Assembly (NCBI GenBank): GCA_037042915.1
Contig: CM073197.1
Span: 124,001 to 188,000 of the forward strand
From: Auricularia sp. M13
Taxonomy: Eukaryota > Basidiomycota > Agaricomycetes > Auriculariales > Auriculariaceae
Reading direction: 5' to 3'
Length of the DNA: 64,000 nucleotides
This document shows positions 1-64,000 of this stretch, one piece after another. Numbering within the stretch: the stretch's first letter is position 1; each line of letters opens with the position of its first letter. A program made the position numbers and the translations under genes. Below the pieces are notes generated by a model, which was given only the letters and a program-made list of their open reading frames with translations, did not search any database and was not told where the DNA came from.

Positions 1-100
1 GTCCGAGTCGGTCAGCAGCATGCTCGCCGTGCTCGAAGGCAGCACGCCGGCGGAGTCGGGCAAGTTCGTCAGCCATCACGGCGATCGCAACTGGCTGTAA
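1..100 (+). CDS. Short-chain dehydrogenase, C-terminal end only (cut by window edge)
   Basis: Codons in frame 2 run from the window edge to TAA at 98-100 and encode the last 32 residues of an SDR-like protein, ending HHGDRNWL. The same ending, with a few substitutions, closes the complete SDR gene on the minus strand at 10438-11548, so this is a paralogue. Only the C-terminus is visible; the Rossmann core and active site lie outside the window. It forms the left arm of an inverted duplication that also includes the downstream F-box remnant. Whether the rest of this copy is intact cannot be seen. Confidence 0.7.
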   Translation, partial: SESVSSMLAVLEGSTPAESGKFVSHHGDRNWL

Positions 101-375
101 CTATGTACTCTTACTTGAACTTGCCTCTAAATCGAAGCTTCTGAACTGTGTTGCCTAGCTTCAAGTTGGAAGATGTAGCCGGACCAGGAAGTCGCTTTCG
201 CTTTGAGAAAGTATTGACGCCAAATTTAACCTTCGAATAGCCCTTGGATCGATCATGAGCTTTCGATAGGTAGGTAGGTAGAGCTTGATGAGCGCACCAA
301 AGTGCTTTGTATCCGGCGGCAGACGGCGCTGAGGCGCTGCGCACCGCTCTTCACTTCCTAAAACCATCATCTCTG

Positions 376-798
376 ACACCGTTCTGCTCCCGTTGACGTT
401 GAGCTTCATTCAAAAAACTTACATTTGTCGTTGTGAGAAGGTTGCAAAGCTGGTTGACAATTCCCTTTTGATCTCGTCGGACTTCGCGCCGTAGCGCTCT
501 TCCTCTTCCTATCATCGCGCCCCCTGCGCTCCACATTGTTCCGTTTCCCTTGCTATCCCGCGTGGTACTTGCAGCTATGGTTACCTACGGGGGTGAGCCG
601 CTCGGGGACGCGAATGTGGCCCTCGACGACGTGCGGCTCCCGGCATTGGTCGCCGCGGCCGTCCAGCTCCTACACGCTATTGTCAACGTAGAGGGGCAGA
701 CAGTCCATGTGCAGATAGAACCAAAGGTTATGGACGTGGAGGAGGTGCGGGAGCTTATTGAGAGAGAAGGAAGCAGGAGGTGGCAAGTATCAGCCTGA
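376..798 (+). pseudogene. F-box protein remnant (left arm of inverted duplication)
   Basis: The DNA at about 240-390 matches the complement of 10165-10300, which holds the 5' end of an F-box gene. At the position of the F-box start codon (about 375) the left copy has lost the ATG and the LPDGLLCDIL-type F-box motif. An open stretch at 550-798 encodes a tail (VEEVRELIEREGSRRWQV) that resembles the C-terminus of the intact F-box protein at 15535-16917 (MEEIRELLDSDEGGRWKL). The middle of the gene is missing. I read this as a deleted pseudogene; a small residual protein is unlikely. Confidence 0.55.
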
Positions 799-800
799 CT

Positions 801-1801
801 CTGGATTTGATTACTTCTTCTAGTCGGGAGGTCCGCACTAGTGACATCGCAAACGCAAAAGTGAACGCATATAGACCAAGGTAAAAGCTCCCCGCCAGAG
901 CTCTGCACGACGTCGACCAGTAGTCCAATAATGCGCGAAAGAACGCGGCGACGAGTTTGAGGATGGCTTGGGCGGCCTTATCATCTTGATGGTCACGGGA
1001 AAATGAAGTGCGAGCTGAAGTTACCGGAACATGAAAAGCAGTACTAGATGGCGTCGTTGGAAGAGTCAGTGCGAGGTGCAGAGTTGTCAGGGAAGGCAGC
1101 GCAAATAATCACGGCTGGAAATGAAGAGCGAGAAAAGGTCGCCCAAGCTCAATCTGAAAAAGCAGTGCGCGAAAAGTAGCAGCCAGAGAATGCAGCAGTC
1201 GACGAGTGCAGGCCACCATTCCATGCGCAGCTGCCAGTATAGAATGCTCGGTGGCCAGATAGCGCTGGAAGGGGAACCGAGAACGCGTACACGTAGGAGA
1301 ACAGAATCAGCGGCGCCGATGGCCGAAGAAGCCAGCAGTTCTAGGCGGACTCAGACAGCAGCTTCGCAACGTGAGGTGGCGTTGCATGAGCACTGGCTCT
1401 GACAGTCAAGCGGGCAAGAGGGCGCCGAGAAGGAACATTGAAGACGGGAACTTTGATAACAGCCGGTAGGCGCGCAGAATCAGCTGCAGACACCCAGAAC
1501 ATGACCGCAAGCACAACGCCACACGATACTGTACTTAGCACATGCGCCAAACTCCAAACAATCACACCTCAATCGATTTCCATTCATTCCAAAACGGCAA
1601 GACAGCGCGACACAGAGACGAGGACTCAATAATAATACAGGATATACAAAGCGCTGTAGCAACATGACATCGACTACCCTATGTTCTGTACAAGTACGTT
1701 AGCAAGTACGCACATCCAAGAAGATCGACAGCTTCAGACAGTCCCACCAGCCGCGCGGCATCATATCGCAGTAGCAGCGGCAGGCAGCACGCAGCAGAAA
1801 G
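801..1801. other. Intergenic, no gene recognised
   Basis: Purine-rich spacer between the F-box remnant and the 3' end of the zinc-finger gene. Short ORFs on both strands look random. It probably holds the 3' UTR of the minus-strand gene ending at 1802. Confidence 0.4.
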
Positions 1802-4800
1802 CTACGTCGCCTCCTGCAGCGCCCAAATATCCGCGACGGCGCGCGCGAAGACATCAGGCTGGCCAAACAGCAGCGCGGCGTCCGCGGGCGGCGTCATCTC
1901 GCCCTGCACGCCGAGCCAGACCTCCGCGCCCGCCTCCGGCGCGGTATCGTCGTCCGGCACGAACACCGGCTCGGGCACGAACACCGGCTCGAGCTCCTCC
2001 TCGGGCGGCGGCGGCGAGTACGCATACGCGACGCCGTACGACGACAGCGCGAGCTTCCTGCTGTTCTTCCCCTTGCCGTTCCCCTTGCCTTTGCCCTTGC
2101 CTTTGCCTTTGCCTTTGCCCTTGCCCAGACCAGGCCCAACACCGCGCGGCGGGCCCATCTTGGGCGTCTTGGCGTTCGCGACGGGCTGGCGCGGCGTGAA
2201 GTCCGAGTCGTCCGAGTCGTCGAGCACGACGACCGTGCCCGGCGCCGCGGCCGGCGTGCCGTACATCCGCGCCTTTTTGAGCCGGCGCGCGAGCCCAAAG
2301 TCGTCTGCGTCGGTGTCGTCCTCGAGATCTGCACCGGCCAGGGCGAGGTAGTCGGGCTTTGCTCGCGCGCGCTTCTTTGGTGCAGAGGGAGGAGGGGGAG
2401 GGGCAGGCGCGGGCACGAAGACGAGCGGGATGCCGACGAAGCGGCGCGGGTTGCACGGCACGAACGGCTTGCGCACGAAGGAGCTCGCGTCGAAATCGGA
2501 GTCGGGGTAGCGCTGCACGACGGGCGAGACGGGCGCCGTGGTCGAGGAGCCCTCCGACGTGTGCGTGTGCGTGAGTGCTGGAGTAGGCTCGTCGGTCTGC
2601 GGCGCAGCAGGGCGTCAGTAGAAGAAAACAACGGGCAGGAAAAGGAAGCAAAGGACGCACCTTATCATCCTCATCATCACCTTGCGCGCCCAGGAACGCC
2701 GCTAACTCGTCCTTGAGCGTCTTGCTGGGCGTCTGCGACTTGGCCTGGAGAACCCGCGTTGGCGATGGACCATGGCGCTTCGAAGGAGGCACCAGCGACG
2801 GAACATCGCACTTCGTCGACCGCGTCGGCGATGGGACAACGTGCTTTGGCTGCGAAGAACCGCTGGGCTTCTGCCCTTGCGGCGGCGAGCCATGGCGTTT
2901 TGCTGCGCGCGTCGGCGAGACACCATGTTGACCATGCGCCCGCGCCGACGGCGGCCCATCATCCTTGAGCGCCCGCACCGACGACGACCCAATGCGCTTC
3001 GACACCGGCGACGGCTCGCGCGACGACGACGACGACGACGACAGCGTCGACGCGCGCGTAATGTCGAAATCCACGTCCAAGTAGTCCGTCGGCTGCCGGG
3101 ACGCATAGGCGGACGCGAAGGCCGCGGCGAGTGCGCCTGCTGCGGTGGTCGGCTGGTCGACGGCGGCGGTGCGGGTGGACGAAGAACGTGTAGAGGAGGA
3201 GGTAGCCGCGGGACGCGTGGAGGACGAGGTAGAAGGGCGCGCAGCGGCAGAGGCATCCGACGAGCGGCCAGGGGTAGACGACGCGCCGCCGCCGTACGCA
3301 GCGCGCATAGCGTCCGCAAGCGCACTTGCGCCCGACGAGGGCACAGACGTAGCACCGCGCGATGGCTGGGACGCGCCAGAACCAGAGGGCCGGGATGACG
3401 AAGCAGCGCCACTGCCGTACGCAGCGCGCATAGCCTCCGCCAGCGCGCCCGCCGCCGACGTCGACGCAACCGCCTCAGTTGCGCGGGACGAGGATGACGA
3501 GGCAGCCGTGTCCTGCTGCGTCCGTCTGTCGAGGGTAGGCCGCGGCGTCGGCAGGCCCTGCACGACATTGGGCGCAGCTGAGTCCGTGCGCGCGGTGATC
3601 TTGGACCGCGACCGCGGCGTGTCCTGCGTCTGCGACTCGACGCCGGGCTCCTTGCGCGCGGTGATCTTCGACCGCGCCGCATCGTCATCCACGACCGCCT
3701 CCTCCACGCGCGCACGCTTGCGCCCAAGCGGCACGAGCTCCTGCGCCTGCACGCTGCGCCGCACGTCCTCCAGCCGCCGCCCATCGCCCACCTCCCCGGC
3801 AGCGCTGTCTTCAGCGAGCTCATCGCGTTTACGCTTCGTCGTCGTGAGGGTCTTCAGCTTGGGTATGAACATCGCCAGCGCGGCCTTGGCGCCTGCGGGC
3901 GGCGGGGCCACTGCGGGAGGGCGGTGTGCGTCGACTGTAGATGGACGGCGGGCGTCGGAAGAGTTCGCGGACTGAGCCGAAGATGGCGCAGACGTTAAGC
4001 CAGACGGCTGCACCGCGACAATGGGCGACGGGTCCGCCGCGACAATGGGCGACGGGTACGCCGGGTCGGCGCTCCCCTCCGCATGCGCATCCTCGTCGAC
4101 GAGCCCAAGATCAGTCTCGACGCGCAGCGCGTCCGAGAATGACGAGCCGGATTCGGGGAACGACGAGGACTCTGAGCGGCGCGGCGGCGCGGGCGCGAGC
4201 GGGCCCCTCGCCATCGTTGCGGGGTGCGGCATCTCAGCACGCGGAGCCGCACGCGGCGTCGTGGATGCTGGTGCGGCGCGCGGCGTCTTCGACTGGGGCG
4301 TTGGAGACGGCGAGGACTTCGCAGTCGCCGGGAACGACAGCGGCGACTCGACGAGAGGGGGCGCGGGTGCGGGCGTGAGCAGGCCCGAGTCGCCGTCGAA
4401 CAGCGAGTCGGCGTCGAACAGCGAGTCCGGGGCGTCGTCCTCTTTGTCGTCTTCGTCGTCGATGGTTAGGTCTACAGCCCAGGCGAGGCGTCAGAACGGC
4501 CGAATAGGTAGAGGTGGGTGCAGGGACGCACCGATCGTTTCTGCTTGTTGAAGTAGCAGCAGCCGTTCCGGTTTCGAGTGCGCGCCTCGGGGCTGTTCTG
4601 CGCGCGTACGTTCTGCTAAAATGCGCACGCGTCAGCCGATAACGCAGCGCCGATGTAATGCAAATGCAAAGCACGCACCTCGCCGCATCGGCGGCGGCAC
4701 AGCGCCCACGAACCACCTCCTCCGTCCACACCGCACATCCTCCGCGCGCGACGCACGCTCGCCCGCCCACGCGCGCGCGAACTCCTCCCTGGCTGCAGGC

Positions 4801-5783
4801 GTGGCGTCAATCGTCCACCGCCCCTTGCTACTCCCGCTCCCCTTCTCCACATTCGCATCCATCTCATCATCCATCTCATCCTCCTGCTTCCGCCCACCGC
4901 CCACCTCCCGCTCCCGCTTCGCCAGCTTAACAGCATACAACGACCTGCGCTCGATCAAATGCGCAGCGCCCTCGACCAGCAGGCCCTCTTGCTCCAGCCA
5001 CTCTCTCGGACAGAGCCCCGCGGGGTTCTTCGAGTTGCGCGCGCTGCTATTTCGAGCGAGGGAGGTGAGGAAGGCCTTGTGCGCGCCGAGCCCGACGCGG
5101 TCGAGGCAGAGCGAGCACGAGCAGATGCCGCGGCAGTGCGGGCAGCCGGTTATGTGGATGTCGTCTTGCGTCCATTTGTATCTGTAGGAAGGACGGCGCG
5201 TCAGCGATGGCATGGCAAGGCGCGAGTGAGGATAGAGCGGGAGTGTGGGCTCAGCAGGGCGCGATAGAGGTGTGTATGGCGCGCGAGGAGCCTGTGGCCA
5301 GCATCGCGAACCGCGTGGCGCAGACGACAGCGTACAGCCTGTGAGCAGATGCGCGCTGCGCATGGCAAGATGGAGACGACGAGGATGCAGGAGTGCTAGG
5401 GGCAGGACGAAAACGGAGCAAGTGGCGAGTCCGATGGCGCCGAGCAACCAGACGAAACAACACGCAACCAGCACGCACCTTTTACTTAAGCAAGCCGTGC
5501 AGTACGCCTGTACGCAGTCCCTGCGTCCGCACACGAAGCGCGGGTGCATGTTCTTGGAGTTGCGGCACTGGTGGCAGCACTTGTCGACCTCGACCGGGCT
5601 GCTGCGCACGCGCTTCGTCGGCCGCTCTTCGAGCCATCCCTGCGGGAGGCGCGGCAGGAGGACGCAGTCGAGGACCCGGCGCGACGACGACGCTTGCGGC
5701 TGGGCGGGCGAGCGCGGCGCGGGCGGGGTGAGGATCATGTCCGGCGTCGGCGTCTCGGGGTACGCGATTCTGAGGTACTCCAT
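1802..5783 (-). CDS. zf-4CXXC_R1 (CDCA7-like) zinc-finger nuclear protein, four exons
   Basis: Exons read 5783-5479, 5181-4679, 4471-2661 and 2596-1802. Lengths sum to 1138 codons (1137 residues) with every junction in frame and GTGCGT donors. Exon 1 carries CHQCRNSKNMHPRFVC and CTACLSKR, and exon 2 opens with CPHCRGICSCSLCLDR. Together they give the cysteine pattern of the zinc-finger domain of monoamine-oxidase A repressor R1/CDCA7 (PF10497), which in animals and plants reads DNA methylation context and recruits HELLS/DDM1-type remodellers. A chromatin role here is inferred from the family. The rest is disordered: acidic stretches, three copies of an A-L-A-x-A-[MF] module (about residues 480-610), basic motifs and a (GK)n tract near the C-terminus. 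Introns 1 and 2 are long (297 and 207 nt), so small extra exons cannot be excluded. Confidence 0.8.
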
Positions 5784-7670
5784 CGTTCGTCGTTCGTTCT
5801 TGTTTGGGTGTTCGTTTGTTGGGTGGTGGTATGCAAGAAAGCTATGAACTCTGGGCGCGGGTCAGGACGCGCGCGGGGTGTGGGCGGTATCACCACGCGC
5901 ACCGGTGTATCGCGTACAGCGTCAAGCAAAATAGTCAAATAACAGGGTGGTCACAAAGCGCGCTGCGTGTCATTGAGCATCGGGCGCACGGCCAGCGCGT
6001 GTGCGGGCGCGCACCTGGGTGCGCGATATCCGGGTGGTGTAGCCGGGTGTTCTTGGAATGGATGGCGCGCCCTGTTGGTGGCGGGCTCGGTTGCTTGGTG
6101 TTTTGACTTGAACGCAGCGCGGCGCTGTCGCTGGATGTCGGCGCGACGGTGGCGGGCGCGGAGTGTGTGTGGATGATCCCAAGTCAAGGTGTCGGGACCG
6201 GTCAGGCTTTTGCCGCCCCGCGACAGCGGCAATCCCGCCCCGACCCCCGGCTCCGCGGACGCTCGCCATCCCGCCTCTTTCTTCCTTTCTACTTTTTAAT
6301 TTCATTTCCGCCTCTGCCTCGCTGCTCGCTCACAATCTTGTGCTGTACCGAGCCTGCGCTACCGCGTCCGCCGTAGACTAGCCGCTATGCGGTGGAATTA
6401 CAAGGCTCATCGTCGAGACTCTGTCGTCTGCCCCGTGAGCGCCGGACACTTTCGTCGCCGCCGTCCTGTTAGCCCGCCATCGGACAGGTATGGGCTCTTC
6501 AAAGCCGCTCTCAACCATCCTTCCATGATACCACGCGTGCGAACCAAGCAGCTGCACGCGTCAAGACTCAACTATGCATTTACACTGATACAGACCGCCC
6601 TTCCTGGCCCCTTCTCACAGCTCGTCCTTGCCTCGCTATGTACGTCTTACAGATGCGCCAGACAGCAGACAGTCTACGCTCTACCGTGTCGCTCATTTCC
6701 ATCTCTTCTAAGTAAGTACCCCACATCTCGACTTTGTGCGGTCCAGCACTTTGAGTCCTATGCGACAGTGCTCCGCTACGATTCGGCGCGCAGCATCGCA
6801 GTTCCCGTCGTGTGTTCGTCTTTCCAGGGGTGCGCGGATGCGTCTTGCTCTTCGCCGACCAGCCTTGCCCGGTCGCGCTATAGCCGCGTCACACGGCTCG
6901 CACTGGACGGTACCGCTTTTCCTATCCTCCGACAGACCTCATGCCGATTTCGGTCTCTAGAACTCTGGACATACTAACAAGTGCTACCGGGACCGCTGCT
7001 TGCGCCGACTACGGCATCTTCCCCTAGCCTGCCTGCTGGCACCCACGGTCTCCGCCGCTTGACACTCGTGCGTTCCTACGAATCCGATGTACACCCGCGC
7101 TCCGAGTCCCGAGTCCCGAGCGACGACATCCCCCCGCGCCTCTTCCCAATTCCCTCTGTCGCTGCTTCCCATCGACACCAACGGATTCGAACGTAAAGTC
7201 TACGAAGAATTCTAGCGCGCTCCGAGTCCCATGTCGCCTTTCCCGCGCTCCCGGCCCTGTATAGAGTATGTACATATACTAGCGCGCGGACGTCCTGAGA
7301 GTCACTTAGCGTATTCCACTCGCCACTTGCCAGCGGATGTCCGCGTCACTTTGATTTGAATTATTCCCTCCTGATCAGGCTGCGCAGGGCCCGGGAACAC
7401 ACTCTTACAGCATCTCCGAACAGATAGAACCACTCGTCCGAGTCGAGCTCCACGTCATGTTTAAGTTACCGACGTGCCACAGTGCAGCTGCTTCGCCCGT
7501 TCGCCCGCGCGCAGTACTCATCTTCCCGCTCCATTCTTCCTGCCACGCTGCAATGCTCGGCCTGGATACCGACACCGACTCCCGCGCTGCCAGTGCTCGT
7601 CTTGGTTACTCACTCCAGAGCTGTTCAGTTCAGTTCAGAGCTCCGAGTCAATCCCTCCTGCACTGTGCCA

Positions 7671-7772
7671 CTCGTCCCTGCTCGCTCCGCTGCGCGATGC
7701 TCGTCCGAATCCCTGCTCACTCCGCTCCGCGATGCCCGTCCCTGCTCACTCCGCTCCGCGATGCTCGTCCCA
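7671..7772. repeat. Tandem repeat, about 29-35 bp units, 3+ copies
   Basis: Units starting near 7671, 7700, 7735 and 7764 share CTCGTCC...CTGCTC(A/G)CTCCGCT and end GCGATG. Visible divergence between copies is a few bases plus a 6-bp insertion in the second. Confidence 0.75.
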
Positions 7773-7822
7773 GTGGGCTCCTCATCCTCACGCGCCGCTC
7801 ACTCTCCGTCCTCTTCCTGGCC

Positions 7823-7917
7823 ACCCACTCGCGCACTGTGCTCTCTCCGGCCAAGCGACCCACTCGCGCACTGTGCTCTCTCCGGCCAAGCGACCCACCC
7901 TCGTACTGTGTCTCAGC
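7823..7917. repeat. Tandem repeat, 35-bp unit, two exact copies and one decayed
   Basis: A 35-bp unit beginning ACCCACTCGCGCACTGTG occurs at 7823-7857 and 7858-7892, with a degenerate third copy from 7893. Confidence 0.8.
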
Positions 7918-9285
7918 AACTCACCTTCGCGCCGTTCTCCTCGCGCCCGTTATGGCTCCTCATCATTACCCGGATTGTGCCCGCCACCGCCCACTCCCGC
8001 GCTGATCGGCCCAGCTTCCCATTGACATTGACGCCAGACAACCAGTGCCTCGAATCTCTCACCCTAATTACCGTATTCCCACTGTGACGGTCGACTGCAT
8101 CCGAGTCTGCCTTTTCGTTTACCGACTCAGACTGCATCTCGCTCTGCACTTGTCGCTCACGACTGCATATGACGCGTCTCCCTGCGCCGGCTCACGTGAG
8201 ATATGGGCGCCCACCGCGGCAACCCCAAGCTCGACGCGACGCACGCGGGGTAATGTATGTAATCTTGCGCACCGCGGGGAACCTGCCGCTCGCAATGTGA
8301 TCCTCAAACATCTGGACGTACTCCGGGACGACTTCCACGCCTGCCCCGGGCGGGTACCCGTATGCGGTAAACTGATCTGCAAGCCCATTCCAGAGGGCCA
8401 TAGGGAACACACGTCGCGTATCGTTTCGTGCGCTCGGTGTATCTCGCCGAGCCGCAACCACTGGCCAGAGCAGGCCGAAGGAAAGTACGCCGGTCCGTAC
8501 TGTTCTTAATAGTATCCGCAGATGCTCTGCATCGTCGCGGAGCATGATCGAGAGAGCGTCCATTACAAACTCTGTAATGGGGCCCATGCTGCGGAGAAGA
8601 GGCTCGAGAACCGGAATTATATCACGTGGAATGGTCAGAAGCGAACGAAACTTTAATCGCTAGCAGCACGGTGCCGGGGTGTACAATGTGGTCCAGAACT
8701 TTGACGGTAGACACAGCTCCAAGTTGTCGAGATGAACCAGGGGTGAAATTTGCCAGCGAGCTGCTAGCTCGTTGTGTTGCACTTAAGTCTCCTCGCTGTG
8801 CAGCGTTGAGTGCAAGACGTTCACGCAACGCGCGGGAACCGCGTAAAAATCGCCATGCTTGACGCCAGGGCATGAACAGTCAGGTCGAACTTCCTCGAGA
8901 TCCCGCGACAGAAGACCCGCGAACCCGACCAAGTCGAGCACGCGCAAAGCCGGAGCGTTCAGGCATATGCACGTCAAGGGCCAGTCAATAGTTCTCTCCG
9001 CGCGCGCGCAGCGTATGGGGTACGGGAAAGGCTAGATTGACGATGAGTAGCGCGTCGGTCGGCCCGAAGGTGTTGAGCGGCTCCATTACGTGCATTGCTG
9101 TCTCCAGATCTGCAACCTCAGAGGGTCGGAGGAAAGAGCCTGATACACGATATATAGCGCAGAGCAGGGAGGCCGCAGCGCGGACGAACCAGAGGGATCT
9201 CAGATGATGGCAGTCCTGGCGGGTGGACAAGCGAATGAAGGTCCAGAGCAGCGGGTAGTTGAAGGACCCCCGAAGACCCGTTTAG

Positions 9286-9460
9286 AGGTGACATCCCGGG
9301 CGCGTATAAAATCAATTGAGTTGACTCGCCGAGGTGACATCCTGCGCGTATAAACCAGCCGGCGCCTACCCTGGAGGTGACATCCCCCGCGTATACGGGG
9401 AGGCGGCCCGCAAGGTGACATCCCTCCGCGTATACGCGCATCCGGCGGAGCGATGTCACC
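9286..9460. repeat. AGGTGACATCC...GCGTATA repeat cluster A
   Basis: AGGTGACATCC occurs at 9286, 9332, 9375 and 9413 (spacing 46, 43, 38 bp), each followed within 3-5 bp by GCGTATA, and an inverted ATGTCACC sits at 9453. The first copy continues into DNA that matches the complement of the F-box coding sequence at about 10010-10045, so the unit seems to derive from that exon. Confidence 0.75.
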
Positions 9461-9913
9461 GCGCGACGTGAGAAAGATAGCCATTGCCGAGCTGGACGTG
9501 TCGGGCATATCGCTTCATTTATATCCGTGGGACCGCTGTCCCAGCTATCAAAATACCCTGGTTCTCAGGTCGGATATAGTACTCCTTGACCAAGAACTTG
9601 CCGAGAACCAGATACGAGCCTTGTAAGTTCCACATTCAAGGAAAGGAAGAGGTCTCCATGCACTAGATGCCCAAATACTCGAAATACTGTAATACTTATT
9701 AAGGGACGTGCAGTGCCCGGGAGGGGGTTCAAGGTTGTAGTGTTCATCGGCGGTTGTTGAATGACCCATCGGATTTGCATGTCCCTCATTGTGTCCATCA
9801 TATGCATGGATAACTATCAGGCCTGTTATGGCCCAATTTGACGGCAGGAGCGAGAGAAAAAGCCACTGTACGGCTGCAGGAAGCAATTCAGTCATATTCG
9901 GAGATTGCCGAGG

Positions 9914-10020
9914 CGCGTATAAACTTGTCCTGGCCGAGGTGACATCCGTTTTTTATACGCGTCGGGGCCTATAGACGGGCGTATAAACCGGAAGCAACGG
10001 ACCTCCAAAAGATGTCACCT
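9914..10020. repeat. AGGTGACATCC...GCGTATA repeat cluster B, mixed orientation
   Basis: GCGTATAAA near 9914, AGGTGACATCC at 9937 followed by inverted TATACGC, GCGTATAAA again at 9979-9987, and inverted GATGTCACCT at 10011-10020. The last one is the native F-box codon context (RGDI). With cluster A it flanks about 450 bp in partly inverted arrangement. Confidence 0.7.
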
Positions 10021-10437
10021 CTGAACTGGTCTTCGGGGGTCCTGTAGTTGAGCGCGAAGCGCGGCGGCACTTGCGCTACGGCAAATTTATCGGCAATGCC
10101 AGAGGCAGTGGCAAGACACAGTATGTCGCAGAGCAGGCCGTCAGGGAGCAGAGCGATGGCAGGCATGATGGTTTTGGGAAGAGAAAAGAGGCGCGCACAG
10201 CCCCAGCCCCGGGCGCCGCCGCCGGACGCAAAACACCTTTGGTGTGCCTTATTGAGCAATGGAAAGCTCATGATCGACCAAGGAATATTATTTAGATTCT
10301 GTATCAGTCTTCTCTCAGGGCTCTTGAGAATTCCTGGGAGTCATGTAACATCTTCCAAGCCGACTTTCCGCAGTTCAGTGCTTTCAATTCAGCGGCAAGC
10401 TCAACTTGTAAGAGCACAAGCAGCAACATTTCTATAA

Positions 10438-11548
10438 TTACAGCCAGTTGCGATCGCCGTGGTGGCTGACGAACTTGCCCGAGTCCGCCGGCGTGCTGCG
10501 TTCGAGCACAGCGAGCATGCTGCTGACCGACTCGGACGGCTCGATGGGCCCCTTCCAGTCCGGCGGCGCAAACTTCATGAACTGTCCGACCATCTCCTGG
10601 AGTTTGGCGAGCTCCTCGGGCTTCTCTGCAGCGGCACGAGCAGCGTCAGATCATGACAGTCCGCTGGAGGGAGATACTGTAGCACTAACCCGGCGGCGTG
10701 TTCATGTCGGTCTTGACCATGCCAGGCGAGATCGTGAGGAACGTGAAGCCCTCGTCCTTGTATTTCACTGAGGATGCATTGCGATTAGCCCAATATGCAG
10801 CGGACGGAAGGACAATCGGATGCGCACCAGCATATTTGACATTGACCATCTCAACGCTCGTCTTCGTAATGCAGTACGACGGGTTATACTTATGCCCGCT
10901 CGCGAGGACCAACGCCGTATCGGCGAGTCCCGTGCTCAGCGTGAGCACCTGCTTGAGCGTGCCTTTGCGAAGAAGCGGGAGGAACGCGTTCGTCGGCAGG
11001 ATCGTCCCGAGCACGTTCGTGTCGAACACCTTGCGGAAGTCTTGGATCAAGTCCTCAGGCGTAGGACTGCGCAGCGTTTACGTAAACATGCAGTAAATGC
11101 AGGAACGCCAAAGAACCGGCCAATAAACTAGACAACTCACTATTCGTCGATCGCGTACCACACGAAGTCGCCCAGGATCGCGCCATTATTGATCAGCACG
11201 TCGAGCGTGCCGCCAGTGACTTTCTCCACGGCGTGCGCTGCCGCCTTCCAGTAAGACAGTCAGCAACCATGCAGCTGTATATATGCGACTGCTCACCTTC
11301 AAAGACGTAGGATCCACGATGTCCGCTTTCAGGATGTGGACGTTGGGCTTGCTGGCAAGAGCTTGCAGGCCGGGCGCCTTATCGGGGTTACGCGCAAGCG
11401 CGAAGACAGTATTATCCGGTTTGCTCGAGAGCTGTACAACAAATTCGAGCTGCAAAGGGTGCGGGTGTCAATCAACAACACACAATATTATCACGATTCG
11501 ACTAACTCCGATCCCGCGAGAAGCACCAGCGACAACGTAGGAAGGCAT
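10438..11548 (-). CDS. Short-chain dehydrogenase/reductase (SDR family), six exons
   Basis: Start ATG at 11548. Exon 1 is 11548-11507 and encodes an N-terminal cofactor loop (AGASRGIG). Exon 2 is 11449-11297, exon 3 starts at 11244, and later exons end at TAA 10438-10440. Landmarks are the NNGAI motif (variant of NNAG) after the LDVLIN strand, a serine-bearing strand (LSTGLAD) and the catalytic Y-x3-K as SYCITKTSVEM, then SPGMVKTD. This is the classical SDR order, so an NAD(P)H-dependent oxidoreductase is expected; the substrate is unknown. The GCTG|GTGCGC...CTCAG|TG intron and a final intron before the conserved C-terminal exon restore frame. The C-terminal exon is nearly identical in protein to the fragment at 1-100. 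It lies directly upstream of the F-box pseudogene, the same order as in the left arm. Confidence 0.85.
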
Positions 11549-13890
11549 TGCGATAAGTAAGACTGTGTCGACGAAGATCTCGATCTGCGGCGCGCGCGCT
11601 TTTAAGGCGCAGTTGGCGTCGATGGTCAGCATCTGCTGACTTATCAGTTTCTTGGATGCTGACTAACTGAGCGCTTACCAAGACAAAGTGCCCGAGCGTG
11701 CGAACTGAACGTACGGAACTCGCAGAAAGGCATTCAGCACTTTGTCTACCACGCACGCTCATTATGGCTTGAAAGGCGGGATACAGCGAAGGCGTGCATA
11801 AGCGCAAGCAGGCGTAGCAGCACACGGTCAAGCTCTGGCGTCGCCGATATTAACCGACGTTCCTTGCAATGCGGCACTCACACAGCAACGCGATGAGTCG
11901 GCGTCCGCGCCGCAAGTTCTCGAGCTGGAAGACGCACTGCTCGGCTTCTGCGGCCGGCAGCGATGTCTCATGTCGTGTGTGTAGGTAATATGGCAGAGAC
12001 CGGTCCACGATGATGCGGAAGCTGGAGTGAAAGAGGGACATGAGAGGAAGCGGGTACAGGACGCGCCACGTTGAAGCGTTGAAAGGGATATGTGGAAAGC
12101 GCAATAGGACGAGAGCAGGGGCGGGATGTGGAGCGTGACCTGCAGAAACCGACCGCGCCCCGGAGCGACGGCCTCAGGCGCCAGTGCGCCTCGCATTCCC
12201 ATCGAAGACTTCGGGTCCCAGCGCTGCACCTTTAGACAACTGCTGCGGTGAATGCGGAAGCTCATGAAGAGGCAAACTGAGCCCAGCCTGCGCAGGGGCG
12301 AGCGGCGCGGATGAGGCACTGACGCCGGTGTTGACTCGCCCATATTCTCAGTGACGACGCCGCCACGCTGAGGGAATCACAGACGTCAGCGCGGAACGCT
12401 GCGGTCAAATGCACTGGACAACGCCAGTGACCTCTGCATAAGCAAAGGCGTATGGCAAGCAGAGAATGCGAGGGCGTCGCGTATGCTGAATCATTCAAGA
12501 CCGCGATCGCTACGCGGAGTGAGTGAACGAAATCGTGAGGGGCAATGGAGAGGGTTGGAGTAATGTGGAAGAGTCCTTTCCGCGGTAGAAATAGACTCGG
12601 GTCATGCAGAGGCGCGCGCGGCGAGACGGCGCAGTCCGACCTGGCGCGCGCAATACGCAGTCCAGCCGCATATGTCAAGGCGCGAGCCCTAAATACCCGC
12701 AGGCACAGGGCATGGAAAAAGACAGCTGGTGTGAGAATAGTGAACGGCAAGTAACGAGCTAGATGTCGGTACCGCTGGGAGGCGCAACCACGCGCCAAGA
12801 ATGGTCCTCAATCACTCATCCTCCAAGATTTCTACCGGTCGGGAAAAGCGTGGAAGTACCCACGCCGTGGCGCATCCACAAGCGGGCAGGGAAAGATGAA
12901 TGAAGTTCGACGCGGAGCAGGAATGAAAGAGCGCATAACAAGCCTCTAGAATAAAATGCAGAAAATGTATAGAAGCGTGGCATAAGTGAAGAGCATGAGA
13001 GCGAGTCGAATCAGGCAGTGAGCAAACAGAATGTTGGCACGGTCCAGTGGGGAAGACGGGATGTCGGACGCTGAAAGCGCTCTGCTCAGCTCTGCTGGGC
13101 AGGCGAAGACAATCGGTGACTGGCGACGGACGAACGAAGATGCATTGCAAGAGGAGTAGAGAGTTATGCATCAATTAGGGCGGCAAGAAAAGTGCAGACA
13201 CAGTGTAGGCAAATGACGACGAGAGCAGCTAGGCCTGCTTTCGAGCCCGAAAATAGCATGAGTTGGTGGCTGGGTTGCCGTGTATTGGTAGAATGAATAG
13301 AGCACGGTTCGCCGATGCCAGGTCACTCTGGAGTCGTGTCGTCGGATGGCGCCAGCGCTGGCGCACCGGCTGGCAGCGCGGGATGGGATGATCCCAAGTT
13401 AAAATGTCGGAGTTATCCCGCCGCCCGGTGCCAGAAAACTATCCGCTTAAGCGCTCGTTCAAACAAGGGAAACATGCCGATGCGGAACGTTTCAGCCCTC
13501 TCTCACAGGGCAATTATTGTTCCATTAATCATTTGTTGATTGCACGGAAATACTGAGACTCGCTCTTATAGAATAGATAATCCGAATGACAATCACAGAG
13601 CTGCGCAGACCATTTTACAGCGGCGAGCGCTGAACATTGAGTCGAAGTCATATTGAGAAACATGTCTGTCCGCTGAACGGTTATGCAGCGTGCACAGGTG
13701 ATTATGAGCGTCAGCATCTTGCTTTCAATCAGAATCCTCAATATGTCAGCAGCTTTCTAACAGATTAGTTCATCTCCAATCAACATGTTTCGCATCCTGA
13801 ACCCCTCATTTAAAATCAAAGACATAAAGCACAACTCTTCGAGCCTTGTCTCACCGCTACATTCCATCCCTCCGCCAGAAAACCATCACC
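11549..13890. other. Intergenic, no gene recognised
   Basis: About 2.3 kb between the divergent SDR and NTF2-like genes. Minus-strand ORFs of 110-180 codons have no recognisable motif and skewed Arg/Ser/Leu content. The last 150 bp before 13891 are A/T-richer and probably hold the promoter of the NTF2-like gene. Confidence 0.4.
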
Positions 13891-14503
13891 ATGCCATCAG
13901 CTCAATCCGAATCAGCCAACGTCAGCCTCACGCGCCGGTTCTTCTCCGCAATCGCCTCAAAGCAGTTCGACGTTCTTGCCGCTGAGATCATGTCGGACGA
14001 CTTCGCGGTGGAGGTTCTCCCTGCGAGTCTCGGAATGGGCACGACGAGCAAGGCGAAGTTCTTGGCCAATTTGCAAGGTCTGGAAGCGGTCACTAACACG
14101 GGGACTATGAATGTACGTCTCTCGTTCGCATTCGACGTTCACGCTGTACATGCTCACGAGTTTGGCGTAGCTGAAGCCGATTGAGATCATCGATTCTCCT
14201 GCGACCAACCAGGTCATCGCCCATGTACGCTTGTGAGCCTGCGACTGTCCAAACGGCTGACAATCGTAGGCCAAGGTCGTCGATACCTTCGCGAAAGACG
14301 GCAAGACCCCGTTGTACGCACTGCTATACTCATCGCGTTATCATATGAGAAGCTGAAGCTGGGACAGTGCGAACGAATACATCTTTATCTTCAAGATTGC
14401 CGATGGGAAAATCGCGGGAGGGAAGGAATTCGTGGACAGCAAGTTCATTTCAGACTTCTTTGCTGCTACTGCTGCTGCCGCCGCCGCAGGCAAACAGGCT
14501 TGA
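13891..14503 (+). CDS. NTF2-like/SnoaL-like fold small protein, four exons
   Basis: ATG at 13891 follows a short CCATCACC context. Exons are 13891-14112, 14171-14224, 14270-14313 and 14368-14503, introns 45-58 nt with GTACGY donors, total 152 codons (151 residues). The protein begins with a helix typical of the fold (RRFFSAIASKQFDVLAAEIM), has a central strand pair with PIEIIDSPATNQVIAH, and ends with a strand-rich ANEYIFIFKIADGKI followed by KEFVDSKF and an alanine run. This matches SnoaL/NTF2-like proteins, a fold used by small isomerases, hydratases and sca​ffold proteins; the activity of this one cannot be told. No signal peptide or membrane segment is visible. Confidence 0.8.
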
Positions 14504-15534
14504 CTTCCCATAAATTGCAATGTATTACTGCCTGCTCGTGGGAAAGAATGCACTTTTGCTTGATCCTCAATTCGGAGAGTCGCCGCGGCTGCGCCAAGGA
14601 AGTACGGAGCACTCTCGCGACAGCCTCAGCGCCCGAATAACTCGGACGGGGTTGCAACCGGGACAGCATTGAATGCAGAGGAGGCACAAACTTCAGCAGC
14701 GAAACAATGTTTGAGAGACTCGGGCGCGAGAGGATGGAGCGAGCGGACGGCATCGGTGTAAGGAAACGCGCACCTTACGGACGGACAGTAATTCCGTGGT
14801 GCACGGCGTAGGTTCAACCTCGACCGGCCTACGGGCAAGTGGAATACGTGAGAACCGGCGCCTAGGATTGCGGGTTCTCTGCCTGGCAGGTCTTGGGGGC
14901 CGGCGACAGACAATAGAAAGTGGACTCAAAGTGGACTTGACTTACGATGATCAAACATAGCCGGCTTCGTGCCAGCGTCAAAAGCGTAGCAGAGCAAGAG
15001 TCAGATTCCACAGTGCTAACTAGCTAAGGCTTTTAATACATGTGCGATAGAGCTATCGGAGCCGCGAATGACTCAATACAGGAAGAAATGAAAAACTTTG
15101 AGAACAACTGGGAATACACTGGAATTCACTTGCTCAAACCCGGTCTTGTTACAATCGGCATGGCGTAGGCGGATGTGATTGCAAACGCGGTGTCGACTGA
15201 GCGAAGCACGGAGGATGAGTGAAGACACTAGGCTACGCGAAGGTCGGTACCCGTGTGCAAGCGCAGAGCGACGGGCACCGCGTCCGCCACGCCGGGAGTG
15301 CGAGAGCTTCGGAGGGTAAAACCAGGAGGTGCGCGCATTTGGAGACAACACCGTCCGTGTCATGAGTAAAGCGGCGCGTGCGATGCATAGCTGCAGCACG
15401 CGATGTGGTCCGAGAGGGAGAGAAGAACCGATAGGGACCTGAAAGTTGAAGCAGGATGGGCAGGCGGCGATGAAAAAAACAGGTCTCCATGAAAAAACGA
15501 GAAACAGGTCCAGTTTCGAGCGCAAGTGACGGTC
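14504..15534. other. Intergenic, no gene recognised
   Basis: About 1 kb between the 3' ends of two convergent genes. Short minus-strand ORFs only; nothing recognisable. Confidence 0.4.
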
Positions 15535-16917
15535 CTATGTAACGAGCTTCCATCGACCTCCCTCGTCGCTGTCCAGAAGTTCCCTAATCTCCTCCATTGG
15601 TCCGATGGGTGGATCAATCGCGACCTCAATCGTGCGGTGGACGTCACAAGTGATACTCCGCAGAACGAGGAGGACGAAGGGCACGAGAGGCCGCTCTATT
15701 GTTCCGAGATCACAGAACTCCACGCGCCTAAGCCCAGGCAACACCAGCGCGTGAAGGGTAGGCAGGGCCTCGTCACTTTCGGATGAAGCATCCCACTCCC
15801 AATCGTCGCGGATTCGCAGCGTCTGGCACGCGCGCGGGGGATGAGTGGCAAAGTCCGCGGCGAGCTCATCCCAAGAGTCCACACAAATCGCGATGTCGTG
15901 CACCGTGTCCTGGGCGCCGTGATGGTCCGCGAGAAGGCGCCAGACGTGTACAGAGGACAGCGTCCAGTTCCGCACCCAGATGGTAAAGGTGCGTTCGCGA
16001 CCAACGGCATCCTGCAACGTAAGCCACTGCTCTTTCGCCCGGTCCAACAGAATGAGGGGTGCCGTTCCACGGAGTAGTAATGTGCAGAGCTGTTGGATTT
16101 CCTGAGCGTCATGTGTGGGGTCCACACTAGTCAACACTTTTACTATCCGCGGTGAAGACCTCCGGTCTATAGCAACATTGAGCAAGTCGATGATCTGGGC
16201 ATATGAAAGGTGCAAGTCCAGAGTTTGTAACATTCTGAGCGGTGTGATATGCGAGAACGGCGCTGCAGATGACAGCAGCCTGGGCGTCCACCGCGGGCGG
16301 TAAGCGAAGTGCACCAGATTGGGACAGAGCGAGAGCACGGGCCTCAGACTTTCATACCCAATCCCCCCGCCGCGATTAATGGTAACGCTTGTAATGCTGG
16401 GGGAGAGTAGTCCGTCAATGCGCCTGAGGGTCACTTTGTCGAGGTCGAGCACGCGCAAGGCTGGAGCCGCGAGGCGAAGCTCCCCACCAGGTACGTTGAC
16501 GTCGCGAATGCGCAACACATCGAGAGCGCTAAATTCGAAATTTAGTATCAGAAGAGTGTCGAGCGCCGTTTCCGCCACTTCCAGGACGCGTATGCGGGCT
16601 GTATAGGGGACCAGTATCTCGGCCAGTCGAGAGGTTTCCTCCCGAGAGAATGGGCCGGTTATCACAACGTCAAGCAGCGCACGTGAACCCGACCGCGCGA
16701 GGACCACGGGAAGGCGCTGGAAATCAAATCTGAGCTGGAATACATGCGAGGCTTTCGAGAGCTCAAAGCGCGTCCAAAGCACTCGCGAGTTGAGCGCAAT
16801 GGCACGCCAGCGCGCAGATACCTGGCTCATGGCGAACTTGGCGCCAATATTAGAGCCAGACGAAAGACAGAAGAGCTCGCAGAGCAGGTCGTCGGGCAGT
16901 TTCTCGATGGCAGCCAT
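15535..16917 (-). CDS. F-box protein with LRR-like repeats (intact family member)
   Basis: Single exon, 460 residues. An upstream in-frame extension exists to 17286, but the Met at 16917 places the F-box at the N-terminus (IEKLPDDLLCELFCLSSGS, then KFAMSQVSARWRAIAL), as in basidiomycete F-box families. The rest is leucine-rich with strand-turn periodicity (APALRVLDLDKVTLRRIDGL and similar), ending with a basic-acidic tail at TAA 15535. F-box proteins act as substrate receptors of SCF ubiquitin ligases; binding through Skp1 is inferred from the motif. It is the best reference for the three decayed paralogues in the window (376-798, 8190-10167, 28427-29544). The substrate is unknown. Confidence 0.8.
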   Translation of the reverse strand: MAAIEKLPDDLLCELFCLSSGSNIGAKFAMSQVSARWRAIALNSRVLWTRFELSKASHVFQLRFDFQRLPVVLARSGSRALLDVVITGPFSREETSRLAEILVPYTARIRVLEVAETALDTLLILNFEFSALDVLRIRDVNVPGGELRLAAPALRVLDLDKVTLRRIDGLLSPSITSVTINRGGGIGYESLRPVLSLCPNLVHFAYRPRWTPRLLSSAAPFSHITPLRMLQTLDLHLSYAQIIDLLNVAIDRRSSPRIVKVLTSVDPTHDAQEIQQLCTLLLRGTAPLILLDRAKEQWLTLQDAVGRERTFTIWVRNWTLSSVHVWRLLADHHGAQDTVHDIAICVDSWDELAADFATHPPRACQTLRIRDDWEWDASSESDEALPTLHALVLPGLRRVEFCDLGTIERPLVPFVLLVLRSITCDVHRTIEVAIDPPIGPMEEIRELLDSDEGGRWKLVT

Positions 16918-18177
16918 GTCGATGAAGGGAGGAAGAGACAAGGAGCGGGTGCACAGCCTCAGCGGTCCGCGCCGTTTGTAGCCGAAAATGGGCTGGAAAA
17001 GAAAATTGCGCTCGCAGACGATTCTTTTGTACTCATTCCGCAAGAGGCACGTGCCGCCACGTGAGCGGTCAGTTTTATCTGTACATTGTCGCGAGCCTGA
17101 ATTGAGCATTGAGAATGTCTTTGAGAATGCAATGACTGACCTTACCTCACTCACGAGCATGAGTAGTTCGTGGAGCCTGTCCGCGTATAGGCGCCATTGC
17201 CATATGCATCCTTCCACGGTGAGAAGTACGAACATGAGCTCGTCAGATGGGGAGTAAAACGTGAAATATGTCGCAGCGCAGCTCATCTGATAGAGTCTAC
17301 TGGACTACAAACTGCAAACTGCGCGCGTCGTGACATTCCCAACTCGACAATTGGAGCCTCTGAGCTGACCGAATTCGTCTGAGCAGCGGCCAGCCTGCGA
17401 GGTGTCCGACTGAGAGATCGTCGAGCTCGACGGTTGTATAGGCCGTTCTGGGCCGGAGAATAGCCACGCCTCTTGAGTGCTGGTACGGACATCGATATTC
17501 CTCGGTGAGACATGCAGAAACTTGCTTTAAGTGCATGTCGAATTTCGAGGTCGAGGTTTCACCGACAAAGCGCGGAAATGAATATCATGAACTCGAGCGA
17601 GATCCGGGTCTGCGAGCGGCTGCCTGAGACAATCCGCAAAAGTCTAAAGTCAAGCCCAAACTGAGACTCTCCGCAATATAAATACTGGTATCAAATTGAA
17701 CAGGCGTAGCACACTCAATCAACCGAGTTTCGCGGGCCGAGAGAGAGCCAGGGGGACGTGTGGGCGGCGCGCAGGTGCAAAAGGCAGGCCGTAGAGCTTC
17801 GCGAGCCAGTGGTAAACACGGTGAGACTGATAAGTCTGGGCGGCGAGCGCCACATTAATGCTTCGCGGGCGCGGTGCATCACCGCACGTTCACGTGTCAC
17901 GCATTCGTACAACTCATACATACTGCATGTCCGCGTCACCGTCTGATCAAGTATCGCGCCAGGAGAACATCATGACGAGAGCGCACACTGGCAGAAAGCA
18001 AGCCGATCAATTCAATTATACGCCCACCGCGCCAATGCCACAAACTCAAAGCGTATAGCGGAGGAGGGGAGAGGGGGGGTCTCTATCCGAGTCCTTTTAC
18101 CAAGAATCGCGCATCACCAAAGCCAATCGCATCTACCGTACCGTACTCCCACAGTTCAGCTCCATCCCACCCCGACC
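16918..18177. other. Intergenic; F-box promoter side, no gene recognised
   Basis: Upstream of the F-box gene is an in-frame ORF extension (16918-17286, minus) containing WQWRLYADRLHELLMLVSE. I do not recognise it; it may belong to a separate decayed gene. 17300-18177 holds only small ORFs and the 3' flank of the cyclophilin gene. Confidence 0.35.
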
Positions 18178-21100
18178 TCACGGCGTGACGCCGCTCGCAG
18201 CAATAACCACGCGCGCCTTGGGGCTGCCCGAGTCCGCGCCGAGGCCCTCGAGGCGGCGGACGAGCTCCATGCCCTCGACGACCTCGCCGAAGACGACGTG
18301 GCGGTTGTCGAGCCAGGCCGTCGGCGCGAACGTGATGAAGAACTGCGACGCGGGTCAGCATTCGGCATTTGATTGGAGGCGTGACGGATAAGAAACTCAG
18401 TTGCTGGGGAGGACGACGGGACGAGGAGAGTGGCGCGCAGAATCTCACCTGCGACCCATTCGTATTCTTCCCCGCATTCGCCATGCTCAACAGCCCGGGC
18501 TTGCTATGCGGGATGGCAAAGTTCTCATCTGCAAGAGTTAAAAATCAAGTCAGCGCAAGCGATGCGGGGTATGGAAGGAAAGGAGTGTCAAGTCAAGTAT
18601 CGTCGGTCAAGAAGAAGGAAGGGAGGGCACACAGCGCGAACAGTCCAGCCAACTGCACGAGAGCATCGTCCAGGCCGAAGGTTCACTGTCTATCCAGCAT
18701 CATCCGCCAAACAACGCGGAAAGCGCGTGAGCGTCCGCACATCGACGACCGAGTCTGGAGAATGCGTAATAAACGCGCAGGGTGCGACGACCGGGGCTAT
18801 GTGAAGGGGCGGCGAGGCGAGAGGGTAGCGGCACGTGCGAAGGGACGACGGAGCACGGCGCGCGGTGAAGAGAAGACGCCAGTAGAAACCAAAGACGGAC
18901 GGACGGAGTGGATCGTGGCGTAACAAGTAAAACGTTCGCGGACGGAAATGAATGTACACCCCGGAGTGCAAGGCGCGCGTGACTCTTGTCCCCGCAAGAC
19001 GCGGCAGATTGAGGGGGTTGGATGGACGGAGCGGCACGTGATGGTCTAGCGGAAATGAAAAGCATCCTCGCGCGCAAAGAATACGGGAACAACATGAGCG
19101 GACCATTCGTTCGAGTTGAGCGGACCATTCGTTCGAGTCTGTTGCGGCAAACGCGAAGATGGAGCAGAGCGAGGGGCCAAATCGGGCCTACTGCGACAGA
19201 GCCCAAAACGCAGCCGCGGACAGCGAAGGAGCGCGCCAAAACGCAAAAACCGACGGGGCGCCGGGTGGATCGCAGACGAAAGGGATGGAATTAGAGTGTG
19301 GCGAAGGAGCGTGTCAAGGGGTGGAAGAAGCGTCCGGCGAGACACCAGACGAGGCGCGCGCACACGGCGGCGGGACGAACGGGGTGACGGCGCGGCCGAG
19401 AAGACGGAGAAGTCGGGTAGGTAAAACGAGCAAGGGATGCGAGCGGCGCGAAGTAAAACAACAATAAGGCGTCGACGGCATGCCAAGCAGCGAACGACGC
19501 GCAGATGTACGAAGTGGGAAAACGGGCAGTAGCAAGAAATTGGGAGGAGCAACGCCGGGCCGGAGGGATTGAGGACACGAAGAATCAGGACGTACCAGGG
19601 AACCGCTCGCCATAGATGCTCTTCCCGCCAGTACCATTATGTCTCGTGAAGTCGCCGCCCTGGGCCATGAACTGCATCGCAGCGCGCGTCAGCGAACAAA
19701 TCAAGTGACAGGGGCGTCGAGCGAGGGCAGCGCAGCATACAGTCGCTCGCGGACTGGACTGGAGCGCGCACATCTCCCATGTCGGGGCGAGCAGACGAGC
19801 GAGGATGCCTTCCTCGCCTGCTCGGCCCCCATCTCCCAGACAGCCAGCGCGCGCGCGGTGACGGCGGCTTCAACTGGAGCGTGTCGGGGCATGTTAGCCC
19901 GCCCTCGCAGATGGCTGCTTGGACTGGACTGGAGCGCGCACATCTCCCATGTCGGGCGGGCGAGCAGACGAGCGAGGATGCCTTCCTCGCCTGCTCGGCC
20001 CCCATCGGGAGTCCCAGACAGCCAGCGCGCGCGCGGTGACGGCGGCTAGCGAACGAGCGCGCCTTCCCTCAACCATCGTGCAGTCCATCCAAACCGCGAA
20101 TAGGTCGCCAGCCCGCGAGACAACCAGCGAGCTTCGCGTCCGCGCCTCAGCCGAGTCTTCCGCGCCCGCTCAGCGGCGAACATCCGGATGGTGTGAGCGA
20201 GCATGCGCGCGCGATACAGCGCACTCGTTGCACAGCGAGCGCGCGCGAGCCAGTTCGTGCTCAGCCGTGCTCCTCCCAGCCCGCATGCGCCATGTCAGCG
20301 GGCAGCGCAGCATATCGGCCGGCGCCCACCCTCGCAGAACAGCGAGCATGCGCGCACTCGTTGCACAGCGAGCCAGTTCGTGCTCAGCCGTGCTCCTCCC
20401 AGCCCGCGTGCGCCATGTCAGCAGGCAACGCAGAGCGTCCGTCAGACGAGCGCGCACGGCAGCCCATCCTTGCAGAGCAGCGAGCATGCGCGCACTCGTT
20501 GACAGCGAGCCAGTTCGTGTTCAGCCATCCCCTCCTCCCACGCGTGCGCCATGTCAGCGGGCAGCGCAGCATATCGACCGGCGCCCACCCTCGCAGAGCA
20601 GCGAGCATGTCAACGGGCGCGCGCGAGCCAGTTCGTGCTCAGCCGTGCTCCTCCCGCGCGTGCGCCATGTCAGCGGGCAGCGCAGCACAAGCGACCAGCC
20701 GTACGGTAGGCCCGCCCTCGCGCGCGCGACTGCTGCGACTGGAGCGCGCACTCCAGATGTAGCGGGCGAGCAGACGAGCGAAGGTGGCCCTCACTCAGCC
20801 GCCATCTTCCCCCAGCCCGCGTGCGCCACCTCCTCCCAGGCCGCGTGCGCCATATCAGCGGGCAGCGCAGAGCGTGCGTTCAGACGGGCAGCCCACCAGC
20901 CAGCGAGTACGCGGTGAAAGCTGCTTCAACTGGCACGCGCGATGCAGGGCATAGCGACGAGCGCGCTACCTCCTCCCCAGTCTCCTCCCACAGAAAACCA
21001 TCCTCCTCCCACACCAACACCGCAAACCTCAAAAACCCAAAGCCCAACCCAAACCAAAAAAACACCAAAAAAAAAGCCCCAAAAACTCACATTCGGAATG

Positions 21101-22668
21101 ATACGATGGAACGTGCTCCCTGCGTACCCGAAGCCGTGCACGCCGGTGGCCAGCTCGCGGAAGTTGCGCGCCGTCTTGGGCACGACGTCGTCGTACAGCC
21201 GGAACGTGATGCGCCCCGCCGGCGCGTTGTTGATCGTGATGTCGAACTAGGGGAGGGCCGGGCGTTAGTGAGTGCGAAGGGAAGGGAGGGGCGGGCGGGA
21301 AGAGGACGGGCGGGGAAGGGCGGGCAGGGAAGGGCGGGCGGGAAGAGGACGGGCGAAGGAAGGGGATGGGCAGCGACGAGGAAGCGAGCGCGCGGAGGGG
21401 AGCGTAAGGCAGCGAAGGCAGGTGAAAGCGGAACGAGGGAGGCGAAGGCGGCAGACCGGGGAACGGGGCGCACGTGACGCTGAGGGCCGATTGCAATGCG
21501 ACAAGCACTGCTGAGCTGGACAGACCGCCGCGCGTCCCACGACGGAGTGTCGCCATCTGCGCGGACTCGTGGGTGTTTACGCGCGCGCGACTGCCCGCGA
21601 GACGAAGCGCCCGTAGTGCTCCAGCGCACCGTCAACTGCGACGCCGACGCCCATACGAATCGGGTATGCGTCCGTGCACGCAACTGCTCGATACAGCAAC
21701 GCCGGAAACCGACCCTGCAGCGCCCGCCAACGAGCGCGGACAAGGTGCTCGCTCTGAAGCCCCAGCGTTTGCTGACAGCACCAACAGCTGGCGCGCGGGG
21801 CTCGTGTGACAGCGCTGGGTCCTGGCTGCACGCGGTCGCATTTTAAGAAGCAAGAGACCAGCAGCGCGCTCTCTGGTTGGCGTCCGCGGGCGACACGACG
21901 ACGCCGAGCATCAGCAAAGCCACAGCCAGTTGGCAGCGCGCGCTGCAGCCCTGCGCGGGTTTGCGCCGGCGCGCCAGCGTTTGCTGGGGCATGGCGACCC
22001 TGCTGACGCAGACAGCGCACAACGTCGAGCGCGGGGCCAGAGGCAGAGTGCGTGCGTAGACCCATGGAATGGGAGGCGGCTCCGCTGACGCGGTTGCTCG
22101 GTCCGCCAGAATGAGCTTGCACCGACGCACGGCAGCTCACAGGCGCGTCAGATGGAGCCCGTGACCGCCCTTGGTCGGACGACGACGGCTGACGCATACG
22201 CGCCCAGACGGACTGACCAGGTTCGCGCTTTTGCGCCGGCGTGTGCTGACAGCAGCGCTGGCAGACGACGCGCGCGTCTCCCTGCGCCGTGCGTCTGCTG
22301 GCGCACGACGACACCGCTGACGTCGAGCGCGTCGCCTGTGCCAGCCTAGCACGGCGCGTAGGGTATGACGCGGAGGGCACCGGCGCGAAGGGCCGAAGTA
22401 ACCCCTCCAGCGCGTCGCGCTCGGGCCTCTGCCAGCAGCGGGCAGGAAAAGGGAAGGGAAGGGAAGACCTCACAACAAAACTCACAAAGACATTCTCCCT
22501 GCTCACAGCGTCAGCGCCCGCATCCCCGTCCGAATCTGGCTGCAGCACGCACTTTTTAGCTACGGTCGAGTTCATCCGGACGCCGAGTCCGAGTCCCGCG
22601 ACAAGGCCGAGCCGGGTGGCAGAGTGGAAGGACGGGCGGAGGAGCGGGCGGGCGGCGACGGCGAGCAT
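18178..22668 (-). CDS. Cyclophilin-type peptidyl-prolyl isomerase with N-terminal presequence, five exons
   Basis: Exons are 22668-22486, 21246-21091, 19671-19596, 18528-18449 and 18342-18178; every junction is in frame and the total is 220 codons (219 residues). Residues 1-38 are Arg/Ala/Leu/Ser-rich without acidic residues ([19 protein letters not shown]), a mitochondrial-type presequence by composition. The rest is a complete cyclophilin: [23 protein letters not shown] joined to [43 protein letters not shown], and [12 protein letters not shown]. The catalytic Arg (FHR), Phe-Met-x-Gln, the Trp used in cyclosporin binding and the His are all present. It should catalyse prolyl cis-trans isomerisation. 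Introns 1-3 are 1239, 1419 and 1067 nt, against about 50 nt elsewhere, and carry repeats; intron 4 is 106 nt. Confidence 0.9.
19751..20046. repeat. Direct duplication of about 125 bp inside cyclophilin intron 2 region
   Basis: A block beginning GGACTGGACTGGAGCGCGCA and ending near GCGCGGTGACGGCGGCT occurs at 19751-19874 and again at 19919-20047. The second copy has small insertions (GGC near 19957, GGGAGTC near 20008). Confidence 0.8.
20248..20720. repeat. Minisatellite, four units of about 118-137 bp, in cyclophilin intron 2
   Basis: Units start with AGCCAGTTCGTG at 20248, 20371, 20508 and 20626. Each contains GCGCCATGTCAGC(G/A)GGCA and most contain GCGAGCATG. Unit lengths differ (123, 137, 118 bp). 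The fourth unit diverges after about 70 bp. Confidence 0.8.
21250..21480. repeat. G/A-rich low-complexity tract (pyrimidine tract of intron 1 on the transcript strand)
   Basis: Repeated GGGAAGGGCGGGCGGG-type blocks on the plus strand. On the minus (transcribed) strand this is a pyrimidine-rich tract of over 200 nt lying directly upstream of the intron 1 acceptor at 21247. Confidence 0.7.
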
Positions 22669-23484
22669 GGGCGGAGAAAACGAGGAAGAATTAGAAAGGT
22701 GAGTTGCGGGCGAGGCCGGCTGGAACACGTCGGACGTACGGTAACCGTGTCTTGCGCTCATCGCTACTCGTACAGTCTTCAGTCTACCCGACGCCAGAAA
22801 AGCCCAAGAACAAGAGGAAGAGGAAGGAAAGCAAGAAGGCGGAGATGCAGATGCAGATGCGAATGCGGGGGAGCGTGCGGGGGAGGTACGTACGTACGCC
22901 ATCAACACTCTCTCCAACTTGTCTGCTTTTTATTCATTCCTCTTTCCCTGGCAGGCAGGTTCAAGCGACCTTCCTCCGCTGTTTTTACTTTTTTTGCCTT
23001 CTTCCTTCCCTGCTTACTTACTTCCTTCTCACTTCTCACTTCTCGCAAACACACACACGCCCTCAGCCCCCGCGCACGGGACCTCCACCACCTCGGCCCG
23101 AACTGCATCACCTCGAGGCGGACATGACATTGACATCTGGATCTGGATCTGAATGTCATTGTCAAGATTATCTTTACACTTCGTCGATGGGCGGACCTCT
23201 GAGTCTGCGCGCTCCGCCGCCGCTTCGCGTGCCTGGTCTTCGTCTTCGCGCCCAGACCGAACGCCGATAACGCACGATCCCGGCGAAGCCTTCGACATCG
23301 AGATCCCAGATCTGGACGGCCAGTCTCAGTGCGTCGTCCGATAACTGTTAACTGTTGCGGCCGATAACTGATACTCTGATCCCGCGCGCCCTTACGTCCC
23401 AAGCCACGCCCCCGCCTGCCTGGTCCGTGCGACGCCTTATCGCGTCTTCGCCGCCCAATCCACGCTCCTGCTTCGAATCCTGGC

Positions 23485-23550
23485 CTATTCCTGCCAGTGG
23501 GACTCATGCGCGTTGCACTATTCCTGCCAGTGGGACTCATGCGCGTTGCA
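23485..23550. repeat. 33-bp direct repeat, two copies
   Basis: A 33-bp unit beginning CTATTCCTGCCAGTGGGACT is exactly repeated at 23485-23517 and 23518-23550. Confidence 0.85.
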
Positions 23551-23608
23551 CCACGTCTCTCGAATCGGCTCAAAACGGCTCAGGGATCCACGCTACTCTC
23601 GGCCGCGG

Positions 23609-23692
23609 TCTGTATTGCACGCCGAGGTCGTCTGTATACTGCACGCCGAGGTCGTCTGTATACTGCACGCCGATGTCGTCTGTGTACCGCAC
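23609..23692. repeat. 24-bp tandem repeat, about 3.5 copies
   Basis: Units of TCTGTATACTGCACGCCGAG plus GTCG; the first is 2 bp shorter and the third has a single G-to-T change. Confidence 0.85.
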
Positions 23693-24519
23693 ACCCCGCG
23701 CCCTCACCGCTAGTGATCCCGGCAACTCGTACCGTCTGGTGCAGAGTGCCCATTCACTACCCCTTTGCTCTGAGTATTGAGTCCCGGCCATCTCTCCCGC
23801 GTTCTCCTCGTTCGCGCATTCAGTGCCGGACATACCTCCCGCACCCCCTTCGCTCTGGCCGGCCACTCATCCCGGTGCCCAATTCAATCCCGGACATACC
23901 TCCCGTGCCCTCCGAGTCTTTGCCAGGCCCGGGCATCCCTCCCGCGCCCTTTCCGCGTTTGCAACAAAACCGCTCACACGAATTGCCACCGGCTTTGGCG
24001 TCTCGCCGCTTCAAGGCTTTCGCAACTCGCTCGGCTCGTGGACTATAGAGTCTCCGGGCTGCGTTCAACTTGAAGTTGACTGCGTGCAGACCGTTTCCAC
24101 TCTGTACATTCAACCCGCGCTCCACTCTCCGCGCACCGCATGTCAATGCGTTCTCTAAATGGCGCACTGGCATCCGGTTGCTCAACGCATGCGCACATAT
24201 AAACGCGCCCTTGACAGAACTCGGTATCGCATGCACTTCCTGGTCGCATGCAGTTCGAACGTCGCGTGCAGTTCCTCCGAGTCGAAGTCACTCTTCAACG
24301 TCCAACGTCGCTCGCATTCAGCACCGCTGCCGAGTCGAAACAGCATCGCATGCAGTTGGTCCGATCCAATTCAGCACCGATCGCATGCATTTCCTCAAAT
24401 TCACTTCTCGTCGCATGCATTTCCTCGCATTCAGTCTTCCGAAGTTGCCCACACCGTACTCTACACGGTCTCAGCTCCCGCCTGCGCCCCATGATCAGAC
24501 GCCGCGAAACGTTCTCTCT

Positions 24520-24960
24520 TAGGGCTGTTCTGCATTCAATGTGCGAATCTATCTCGCCGGTGCGCGAATAGGGCCGTTCTGCATTCGGTGCGCGAAGACT
24601 AGTACTAAGTAGGGCCGTTCTGCATTCGGTGCGCGAATATGGCCGTTCTGCATTCAGCCCGCGAATACTAGTAGGGCCGCCGTTCTGCATTCGGTGCGCG
24701 AACCTCGCCGCGGTCTGCATTCAGCGCGTAAATAGGGCCGTTCCACATACAGCCCGCGAGTAGGACCGTTCTGCATTCGGTGCGCGAACCTCGCCGCGGT
24801 CTGTATTCAGCGCGAGAGCCTTGATCCTGCATTCAACGCGCGAGCCTTGGGTCCTGCATTCAACGCGCGAGCCTTGGGTCCTGCATTCAGCGCCCGAATA
24901 TGGACGTTCTGCATTCATCGCCAGACGACTCTCGCCGTTCTGCATCTGACACTGCTTCGC
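24520..24960. repeat. Irregular minisatellite, TTCTGCATTC(G/A) core, over ten copies
   Basis: The core (T)TCTGCATTC(G/A) followed by G(T/C)GCGCGA or GCGCGCGA recurs every 28-45 bp; many copies are preceded by AGGGCCG. Related words (TCCTGCATTCAACGCGCGAG) occur twice near 24830-24890. Confidence 0.75.
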
Positions 24961-25417
24961 ACGCAGTGCCCGTTCGTGTATCAGCTATCGACGAGGACTC
25001 TCTCGCTCGCTCACTGACTCACTCGCTCCCACCACTCTTATTCCGCATCGTCGAGTCCACTGGCGCAGTACCAATTGTCCTTCAAGTTCTCCCGGACGGT
25101 ATCGTCTGAGTCCCAGTGGTGCCATGTCAGGCTCGAGGGAACGGTGGAGTTCTCAGAGGGGCTATGACTCCCTCTGAATCGGATGGTGTACTTCATCGGA
25201 TTCAGCGTCGCATATGTCGACTCAGCGTCGCATGGACTTGCTCGGATTCAACGCGGCATGCGCTCCTTCCACTCATTCTCTCTCTCACCCACTCGCCCTC
25301 TTCCGCATTCAGCGCTCGAGTCTCGGCGCCGTTCCGTCCCAGCATACGCTTCGTACTCTGCATACGTTCAGTGCCGTCCGAGTCTCAGAGTAAACGTTAG
25401 GCTGCCGGAACCTGCGT

Positions 25418-25486
25418 CCCAACCGACGGTCGTGCGATGCCCCAGCCGACGGCCGTGCGATGCCCCAACCGACGGTCGTGCTATGC
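25418..25486. repeat. 23-bp tandem repeat, three copies
   Basis: Units CCCAACCGACGGTCGTGCGA plus TGC at 25418, 25441 and 25464, with one to two substitutions between copies. Confidence 0.85.
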
Positions 25487-28426
25487 CCCAACTGCACGTC
25501 TGGAAGGAGCTCTGCGACTCGGAGGTGCCCGTTGTTGAGCACGCTGTCCTTTCGTCTTCGGCGCCCACTGGCAGTATGTCTGCTCGCAGACTCAGCCAAT
25601 ACCAATCTACGCCGTACGCGCCATACTCGGAGGAATCAGTCTCGACACTACATGTCGCATGGCCCTTGCGCGGGAAAGAAAGGTTAATGGGCGTCACCGT
25701 CACGACTCGTCGAGCCTGAGAGATCATATCGTCACGGTGAAACTCTGCCAGTCGCGCTGGGCTCCCGGCTGCACTCCGAACGTTGGTCGGCTGGAAGTAT
25801 ACCATGCTTCCGCTCCTCAGTGTCCTCGCGCGTGGGTACTTACATCTGCACCCGTGCTCTTGCGCACTGAGTCGCCGGGTTCATCAGCTCTGACTCGGAA
25901 CTCTCAGCCTGCTCAGGGCCCAGTGCTTCCTTCTCACTTGCGCAGCGCTGCGATTTATGGCCAGTTGTCGGTCAAAGGTCTCTCCGCGGCGAATAGGGAC
26001 TTGGCGATAGCACCCCGACAGCAGATTCACGCGTGGTCGGCCCGGGGCGGTGAACTGACATTGGCATGGGAGCGGTCTATATCTCGAATTCTCAGATGCG
26101 GCGATGTCGTTCGGCGCCGCCTATCCGCCAGGTGCTTGTCATTTGGACTGAACTTTACCACTTGCAGACCGTCGTCGTTCCCACACACCTCTTATCTGAT
26201 AACGCGGTCTGTCACTGCCAACGCTAAACTTCGAACGGTGTCAGTCTCGCTGCAACCCTGCCGCGCATGGGAAGTTGAACGTCCGGCAGCGCGGGAGAGA
26301 CGCCGCGAGGCCTCATCCTTTCCCTTCAAGTTTACCGTTGTCTGCCTCGTGTGAGCTCACTCCGAGTCTTGCGATCCTGCGCCACCTTGCCGGCAGCGCT
26401 GTCCCAGATCGCTTGTCTGCCTCAGTCTGTCTGTCGTCGCAAATGACAAGGTCAGGGACAGTGAAATCTCGTTCGATAAACGCTGGTGCTATCTGTTCCG
26501 CTACTGCTTATCATCCCTCCCCTGCACATAAAACTACTCTATGGGAAAATGCCGTATGTACTCCTCCGACGACGACAGCCTCCGCGAAGCATTCGAAACT
26601 GAAATCACGCGAGATAGACTTCGACTTCGACTTCGACGCTGCACACGCAGCGACAGGCTTATCAGTCTCTCTCTGTTTGTCACGCCGCGTTTTGTTGTCC
26701 TGGAACTTTGGGCCGGTGCCGGCGCCGCCCACACGTCCCTTCCTTCGTCTCCGCGCCGGCTCACACACGTGCTATAGACTCAATTTGTTGATCCACTGTC
26801 ACGAACGTCGATGTGGCTTCCACGCCCACTGGAGCCGCGGAGTCTCCCCAGGCCTGCACAGTTATCGGTGGTCCCAGTTTGGGCTCCGCTTTAGACTTTT
26901 TTTTTTTTGCGGATTCATCAATATGGATTTGGTGAGTGCACCGTGACTGCGGCCGGATTGTTCGCAAGCTACATTATCAGTATTATAGTCAGGCAAGACC
27001 GAGCTCTGGCGGCCATACTCGTCGGCCGTCGTTGTCATCCTCGCATCGACCTTCCGGATGATGCTTAGGCTTTAAGCTTCAAGCTTCCAGTTTCTCTAAA
27101 TAAAGTGTCTCCCACTTCCCACGGTAAATGGTCAAACTCCAAACGATATGCGCACCGGGGCGCATCAGCATTCGCAAGCCCAGACTGTTCATTGTGGCTC
27201 TCGAGCTGAGCGATCTCTCACTGGCAAGCGCGTCCAACGCCTCTCAGCATCGACTACGCTCTCGGACACCGATGACGGAGGCCTCCCATAATCTGCAAGT
27301 TCACTCTCAGTGGCCGTTCGCCGTCTGCGGCCGCATTGACCTGATGTACCGCTACTACTATACACGAGAGCTGTCTCAGCAGACTGCGAGTCGCCAAATT
27401 GGGAGACAGGGACGCACCATGTTTGTTGACCTCGGCTTCCGCTTGTTTGTAACTGCAAGTGCGATTAGAGGCTGCTCTCAGTGTGCTCACGTGCCAGCAG
27501 CCGTCTACGCCCCTTTGCGCAACTTGAACATAATCGTACGTGCTCCTCGAGCCACTGCTCATTATCCGCCGTTCGCTCGGCAAAAAGGAGACGCTTATTC
27601 TCGTCTTAGTCGCCGTTCGCTCGCACCGAAATTAAAACCGCTGCACTGGCATCGGTCCCAATAAGTTGCGCTCAAAATAATTGCCACCTCTGCCAGTTCA
27701 ACGGAGTGCGTCTCACAGCTTGAGGAAACCTGCAATCCTGATTCCTGAGAGCTCCGGTCCACGTGAAGTTCCATTACCCGTTCCGTTCGCGGGTCCCTAT
27801 GTTTCCTGTACCGCTGCACGTACACTAGCACACGGATGGCGCCTGCATCACGGCGTGTGCCCCCTCCGCCGCGCCATTTTGCCATTCGCGACAAAATGGA
27901 TCACAAGACCTTTTCGACCCGGGAGTCACGGGACATGGGAGACTAATGATTACTGATTAGACTAATACTCAGATTCAAGAGTAAAAGATACATTCTACTC
28001 GACCCTGGATGCTGCAAGCGATTCGTTCGGGGGCCGGGTCGCAAATGCGGGGAAGCGGACTAATAGATGTTGAACGTTCTTTACGACATCGAATATACGT
28101 CCGAGCCTGTGCATCATATTTCACGTAGGCACAGACATTTCATTGGCTGAGTATGTCGTTAAGGAGAAGCCTGAGGAGCGGGTTCTTGAACTTGATTTGG
28201 GAGGTCACGCCCGAGTCGCCGAGCAACTCGAGCCCGTATGAAACTTCCGTACGCGCTCTTATTCTGAGCCAAGATCTCCACCAGTCTCGAGTCACGCTAG
28301 TCGTTTCGAACCGTCGCAGGGTAAGCACTAGACATCCAATCAGGATGAAGTCCCGGCAAAATCGGCGCGGAGCGCTGTGGCTGTGCACGTGCTCTTTTTT
28401 CTCTTCTCATCGCCAGCTTCGGTGAA

Positions 28427-29544
28427 CATGGCTGCTATTAAATACTAGCTATCGCGCAGCTGCCCAACGAGCTAGTCTATGGGATATCTCTTAGCCAGCT
28501 CTTCAATTTAATTCAAATTCGACGTGGCCCAGGTTTCTGTGCGCTGGCGCGCCGTCGCGCTCAACTCGCGGTCACTTGCTCTCGACGCGCGTCCATCTAT
28601 TGGCAACCACGCGTAGAGCCAAGGGCGAAACTGTCCGGCGGCTTTCCTTGGTTCTCGCGCGGACGGGTCCATGCGTGCTGCTAAACATTATACTTGTCGG
28701 TCCATTTCCTGGTCTGGTGGAGACAGTGGTCCCTTATGTCGCCCGTATACGCGCTCCGGAAGTGGCGGCAACCTCTTTTGAAAATCTGTTGACCGAGAAT
28801 ATCGGTTTCCCCGCTCTGGATCCGTTGCGCGTTCGCGACTGCCACATGGATGCCGAGTCACAGCTTCGCCTCATCGCTCCAAACTTGCGCGCACTCGACG
28901 TCGCTGATATGACCTGTCCGCAATTTGCTGGACTAAGTTCAGCAACCATGAAAAATATCGGCATTCATCGATGTTGGAATACAGGATACGAGCCACTGAT
29001 GCTGCTATGCAAGTTCTCAGGCTCTCGCTCTGCCCTCATCTCACCAGCCTCCTCTTCACGCCGAGTCGCATGGCAACATCTCAGGCTTCTGCAACGCGGT
29101 CCTGGAATCTTACGCCTCTCTGAATGCTACATACTCTGCATTTGGAGCTTCCATGCGCTCAGATCATCGACGTGCTGGATATTGCTATAGACCGCGAGAC
29201 TCCACCCCAGATAGTACGGACTAATGTGGACGTTGCCCATGACGTGCATGGCATCCAACAGCCCTGCCACCTCAATTTTCCGTGGCACGGTACCCGTTGT
29301 CCTGTTCAACCGGGCGGAAGAGAAGTGGATTAGGTTGCAGGATGCCGTTGGCCGCGAACGAACGATCACCCACCAGACGTGGACGGTGGAACTGGAAACT
29401 GCCATTTGTACACGTCTGGCGCTTTCCGCAGAGCATCACGGCGCGGAGGACACGGTGCACCAAGTTGTGCTTTGTATGGACTGTTGGGATGAGCTTGCCG
29501 CGGACTTCGAGACACATCCGCCGACCGGATGCCAGACGCTATAA
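28427..29544 (+). pseudogene. F-box protein pseudogene (paralogue of the 15535-16917 gene)
   Basis: Starts at MAAI, then stops interrupt; AQLPNEL and VAQVSVRWRAVALNSRSL follow in shifting frames. An open stretch (28576-29190) aligns with the intact paralogue over RIRAPEVAATSFENLL, LRVRDCHMDAESQLRL and APNLRALDV. A third block (29224-29544) aligns over DAVGRERT, HHGAEDTVH and CWDELAADFETHPP, ending TAA at the homologous position CQTL. At least three frame changes or stops separate the blocks, so the gene is dead; the alignment is visible directly within this window. Confidence 0.85.
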
Positions 29545-29886
29545 ATCTAAGACAAACCTGGGTGGTTAAAGGCTCGATCGAAAGCGACGATTCCCACGGG
29601 GCCGGCCCACCTGCCCTTCGCGCGCATGTCTTGTCTGTAGTCTACCTCAGAGCGACACTTATACAGCGACCCCTCTTCCGGCAGTGCGGGCGGGGTCGCT
29701 GTATAGCGTCTACTATTAAACGATGGAGCTTCTCTGTTGGTCAGTTCCGGGGATTATCCGTGTAATGAAACGCGCATACGTCACGTGTTTACATCCGAAC
29801 GATCCGTCGTGTCGCTCGTTCCGGGCTTCCAGCAACCGTCAGCAAGCTGTCGCGGGCTACACGCCTATTGAGCTATCTGGTGCGGT
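29545..29886. other. Intergenic upstream of RecQ-like gene
   Basis: No gene seen; likely promoter of the helicase starting at 29887. Confidence 0.35.
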
Positions 29887-30316
29887 ATGCCAGCTGCCCA
29901 TCTCGAATTTGCACACAACCGCACGTTCTGGACCACAACCGCTGGATACGAGCGAGTGCGGGCAGCCGTCCAAGCCCGAGTGCCCTATACACCTGAAGAA
30001 TGGCAGATACGCCTGCCCGCGGCGACGTTAGCAGGGCAGGATGTGCTCTTGATCCTGAAGACAGGCGGCGGAAAGACCAGTCTGGTCAGCCATGCTGCCT
30101 TTGCGGACCCCGACAGTATCACCATTATGGTTTCACCACTCAACTTGCTCGAAGAGAACCAGGTATAGTATGAAAATTGGTCACAGACAATTGCACCGTG
30201 TTGAATGTGTTCTAGGTGGAAAGCTTTCACAAGCAAGGGCTTAAAGCAGTGGCAATCAACTCGGAAACTCAGGCCGCTGCTCGGGTCGAAGGACGCGACA
30301 TCTGGCTGGAAGCTCG

Positions 30317-30321
30317 CTTGG
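30317..30321. repeat. Target-site duplication CTTGG (left)
   Basis: Directly precedes the 5' LTR; identical to 38926-38930 after the 3' LTR. Confidence 0.95.
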
Positions 30322-31035
30322 TGTTACGCCCGTGCCCCGGTCCGCGGACCCCACGTGCTCTCGGCATCACTCGGCGTCATTCTACGTCACTCGGTCAACT
30401 CGGTCAAGCTCCCGAATACCCGGCTTATCTCCCCTCGTGTTCATATGCTCGGGATATGTTCTCCTCATCGTCCTCTACCTCTAGACCTCTCCCTCACTTC
30501 TCTAGCTTCTCTCCTTACTCGCATACATCCACCTAACTCGCCTTGTCCCTACTGTATCGATAGTGTTCATATCCGGTTCGCTCCACTCGTCTTAGTCATT
30601 CGCCTCTCGTCATTCGCCCGATCCCCCGATACCTTACCCACTCGCTCTTACTCATCCTATCGGCCGATGACGACGATCTCTATTGATCTGAGGCCCCTCT
30701 CCTTCGTCTCTAGGATACACTCCGAGTACATCGGATCACCTCCCCAGGTATAAAAGACCCTCGACTTTGTATCTAGCTCCCCAGTTACGAAATCGACATA
30801 GTCGTGCCCCTCGCACACTCTATCTCTCTCTCTCGACTTCGCCTCTGGGTTCTCCCCTCGCCCGACTTACTCGTCTGAGTCCTCTGCTGCTCGCGGTCCC
30901 TTCGGTCGTGCTACTCGACGTAGCCGGTGTGCTCAATAACGCACCGAAGGCTCTAGTTGTTCGTTCGAGTGTTCTCTGCGCCCGGACGTTCGACTATCCT
31001 TGCAACCAAACCCCCAAGGCACAGCAGGCTTAACA
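30322..31035 (+). repeat. 5' LTR, 714 bp
   Basis: Begins TGTTACGCCC and ends CAGGCTTAACA. TATAAAAG at 30749 lies 34 bp before the predicted RNA start. By eye it matches the 3' LTR base for base. Confidence 0.95.
30749..30756 (+). promoter_or_regulatory. TATA box of the LTR promoter
   Basis: TATAAAAG. An A at 30783, 34 bp from the first T, begins the 11-nt word complementary to the primer-binding site and is the likely first transcribed base. Confidence 0.7.
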
Positions 31036-31037
31036 GT

Positions 31038-31065
31038 ATTTCGTAACTCGAGCTCCGCTCGAGTT
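31038..31065 (+). other. Self-priming primer-binding site and adjoining hairpin
   Basis: ATTTCGTAACT at 31038-31048, two bases after the LTR, is the exact complement of AGTTACGAAAT at 30783-30793 in the LTR (11 of 11; both flanks mismatch). It does not begin with TGG as tRNA-primed sites do. AACTCGAG (31045-31052) pairs perfectly with CTCGAGTT (31058-31065) across a 5-nt loop. An 11-nt self-primer is the mechanism known from Tf1 of fission yeast. Confidence 0.7.
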
Positions 31066-31067
31066 GT

Positions 31068-32541
31068 ATGGCCTTTGGGACTCGACAGAATCTCAGAAGA
31101 AACCAGGAAGAACCTCATCCTCTACTCGACTCCCCCGACGCTATCCTTCGCGAAGCCCGTAGTCAGGCTCGTCTTCGCGACCAACAACCTCCTCAGCCGG
31201 CTACGCCTTCGCCATCAGCCTCGATGTCGGGCACTAGCCGCTTCGGATCATCTCGGCACTCGCAACCGCCGAACGATGATGACGAAATCCTCTCGCAACA
31301 CACTCTCTCCGGCTCGCTTCACACCTCGCGTTTCTCGCCGGCCCAGTCCACACTACGCGCGGACCCGAGCGGTTCCTACCCTCCCTCGAGTCACGTGACG
31401 CGATCGCCTTCGCATCCCTCGACTCACTCGCTCGGCTCTCGACACCCTCTCGCGCTCGTTCCGTACACCAGCTCTCGCTCGACTCCTCGTCTTTTGCAGC
31501 ACTCCTCGTCGTTCCGCGGCTTCTTCCCATCCGGCACCCCTAACACGCCTCGGCGCGGCGGCGGGGGTGGCGGTGGAGGCGGCGGAGGTGGCGGCGGTGG
31601 AGGCGGAGGCGGCGGAGGTGGCAGTGGCGGTGGTGGTCATCGAGGTGCTCCCTCGCCCTCGTCGCACCACTCGCACCACTCGCACCACTCGCACGGCTCG
31701 CACCCTCCGAACCCTCCTCCCGGAGGTGGGGGCGGTGGGGGCGGTGGTGGCGGTAACGATCCTCCTGGTCCCCCGGGACCTCCCTTCGACCCTCCGTCGG
31801 ACGGCTACGACTCGGACGTCGATCGCGAACGACAATTCCACGATCAACACGACAACGTCCCTCGTGTCTACTTCGTCGACCGCGACAGCGGCTCTCGCAT
31901 CGACGCCGCCAAACCCGACAAATTTGACGGCGAAAACGCCAACAAACTTCGCGGATTCCTCATCGACTGCGAAACCTACTTCCTCGCCAACCCTCGGAAG
32001 TACCAGACGTCCCGCGAGAAGATTCTCTTCACCGCGACCTATCTCTCGGGTCGGGCGAAGGAATGGTGGGGCGGCTACGTTCCTCTCGTCCCGAATCCGC
32101 CTCCCGGTTACGAGTTCCTCGAAGACTGGAACGAATTCAAGAACGAACTCACGATCACCTTCGGCGTCACGAACGAACGCGAACGCGCCGAAGTCAAGAT
32201 TCGACGACTGCAAATGGCCGACAACGGCAAGGTCGCCCGCTACAAGCTCCAGTTCGACGAATACGCCAAACTGCTCGGCTGGGACGACGCTGCACTCGCC
32301 TCGCAATTCTATCGCGGACTCCTCGCCGCATCAAATCTGTCTTCGCTGCTCAAGTAGCTCAACGCCCGGCTTCTCTGACGCCACTCGCTGCGCTCGCTCT
32401 TAGCATCGACGCCAACTACTGGATCGATAAGGACGAGCAAGCTCTCGAGCACGCGAACGAACCCCGTAAAGCGCAGAAGACCACCTCGACCGCGACGCCT
32501 CAATCGGGCTCCCGATCGAACACCAAGTCCAACGCGCGCGC

Positions 32542-32572
<31 letters not shown>

Positions 32573-32896
32573 TCGAACAACCACTCGAACTCGAGGGGTC
32601 AGTCCTCGACCTCGGCCCGCTCGTCTTCGAAGACCACGACCAAGTCGAAGGACGACGTCGCGAAGAACCTCAACTCGAACGGCAAGCTCAACGACGCCGA
32701 ACGACGCCGTCGCCTCGATAACAACCTCTGCCTCTACTGTGGCCATGCCGGCCACACCGCGTCCGAGTGCCGCAAGGCCGCTCACAATCGCGAGTCGAAG
32801 GGTCGCGCCGCTAAGGCTCAACCCGCGACTTCCTCGACGCCGGCTCCTGCTCCCTCGGGCGCCGCCGCTTCTGCCCCGGCGGAAGCGAAAAACTAA
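31068..32896 (+). pseudogene. gag, with one frameshift
   Basis: An ATG at 31068 (another in frame at 31224) opens a disordered region with two long glycine runs (31555-31650, 31722-31756). A helical capsid-like core follows (DKFDGENANKLRGFLIDCE, LSGRAKEWWGGY, FYRGL). At about 32320 the frame is lost; the next frame (-1) continues RRIKSVFAAQVAQRP through a Ser/Asn linker to the zinc knuckle CLYCGHAGHTASEC (C-x2-C-x4-H-x4-C) and ends TAA 32894-32896. A one-base contraction of a C run explains the change. Capsid and nucleocapsid functions are inferred from the family. Confidence 0.85.
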
Positions 32897-32943
32897 CGGG
32901 CAGTTCCCCACGGGCATCTAGGGCCAACTGCGTCAAGCCCAAG

Positions 32944-35900
32944 ATGCCTTACACTCGGTTGAACGCTGCCGCGCTCACCGATCAAGACGCTCTCATCGTC
33001 GTCCTCTCCTCCGACGCTGTCCCATCCTTTCGCACACTCGTCGACTCCGGCTCCGAAGATCAGTTCCTCGATACTCAGTTCGCCGAGAGTCTTCGACTCC
33101 CTCAAAAGTCTCTCGATCAACCGCTACGCCTTCGGCTCTTCGACGGCTCCTATCGCGGTGTCATCTCCAAATACGTGTCGCTTCCCGTCCGCTTCCCTTG
33201 CGGAACTTCGATGATCATCAACTTCCTCCTCACCACTCTAGATCCGACTTGCTCTGCAGTGCTGGGATACCGCTGGTTGGCCCGCTACAATCCTAGGATT
33301 GACTGGTTCCATCACCGCATCTCTTTCCCCACTCGTGTCTCGCCCTCGGATCCCTCGGGTTTCGTCCCTGGGTTTTCGCTCGACTCGGATCCTCCGACTC
33401 CGTCGTCACCTCCTCCCGCGTCACGTACTCTGCCTCCCGAACCGCCGATGGACGAAACCGCCCTTCGCGCGGCCGCTGCCCGCATCGACATCAAGATCAT
33501 CGGCGCCGCAGCCTTCGACACCTCTCGTCGACTTCGCGGCTCGATGGTCTCGGCCATCTACATTCGAGATCCATCGGTGCCCGCTCGCTCTGCGTCTGCC
33601 AGCAACCCGGCCTCGGAAACCGGCGAAGGCATCCCCGAGTGTTATCACGAGTTCCTCGACGTCTTCTCAAAGGAGGCCTCGAATCGACTCCCTGAACATC
33701 GGCCGTACGATCTCAAGATCGACATGGAAGAAGGCAAGCCTCTCCCATCCGGTCCGATCTACTCGCTCTCCGAGCCCGAGCAACTCGCGCTTCGGGAGTA
33801 CATTCAGGATAACCTCAGCAAAGGACACATTCGCTCTTCGTCGTCCCCGGGTGGCGCCCCGGTTCTCTTCGTCAAGAAGGCCGACGGTTCTCTTCGCCTA
33901 TGCGTCGATTATCGTGGGCTCAACAAGATCACTCGGAAGGACAAGTACCCGCTTCCGCTCATCTCGTCCACGCTCGACCGCCTTCGCACCGCCAAGAAGT
34001 TCACCAAGCTCGATCTTCGTGTCGGATACAGCAACGTTCGCATCGCGGCCGGCGACGAGTGGAAGACTGCCTTTCGAACGCGCTACGGCACCTACGAGTA
34101 TCTCGTCATGCCTTTCGGTCTCACAAACGCTCCAGCCGCTTTCCAGCGCTTCATGAACGACATCTTCTCCGACCTCCTCGACGTCACGGTCACCGTCTAC
34201 CTCGACGACATCCTCATCTACTCGGACGATCCCTCGAAGCATGAGGAACACGTTCGAGAGGTCCTTCGACGGCTGCGGGAGAATGACCTCTTCTGTAAGC
34301 CCGAGAAGTGCGAGTTCAATGCTGACACCATCGAGTACCTCGGGTACATCATCAGCCCCGAGGGCATCAGCATGGACCCGAAGAAGATTGCCACCCTCCT
34401 CGAGTGGCCCGTTCCTCGCAACGTTCGCGACATCCAGTCGTTCCTCGGCTTCGCGAACTTCTATCGACGATTCATCTACGACTACTCCGATATCGTCGTC
34501 CCGCTCACTCGTCTCACTCGGAAGACCGCAACGTGGAACTTCACTCCGCAATGCCTCGCTGCGTTCAACGAGCTCAAGAAGGCGTTCACTTGCGCTCCCG
34601 TCCTTCACCACTTCGATCCCGCTCTCCCTCGCGTCGTCGAGACTGACGCTTCCGACTACGCGATCGCGGCGATCTTCTCGCACGTCCTCCCGGACGGCTC
34701 TGTTCACCCGTCGCTTTCCATTCGCGCACGCTCACTCCCACCGAGCTCAACTACGACACGCACGACAAGGAGCTACTCGCGATATTCGAGGCGTTCGAAC
34801 TATGGCGACACTACCTCGAAGGGGCCGAGACCCCAATAGACGTCGTCACGGACCACAAGAACCTCGAGTATTTCTCTACCACGAAGATGCTCACTCGTCG
34901 GCAAGCTCGCTGGTCCGAGTACCTTTCTACCTTCAACCTCCTCATTCGCTTTCGACCCGGTCGACTCGGCGGCAAACCCGATGCTCTCACTCGCCGCCAC
35001 GACGTCTATCTCAAAAGGGGGATGGTGGCTACGCCAGCGCAAACCCGCAGAACTTCCGACCCGTTTTTACTTCGGAACAGTTCGCCGCTTCCCTTCGCGC
35101 GACGTATGCTGAAGAGACTTTCCTTCGCGCAGCCACGATCATGGACACTCAGTCCATTCGGGATGACATTCGCGCCTCGTACGACTCGGACGAACTCGCT
35201 CTCGACATTCGCTCGAAACTCGGCACCGATGACGCGATCAACTGGTCGGCCTCGGACGATGGATTCTTGCTGTTCAAGGGCAGGATCTACGTACCGAACG
35301 CTCTCGATTGTCGCCTTCGTATCCTTCGCGAAAAGCACGATCACCCGCTCGCTGGCCATCCGGGTCAGAACAAGACACTCAAGATGGTCGCCCGCGAGTA
35401 CTACTGGCCCGACCTGCGCGACTCGATTCGTACCTACGTCCAGGCCTGCGTCACCTGTGGGCGCAGCAAACCTCGACGACACAAGCCGTACGGTCGACTT
35501 CAACCGCTCCCGATTCCGCTTCGCAACTGGGACTCGATCTCGATGGACTTCATCGAACAGCTCCCTGAGTCCAACGGTTACACCGCGATCCTCGTCATTA
35601 TTGATCGCCTCTCGAAGCAGGGTATCTTCGTCCCGACCAAGGGCAAGATCACCTCCGAAGAACTCGCGCGTCTCTTCCTCATCCACGTCTTCGCCAAACA
35701 TGGCGCTCCCTCGCACGTCTCTACCGACCGCGGCTCCAAATTCGTCTCCCGCTTCTTTCGCGCACTCGGCTCGCTCCTCAACATGACCATGCACTTCACC
35801 TCGGGTCACCACCCGGAGGCGAACGGTCAAGTCGAACGCACGAACCAGACGCTCGAGCAGTACCTCCGTCTCTACTGCAACTACGAGCAGGACAACTGGT

Positions 35901-36658
35901 CCGAGCTACTCCCTCTCGCCGAGTTCACGTACAACAACACCCCGAACGACTCGACTGGTGTCTCGCCTTTCTTCGCCAACAAGGGTTTTCACCCGAACAT
36001 CTCCGTCTACCCCGAGCGCGACGTTGCCTCTGCTCGCGCCCGCGACTTCGCTGTCGACATCCACGAACTGCAGGACGTCCTGAAGGAGCAGATCGCTGCC
36101 GCTCAGAAACGTTACACTGCATCTGCGAATGCTCGACGCACTCCCCCGCCTGACTTCAAGGTCGGCAACATGGCCTACGTCCTCTCGGAGCACATCAAGA
36201 CGACGCAGCCCACTCGCAAACTCGCCGATCGCTACCTAGGCCCGTTCCCGATCGTCGATCAACCTAGCTCGCAATCGTTCACCCTCAGCCTACCCGACTA
36301 CCTCGCTCGCGTACACCCGGTCTTTCACGTCTCGCAACTCGAACCCCACCCTCGAGAAGCGTTTCCCGGTCAACGTCAAGAACCTCCTCCGCCCGTCGTC
36401 GTCGACGGCGAGCAAGAGTACGAGCTCGAAGTACTCAGCGTACGCATCGACAATCGCCATCGTCACTCGCGCCTTCGTTTTCGCATTCGCTGGATCGGTC
36501 ACATCGGCACTCCCGACGACCCCGAGACCACCGAGATGGGTTCCGAAAATCTCGAACACGCGCAAGAAGCAGTTCAAGACTTCTATGCTGCAAATCCCAG
36601 CGCTCCCGGCAGTTATCAAGAATTCCAGCAAATCCTCAAGAAATTCGAAAACATTTAA
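32944..36658 (+). pseudogene. pol (protease, RT, RNase H, integrase, chromodomain), with two frameshifts
   Basis: ATG at 32944 lies 47 bp after the gag stop. Protease: [51 protein letters not shown] and the catalytic VYLDDILIYS. RNase [14 protein letters not shown], then after a frame change at about 34710 [17 protein letters not shown] and [12 protein letters not shown] second change at about 35015 (a G run) leads to the integrase: zinc-binding HPLAGH...CVTCG, then the D,D,E triad in [14 protein letters not shown] and HPEANGQVERTN. The C-terminus has the gypsy YLARVHPVFHVSQLEPHP block and a chromodomain (EYELEVLSVRI...FRIRWIGH...ENLEHA), which in chromoviruses directs integration to heterochromatin. 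Both changes are -1 and lie in homopolymers. Confidence 0.9.
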
Positions 36659-36777
36659 GCACTCGCTTTTCACTCGCTATCTCTTCGCTCACTCGCTTTT
36701 CACCCGATTCCAAGAAACAGTCATTTATTACATTTTGGGCGACTTTGGTCGCACCCGCTACTACTCTATCCTATCGC

Positions 36778-38014
36778 CTACTCGTCCGCGTCCTCGGTCG
36801 CTTCCTCGACCGCTTCCTCGTCCTCCTCCTCGGACTCCTCCTCGTCCTCCTCCTCGGCCTCCTCTTCCTCCTCGCTCGTGAACGGGTCGTCGATCGAATC
36901 ATCGATCGACTGACCGAACTGCTGCGCTTGCCACTGCAGCATCCGGTACAACATCCTCTCGATGTTGTGCACCGAGTTGTTCGTCCACAGGGCGTGGTTC
37001 TCCACGACCCTGCGGTGCTCGGCCGTCTTCGCGCGGTCCTCGGCCGCCCTCGTCCCCAGCGTCGTCCCCTCGACAATGCGCACCTTCTTGGGGCGCTCGG
37101 GCGACGCACTCGGCGACGCCGCCCTCTTCTCGCCGCGCGGCACGAACGGCTTGCCCGAGTGCGTACACTTGCCCCGGGTCTGATGACACGCGGTGCAGGT
37201 GTTCGACCGGTGCTGCCGAACGCACTGGCCGCCGCGCTTGGCGCAGGCCTCGCACTGCTCGATGTCAGCCCCGGCGAGCAAAACACGAACAACCGAAAAC
37301 TCACCTGACTCGGGAACCGCGTCCCGTACGGCACCTCCGGCCACCTGTCCGTGAACTTGCCGCCTGCGCGCGGCTTGGGCTTGGGCTTAGGCTTCGCGGC
37401 CGGCGCCACCGGGCTCGCGATCTCCTCGACCTCGTCGTCGTCCTCGAGCGTCTCGCCCGCCCCGAGCGACGGCGAGCGAGCGACCGCGACCGGCGCGGGT
37501 TTCGGCGCGACCTTGCGCGGCGCCTGAGTCGTCTTCGCGCTCTCGACCTGCAAAATAAGCGCACCTTAGCAACGTCCCGCAGCCGCGGAAGCTCGACCCA
37601 TACCTCCAACGCCCGCCTCTTCTTCGGCGGCGACTCGGTCTCCCTCGCGTCCTTCGTCGGCGCCTTCGTGCTCGTGGTCGGCGCTTTCGCCGGCGACGCC
37701 TGGCTCTTCGTCGCCTTGGCGCCCGCGTCCGCCGCGATCTTGGCCACGCGCTCGGCCAGCATCCCGGCGTCGCTGCGCCGCCAGGCGCAGCTCGGCCTCG
37801 CCTGGCGCCTGCGCGCGCTGAACGCCTCGATCGCGTCGAGGTCCTCCTCGTCGACGGCCTCTTGCTGTAGGCCGCCGAGTGTCCGCTTCGCGTCCTCGTG
37901 CGCTGCGATCAGCGCCTCCATCGTCGGGTCGTCCTCAAGCGACCTCATGACGGCGCCGACGGTCTTGCGGTCGTACGCGGTGGCGACGTCCTCGAGCGAT
38001 TCGTATCGCGGCAT
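36778..38014 (-). CDS. Antisense cargo gene in the retroelement: Zn2Cys6-type protein, three exons
   Basis: Reads 38014-37604, 37547-37305 and 37254-36778, all junctions phase 0, total 376 residues. Exon 1 is a charged helical region with a KKRR stretch. Exon 2 has a (KP)n tract and ends FTDRWPEVPYGTRFPSQ. Exon 3 opens with a six-cysteine array spaced C-x2-C-x6-C-x8-C-x2-C-x6-C, exactly the Zn(II)2Cys6 fungal DNA-binding pattern, followed by helices and a strongly acidic Glu/Asp tail. It lies wholly between the pol stop (36658) and the polypurine tract (38199), opposite to gag-pol. Its introns are on the strand not copied into genomic RNA, so they would survive retrotransposition. DNA binding is inferred; targets are unknown. 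It may equally be a captured host gene. Confidence 0.75.
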
Positions 38015-38198
38015 GGTGGGCGGCGGGCAGACGACAAGAGTGGTTCGACGATTCAACCCCCGACCCAACCACTTTTAATCTGCGTCCGACCCGTTCCGAC
38101 CCGACCCGATCTTTTGGCCCCATTCGGACTCGAGTGCGTGCTATCTCATTTTTCGTATTCACCTTGCGTTGCTGCAGTCCTTCGTGGGCTCAGGACGT

Positions 38199-38210
38199 AA
38201 AGGGGGGATA
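38199..38210 (+). other. Polypurine tract
   Basis: AAAGGGGGGATA two bases before the 3' LTR, the expected plus-strand primer position. Confidence 0.85.
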
Positions 38211-38211
38211 C

Positions 38212-38925
38212 TGTTACGCCCGTGCCCCGGTCCGCGGACCCCACGTGCTCTCGGCATCACTCGGCGTCATTCTACGTCACTCGGTCAACTCGGTCAAGCT
38301 CCCGAATACCCGGCTTATCTCCCCTCGTGTTCATATGCTCGGGATATGTTCTCCTCATCGTCCTCTACCTCTAGACCTCTCCCTCACTTCTCTAGCTTCT
38401 CTCCTTACTCGCATACATCCACCTAACTCGCCTTGTCCCTACTGTATCGATAGTGTTCATATCCGGTTCGCTCCACTCGTCTTAGTCATTCGCCTCTCGT
38501 CATTCGCCCGATCCCCCGATACCTTACCCACTCGCTCTTACTCATCCTATCGGCCGATGACGACGATCTCTATTGATCTGAGGCCCCTCTCCTTCGTCTC
38601 TAGGATACACTCCGAGTACATCGGATCACCTCCCCAGGTATAAAAGACCCTCGACTTTGTATCTAGCTCCCCAGTTACGAAATCGACATAGTCGTGCCCC
38701 TCGCACACTCTATCTCTCTCTCTCGACTTCGCCTCTGGGTTCTCCCCTCGCCCGACTTACTCGTCTGAGTCCTCTGCTGCTCGCGGTCCCTTCGGTCGTG
38801 CTACTCGACGTAGCCGGTGTGCTCAATAACGCACCGAAGGCTCTAGTTGTTCGTTCGAGTGTTCTCTGCGCCCGGACGTTCGACTATCCTTGCAACCAAA
38901 CCCCCAAGGCACAGCAGGCTTAACA
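38212..38925 (+). repeat. 3' LTR, 714 bp
   Basis: Same length, ends and internal sequence as the 5' LTR by eye. Confidence 0.95.
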
Positions 38926-38930
38926 CTTGG
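38926..38930. repeat. Target-site duplication CTTGG (right)
   Basis: Followed by GGCGTCATCAG, which continues the RecQ-like codon interrupted at 30321. Confidence 0.95.
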
Positions 38931-40763
38931 GGCGTCATCAGATCATCCTTACATCGCCGGAGATGCTTCAGAGCTCACCTTTTGGGAAGCTCATCGACGA
39001 CAAGCTGTTTCGTGCACTGCTGGCGCGCTTTGTCGTCGACGAGGCCCATGCAATTCTGGAATGGAGCGACAGTTTGCGACCTGCCTACGCCATCCTGTCT
39101 GACATGCGTGAACGGCTTCCTGAGCACGTCTCTTTTGTTGCCATGACTGCAACGCTGCCTCCTGGGACAGCGACACGGACTGTAACGCGTGCATTAGGCT
39201 TCCGGCCAGACCGCATGATCACAGAGCGCCGCGACTGCGAGCGTACCGACATGGACATCTTTTTTCGAGAGCTGAGCCATGGTATCGACTCCGCGGTTGC
39301 TTTCCCCGACCTTGACTGGCTGGTTCTCGATAACGCGACAACTGCGGCCTCGATTCCAAAGACCCTGGTGTACTGTGATCAGATAGAACTCACGCATCGA
39401 GTCGCGCGCTACCTTCGAAGCCTCCTACCACCAGCGTTGAAGCCACTGGCAGAGAAACTCATCCGGACTGTAACGTCGCTCTCCTGCCCGCGGTGCAAGG
39501 CCGACGCATTAGCAACACTACAGCAGCAGGGAAATCAGCGCACCTGCGGCGTTCACGTCGCGACGGACGTATTATATATGGGTGTCGATGTCAGCGATAT
39601 CGAGCGTGTTGTCTGCTTCGGCACACCTGATTCGCTGGCCAACATGCTTCAACGCATTGGCCGCGTTGCCCGTGACCGCGGCAAGCAGGGTGCAGCATAC
39701 ATCTACGTTCGGAAAAGCGACATGAAATGGGCACGAGAGGAGGCCGAAAGACATGAGTACGGCGGGGACGATGAGCTAGCGGTATCATCGAGCCGCGGCA
39801 GAGGACGCGGCCGAGGACGTGGGCGCGCAACACGCGGAGGCGCAGGGCGGGGTCGCGGGCGCCCCCAGGCAAAGAACGTTGCCTCAGCAACATCTTCCCG
39901 GGCTGGACGCGAGGGCAAATGCCCTTTTTTCGACCGTTTGCTCGTTGCGGCCGTGCGGCGCTCCTGCATCAACCGTGAGAACAACATCATTATGGGCAAT
40001 GATAATACGCACGACGACTACAAATGCGGCGCTTGCAGCTCCTGCATAGACGACCACATTCCAGAACCGCGCGATGTCGACGATAGCCAATCGGACGAGG
40101 AAAGCATGGCGGGGCTGAATGTCGCAGCAAAGGCAGACGCCGTAGATGTGCTTGACGCGCTCTCCAACATGGCTGCAGACATATGGCTCGCGTGCAAGAC
40201 GCCGCGAACATCATCTTCGCAGGTCTTTCTGTCGCAGATGTGGAAGGAGCGGATCGTCCGCCAGCTACACGAGCTGAAGGACCATGCGGCAATCCAGTCG
40301 CTAATGGCGGACTGGCAGCACTGGGACGAGTTCGGTGCACAGCTAGCCCCACGCATTGTGCGTGAGGGGAAGAGCTGGCTGGCCAGCATTGCCACGAACA
40401 GAAAACAACGGCTGGCGAAGGCGCGCGGTGCCAAAACGAAGCGCAGCCAGCGCGAGGACAACGACGATGAGGAGAAACTAGTCCGTCGGGCGAAGAGGGA
40501 TGCGGCACGAGAGGCAGTGAGGGAACGGGAGGAAAGCGACGGCAACACAACAGATGGTGAGGACAAAGAGACGCAGCTGAACAGCGCCAGCACCGGCCAA
40601 ACGCAGCCTACTGGCCCCGTTGCCGGACCGTCCACGGTACCAAAAATCCGGTTCTCAGATGCCGTCGAATCGCGATTGGGTGACACAGAGGAGGCCAGCA
40701 CTGGTAGAAAGCGTCGCAGAATTCTATATGATATATCCAATGTCTAGTTGTACTTACTTAGTG

Positions 40764-42909
40764 TTAATCAAAGCCATCCCAGACATCGTCGTCCTCATCA
40801 GGCACGCTGAAGACCCCGTCTACCAACGAAGCAAGATGTGACGCAGGTGCATCGGCGGAGGTAGCAGCGGGTGCCTCGTGTTCCGCTTCCACTGATTCGC
40901 AAACATCGGCGGTCGTCCGTTTCAGGAAGCTGCGCACTCTCCCTCCTTCCAGCTCGTTGAACCCGACCGCGTCGTCGTCCTGGGCAATATGTCCATAGTG
41001 CCGCCCTCGGCGGAACCGATTGGGCTGCGTCGTCTGCATGTCACGTAATAGACGAGCAACACACTCGTCGTCTAAGCCGTGACGGTGGTGGCTCGCGGTC
41101 TTTGTGAGGCCAAACATCCTGCGCATGGCCGATTTGCACTCCTGCGCACCGCGTACATTTGGAGCGACGACCTCGCGAACAAATCCGCTATCGAAGGGCG
41201 CGTCTGACCGTGCCAGGTGACTCTTGATTTCGCCAATCATCCATTCCTGGATGAGGTCGAGTGGTACGTAGCTGTGAGGCTTGCCGGACAGACTTGCAAC
41301 TGAATTGTCCCAAATGAAGTTGGTCAGAGCTGGCGGGAACTCGTACTTGAAGTTGCAGTACAGTTCTAAGAGCTCGTCAAGGTATTTGAGATGTCCTGAT
41401 CCCGCAAATGTTGACGTCCAAACCTGCAGTATCAAGGTCAGTTTCAGAGCACACTGTGGATACGAGCGGCAGCGTCTTTACCAGCATAACCTCCCACGCA
41501 CGTCCAAAGTCACCATCCGCAATCGCAAACTGAAACTCGTAGTGCAGCATCGCGTCACGCCGGCGTCGTATGCCATTCGCAAGGCTTTGGTCGCCCGCAA
41601 AGTCCTCCGGTATATTGGCCGTGCTGCCACCTTCTGCTGCTGCATCACTGCCCGCAGTGCCAGTGACACCAGAGGCCGCTGGTCGTACCCATGCATCCCC
41701 AGCAACAAAATCCGACAAAATCGTGCCTTTGCCGCGCTCGGCGCTTTCTGCGGCGGCAGGGTTGAAGTATTGGTCAACGATCTTGTATGCGTACGTCTCC
41801 AGCTCCTCAAAGCTATAGGTGGCTGACGCAAAGTGTTCTTTAAGATTCTCTGTGCCAAGAACGAGCCTTTGTCGCGTTGGGATCAGCAGCAGAATGAGTG
41901 GTGCAAGAAACGACGTACATCCAACAGTTCAGGGTGTCAGCCTTGAGCGTCTCAGACACCAGCCTCAATGCAGGGTAGAAGTCCGGTCTGTCCTCATCCT
42001 TCACTCGACGCTTGAGCAGCACATTGACGTGATGTAGTGCCGATGGATCGCCTGCGGCGCCGCGTCCGTAGTGGGTATGAATCAAGCGCGCAAGATCGGC
42101 CCAGCCCATATGCCACACGAGGATGAGCGGGAGAACCCACTTCAAAGCAGGGTGACCGTGGGGGCAGGACGCCATGTAGCCCTGCAGCGAGCGGAGCCGA
42201 GCGATGGTGAGTTGATCACCGCCAACGAGCTGGAGTTTGCTGACGAGCTCCTCGGGTTTCTGCGCTAGCTGGACGTTAAAGATATCGTCAATCACATCCT
42301 TTGTCCCACGCGTAGTAGCCTCATTGTGTGCCGATGTTCCGAGAGGGTACACTCCCGATTTTCGACCTGGCGGTATGCGACGCTTTGCCAGCGACGTGCG
42401 GAAGAGGTTGAGAACATGTGCTTCGACGTCATGTAGACGTTGTCCGACCCATGCAGCCAGGAACAGCATGCAATGTGCCGCCATGACGCTCCGCTGATGC
42501 TGGAAGTCGATAGAGCTGCGCAAGCCGGTGGCAGTCAGGGCAAGTCGCTTCTTTTGCTGACGCGCTTCCATAACTGGTTCGGGATCGAGGATGCTTGCAT
42601 CCTTCTCCTCTGTTGTGATTACAGTGGGAGCTGTGCCATTCAGCTGTTCCCAGGTCTGTCCCAGCTTTTGTTGCCAGATGCGGTGACGACGATTAATGTT
42701 GTTGTAGATTACGATCCACAACGTGATGCTCAGGAGGGTGTGGAGCTCAAGTACGTTGTTGCGGGCGAGTTCCTTCAGAAAACGAAGGACTGTGGCGTAC
42801 GAGACACTGAGTCCAGCACGGCAGAGGATGGTGTATAGCGAGACGGGAGCGCAGATGCTCCAGAGCCACGCGCCAATGAACCGCTGAAATAGGTTGGCTC
42901 GAGCTAAGG
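40764..42909 (-). CDS. DUF6589-type protein, 5' end missing or unresolved
   Basis: Open from a possible acceptor (TTGCAG) at 42910 to TGA/TAA near 40764. It has a 59-nt intron starting GTACGT around 41918-41859 and one of about 57 nt (GTAAAG...CTGCAG) near 41484-41427. The protein shows RANLFQRFIGAWLWSICAP, LSVSYATVLRFLKELA, IVIYNNINRRHRIWQQKLGQ, QLVGGDQLTIARLRSLQGYM and GRAWEVML. These are the hallmarks I associate with the fungal DUF6589 family (Y-[DN]-N-I-N and G-G-D-Q-L-T-x-x-R-x-R). The molecular role of the family is not established. The N-terminus runs into AT-rich DNA and no start codon is visible, so it may be truncated. It ends 16 bp from the stop of the RecQ-like gene, tail to tail. 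Confidence 0.7.
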
Positions 42910-43701
42910 CTGCAACTAATTTAATTAATTACTAAGTATAATTAATTAACAGCCTATATAAATATAATTAAAGTACGGACTCGCGTATTTTTGAGTAATT
43001 AGTTATAATTAATTGTATCTACATGTCAACTTTATGAGGGCTCAGATCAACTGAGATGCATCTAGAGAGAGGTGCTCTAGACCTGATCCACATTTATAGA
43101 GACCGTCCTGCCATGGGAGTGGAGGTCCTTGTCAATATGCAAGACTGCCAAATACCTTACATGTTGCCAGAGTCAATTTCTGCAGTATGCTGAGGTAGTA
43201 ATGTATACAGTATCAAGCCATAAGGAGTCCTATTAACCTATCATATACCTGAGGAGCAGGTATGGTGACCCAGTCATCAGTCATGCTTCATCTTGGATCG
43301 TCTTTCCCAATTTGGTAATACTCTCACCCAAAAAGGTTTCTTGCTTCACCCTCACATTGCAGGCATCTCAACACCTCAGGAACCTTGTATGATCCCTTCG
43401 TATAGTTACCAGATTCCCCTTTACCTGTCAAACTCGGACTTAATCTCCTTTTTTGGCGAGGCATTTTTCCTTTTCGGGAGCATGGGCGGGACGCTATATA
43501 TACTCCGGAAGTATTCCCCCCCCCGGGATTCACATTGAGGTCTGTACCGGATTGTCCGTTGTTTCTGGCACTGACCGCAGGGGACTGTGCACGTTGAGTA
43601 GCAATAAAGGTCAGGAAATTTAGTACCAATCAGGTCGGGACAATCGGGTCCCGCTGGGACCTTTTGGTCCGATTGCAGAGCATATTTGGATCCGGCTGAA
43701 C
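42910..43701. other. AT-rich spacer, then upstream region of D1
   Basis: 42910-43020 is unusually AT-rich with TTAATTAATTA words in both orientations, in sharp contrast to its surroundings. It may be the end of an unrecognised insertion that truncated the DUF6589 gene. 43630-43690 has paired GGGACC/GGTCC words before the TATA box of D1. Confidence 0.4.
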
Positions 43702-43709
43702 TATAAAAG
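43702..43709 (+). promoter_or_regulatory. TATA box of D1
   Basis: TATAAAAG, 47 bp before the ATG at 43749. Confidence 0.6.
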
Positions 43710-43748
43710 CCACCACGAAGATCCTTCCGACCAAGCGTGTTACTCTCA

Positions 43749-44758
43749 ATGACTTCGCTGCTCGTCTCGGGATACTTCGGCTTATGCAACGGACGTTGTG
43801 TCTCGTCCGAAAACCCAACGACTCGGAAAGTCACACACCACGTCCTATACGATTCTGTAATCCAGACGAGCGGCGTGGATGTGCCAGCGGAAGTGAGGAC
43901 GTGGGCTCCGGCGAACGAGCCACTACTCCCGGATGGTACTGTCGTGGATCTTCTAGGGAAGGTCTTTGCCCCTCCGAATGCCAAAGCCTGGATCGATATC
44001 GTGCAAATGTGCGCTTTTCCCGGTGACGTCACTGACTCCGATTACGAGGAAAAGATACCGGAGCGCCCATTCCCGACGTTTGTGATTCTCGGGCATACCA
44101 GCGGGAGCGCCGAGACCATGGATGATACTGTTTCTGTTGGATACTTCGTCCAGACTTCAGAGTACGTGCGCGACCAGGCTCGTGCTTCTCGGGTGTAGTG
44201 AGTTCGTCAACGCAGCTTCTAGATCGTTGTCCTGATGAGCAACAGCTGCAGATTTGATGGTTCTAAACCTCGCTGGAAGAAAACGCCGCGCCCCCAGTCT
44301 GGAGCTGCCGTTTTCATTGTAGGTTTGGCTCACGGCGTACATCTGACGAGCGGAAGCCTGCAGGTCGACGTCGATCAGGTCCAACTCAACGTCGGCTCTA
44401 CTATCTCGACGGCGTCGTCGACGTCTGCCCGCTTTGAGACAGGAGGTCCAACTGCAAAGCGTCGCCGCTTCGCCTTGATGCCTTCCAACGGTGGGACGTT
44501 GGAAGGAACTGCCGCGTACGTCCTTCAATTCTCATCCGTAGTCCGGAAAGCTCATCATGCAAAAATAGTGGCAATAACATTGCGCTACGCGCACCGGATG
44601 CTGTGGATGAGAATGAAGAGCCGTACGTTTGCATTTGCGTACATAATTTGACAGTTGATCTCCTTTTCAGGGCTCCAATTCGCGCTCCCGCTGCGAAGAC
44701 GAAGCGTAGTTCTGTCAAGCGCAAGGCTCCTGTTGCGCAGGATGAAGAAGCGGAGTGA
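43749..44758 (+). CDS. Family D member D1: two-module beta-rich protein, four exons
   Basis: Exons 43749-44161, 44252-44515, 44569-44622 and 44671-44758, introns 48-90 nt, total 272 residues; all three introns are phase 2. Module 1 centres on PDGTVVDLLGKVF (residues 61-73), module 2 on AAVFIVGLAHGVHLTSGSLQ (about 155-175). The junction between them (codon split GA|A, then Phe) is the same place where D3, D4, D5 and D6 have a phase-2 intron before Cys. The tail (190-272) is disordered, with a basic KRRR and KTKRSSVKRK segment and acidic end. I do not recognise the family. The G-x(8-12)-L-x-[IV]-x-[IV] strand pattern resembles OB folds (single-strand nucleic-acid binders), an inference only. 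The family's first phase-1 intron is absent here. Confidence 0.7.
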
Positions 44759-44939
44759 GGTTGGTAATTGAGACAGCAAGCAAGATCGGAGAACTGGTTT
44801 TTGTGATGAAGTACGGACGATAATGACGATCTCCAATGCGTTCTTACGTCTTGCGTCCGTCTAAGTTGGAAAACATGGCATTCTAGACTTTTTGAGCTTG
44901 AAAGACGCGAGAATTCTATCTGTCAGAGATTCTGCAACG

Positions 44940-44947
44940 TATATAAG
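44940..44947 (+). promoter_or_regulatory. TATA box of D2
   Basis: TATATAAG, 41 bp before the chosen ATG at 44981. Confidence 0.6.
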
Positions 44948-44980
44948 GTGCTGGAATCCAATCCGAGATACGTCCTACCG

Positions 44981-45839
44981 ATGGAGTTCGTGCATTTCGA
45001 CTTCGTGCTTGATCTCTACTGGCCGACCGTGCTGTCCCCGGGACAAGAAGGTCAACAGGTCGTCTTTGTCTACTTCGCAACACTCGTTTTGGGCGGTACG
45101 GTCGTCTCCAGGCTCGACGTATATCTACATCTAATGACCGTAGGCCGTGAGATTATTGTTTCAGTCGCAAACAGCTTCATTAACGTTGGCAATGAACGAC
45201 CACATCCTAATGGGACGCGTGCTCTGGTCCGAGGACCTTGCAAAGTGGTGCATGATGCGATCTTCGTGTCGTCCAATGACATCACCGTCCGGGGTCGCGT
45301 TCAGAACTCCGCCGGTCCGTCGCTTCCGCTTTTTTTCTGGCCGATAATTGCACTCGGTGGGACGGCTTGCTCGAACGATGAGACATGCACTCCGCTACTC
45401 ACCGTAGTCGATGTTGTGGTTCGACGTCGCGAGCAACTGCCTTTGCCGGCGTCTGTTAGGTGCGTGGACGTTTACGAGGACTACGACGTGAACCTGAATT
45501 TCTGGCACAGGTGTATGGTCAACACGAACGCGCCTCATCTTCCTGCTATGGCAGCCTTGGACGTCGCTGGATTTGTGGTCATTCATGGCACCATTACGGC
45601 TGTGCTTGACGGCAAACTAACTCTAGACGTCCGGGATATCGTCTTTAACGGCGGCAAGAGCCTGTCCACAGCAAATGGCATCGCCGGTCTGCTACAGCGG
45701 GCTTCACGTGCGGCAGCGTCTAGCTGTAGCAGGTACGAGTTGCTGTCAGTAAAATAATCATCGTTGATGTTCTTATCTTAGACTGAAAGATGCTCTCATT
45801 CGCGTTCCTGCTCGAACTCTCCGCGACACGGAGCGGTGA
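44981..45839 (+). CDS. Family D member D2, three exons
   Basis: Exons 44981-45095, 45144-45732 and 45782-45839 (introns 48 and 49 nt), 253 residues. Exon 1 is 115 nt and ends in phase 1, as in D6 (115), D3 (109) and D5 (118), which supports this start over the upstream in-frame ATG at 44948. N-terminal strand pair FVHFDFVLDLYWP, module 1 PNGTRALVRGPCK, module 2 FVVIHGTITAVLDGKLTLDV (same position and pattern as PLVVSGTLLGWADGKLAIDI in D3). It lacks the central phase-2 intron seen in the others and has only a short tail (DALIRVPARTLRDTER). Function unknown; no signal peptide or membrane segment. Confidence 0.7.
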
Positions 45840-46147
45840 GTCGCGTCTCATCGCCCAAGATTGGATCTAATGATTGAACAGGTGCGGTACGCAAGGGTCG
45901 TTCGTTTACAAACCTTCGCGCGCAGTCCTGCAGGAATGTTATGGTTGGCCAGGATCCTACACACCAAGCTTTGTGCTCTGCGCTCGCTCGGCTACCGTGC
46001 GTTGATTCGCTGTATGTAGGCTCGTAGTAAATCCGGTGTCCACAACGAGCACGCCGGCCATGGTTCGTGATGTAAGGTCGGCCGGCGTTTTCGGCTTCGG
46101 AGGCAGCTGTCAAATTGAATTGACTCCGAACCAGCGCCTGCCCGTCA

Positions 46148-46153
46148 TATAAG
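46148..46153 (+). promoter_or_regulatory. TATA-like box of L1
   Basis: TATAAG within CATATAAGAAG, 119 bp before the ATG used (46267) and 59 bp before another ATG at 46207. Confidence 0.4.
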
Positions 46154-46266
46154 AAGAGCGCTCTGCTTGGTTGTGCCCTCGGTAGCCCCTCACCCGACCG
46201 AGAGCCATGTCATCCCAGCTATATTGTGAGTTACTAGCCGCACGTCCGTTTTCTGCTCTTACGTGA

Positions 46267-46734
46267 ATGGCTAGACTGTTGTTGCGCGTTCCACCGGGTC
46301 AGTCGACCGCGATACTCCCTGCGCATGTGTACCCGCTTCGTGCCCTGAAGGTAAAGGCCTCGTCAACTACATCTTTCTCAACTCACGCGACTTTACAGTG
46401 CTACTATGCTGTGCGGGCAAGCCTTTGCTTCCTCGGGCTGCCTGCTGTCGACTGGGACCGTGTTTCGGAGGCCCGCTATGCACGCTCATGGGCCCGCCGA
46501 GTCACTGGCCGGCTTCCGCATCCCAGTATCGTCCGAAGAAGAATCGGTCGTACGCGTCGCAAGTTGTTCGGATTGGAGTTTGATGTGCATATGGAGCTCG
46601 CGGACTCCACGCGTGCCGACAGCACCGTGCGGCGTCAATGCGAGTTCTTCGAGGCTTGGATACTTGAAGTACACGCTTTCTTAGATAATGCAGAAGTCGC
46701 TGTAGCTTCAATGATTGATTATGTGCCCCTGTGA
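46267..46734 (+). CDS. Family L member L1: small helical protein
   Basis: Exons 46267-46350 and 46399-46734 around a 48-nt in-frame intron (GTAAAG...TTACAG), 139 residues; the 5' end is uncertain. The second exon starts CYYAVRASLCFLGLPAV: a Tyr at its second residue and LP after 13 residues, the family signature. Then RYARSWARRV and a helical C-terminus with CEFFEAWILEVHAFLD. Members L2, L3, L4 and L5 share intron position or boundary, LP[RA][IV], a [YF][VA]-x2-W block and a final W/F-rich helix. No domain recognised. Confidence 0.6.
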   Translation: MARLLLRVPPGQSTAILPAHVYPLRALKVKASSTTSFSTHATLQCYYAVRASLCFLGLPAVDWDRVSEARYARSWARRVTGRLPHPSIVRRRIGRTRRKLFGLEFDVHMELADSTRADSTVRRQCEFFEAWILEVHAFLDNAEVAVASMIDYVPL

Positions 46735-47138
46735 CCTGTACAATCGCTACTGTCCAGTTCGCCGCAATGAAGTTGATGAACCAGAATCTCTGCAATACTG
46801 CCCAATCTGACTAAATTGACTTGACCATGCTGCGCTTCAGCATCTCTTTAGTTACGGGAACATGGACGTCTGACGATCATGGGGCGGTCGGCTTCGAGGC
46901 GATGTTGGTTAAGCTCGGGAGCATATCCTGACAGCATACTGACAGGTACGGACTGAGGAAGTCCTAATCGACAGGGTACGGGTCCGCGCTGTGATCGGAA
47001 GAATGTCCTTTCAGGTCCTTCTTGGTACGGTCAGGCTTGGTGAGGTCTGACAACTTTTGGTTTCGAACGGATTGTATGGTAGTGAGGACCCTCGCGCGCG
47101 AGACATGTACAATAAGATTAACATATACAAGCACACGC

Positions 47139-47146
47139 TATATAAT
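47139..47146 (+). promoter_or_regulatory. TATA box of D3, with GGTACGG words upstream
   Basis: TATATAAT, 69 bp before the ATG at 47208. GGTACGG occurs three times between about 46945 and 47035. Confidence 0.6.
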
Positions 47147-47207
47147 CCATCGCGCGCCCACCTCTCTCACCACCATCTCCAGTTTCACAGGCTGCTCACC
47201 CGTCATC

Positions 47208-48235
47208 ATGCCTTTGCTCCACGTTGACACTCACATCGACCTGTACTATCCCGTCCGCGCGCCGTCCGCGCATGGCATCATCTATGCTACATATCTGTCG
47301 CACCTCGAGATCAACGGTGCGGTCTGTTCGCGTACACATACCAAACCTGGCTGACGCGGTTAAAGGTTCGGTCTTTCCGATATCGATTGCGTACCAAGTT
47401 GGCGATCCCGAGGAGCAGCTCATTCCCTCCGGCACCGTTGCGCATGTGATCGGCAGCCTCAGCATCGTCAACCAATCTCTGCTCATCACGGCGAGCGAGA
47501 TTATGCCGCTGTACATTTCCTCTACGCCAGCGACTCGCCTTGGTCTTCAGAGACTGTATGAGCCGTATATCACGGCTGTAGGCATTGTATCGTCTGGCCG
47601 CATCGTCGACTTTAGCAATCCATCGGCCTTGATCGTCGAGCTCACCGTGGAGCGAATGGATCGATGGCCCTATACTGCGACCACTATCCGGTGAGTCTGA
47701 TTTGCTAAAAACATGGGATAGATTGAACTTACGAAGATATAGATGCATATTCAACCGCGACGAACGCCGGTTCCGCACGCTCATTCCTATGGTCAGAAAC
47801 ACCCCTCTCGTTGTTTCCGGCACGTTGCTAGGATGGGCGGATGGAAAACTCGCTATCGACATTCATGAGGTTCGCTGCAACAACAACGGCAGCCCGCCTG
47901 ACCGTCCTCTGGTGACGTACCCGAATCCCTTCCAGCTGCGAGCGATGCTCGATGGCTATGCGATCTTCGACGAGTCGAGCGCGCCTCCTCCGTATACTCG
48001 AACTGCGCCTGGGTTAGTGTTCAAGACCAAAAAACCGCTCACGATTGACGGATTCTTTAGTGACCACAGTGTCTACTCGGAGATTGAGCACGGCGAACAG
48101 GACAGCAGAGGCTGTTCCGGCCCCGCTTCGCCTGGAAGGAAGCTGGTTGCAAAGCGTGCAGTAGCTGATCGTGGGGTGAAATCTCGCCGCCGTGGATACA
48201 AAGTACCCGCCGCGAGCCCTCTCGGTTCCAATTAA
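47208..48235 (+). CDS. Family D member D3, three exons
   Basis: Exons 47208-47316, 47366-47690 and 47743-48235, 308 residues; introns are phase 1 (49 nt) and phase 2 (52 nt). N-terminal strand pair HVDTHIDLYYP, then module 1 IPSGTVAHVIGSLSIVNQSL and LLITASEIMP. The phase-2 junction makes Arg-145 followed by CIFNRDERRFRTL, and module 2 is PLVVSGTLLGWADGKLAIDI. The tail has YTRTAPGLVFKTKKP, an acidic patch and a basic KSRRRGYK end. This is the clearest full-length reference for the family. D3 and D5 agree over both modules (SGLISGWTWDDKALLDV, FNNDGSP against CNNNGSP). Role unknown; OB-like single-strand binding is a hypothesis. Confidence 0.75.
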
Positions 48236-48442
48236 TGCCTCGATTTGGACTCCTGCGTCTGTATTACCAATGTGCCATCGGATTGTAGTATCCACTTATG
48301 CCACCGAATATAAATTCCTGTTCGTTGTGTATGCATCTCAACCCATTGTGCGGTTGGGCGTGGAAAAGTGCAGGCTCGACGTGCTCTGGTGTCGTCAAGA
48401 AGGACTGACGGCTGATACCGATTCTACTTCCGGTGGCTCCAG

Positions 48443-48450
48443 GATAAAAG
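48443..48450 (+). promoter_or_regulatory. TATA-like box of D4
   Basis: GATAAAAG, 36 bp before the ATG at 48479. Confidence 0.45.
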
Positions 48451-48478
48451 CCGCAAGACAGCTCGCGCAAACGCAGCA

Positions 48479-49140
48479 ATGGCCCTCTGCATCACCGGCA
48501 CCTTTATTCTATTGAATCACGACAGTAAAATTATAGAAAACCAAATCGGCCTGTACGAAATTGTTGAGACCTACCGGAGTCACGTTGAGGGCAGGGGCAC
48601 TGCGCTCGACGCTGTTTTGGTTTGGAGGCGTGCTTACTACTGTGGAGTCGACACAGACTGCACGTTCAGCGATGGGGATGAAGTACACGTGGTGGGAGAC
48701 ATTTCATTCCTTACAGCTACTACGGTGCAAATCGAGATATTTCGCATTCATGCCGTTTATTGTCAACGCTTAAGGCCATCTGGACGACAGTGTGTTAAAG
48801 GAATACCGACGATTACTATATTGGCAGCTGTTCTAGATCAAACAGACTCTGACGGCGGAATTCGAGTCTGCGCAGGCGAGGGGAGAATTGTTTAGTAAGT
48901 GAAAGGCTGGTTGAGAACAGGACGTACTCACTCATATTGGGCCTCAGTTGCGTTTTCAGGATGCACCCATCACCTTGGGCCATCGCATCTCAGATGCGTG
49001 CTATCATGGTCTGCGGAAGCTTCCTTGAGTGGAATACGAGGCATAGTTGCCCCGCGGTTGAGGTCTACTATGCGGCCTGTAGCGAGAGAACCCGTCGTTG
49101 GACGCTCAATGTCGCGAATAGTCATTTGGGTTCAATGTGA
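48479..49140 (+). CDS. Family D member D4, short form, two exons
   Basis: Exons 48479-48894 and 48948-49140 with a 53-nt phase-2 intron (TA|T, Tyr-139, then CVFRMHPSPWAIAS), 202 residues. The junction matches D3 (R|CIFNRDERRFRTL), which fixes the acceptor at CCTCAG rather than the later TTTTCAG. Module 1 is FSDGDEVHVVGDISFLTATT with VQIEIFRIHAV; module 2 is AIMVCGSFLEWNTRHSCPAV. It ends soon after module 2 with no disordered tail, so it shows the minimal core. The family's first phase-1 intron is absent. Function unknown. Confidence 0.65.
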
Positions 49141-49302
49141 CGCGGTTTGTACCGGTTGAAATCGTACTCTACGGTACCGTCCCGAAATGGCAAGTGTCTC
49201 ACTTCGTACTTTGGGACCACGATCACCAATGTTAGTGCTTCTGATACTGTACTTGAGCGATGTCACGCCATAGACAGTAATATTGAGACCTCATTTCTCT
49301 CC

Positions 49303-49310
49303 TATATAAG
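49303..49310 (+). promoter_or_regulatory. TATA box of L2
   Basis: TATATAAG, 81 bp before the ATG at 49384; GGTACCGTCCC lies at about 49171. Confidence 0.6.
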
Positions 49311-49383
49311 TTTCGCATTGTTCTCCAGGTTCCGTCCGCATCTCCCTCGTCCTCAGAAAGTGCGGCGCGCCCAAGACACTAAC

Positions 49384-49803
49384 ATGAGGAAGATTGTAAG
49401 TGATTATCTTCCATCTCACGAGGATTTATCTAATGCTCCGCCGCGTACAAAGGCGGTCCAAGATTATTTTCAGCGACGAACACCATGTTCACTTGGAGAC
49501 TTACCGCGCATCAGTCTTGCCCACATGCATCGTCGTGTGTATGTCAAATCGTGGGTCATGCAGGCCATCAAGCTGGTGCGATGCGTCCATGAGGTGATCA
49601 ACCGCCTCCGCATCATGCAGGCGATCTATGAGGGGATAGGAGGGCTCATGCTCCACGAGTTGGGCATGCGACAGATGTCGCCGTCCAAGCGGCGCGCGAT
49701 GTGGCGAAAAATTAATACTTGGTTTGCTGATCACATCGTGTTTTTCGAGACGGCGTCTGCGCTCTGTCATGGACCGTGCGAGAATTGTATGGAATGTAGT
49801 TGA
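49384..49803 (+). CDS. Family L member L2, single exon
   Basis: 139 residues. DYFQRRTPCSLGDLPRIS carries the family spacing (Tyr second, LP after 13), then RRVYVKSWVMQAIKLV, CVHEVINRLRIMQAIYEGIG, a linker KRRAMWRKINTWF and FFETASALCHG. Compared with L5 (YVRRWIRRAERATHCVEEL) the helices and their Cys, Glu and Trp positions coincide. The intron that L1, L3, L4 and L5 have before the signature is missing here, at exactly that residue boundary. The C-terminus has a small CENCMEC cluster. No known domain. Confidence 0.65.
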   Translation: MRKIVSDYLPSHEDLSNAPPRTKAVQDYFQRRTPCSLGDLPRISLAHMHRRVYVKSWVMQAIKLVRCVHEVINRLRIMQAIYEGIGGLMLHELGMRQMSPSKRRAMWRKINTWFADHIVFFETASALCHGPCENCMECS

Positions 49804-49849
49804 ATGCGCCAGAATGTCCAAAGAAGACCAAACAGAGGGTTCAGTTTTC

Positions 49850-49857
49850 TATATAAA
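49850..49857 (+). promoter_or_regulatory. TATA box of L3
   Basis: TATATAAA, 43 bp before the ATG at 49893. Confidence 0.6.
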
Positions 49858-49892
49858 GGGCATGGCTGCTACGCACGGAATGTCTCCCAAAT

Positions 49893-50352
49893 ATGACCTT
49901 TTCAATTGAGGAATTTCGCCGGCGCGTCCTGCAAGCCTCCTATCGGTTCCTCTCGTCGGCGATAGATGAAATCCCCAAAGAGCTCTTACCTGTATGTGAG
50001 CGAATCAGTTTATAGTCCTGCATTGATAGCGTCGTAGGTGTACCTATCTCTCAATAGTCCCTTTGTTGTTCGTGGTCTGCCGCGCGTTATGTGTAACGCA
50101 GCTGGTTTTGTCGTCGTACCGGACCTCGGAGAATGGATCCGGCGCGTAAGAACGCGGGAAAGGAGGGTTGATGTCGCCATGACGGAGTGCATGAAGCTTT
50201 TTGAGCGAGACATTCAGAAATATGCCAGCCTGCTCCAGAAATCTCACCGTTCAGACACCGATTTGGATTTCGCGCGGGATTTCCTAGCAGCATGGACGTA
50301 CAGCGTTACAGCATTCATGGAATTGGTAATGGACTGCACATGGTATCATTAG
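49893..50352 (+). CDS. Family L member L3, two exons
   Basis: Exons 49893-49991 and 50038-50352 around a 46-nt phase-0 intron, 137 residues. Exon 1 encodes an amphipathic helix (FSIEEFRRRVLQASYRFL). Exon 2 starts VYLSLNSPFVVRGLPRV with the family spacing, then GFVVVPDLGEWIRRV, a long helix (AMTECMKLFERDIQKYASLL) and FARDFLAAWTYSVTAFMELV. L4 has the same exon boundary and sequence pattern (LYMTLKNPFVGSWLPAV). It starts 90 bp after L2 ends. Function unknown. Confidence 0.65.
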
Positions 50353-50408
50353 TTCAGTAGTACCGACGCACGTATGTACATACACATTCATGCATAACAA
50401 CGACGCCT

Positions 50409-50741
50409 TTGCGCAGTCTGCGCGGGTTCGGTCATCTCGAGCAGACCTATGCACAATCTTCCACTCACGTCGCGATGTGCGCGGATGTACGAAAGGAACT
50501 TCCTGAGCTAGAAAAATCAGCTTGGAATGGCGGAATAAGGAGCCGTACGATAGAGAGGTGGTTTCTGTCTCCGTGGCATACAAACCGCGTCCACGACCTG
50601 CAATGGCGGCGAGGTGCTGGGATGGTGGTCTGGATCGCTCGAGTTGCCGCCCGCACAATGCAGCATGGGTGCGCTGTAAGACTGCTCGAGAGGCGTATGA
50701 ACATGCAGGCTTCGTCCTCCGACGAATTTTGCGCAGCGTGA
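50409..50741 (+). CDS. Possible decayed or partial family L member
   Basis: A 110-codon ORF whose MVVWIARVAARTMQHGCAVR and LLERRMNMQ resemble the YVxxW...CVxExxxRLxxxQ helix of L2 and L5, but the LP[RA] signature and C-terminal helix are not seen. An overlapping ORF in another frame is equally long. No TATA box at the usual distance. It could be chance. Confidence 0.25.
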   Translation: MRSLRGFGHLEQTYAQSSTHVAMCADVRKELPELEKSAWNGGIRSRTIERWFLSPWHTNRVHDLQWRRGAGMVVWIARVAARTMQHGCAVRLLERRMNMQASSSDEFCAA

Positions 50742-51071
50742 GACGTCGATAGACTGATCGCGAGTGCGCTAGCTGGAACGTTATGCTAAGCCTTTGCACG
50801 TGATCCACGGCCTTTTCCCCACATTTCGACGACGGTAAATTCTTAAGATGCATGCAATATACACCAAGCAATCGTTAATTCGCGGCACGGGACGTAGTTG
50901 TCGAGGTCGTGAGCAATGTCTGGTGATAGCAAAAACATGCTGCCGGCAGCGTCAGATCTTTTGAGCGCGCAGTTCAACAGTTGCTCGTACTTCATTCATA
51001 CCCAGTGCGTATAATTGACCAGAATTTCGCCGCTGGCGAAGCTTCAGAACGCCAGCGCGAGCATTGTCCGA

Positions 51072-51494
51072 TTAGCCTGAGCGAAATAATTCGTAAGTGA
51101 ACAAAACGATATCGGACAGCGTCGAAAGGCATACCAATCCATAGATGTCGTCTGCCTTCGTCTGCCGCAGGTAAGTGCCAGAGTTTGTAACTGGTGTTCG
51201 AACTTCGAGAGCGAAGTCGCCGGCTGCACCGAGGGAATGCGGCTTAGGCTCGTTACCCGTGCCTTCAACGCTGCGGTGGAGCTCGCGAGCGGCAACGGGC
51301 ATTGGGTCGAGTATATCGACAAGGGTGTCGAGGGCAACATGAAGGGTGTGCTCCGGCGATACTTGGAGAATGGCGACTCGAACAAGGAAGCGTCCTGGCC
51401 GACGAATTAGCAGACCGTTGAGGAGGACGACGGCGTGATCATCGTGGCTTGGCACGGCGCGAGTACGCGTGGCGTCTGCGCGTCTTGGGCCCAC
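51072..51494 (-). pseudogene. Possible family D fragment on the minus strand
   Basis: The minus-strand ORF contains DDHAVVLLNGLLIRRPGRFL followed by VRVAILQVSP, similar to module 2 of D5 (GLPIVVSGLISGW...LLDVHTVAF). Module 1 could not be found upstream. A plus-strand ORF (about 51229-51410, 57 codons) overlaps. If real it would be a truncated copy pointing away from the Helitron gene. Confidence 0.35.
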
Positions 51495-51637
51495 ATGCTA
51501 GGCTCGTGTGGCAGGCAACAGCGAAGGCGGCTGGCGAGCGGAGTCCCGGTCGACCGGCGCGGTGCGATTTTGCTTCCGGTGATTGCTTTCATATCGTACC
51601 TCACGGTCCGGTCTTGCTCGGTCCCAGACGGGGGTGA

Positions 51638-54600
51638 ATGCTTACAAGACGTACTGACAGTGTATGTACCGACTCAAGCCCTAAAATTACTCTATTTAAA
51701 CGTCAGAGACGAAAGGACATTCGCGGCGTTGACTCAGTCGACATGCAAGTCGATCAAACCTGGAAGATCGCAAGACTGCAAAAGAATGTCTTATGGTGGG
51801 GCATCTGCAAGAGGACACAGGCCGCACACCAGTGCCCGCACTGTGGCATCGAATTCCTGACTGGGGAGAGCGTAGGATTCTGTTGTGGACCGAATGGAGA
51901 GAAACTCAACGAAGTCGCGCCACTGCCACCTCTCCCACATGAGTATTCCATTTTTCTGCAAGATCGCCAGATATCCTCACTGTCTCGGCTCTTGAATTTG
52001 GTCTTTTCCTTCGCTCAATTAGAGTCGTCGCAGCCTTTCCCTTCGCTTCCTAACGGGTCTCATTTCGCCGTGCAGGGCCGGATTTTCCACAGAGTCCGTC
52101 CTGAACATGTCAACTCAGCAGTGAGGTGGCTTCTATACGACGGATTTATGAAGGAAAGTGTACCCCACGCGCAGTCTAACTGGTTTAGGAAGTTACCTCC
52201 AGCTTGGATAGACGCTCTCGGAGCTGCTCTCCTACGGGTAAATCCTTTCGTTCATTACATCAACGTATTCCGTCAGTCTCCAGAAAGCAACTTGCCCAAC
52301 GTTCAGCTGTTGATTCGAGACGCCGGAGCGAACGAGATTGCGGGAATCATGTGTTTTGACAACACAGTTGCCTCCGATGCCAAGGTACCATTGATGTCAT
52401 TGAAAGCAACGAAGATTCTAACACTTTCGCAGCTTAGGTCTATTGTGATTTCAAAGAAAAGTCGCCCAGCCAGGGAATTTGTGCATAGCACCGAGGAAAC
52501 GTCTCAAAACGTGCATCAAATATCCGCTGTTAACCGGTTCTGGGAGCCGCTGGTCTATCCTTTGTTCTTTCCTCACGGCACGCTCGGTTGGGGCAGGCAA
52601 GCCTCTGCACTCGCTCGCCAGGGTCCCGCAGATGACGACAACGTAACCAGTCAGCTTTGGCACTGTCGCGCGCGGTTACTTCGCGAGGAAAGGTTTGCGC
52701 TGTTCGGTCGCCTCACAAACGAATACGTGGTGGATATGTTCACTCGGAACATTGAATCAAGGCTGGCCTACATTCGCTCTGGCCAGCTTGCCGCTCGCCG
52801 CGAGGACGCTGCGTTGATGGATGTCGATCCGGCGTCCGACTCAGAGAACGTGTTTCTGCCGTCGTCCTTCCTTGGATCGAACGCCTGGTGCTCAGAACAA
52901 ATTGCGGACGCTCTGACCGTTGCTGCGAACTGCGGGGTACCGACCTTCTTCATCACGATGACTTGCAATCCAGACTGGCCGGAGATACGCGAGAAACTGT
53001 TGCCTAACCAGGAATGGCAAGATGCACCGCTCATCGTCGCGCGCGTCTTCAAGCAGAAGTTGAATGTGTTGTTCAAGACGCTAAAGACCATGTTCCCCAA
53101 TGCCGGCAAAGTGGTACGTTCTGCACATGTGCATTGTCGCAACGCCATACTGAGTGGCCCAGATCTACCGCCTGTTTGCTGTTGAATTTCAGAAACGCGG
53201 GCTACCTCACTGTCATATCCTCATCAAGTACGAAAAGGATTGCTTGACCGCTTATGACGTGGACAGGGTAGTCTCTGCAGAGATGCCCACGACTTTGGCC
53301 GACGCAGCTCTCGTTCACCGCTTTATGCTGCATAACCACCCGTTACCGAGGAGATCTGACTCAGCGGCGAAAGTTTCGAGTCTCCCGGAATACTGCCAAC
53401 GACGCGCTCATCGGTTTTCGAGTCATGCAGACGCGGTCGCTGACGTTTGTCGGTTTGGCTATCCTAAACCCGTGCATCCAGCGACGACATTCTCTTTCGA
53501 TGGTCGCCCGCAGTACCGACGTCGGTCTCCTGCAGATTCTATGGTTGTACCTCATTGCCTTCCGCTCTTGAGGGCACTGGAATGCCATATAAACTTCGAG
53601 GTCGCTAACTCATCTCACATCTTCCAGTATTTATTCAAGTACATACGAAAAGGTGAGCTGTACGCTACGACAGTCTCATTATGGCAGCTGAAAAGAGTCA
53701 AGGTGTGGACAGAGCTTTTGTGAGGCTTCGACCAGATGGTACCGAGATAATAGACGAAGTCGAAAGCTACTGGCGCGCGCGATATCTTTCCGCCGGTGAG
53801 GCTGCCTGGCGTATTCTTGGATTCCATGTCTCTGGGAAAACACCTGGGGTTACCGGCTTGCCCATGCACCTTCATTCGTCGCGCAAGCACCGTCAGTACC
53901 GTCGCGTTAATGGAGCAACTAGCGCGTTTTCTCTGCTGGATCGCTATTTTCATCGGCCGACGGGTTTCTTCGAGTCTGGAGGCAAACTCGTCTCATTTTC
54001 TGACCTGACCTACGCCGAGTTCTACACGAAGTTCCGTCACGTACCGTGGGATCCTCGTCTCATTGGCAGGGCTGGTGTCTTTGAAGAGTCCGATATCGCC
54101 AACGGAGACTGGAAGCGCCTCGTTGTAAGACGCGCGGATTCGCATCGTCATTTCGTACGTATCGCTTCGGTAAAGCCCTCACAGGGCGAGCTGTTCTATC
54201 TGCGCGCGATCCTCCTTAATCGCCCGGCGCGCTCTTTCGATGACGCACGGACGATTGGCACGATTACATATGATTCGTATCAAGAAGCGGCGCAGGCTAT
54301 TGGTCTCTTTGCTGAAAAGAATGAGGCTCAGTGCTCTCTTCAAGAAGCTATTCAGTCCTTGAGAACTCCGCGTCAAATCAGGCTCCTATTCGTGCATCTG
54401 ATTGTGCACGACCCTGGCGAGGTGGATTTTCCTCTGAATCTATGGCATCTTTTTCGCGATGAGCTCAGCATGGATTTCTATTACGAATCTGGTGGCCTGC
54501 AATCCACTGCTTACTCACGCGCTCTGCAAGAGCTGGCAGTGATGTTCGAAGAATTTGGGCGCAGTTTGCAGGATTTCAATCTACCACAGCCTGACTCCTT

Positions 54601-56100
54601 CATTGGTGAAGCAAATTACGAACGAGATAGGTGGAATCCCCATATCGAGAAGTTCAAGCGCAACCTTGCCATCTCCGTGCCGCGCTTAACTCATGAGCAG
54701 CTTGCAATCTTCGACGAAGTCGTTGACGCAGTTACTAATGACAAACCTCTGTTGTTATTCATCGACGGGAAAGCCGGGCGAGGTAAGACATTTCTTATCA
54801 ACACCATTTGCGACTTCGTTCGCGCCCGTGGCGAGATCGTCTTGCCCACAGCTACATCCGCGTTCGCGGCGCTGTTGTATGAAGGAGGACGGACCACGCA
54901 CTCATGCTTCAAGGTATCATATCGGGTGTATTTCAGTTTATATTCACTAATGCTGTGTTCAAGATCCCTGTGGACGAAAACAACGAGCTATTACGATCTC
55001 CGATAGAGCACGGAGATTCTCGGGCTCAATTACTACGCGAGTTTCGCGTCTTGATCTGGGATGAAGCTCCAATGGCTAACCGCGCAGCTTTGAGTTGCGT
55101 AGACGAGACGTGCCGTCGTGTTACAGGCGAGACCCTCCCATTCGGCGGGAAGATTGTCATACTCGCGGGAGACTTTCGGCAGACATGTCCCGTTGTTCGG
55201 CGTGGAACGCGAGCACAGGTCGTGGATGCATCTATCCGCTGTTCACCTCTTTGGGACAAATTCTCTGTTCGCAGGCTCACTATTCCGATCCGGAATGCAG
55301 AAGACATTGACTACGCGACTTGGGTGGATGCCATTGGGGACGGCGCTGGACCTGAGGTTCCGCTACACCTGCTTCGACATGTTCACACGGAGGACGAGAT
55401 GATCAACTTTGTCTACCCCCAGGAGGTCATTGACGACCCTAAAGCGTGTCTCAAGCGTTCCATTCTCTGCCCAACGAACAGACAGATCGATCGATACAAC
55501 GCGGCTATTCTCAAGCGAGTTCATGGTGTCTCCCGCACCTACCTTTCGGCGGATCGGATCAAAGAGGAGGATCAAGCTGGCATTCCCGAGCGCGGGGCGG
55601 CAAGCTTAGATTATGCAGCAAAAGCACATTTACCTGGTCTTCCCGACCACGCCGTTACTATCAAGACTAACGCGGTCTTCCGATTGTTGCGGAATTTCTC
55701 GATAGCGCGTGGTTTAGTAAAAAACGTCCGCGTGGTCGTCATCGATGTCGGGGTGCGTCTCATCACCGTCCGTCTGCTGAGAGACACTGTGGCAGGCGTC
55801 GAGATTGATCCTGAGGATATTTTAATCCCTCGTATAACCTTCGAGACTTACCTACCGGAGACTCGTCGAACCCTGCAACGCCGGCAGTTCCCCTTGGCAC
55901 CAGCCTATGCAACAACATTTAACAGTTGCCAGGGACTCACACTCGATTTTGTGGCCCTAGATCTCTGCCGACCGGTGTTTTCTCATGGACAGCTTTACAC
56001 AGCCGTGTCACGTGTTCGCCGACGGGAGCACGGGATTGTGAGACTTCCCGCTGGACAGTTTCTCGCCGAAAATGTAACCTACGTTGAAATCCTGCTGTAG
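51638..56100 (+). CDS. Helitron Rep/PIF1-type helicase, four exons
   Basis: Exons 51638(or 51743)-53113, 53163-53652, 53703-54913 and 54964-56100; three introns of 49-50 nt restore one frame of about 1435-1470 residues. N-terminus: CPHCGIEFLTGES...CC, then the Helitron-like N domain. Rep motifs: FFITMTCNPDWPEI, EFQKRGLPHCHIL (HxH) and FQYLFKYIRKG (two tyrosines). PIF1/RecD helicase motifs: IDGKAGRGKTFLI, LIWDEAPMA, ILAGDFRQTCPVV, TFNSCQGLTLDFVALDL and YTAVSRVRRREHG. Helitrons use the Rep tyrosines for rolling-circle-like transposition and the helicase to unwind. All key residues are present, so it may be active. The termini (5' TC, 3' hairpin plus CTRR) were not located, so the element's extent and cargo are unknown. 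It lies between two clusters of family D and L genes on the same strand. Confidence 0.9.
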
Positions 56101-56424
56101 ATACCGATACAAGATGAAAATCGTACTTCCTTTTTTTTTTATCCAAATTCTCCCGCGGAGCTTTCCGGCGGCATATCTTCCGAATTGGGAGATAGACCAA
56201 AAGGACTTGCAACAGGACCGTCGTCAGGAAGGAACTCTGTGCAGGACATGGGAAAGTTCCCGCGTAGGAGACCTGCCTGCCGAATGACACATGGGACCTT
56301 ATGGTCCGGTACCGACAGGGATCATTTCCCGATTCGGATATTGTTCTGCCAGATAAGATTTGGGACCATTGGGGTCTTTGGTCCTTAGCAGCATCGTACT
56401 GTTCAGGCGTAGATGTGGAATCTC

Positions 56425-56432
56425 CATAAAAG
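56425..56432 (+). promoter_or_regulatory. TATA-like box of D5, with paired GGGACC/GGTCC words upstream
   Basis: CATAAAAG, 38 bp before the ATG at 56470. GGGACC...GGTCC pairs and GGTACC lie at about 56290-56385. Confidence 0.5.
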
Positions 56433-56469
56433 CCGTCGAAAACCTTGCCGAAAAACCAACACACCAATC

Positions 56470-57853
56470 ATGCCATCCTTTGTCATAACCTCGCTCGTCG
56501 TCGCTCTGTACGAACCGGTCCGCATCCCCCCCGAATTGGCGGGACTCAAGGGCTTCAACGTCTACCATGCAACGGTACCCCTTCAGAGTACGTATATATT
56601 CACTGTTTCGAGGCTTACGTTCACGCTGACCTGTCGACCAGACTCAGATATCCCGATTTGCATTGCGCACCGCACGCTCAAGCATCGGTGCTCGCCCGGC
56701 ACTGTAGCTTTTGTCCGGGGAAGCGCAGTAATCACGAATCGGAGCTTGCTGGTCACCGCTTCGATGGTGATTCCGACTGCGATGCAGTCGGTGCCTGGCC
56801 CGTTCCCGCCTAGGCATCACTGTTTGCCCCGTGTCGTTCTGGACGGCTTCATCTCCTCCGAGATCAAGGCGCTCGAGACAAACCGGGACTGTATTGTCTT
56901 TGACGTAACAATCACACGCCGTGATATCTGGCCTGGTACACCCCTTACTATCTCGTGAGTTGTAAATGTTCTCGCCGAGGATATCCCACTCACCATTACT
57001 CAAGATGTTGGATCCACCGTGACAGAAAGCGGTTCTACGTTCTGGAACATCTCTCGTATGGCCTTCCGATCGTCGTCAGCGGCTTGATCAGTGGGTGGAC
57101 ATGGGACGACAAAGCCCTGCTCGACGTGCATACCGTTGCGTTCAACAACGACGGTAGCCCACCTGCAGTTGTCGCGACCGATTCTTCCAATCCCTTCTCG
57201 CGCGCAGTTTTCAAGGATGGGTTTGCGCTGTTCCCGATCATCCCGTACGACCGATACAAGCCGCGCAGCGTCCTGTCTCGGGACGCTCTTCCCACCATGG
57301 AGACAAATCACTCTCCTGGTGACGAATATCAGCATGGATCGTACCAAAGCGTCACTCAGACGTACGCTGAGGACCATGCCGAGCCGGATCGGTCGGATGT
57401 GGACATGTGAGTCGATTTTACTTACCTATACGAGCCATTTGACGAACTCCTGTGCAGGACGGGAACTGCGTCGGCCGATACTCCCTCTCTGCCCGAGAAG
57501 TTCGAGTCCGCCAACGTGGCGAGTTGCAGCGCCGCCGATGGACCTGAGGGCAAGTCTGGTCACGACTGCGTCAAGGAGCCAAATGGACACGTCCCTTCAG
57601 TCGTCGACGAGAAGGACCTATCAGGCACCAGCCCACTTCTACCGTCTGTCGATGAGGTTCGCCAGACTGCCGTGAAGAAACTTCGGTCGCGCGTGTTACG
57701 TTCGCGCAAGTCGAGCCGCGTGTCTCCCTCAGACTCTCCGCCTTGTAATCAGGTCAAGCTCAAGATTTCTGCGAAACAGCTCGCGTACGTAGATTCTCCA
57801 TGCCGTGAACTTTTCGGACGCTGACAGTCACTAAAAGTACGATCACCGCATGA
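56470..57853 (+). CDS. Family D member D5, five exons
   Basis: Exons 56470-56587, 56642-56954, 57005-57406 and 57458-57784, then a short last exon 57838-57853 (391 residues). If the last intron is not used the frame stops at 57824 (399 residues). Intron phases are 1, 2, 2, 2. N-terminal strand pair VITSLVVALYEP, module 1 SPGTVAFVRGSAVITNRSLL and VTASMVIP, junction Ser-144 then CWIHRDRKRFYVL, and module 2 GLPIVVSGLISGWTWDDKAL with LDVHTVAFNNDGSP. The tail of over 200 residues is disordered (acidic, then KKLRSRVLRSRKSS). It begins 370 bp after the Helitron gene ends, on the same strand. Function unknown. Confidence 0.7.
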
Positions 57854-58509
57854 GTTCTGATGGTGTACGGACGATACTTTGATACGGACTTACATTTACA
57901 ATGTAGTTATGATGCTTGAAGTATGAGAACGAGTTACAATACTGCATTTTGCGCTTGGAAATCCAGCCTTCGCCAGAGATTGCCCGTCTATTCATGAAAA
58001 TATGTTTTAATTCGCCTATGAAAGCCTAGCAGGAAGCGGGAGACAGCATCTGCCGTGCAATGCGACTGATTCTGACTTCATGCACCGGTTGCAGAATCTA
58101 GATGTGCCCCTACGAACGTCGAACGAAGTGCGTCGGCAGCCAGCGAATCCTGTAGCTCAGGCTCCAGACATCGTACCATTTAGAATTCTTGATGGGTTCT
58201 CTAATGTCGCGTAAGGTATGGCGTTGCTCTTGGAGTGTCCGCTGTGTCCAGTACGAAGACGTGCGTGTCGATGGTGGGCAAGTATCACGGAGATTTCGGA
58301 GTTCGGATCCAAGGAAACGACCGAACTGCCGCTTACGGTACTCTCGTCTCGCTCAATCTGTTGTTCGCGATCCACACCGTCGTTTCGCAATGCACGATAT
58401 CCACCGTTGTGTTCATTTAGAATATACTTCGGCCAAGTGCCACTCTGGAGCAGCGTCTGTCGAATAGCAGTCGTGCAGTTCATACGTCCCGCAAACTCTG
58501 ACCATTCGC

Positions 58510-58517
58510 TTAAAAAG
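58510..58517 (+). promoter_or_regulatory. TATA-like box of D6
   Basis: TTAAAAAG, 57 bp before the ATG at 58567. Confidence 0.35.
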
Positions 58518-58566
58518 CCAACCAGTTGCCAGTCGCTGTTCTCCATCCCGTCATTCCACTGGTGCC

Positions 58567-61287
58567 ATGCGAGCCATTCGCTGCCGAGTTTCCCTCGAAC
58601 TCCACGACCAGTGTCTGCTCAAAACTGAGGTCTGCAATGGCGAGGAAATTAGGACGTATATGATCAGTTCTGTGATCAAAAGTTCGTCGTGACGCGCTCA
58701 CCCGCTAGCCAACAGTTTTAACCCCCCTTTTAGAAGTCAATAGCCCGATATTTTTTATCTATACCACCAGAGAACAGCCTTATCCCGATAGCTCACTCGT
58801 CACCGTCGCGGCTACCGCCAACCTGAGCTCCGGGACGTTCAGGGCCGACATTTACGACGTTCAGCCAATGAAGCTGGACAACGGCCCGCCTGCGCCTGCT
58901 CCATACGTCAATCCTCCTCGCCTGTTTTTCGACGCCATCATTCTGCGCGAATCAGCTGAGCTCCCGTGGTCCAACAACACGGGCGTGGGCGTGTTCGAGT
59001 TCGACGTGTCTGTTGACGTCTCGAATACGGTGAGTCGGACGCGCACTTCGCTTTATCACATGCTCATTATTGCAGGACGGGTTGCCAACACAGGTTGAAG
59101 TGCGGTCAGTCTTACTCATCAATCCTCCCTCGTGCACGAGCTCACGATGTTACAGCTGCACCATGCCCCGGACCAAAAAGGTTTTCAAGACTCTTCAGCC
59201 GTTGTATATCACACAGAGTGTGGGGCTGGTTGGGGACTTTTGCGGTTGGGTGAACGCGAAGGTCATTTGGATCGAGGTTCACACTATTGAGATCCTCGGT
59301 GCACCGGTTTCCACGTCGAGCCAGAGGCTAGACACCTCAGCTCGCTCTCGCGGTGGAAGTCCAGTCAAGGGCATCGGTCGCAGTAATGGGTAAGTCGTGC
59401 AAGTGTGCTTGGGTATATTCAGGCATCAATGTGTTCCAGACGTCGCGGACGCGCGCATAGTCCCGTCAAAAATTTCCCGTCGCGGTAAGTTTCTATATTG
59501 CTCGGATTGAACAGATTTGTGTATTGACATAAGCGCAGACAACGCGCTTCCAGTCCTTCGAAGGAACTCAGCTCCTCGTTCGACAATTTCGATCTGAGGT
59601 ATATTTCGTCAACCTTTTCCGTTGGTATTGCTGATCTCAGACCCAAGATCCCGCTCATCCAGTCCTGTCAAAGATCTCCCAGAGGCAGGAGGGGATCAAT
59701 TCCCAGTGTGCGTCTAAGTATACCGGGCGGAGGTTAATATAACTGAAATGTCCGCAGAACTCCCGAGGCGTCGAGGACTTTTTTCCTCAGCCCCTCGCTC
59801 AATGTTACCCCGCTTCAGCTCCTGTGAGCGGAGCTACCTCGCCTGCACCGAAACTGATGCCGCGAATTCCAGTCCTTTTGTTCCTGTTCCCGAGCCCGTC
59901 AAGGCAGCTGAAAACGCGTGAGTTCTCTTTCCGGATGCTAGGGAATCTCTGTTGATATCGTTGCTCGCTACAGGCAAAGTCCCCTCCTCGATAGTAATGG
60001 CCGCGACATCGGAGAAGTCTATTCAGAGGGTGCTCTTCAGCCGGGGTAAGGGAAAGTTTGTCTACAGAGCCGTAAGACATACTCACACCGGTCTTAGCGA
60101 CTTGGACGAATTGCTCAAGGGTTTGCCGAGTCTCCAATCTCTCAGGTCTGCATTCCTTCAGGTGTCATACGGCTATTGACAGACTCGATTATAAAGCGGT
60201 ATCGAAGACTTCGGCAATCCCGATTTGTCGCTCACAGGCGCGAATTCCAGCGGAAATGACGGGTACACGACAGCTAGCATCGATAGTCCCGTTCGACCTA
60301 TCGCACGTCCGGGCCAGCAGTTGGAGGACCCCGCGTCGCTCGAGTACGTGGTTTACACGGGTTGAGCGAGTGCATCCTGACAAGCTGTCATAGGGTCGTG
60401 GATAAGAAACTTCAAGGAGTCATTGCCGCGCAGACTCGTGAGGCGCCATCTGCTGGGTACGTCTACGTCGTATGCTGCTCGAAGATGCTCACTCGAGTTT
60501 TCACTACAGCCAGCCTGTTCACGCATGCGGTGTAGCGGCGGAGTCTTACTCCGACTATTTACAGTGCGCAGGCTATATCTGCGCTAGATTGCGGTCTGAC
60601 TTCGTGATAGGGACCTTGAAAAATCACTGGCTTCGTTCGACGGCGCCCGAGTTCAGCAGATGAACCCATCGCCTGACAAAATGTGAGGCATCTGTTTACG
60701 CTCTCCGAGAGTTTTGACTTATCTACCGACGGTGTCTTTAGACATGATACGAAGCGAGCTGCGCCGGACAGCGAAACGTTGGCGTGGTTGGGCCAGCCAT
60801 CTCAGAAACTGTGAGTTTCTCGCCTTAGTCACTCAGGATGTCGATCTTATAATCCTTTGTAGTTCCTCCGAAGACACCACCGAGTATGCCGAGTTATGCA
60901 CTGCACAGCTATCCTGTGATCCAGAGTATGTGACCGCCACTGTCCACCTGGGTCAATCAGCTTATATCTTCGAGATATGTCGCTCCTACGGACGCCGATC
61001 TTGCCGCAGCGTTTGCCGCTTGGCAGGCCCCTCAGAATCTCCCGACGGCAACGTGGTCCTTCGACGCGTAGTCATGCCAGTCTGGTCTCTATGTATGCCA
61101 CCGCGATCCCATTTTCCTTCTCTATTTGCTATTTTTCAGACTGCGTCTTGGGCACTACTGTAATAATCTCCGCGTGCACTTTCGCATGTCATTCCTTTCG
61201 CCCCCTCGCCCTCGCCCTCGCCCTCGACCTCGCCCTCGCCCTCGCCCTCGCCCTCGCCCGAATTGCCCGAGCTTGCTCCAGGTTTGA
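58567..61287 (+). CDS. Family D member D6: 19-exon gene with a symmetric micro-exon tail
   Basis: Core exons: 58567-58681, 58734-59029, 59076-59104, 59156-59389. Tail exons: 59440-59484, 59539-59598, 59648-59707, 59758-59823, 59873-59917, 59974-60045, 60098-60145, 60197-60343, 60394-60456, 60510-60542, 60611-60682, 60742-60810, 60863-60925, 60975-61067, 61140-61287. The sum is 586 codons (585 residues). Core: exon 1 of 115 nt in phase 1; module 1 SSLVTVAATANLSSG; split Arg-147 then CTMPRTKKVFKTL; module 2 VGLVGDFCGWVNAKVIWIEV. From 59440 to 61067 fourteen exons of 33-147 nt, each a multiple of three and in phase 2 at both ends, alternate with 49-72 nt introns. They encode Ser/Pro/acidic peptides (RSRSSSPVKDLPEAGGDQF). 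The last exon reads the CCCTCG array as Pro-Arg repeats. Some splice sites were chosen for frame; see findings. Confidence 0.6.
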
Positions 61288-61381
61288 CACGCGCGCCCTC
61301 ACCCTCACCCTCACCCTCCGTTGCCCTCACCCCCACCCTCACCCTCGCCCGAATTGCCCGAGCTTGCTCCAGGTTTGACAC
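61201..61381. repeat. CCCTCG/CCCTCA hexamer arrays with a 36-bp direct repeat
   Basis: (CCCTCG)n with one CCCTCGA variant at 61203-61260, then CCCTCA/CCCCCA units at about 61298-61346. Each array is followed by the same 36-bp segment (GCCCGAATTGCCCGAGCTTG...) at about 61256 and 61346. Confidence 0.85.
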
Positions 61382-61549
61382 GTGCCCTACTATGTCCGGT
61401 CTGCCAAGCGTACTTTAGGGTCTGAGTTCGTGATGAACGTAGACGATTGTCCAAACTGGCACATGCGAGTGTATGATCGAAGTAGAATCGTACTTTTTGG
61501 TACAGTCCGATACGGTGCGGACGGATTCGTCCGTCAACAACGTCTTCAG

Positions 61550-61556
61550 TATAAAG
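61550..61556 (+). promoter_or_regulatory. TATA box of L4
   Basis: TATAAAG, 49 bp before the ATG at 61599; GGTACAG and ATACGG words lie at about 61500. Confidence 0.5.
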
Positions 61557-61598
61557 TCCAGGCAGGTTCTGCGGGTGACAGGCTCAGCCCTGAGAGTA

Positions 61599-62060
61599 AT
61601 GCCAGCCTATAGTTACCCTGCAGACTACATGCCTGCCCTCATCCATGACAGCTTGCGGGAGTTTTCCAATTTGCCCGCCGACGAGGTTCCTCGGAATCGG
61701 CTCTCAGTGAGGCCAAGTCAGCTCTACGCCTTGAACATAAATTGATTGCTTGAATTACAGCTGTATATGACTCTGAAGAATCCTTTCGTTGGGAGCTGGC
61801 TTCCTGCAGTTCAATGCAACGATACAGGTTTTGTGACTGTGGCTGATCCCCGAGCATGGATCGAGGAGGCCAAGGAGGATGGTTCTGACGTTCGAGCTGA
61901 TCTACTCATGTGCAAGGTTATCATCGCTCAGGTTGCCCAAGATGCCTACTGGGAACTTAAAAATAGTGAAAAATCAGACCTTCAAGAGCACTTCCATTTT
62001 TTCTACACCTGGGAAATCAGCTCGATAGCCTTGGTCGATATACTTCTGCAGTTTATCTAG
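61599..62060 (+). CDS. Family L member L4, two exons
   Basis: Exons 61599-61706 and 61761-62060 around a 54-nt phase-0 intron (GTGAGG...TTACAG), 135 residues; a second in-frame ATG at 61629 would give 125. Exon 2 starts LYMTLKNPFVGSWLPAV, the family signature with Tyr second and LP after 13. Then GFVTVADPRAWIEEA, a helix CKVIIAQVAQDAYWEL and FFYTWEISSIALVDILL. It is closest to L3 (VYLSLNSPFVVRGLPRV, GFVVVPDLGEWIRRV). No signal peptide or domain known to me. Confidence 0.65.
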
Positions 62061-62905
62061 AGCTAAGGCCGCAATCTGTAATATCGCATCCGTAATACAC
62101 TACATGACTTTGTGGAGAGCCGTGTGAGACAACATCAATACTCTGGGAACTTGCTCTCGCGATCGCCGCGGTTCTGGCTGTAGTCCTAATTTGGGCGAAG
62201 ACAGTCGGTCGTAAGCGCTCAGGTCCATCAGACATGAGCCGTCACCATTCGACGCGCAGCTTCGTAACAGTTCAGTGACTAGCCATCTGGAGAGCTGCAC
62301 TCACTGATACGCTCATTACTGGCTGTCGCCTCGCACTTTCATGGGTTGCGCATGATTGACGCTCGGATTACCAAACACGCGTGCACTGACGTGTTCTGGT
62401 CTGCGTTGCTGCAGGGTGTTGGACAATCATACAGGCAGCCAAGCTTCCGATGGACATTAAATCACAGGCCTCGTCGACGCGCGTGCTTCATTGGCCAGGG
62501 TTGTAACGACCGCCGCCTCACGAGAGGACTCATATGACGATAGAAATGTGCGCGGTCCGCTGCGCTTCTGTCACTTTTCGTATGTTCTGACGTCGTGCGA
62601 AGAATTGTGCAGAAAATGGTGTTCAAACAGTGCGTGATGCTGTGAGCACGTCTCATACACCCGCATCTGGTCCGAGACGGGCCGTTGGCGGACGCGCCGT
62701 TTCGAACTGGTACCCGCACTCTTGGTCCTGGCCGTACTCTGATCTTTCTCTTTTGGACCAAAGGGTACGTTTTTCTCGCGAAGGTGTATTGCGTCTGAGA
62801 CTAGCGTATCAGTTCAGGAATGACAGAGTTCATGTCCGAGAGGTACCAATTCAGCTGGTTCGTACCAAGACAGTCTCAGATGCAGACTTCAGACCTTAGC
62901 ATATG
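62061..62905. other. Intergenic, no gene recognised
   Basis: About 850 bp with short ORFs on both strands only. GGTACCAATTC and a CGTACCAAG word at about 62845-62870 lie in the L5 promoter region. Confidence 0.35.
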
Positions 62906-62913
62906 TATATAAG
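62906..62913 (+). promoter_or_regulatory. TATA box of L5
   Basis: TATATAAG, 41 bp before the ATG at 62947. Confidence 0.6.
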
Positions 62914-62946
62914 CTATCCTCTTTCGTCAGTAATCTACAATCTGCC

Positions 62947-63501
62947 ATGTTGAACTCTTCGATGGCCATACGTCCAGCTGGCGACCTCGATGTGAAACCG
63001 TCTATAAAGACGGAGCAAAAGGAGAGCTCCAAGGACATTCCCGACATTACTGTTGGAGCAACTCGAGGATCGGCGACACAGTCAGGGAAGTTTGACGGAG
63101 TTCCCATCCTCAAGGTCCCTGAGAATGATCTCGAGGTGAGTGCTGACTCGGCTATTGGATACTCCAACTTAAACATGTTACAGGCGTACATTGGCCAACG
63201 TATGCCTCACATTCTCTCGGATCTTCCTCGGATAAGCATATCTCGCATGGACAATCCGGGCTATGTTCGGCGTTGGATTCGTCGCGCCGAAAGAGCCACA
63301 CACTGCGTGGAGGAGCTCACCCATAGATTGACACTGCAGCAATCGATTGTTGAAGCCGTAGTCGGGTTGATGATGACGGAGGTATTGTATGAGTCCGGCG
63401 ACGACGAGAAGCGTCAGTTGGTTCGTGACGCGGTAGATAATTGGTTGTGGAAGTTCATGGACTTTCACAACAGAGCTATGGATATCTGCAGAGCCATGTA
63501 A
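62947..63501 (+). CDS. Family L member L5, two exons
   Basis: Exons 62947-63135 and 63184-63501, a 48-nt phase-0 intron (GTGAGT...TTACAG), 168 residues. Exon 1 is a disordered, Lys/Asp/Ser-rich N-terminus ending FDGVPILKVPENDLE. Exon 2 opens AYIGQRMPHILSDLPRIS (Tyr second, LP after 13) and continues GYVRRWIRRAERATHCVEEL, THRLTLQQSIVEAVVGLMM, RDAVDNWLWKFMDFH. The helices align with L2. The intron is in frame, so unspliced RNA would also be translatable. Function unknown. Confidence 0.7.
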   Translation: MLNSSMAIRPAGDLDVKPSIKTEQKESSKDIPDITVGATRGSATQSGKFDGVPILKVPENDLEVSADSAIGYSNLNMLQAYIGQRMPHILSDLPRISISRMDNPGYVRRWIRRAERATHCVEELTHRLTLQQSIVEAVVGLMMTEVLYESGDDEKRQLVRDAVDNWLWKFMDFHNRAMDICRAM

Positions 63502-63580
63502 TCGAGCAAATGACATTCTCATCACTGTAGCCTTTCGTGCAGACCAGCAAGTTCGGATCGTCGGGTACTGTTGTCCATTC

Positions 63581-63687
63581 GGTACCGAAAAGTACCACCG
63601 AGAAGCGGTGGGTTGTACTATCCGTCACTAAGAACTCTTTCAGTACCTAATGGTACCAGTAATACCCTCTGAGAGGTAGCTGGTACC
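63581..63687. promoter_or_regulatory. Cluster of three GGTACC palindromes upstream of L6
   Basis: GGTACC at 63581, 63652 and 63682, plus several GTACC/GTACT words nearby, between L5 and the L6 TATA box. Similar words precede most other genes of the array. Confidence 0.45.
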
Positions 63688-63747
63688 CAAATGTACGATT
63701 CGTACCCACAAGTCCCGAGATCGAATTTGGAATTACTTCCGACGGCG

Positions 63748-63754
63748 TATAAAG
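63748..63754 (+). promoter_or_regulatory. TATA box of L6
   Basis: TATAAAG, 35 bp before the ATG at 63783. Confidence 0.55.
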
Positions 63755-63782
63755 CCTTGACCTCAGCTGTGTCCCAGTTAAT

Positions 63783-64000
63783 ATGTCTTCCAGTGACGAG
63801 GCTGGACCTCCCTGTGCTCTTGCATTGGGAAGGGCGGTACCGGACCGTCCCTGGAACGCCAATGCTTCGTGGGGAAGGGCGGTACCGGACCGTCCCAACG
63901 CCAATGCTTCGCGATTTGAGGGAATCCCCATAAACAACATCCTCAACGAACATCTTGGGGTATGTTTTACAGACACATGCTCCTCTCTTTATCGCTTAAT
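63783..64000 (+). CDS. Family L member L6, first exon only (runs off the window)
   Basis: ATG at 63783; exon 1 to 63959, then a GTATGT donor in phase 0. The exon end FEGIPINNILNEHLG parallels FDGVPILKVPENDLE of L5 at the same phase-0 intron, which assigns it to family L. The N-terminus contains a tandem repeat of about 14 residues (GRAVPDRPWNANAS, then GRAVPDRPNANAS) encoded by a 43/40-bp duplication that includes GGTACCGGACC. The LP[RA] exon should follow beyond the window. Confidence 0.55.
   Translation, partial: MSSSDEAGPPCALALGRAVPDRPWNANASWGRAVPDRPNANASRFEGIPINNILNEHLGVCFTDTCSSLYRL

What the first reader, a model, noticed from the sequence alone, without database searches (positions are those of the whole stretch)
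59440..61067. A fungal micro-exon gene: 14 consecutive small exons, all phase 2-2
After a normal family D core, D6 continues through exons of 45, 60, 60, 66, 45, 72, 48, 147, 63, 33, 72, 69, 63 and 93 nt separated by 49-72 nt introns. Each exon completes a codon split 2|1 and ends the same way, so any subset could be skipped without frame loss. Symmetric micro-exon genes are known from schistosomes, where they generate protein variants; I know of no such gene in a basidiomycete. Caveat: for the exons starting 59648, 60098, 60197 and 60611 I chose between alternative splice sites using frame and peptide composition. Uniform phase 2 is not required by frame keeping alone, and the other tail exons use the nearest canonical sites.
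Basis: partly seen in the sequence, partly recalled or inferred. Interest (0 to 1): 0.92.

Follow-up and report, generated by a model that had tools for sequence, protein, structure and literature searches.

The report
Helitron-borne fungal gene with symmetric exons
In a fungal genome, a gene that appears to ride on a rolling-circle transposon ends in about a dozen short exons that all break their codons at the same place, so modules can be added or dropped without upsetting the message; the architecture is real and shared by its relatives, but whether the cell actually skips exons is untested.

Summary
The array is real. Corrected in two places, it is 13 internal exons of 45-147 nt (median 63), all phase 2-2, plus a terminal exon: the 33-nt exon is better read as 54 nt (60510-60563), and the last exon ends at an in-frame TAG (61069-61071). 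Phase-free splice modelling scores the tail far above 60 dinucleotide shuffles; 12/15 introns are phase 2 here, 14/14, 11/14 and 15/16 in three paralogues. In an unanchored scan the paralogues show runs of 15, 11 and 9; this copy shows only 5, equal to the longest in 108 background predictions. Junctions agree between this copy and two paralogues; tail dN is below (saturated) dS. Another copy carries a tandem duplication of a three-exon block, introns included.

All 14 RepHel loci found have a D-family hit within 0.4-11.3 kb. It is most likely an accessory gene of a large Helitron; element ends were not found. The first three tail exons each encode an SPxK motif. Skipping, expression and protein function are untested. 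These are small exons, not classic micro-exons; the closest analogue is aphid bicycle genes.

The parts
58567..58681 (+). core exon 1 (115 nt), ends phase 1
   Evidence: phase-free Viterbi; homologous first exon in C3, C7 and C12 copies
58734..59029 (+). core exon 2 (296 nt), ends phase 0
59076..59104 (+). core micro-exon (29 nt), ends phase 2; 29 nt in all four copies modelled
59156..59389 (+). core exon 4 (234 nt), ends phase 2, with a first SPVK motif
59440..59484 (+). tail exon 1, 45 nt, RRGRAHSPVKNFPS
   Evidence: 45 nt in the C3 and C7 copies. The free model prefers an in-frame acceptor 21 nt later
59539..59598 (+). tail exon 2, 60 nt, RQRASSPSKEL..
   Evidence: 60 nt in C3 and C7. The free model prefers an in-frame acceptor 15 nt later
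59648..59707 (+). tail exon 3, 60 nt, RSRSSSPVKDL..
   Evidence: 60 nt in C3 and C7
59758..59823 (+). tail exon 4, 66 nt
   Evidence: 66 nt in C3
59873..59917 (+). tail exon 5, 45 nt, PFVPVPEPVK (VPEPVK-like in all four copies)
59974..60045 (+). tail exon 6, 72 nt
   Evidence: free model ends it at 60055
60098..60145 (+). tail exon 7, 48 nt
60197..60343 (+). tail exon 8, 147 nt
60394..60456 (+). tail exon 9, 63 nt
60510..60563 (+). tail exon 10, 54 nt (reader: 60510-60542, 33 nt; corrected)
   Evidence: free model; intron log-odds 6.1 against -3.6; end peptide aligns with paralogues
60611..60682 (+). tail exon 11, 72 nt (72 nt in C3, 69 nt in C7)
60742..60810 (+). tail exon 12, 69 nt
60863..60925 (+). 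tail exon 13, 63 nt (63 nt in C3 and C7)
   Evidence: free model ends it at 60951
60975..61071 (+). terminal exon, 97 nt, stop TAG 61069-61071 (reader: 93-nt symmetric exon)
   Evidence: YVAPT..AAW..SFD aligns with C3; free model starts it at 61010
51638..56097 (+). Helitron RepHel gene (Rep/Helitron-like N-terminal domain and PIF1 helicase), in several open frames
   Evidence: PF14214 E 7.8e-30; PF05970 E 2e-29 and 6.7e-21
   Evidence: iterated profile search
61599..62060 (+). small conserved neighbour gene, unknown function
   Evidence: tblastn; read by eye in the C3 copy; DNA matches at four further places
62989..63501 (+). second conserved neighbour gene (..SDLPRI..YVRRWI..), unknown function
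   Evidence: tblastn; 20 matched stretches in own genome, this copy included

Best explanation
The feature is the intron-dense 3' part of an accessory gene carried by a large multi-gene Helitron-like element. It encodes a conserved core (about 224 aa) followed by a fast-evolving, probably disordered tail (about 320 aa). The tail exons are symmetric phase-2 modules. The array grew and shrank by duplication of whole phase-2 exons and by intron loss or fusion; uniform phase lets such changes through without a frameshift. Most likely the exons are mainly spliced in constitutively and give a tail with several SPxK sites that could tether the core or be phosphorylated by the host during the element's replication. 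Shown: exon architecture, its conservation between copies, one block duplication, and co-location with RepHel. Inferred: disorder, phosphorylation, a role in transposition, and constitutive splicing.
For: Exons and phase. Unanchored scan at an intron prior of 1/60: runs of 15, 11 and 9 phase-2 introns in the C3, C12 and C7 copies, against at most 5 in 108 predicted background genes. Junctions fall in the same alignment column or within 6 columns in C5, C3 and C7. Tail dN/dS for C5-C3 is 0.58/1.94; in the other pairs where it could be computed 0.75/4.19, 0.68/2.47, 0.94/2.28 and 0.90/2.74, all with saturated dS. Block duplication in C12 (exons 36-63-117 twice) with 77% DNA identity including introns, seen in blastn of the C1 and C12 copies. 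C12 has four SPxK-type exons (one reads SPFH) where C5, C3 and C7 have three. A distant relative at C5:4.01 Mb has only 7 exons, yet its last five introns are phase 2. [ST]Px[KR] occurs 5, 3, 3 and 6 times in the four tails, against shuffle means of 0.38-0.61. RepHel by Pfam; 14 of 14 RepHel loci found have a D-family hit within 0.4-11.3 kb.
Against: Helitron ends (5' TC, 3' hairpin and CTRR) were not found, so the element's limits are unproven and the gene could be a neighbour carried along by segmental duplication. The window copy's own free-model optimum is less clean than its paralogues: 12 of 15 introns phase 2, and in the unanchored scan an unbroken run of only 5, no longer than the background maximum. 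With a milder prior of 1/150 the unanchored runs are 4 (C3), 10 (C12), 8 (C7) and 4 (here), background maximum 5 in 97. The hand-set models score below the free optimum in C5 (-18.6 against -7.5), C7 (-3.1 against 7.8) and C12 (11.3 against 24.4). C12 junctions match the others only in part. In the distant copy the phase-2 share (5 of 6) is within the shuffle range (maximum 0.86). The distal exons are near saturation. No domain, PDB or clear PHROG match; both fold predictions are uninformative (pLDDT 44). No expression data.
Confidence: 0.6

Rival explanations
1. A true micro-exon gene: the cell skips different subsets of the symmetric exons and so makes many tail variants, as in schistosome MEGs.
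For: All 13 internal tail exons are multiples of 3 with the same phase, so any subset can be skipped in frame. The internal tail exons of the hand-curated C3, C7 and C12 models are multiples of 3 too.
Against: No transcript data. Most introns fit the genome's splice-site model: 13 of 14 are positive before the correction, and the exception turns positive after it. Exon count and positions are conserved between C5 and C3, which suggests the whole set is used.
Confidence: 0.2
2. A host gene cluster that was duplicated together with a neighbouring Helitron; the gene has nothing to do with transposition.
For: Element ends not found. Some clusters are interrupted or spread out (C1: 32 kb between the D5-like and D6-like parts; C5: D hits at 3973 and 4010 kb). 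The C1 and C12 copies are 99% identical like a recent segmental duplication.
Against: 14 of 14 RepHel loci found have a D-family hit nearby, on eight contigs, with conserved gene order in the three copies checked. The matched RepHel stretches are only 65-76% identical to the window's, so the association is old.
Confidence: 0.2
3. The array arose by repeated intron gain into a once continuous tail (introner-like insertion with a phase preference), not by exon duplication.
For: The distant relative has large tail exons of 180 and 243 nt; by eye, most neighbouring tail exons show no similarity to each other.
Against: Homologous introns of C5 and C3 are no more alike than non-homologous pairs (0.43 against 0.41), so no trace of a common inserted sequence is left to see. 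The SPxK exons look like repeats, and C12 shows a real block duplication.
Confidence: 0.15
4. Spurious model or decayed pseudogene.
For: Only the splice model links the pieces; the C1 copy is apparently frame-broken.
Against: Free-model score above all 60 shuffles in each of five copies tested, frame kept in four copies, dN below dS where computable.
Confidence: 0.04

Closest known systems
Bicycle genes of aphids (putative gall effectors)
   Same: Many unusually small internal exons, almost all phase 2; average about 17 exons (PMC9168663, passages); this gene has 18 exons.
   Different: Insect genes encoding proteins with CYC motifs; no CYC tripeptide in the protein here. Nothing in the passages ties them to mobile elements. 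Sequence relation was not tested and none is claimed.
Micro-exon genes (MEGs) of schistosomes
   Same: Much of the coding sequence is in small symmetric exons.
   Different: MEGs have very small symmetrical exons and use alternative splicing to make variants (PMC4350168, passages). Here the exons are 45-147 nt and skipping is untested.
Captured genes (capA, capB) of Pleurotus ostreatus HELPO1 Helitrons
   Same: Genes of unknown function, without conserved domains, downstream of RepHel in a fungal Helitron, some of them highly expressed (PMC4289320, passages and section 14).
   Different: One to four cap genes in elements of 1.5-13.7 kb; here genes lie on both sides of RepHel, with matched stretches over about 19 kb shared with the C3 cluster. 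The passages read do not mention a symmetric exon array.
Plant Helitron RPA genes (e.g. Mothra)
   Same: Helitron accessory gene; RPA has single-strand DNA binding sites (PMC4683698, passages).
   Different: No match of the D core to Pfam or PDB entries. An OB-like fold was only suspected by eye.
Small exons in basidiomycete P450 genes; Trichoderma Xlr2 microexon switch
   Same: Small exons in fungi (PMC1184071, passages; PMC11121469, passages).
   Different: As described in the passages: scattered or single micro-exons, no uniform-phase array mentioned.

Membership tests
Schistosome-type micro-exon gene | most of the coding region in very small symmetric exons | tested here: inconclusive
   13 of 13 internal tail exons symmetric, but 45-147 nt, median 63; none is 36 nt or shorter after correction
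Schistosome-type micro-exon gene | exon skipping produces protein variants | not testable with these tools
   no transcript data
Bicycle genes | many small internal exons, nearly all phase 2 | tested here: met
   introns 3-17 of 17 are phase 2
Bicycle genes | CYC motifs in the protein | tested here: not met
   no CYC tripeptide in the 544-aa translation
Helitron | RepHel gene: Rep (Helitron-like N) plus PIF1 helicase | tested here: met
   PF14214 and PF05970 above their cut-offs
Helitron | dispersed copies | tested here: met
   RepHel relatives at 13 further loci, matched over 0.8-4.4 kb stretches at 65-76% identity
Helitron | 5' TC, subterminal hairpin and 3' CTRR ends | not tested
Helitron-encoded RPA (single-strand-binding) protein | detectable RPA/OB-fold homology | tested here: not met
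   no Pfam match (E up to 1, up to 10) and no PDB match (E up to 1); fold models uninformative

The most novel reading that the evidence does not exclude
A transposon, not the host, invented a MEG/bicycle-like modular gene: a giant fungal Helitron keeps an accessory gene as an array of symmetric phase-2 exons, adds and loses SPxK-bearing modules by exon duplication, and uses exon choice to vary the tail of a protein it needs for replication or for coping with the host.
Probability: 0.2. Interest if true: 0.85.

Novelty: new variant of a known kind. Interest (0 to 1): 0.62.

Why it matters
Genes with many similar-sized exons of one phase are said to be rare in most genomes (PMC9168663, passage) and are known from parasite and insect effector families. 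A fungal case with several copies per genome at different stages, from about 4 to 16 tail exons, makes the growth of such arrays directly observable, and placing it on a Helitron would tie modular exon evolution to a mobile element. It also warns that ordinary annotation may miss it: an ab initio model with the genome's usual intron frequency breaks the gene into fragments.

Tried and rejected
Protein database search: switched off, so relatives in other species could not be sought that way. Viral-contig scan with the core alignment: 35 pattern matches, no relative. PHROGs: 2 families, each matched by 1 of 5 members, best E 0.034, taken as chance. Two fold jobs: the D2 open frame, which holds a probable in-frame intron (pLDDT 44.3), and core exon 2 of this gene with three window relatives (pLDDT 43.9); neither used, no fold search made. 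An OB-fold reading of the core rests on pattern impression only and is not claimed. The C1 copy was not counted as independent, since it is 99% identical to C12 and apparently frame-broken. First background count (59 genes, longest run 5) used a low intron prior that would break micro-exon genes; repeated with relaxed priors on both strands, overlaps not removed: 97 genes at 1/150 and 108 at 1/60, longest run 5 in both. In C3, two tail introns have weak or GC donors and are free of stops, so 3363-3725 may be one exon. C3, C7 and C12 exon limits were partly set by hand from homology; free-model recovery there was 13/14, 13/13 and 16/16 donors and 13/14, 10/13 and 10/16 acceptors, and the C7 path contains an empty exon, an artefact of the script.

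Full report
Setting. The window is C5:124001-188000 of an unnamed 52.1-Mb genome in 14 contigs. The genome has no relatives here and the protein database was switched off, so the comparison rests on copies within the same genome.

The exons. Two corrections follow. The 33-nt exon 60510-60542 leads into an intron that scores -3.6; the donor 21 nt downstream gives an intron scoring 6.1 and a 54-nt exon whose last residues align with two paralogues. The last exon meets an in-frame TAG at 61069-61071, and its peptide aligns with the ends of the C3 and C7 copies, so it is terminal. The gene then has 18 exons and 544 residues; introns 1 and 2 have phases 1 and 0, introns 3-17 are all phase 2.

Not chance. 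I trained a splice and coding model on 200 kb of other genome regions plus the window; the tail's own introns were kept out of the splice-site training, while coding statistics used all predicted genes. Run from the core with phase left free, the model scores the window tail at -7.5; 60 dinucleotide shuffles average -62.6 with maximum -47.4. Twelve of 15 introns come out phase 2 here, 14 of 14 in the C3 copy, 11 of 14 in C7, 15 of 16 in C12 and 5 of 6 in the distant C5:4.01 Mb copy, against shuffle means of 0.32-0.34 in the first four and 0.48 in the last; the distant copy's share is not above the shuffle maximum of 0.86, the other four are above theirs (0.67-0.73). In a scan with no anchor and an intron prior of 1/60 the longest same-phase runs are 15 (C3), 11 (C12) and 9 (C7), but only 5 for the window copy; the largest in 108 predicted background genes is also 5. 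With a prior of 1/150 they are 4, 10, 8 and 4, background 5 in 97. So the case for the window copy rests on the anchored model and on its paralogues. Background introns of the 200 kb have phases 0/1/2 in the ratio 84:69:44. At the genome's ordinary intron frequency the model breaks the gene into fragments. The corrected window model scores -18.6, lower than the free optimum but above all shuffles.

Relatives. Core similarity finds five loci: this one, C3:2.414 Mb, C7:3.606, C12:1.093 and C1:8.406. The C1 copy is 99% identical to C12 and apparently frame-broken, so four independent copies remain. C5 and C3 match one to one in all 14 tail exons, and the first five have equal lengths (45, 60, 60, 66, 45); C7 has one junction fewer, where two exons are fused. 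Junctions lie in the same alignment column or within 6 columns in C5, C3 and C7; C12 agrees only in part. Tail amino-acid identity is 41% for C5-C3, with dN 0.58 and dS 1.94; over all six pairs it is 24-41%, dN 0.58-0.98, dS 1.94-4.19 or not computable. dS is saturated, so the ratios are rough. Homologous introns of C5 and C3 are no more alike than random intron pairs (0.43 against 0.41), while the first five tail exons are 53-71% identical and later ones fall to 13-49% (before the exon-10 correction).

How the array grows. In C12 a block of three exons (36, 63, 117 nt) occurs twice in tandem; blastn of the C1 and C12 copies shows the duplicate at 77% DNA identity across exons and introns. C12 has four successive exons with an SPxK-type motif (one reads SPFH) where C5, C3 and C7 have three. 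The motif [ST]Px[KR] occurs 5, 3, 3 and 6 times in the tails of C5, C3, C7 and C12; 0, 14, 16 and 0 of 2000 shuffles reach these counts. A much more distant relative at C5:4.01 Mb (L045), lying between a D-family hit and a hit to the second neighbour gene, has only 7 exons, yet intron phases 1,2,2,2,2,2; the neighbouring paralogue D5 has 1,2,2,2. So phase-2 tail introns are probably ancestral in the family, and the small-exon array was built on them. Intron gain remains possible for exons that show no mutual similarity.

The Helitron. The stretch 51638-56097 encodes a Helitron RepHel: PF14214 at 7.8e-30 and PIF1 at 2e-29 and 6.7e-21. DNA search places relatives of this stretch at 13 further loci with 65-76% identity, several over only part of the gene; a hit to the family of the paralogue D5 lies within 0.4-11.3 kb of each of the 14 RepHel loci including the window (coordinates typed). 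The searches score only the best candidates, so other copies may exist. In C3, C7 and C12 the order RepHel, D5, micro-exon gene, second neighbour gene matches the window. In C1 the D5-like and D6-like parts are about 32 kb apart. I therefore take the gene to be an accessory gene of a large Helitron-like element. The ends of the element were not found. In Pleurotus ostreatus, Helitrons of the HELPO1 family carry one to four genes of unknown function or viral type downstream of RepHel, and no RPA domain was found in RepHel there (PMC4289320, passages and section 14).

Function. The core has no match in Pfam or PDB and only chance-level PHROG matches; two AlphaFold2 jobs gave pLDDT 44 and were not used. 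The tail has 67-71% disorder-promoting residues against 49-57% in the core. A role as a DNA-handling accessory with a phosphorylatable tail is inference.

Comparison. The nearest architecture is that of aphid bicycle genes, with many small exons nearly all in phase 2 (PMC9168663, passages); schistosome MEGs share symmetry but have very small exons and use alternative splicing to make variants (PMC4350168, passages). A paper of 2024 states that functional microexons had not been described in filamentous fungi (PMC11121469, passages), although micro-exons were reported in basidiomycete P450 genes in 2005 (PMC1184071, passages). The rows listed by ten literature searches (in several only part of the papers found was listed) name no paper on a uniform-phase small-exon array in a fungus or on a Helitron. 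The library holds only open-licence papers, so this is weak evidence of novelty.

Noticed in passing
window 43001-64000: The palindrome GGTACC is about 22-fold enriched in ten intergenic stretches of the cluster against 200 kb of background (12 counts over both strands in 2667 bases; stretches picked after the motif had been seen by eye). GGTACC/GTACCG/CGGTAC have 1.76 per kb in the cluster, 0.52 in window 1-42000 and 0.46 in the background. Possibly a binding site of the element's own proteins.
   Followed up: partly
C7:2104-2118k, C2:2054-2067k, C9:2651-2664k, C1:5426-5439k: Four clusters score nearly alike in two searches, so they are probably recent copies; they would be the best place to find the element's ends.
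   Followed up: no
window 61199-61387: Tandem CCCTCG/CCCTCA hexamers within a 91-bp unit present about twice, just downstream of the gene.
   Followed up: no
L021:3363-3725: In the C3 copy two of the tail introns lack stops and have weak or GC donors, as if two introns were becoming exon.
   Followed up: partly
L023:3820-4495: Tandem duplication of a three-exon block, introns included.
   Followed up: yes
window 21666-22349: Automatic model with eight introns, seven of them phase 1; not examined.
   Followed up: no
window 32944-36658: Predicted 1205-aa protein whose start looks like a retrotransposon protease region (recalled resemblance, not searched).
   Followed up: no
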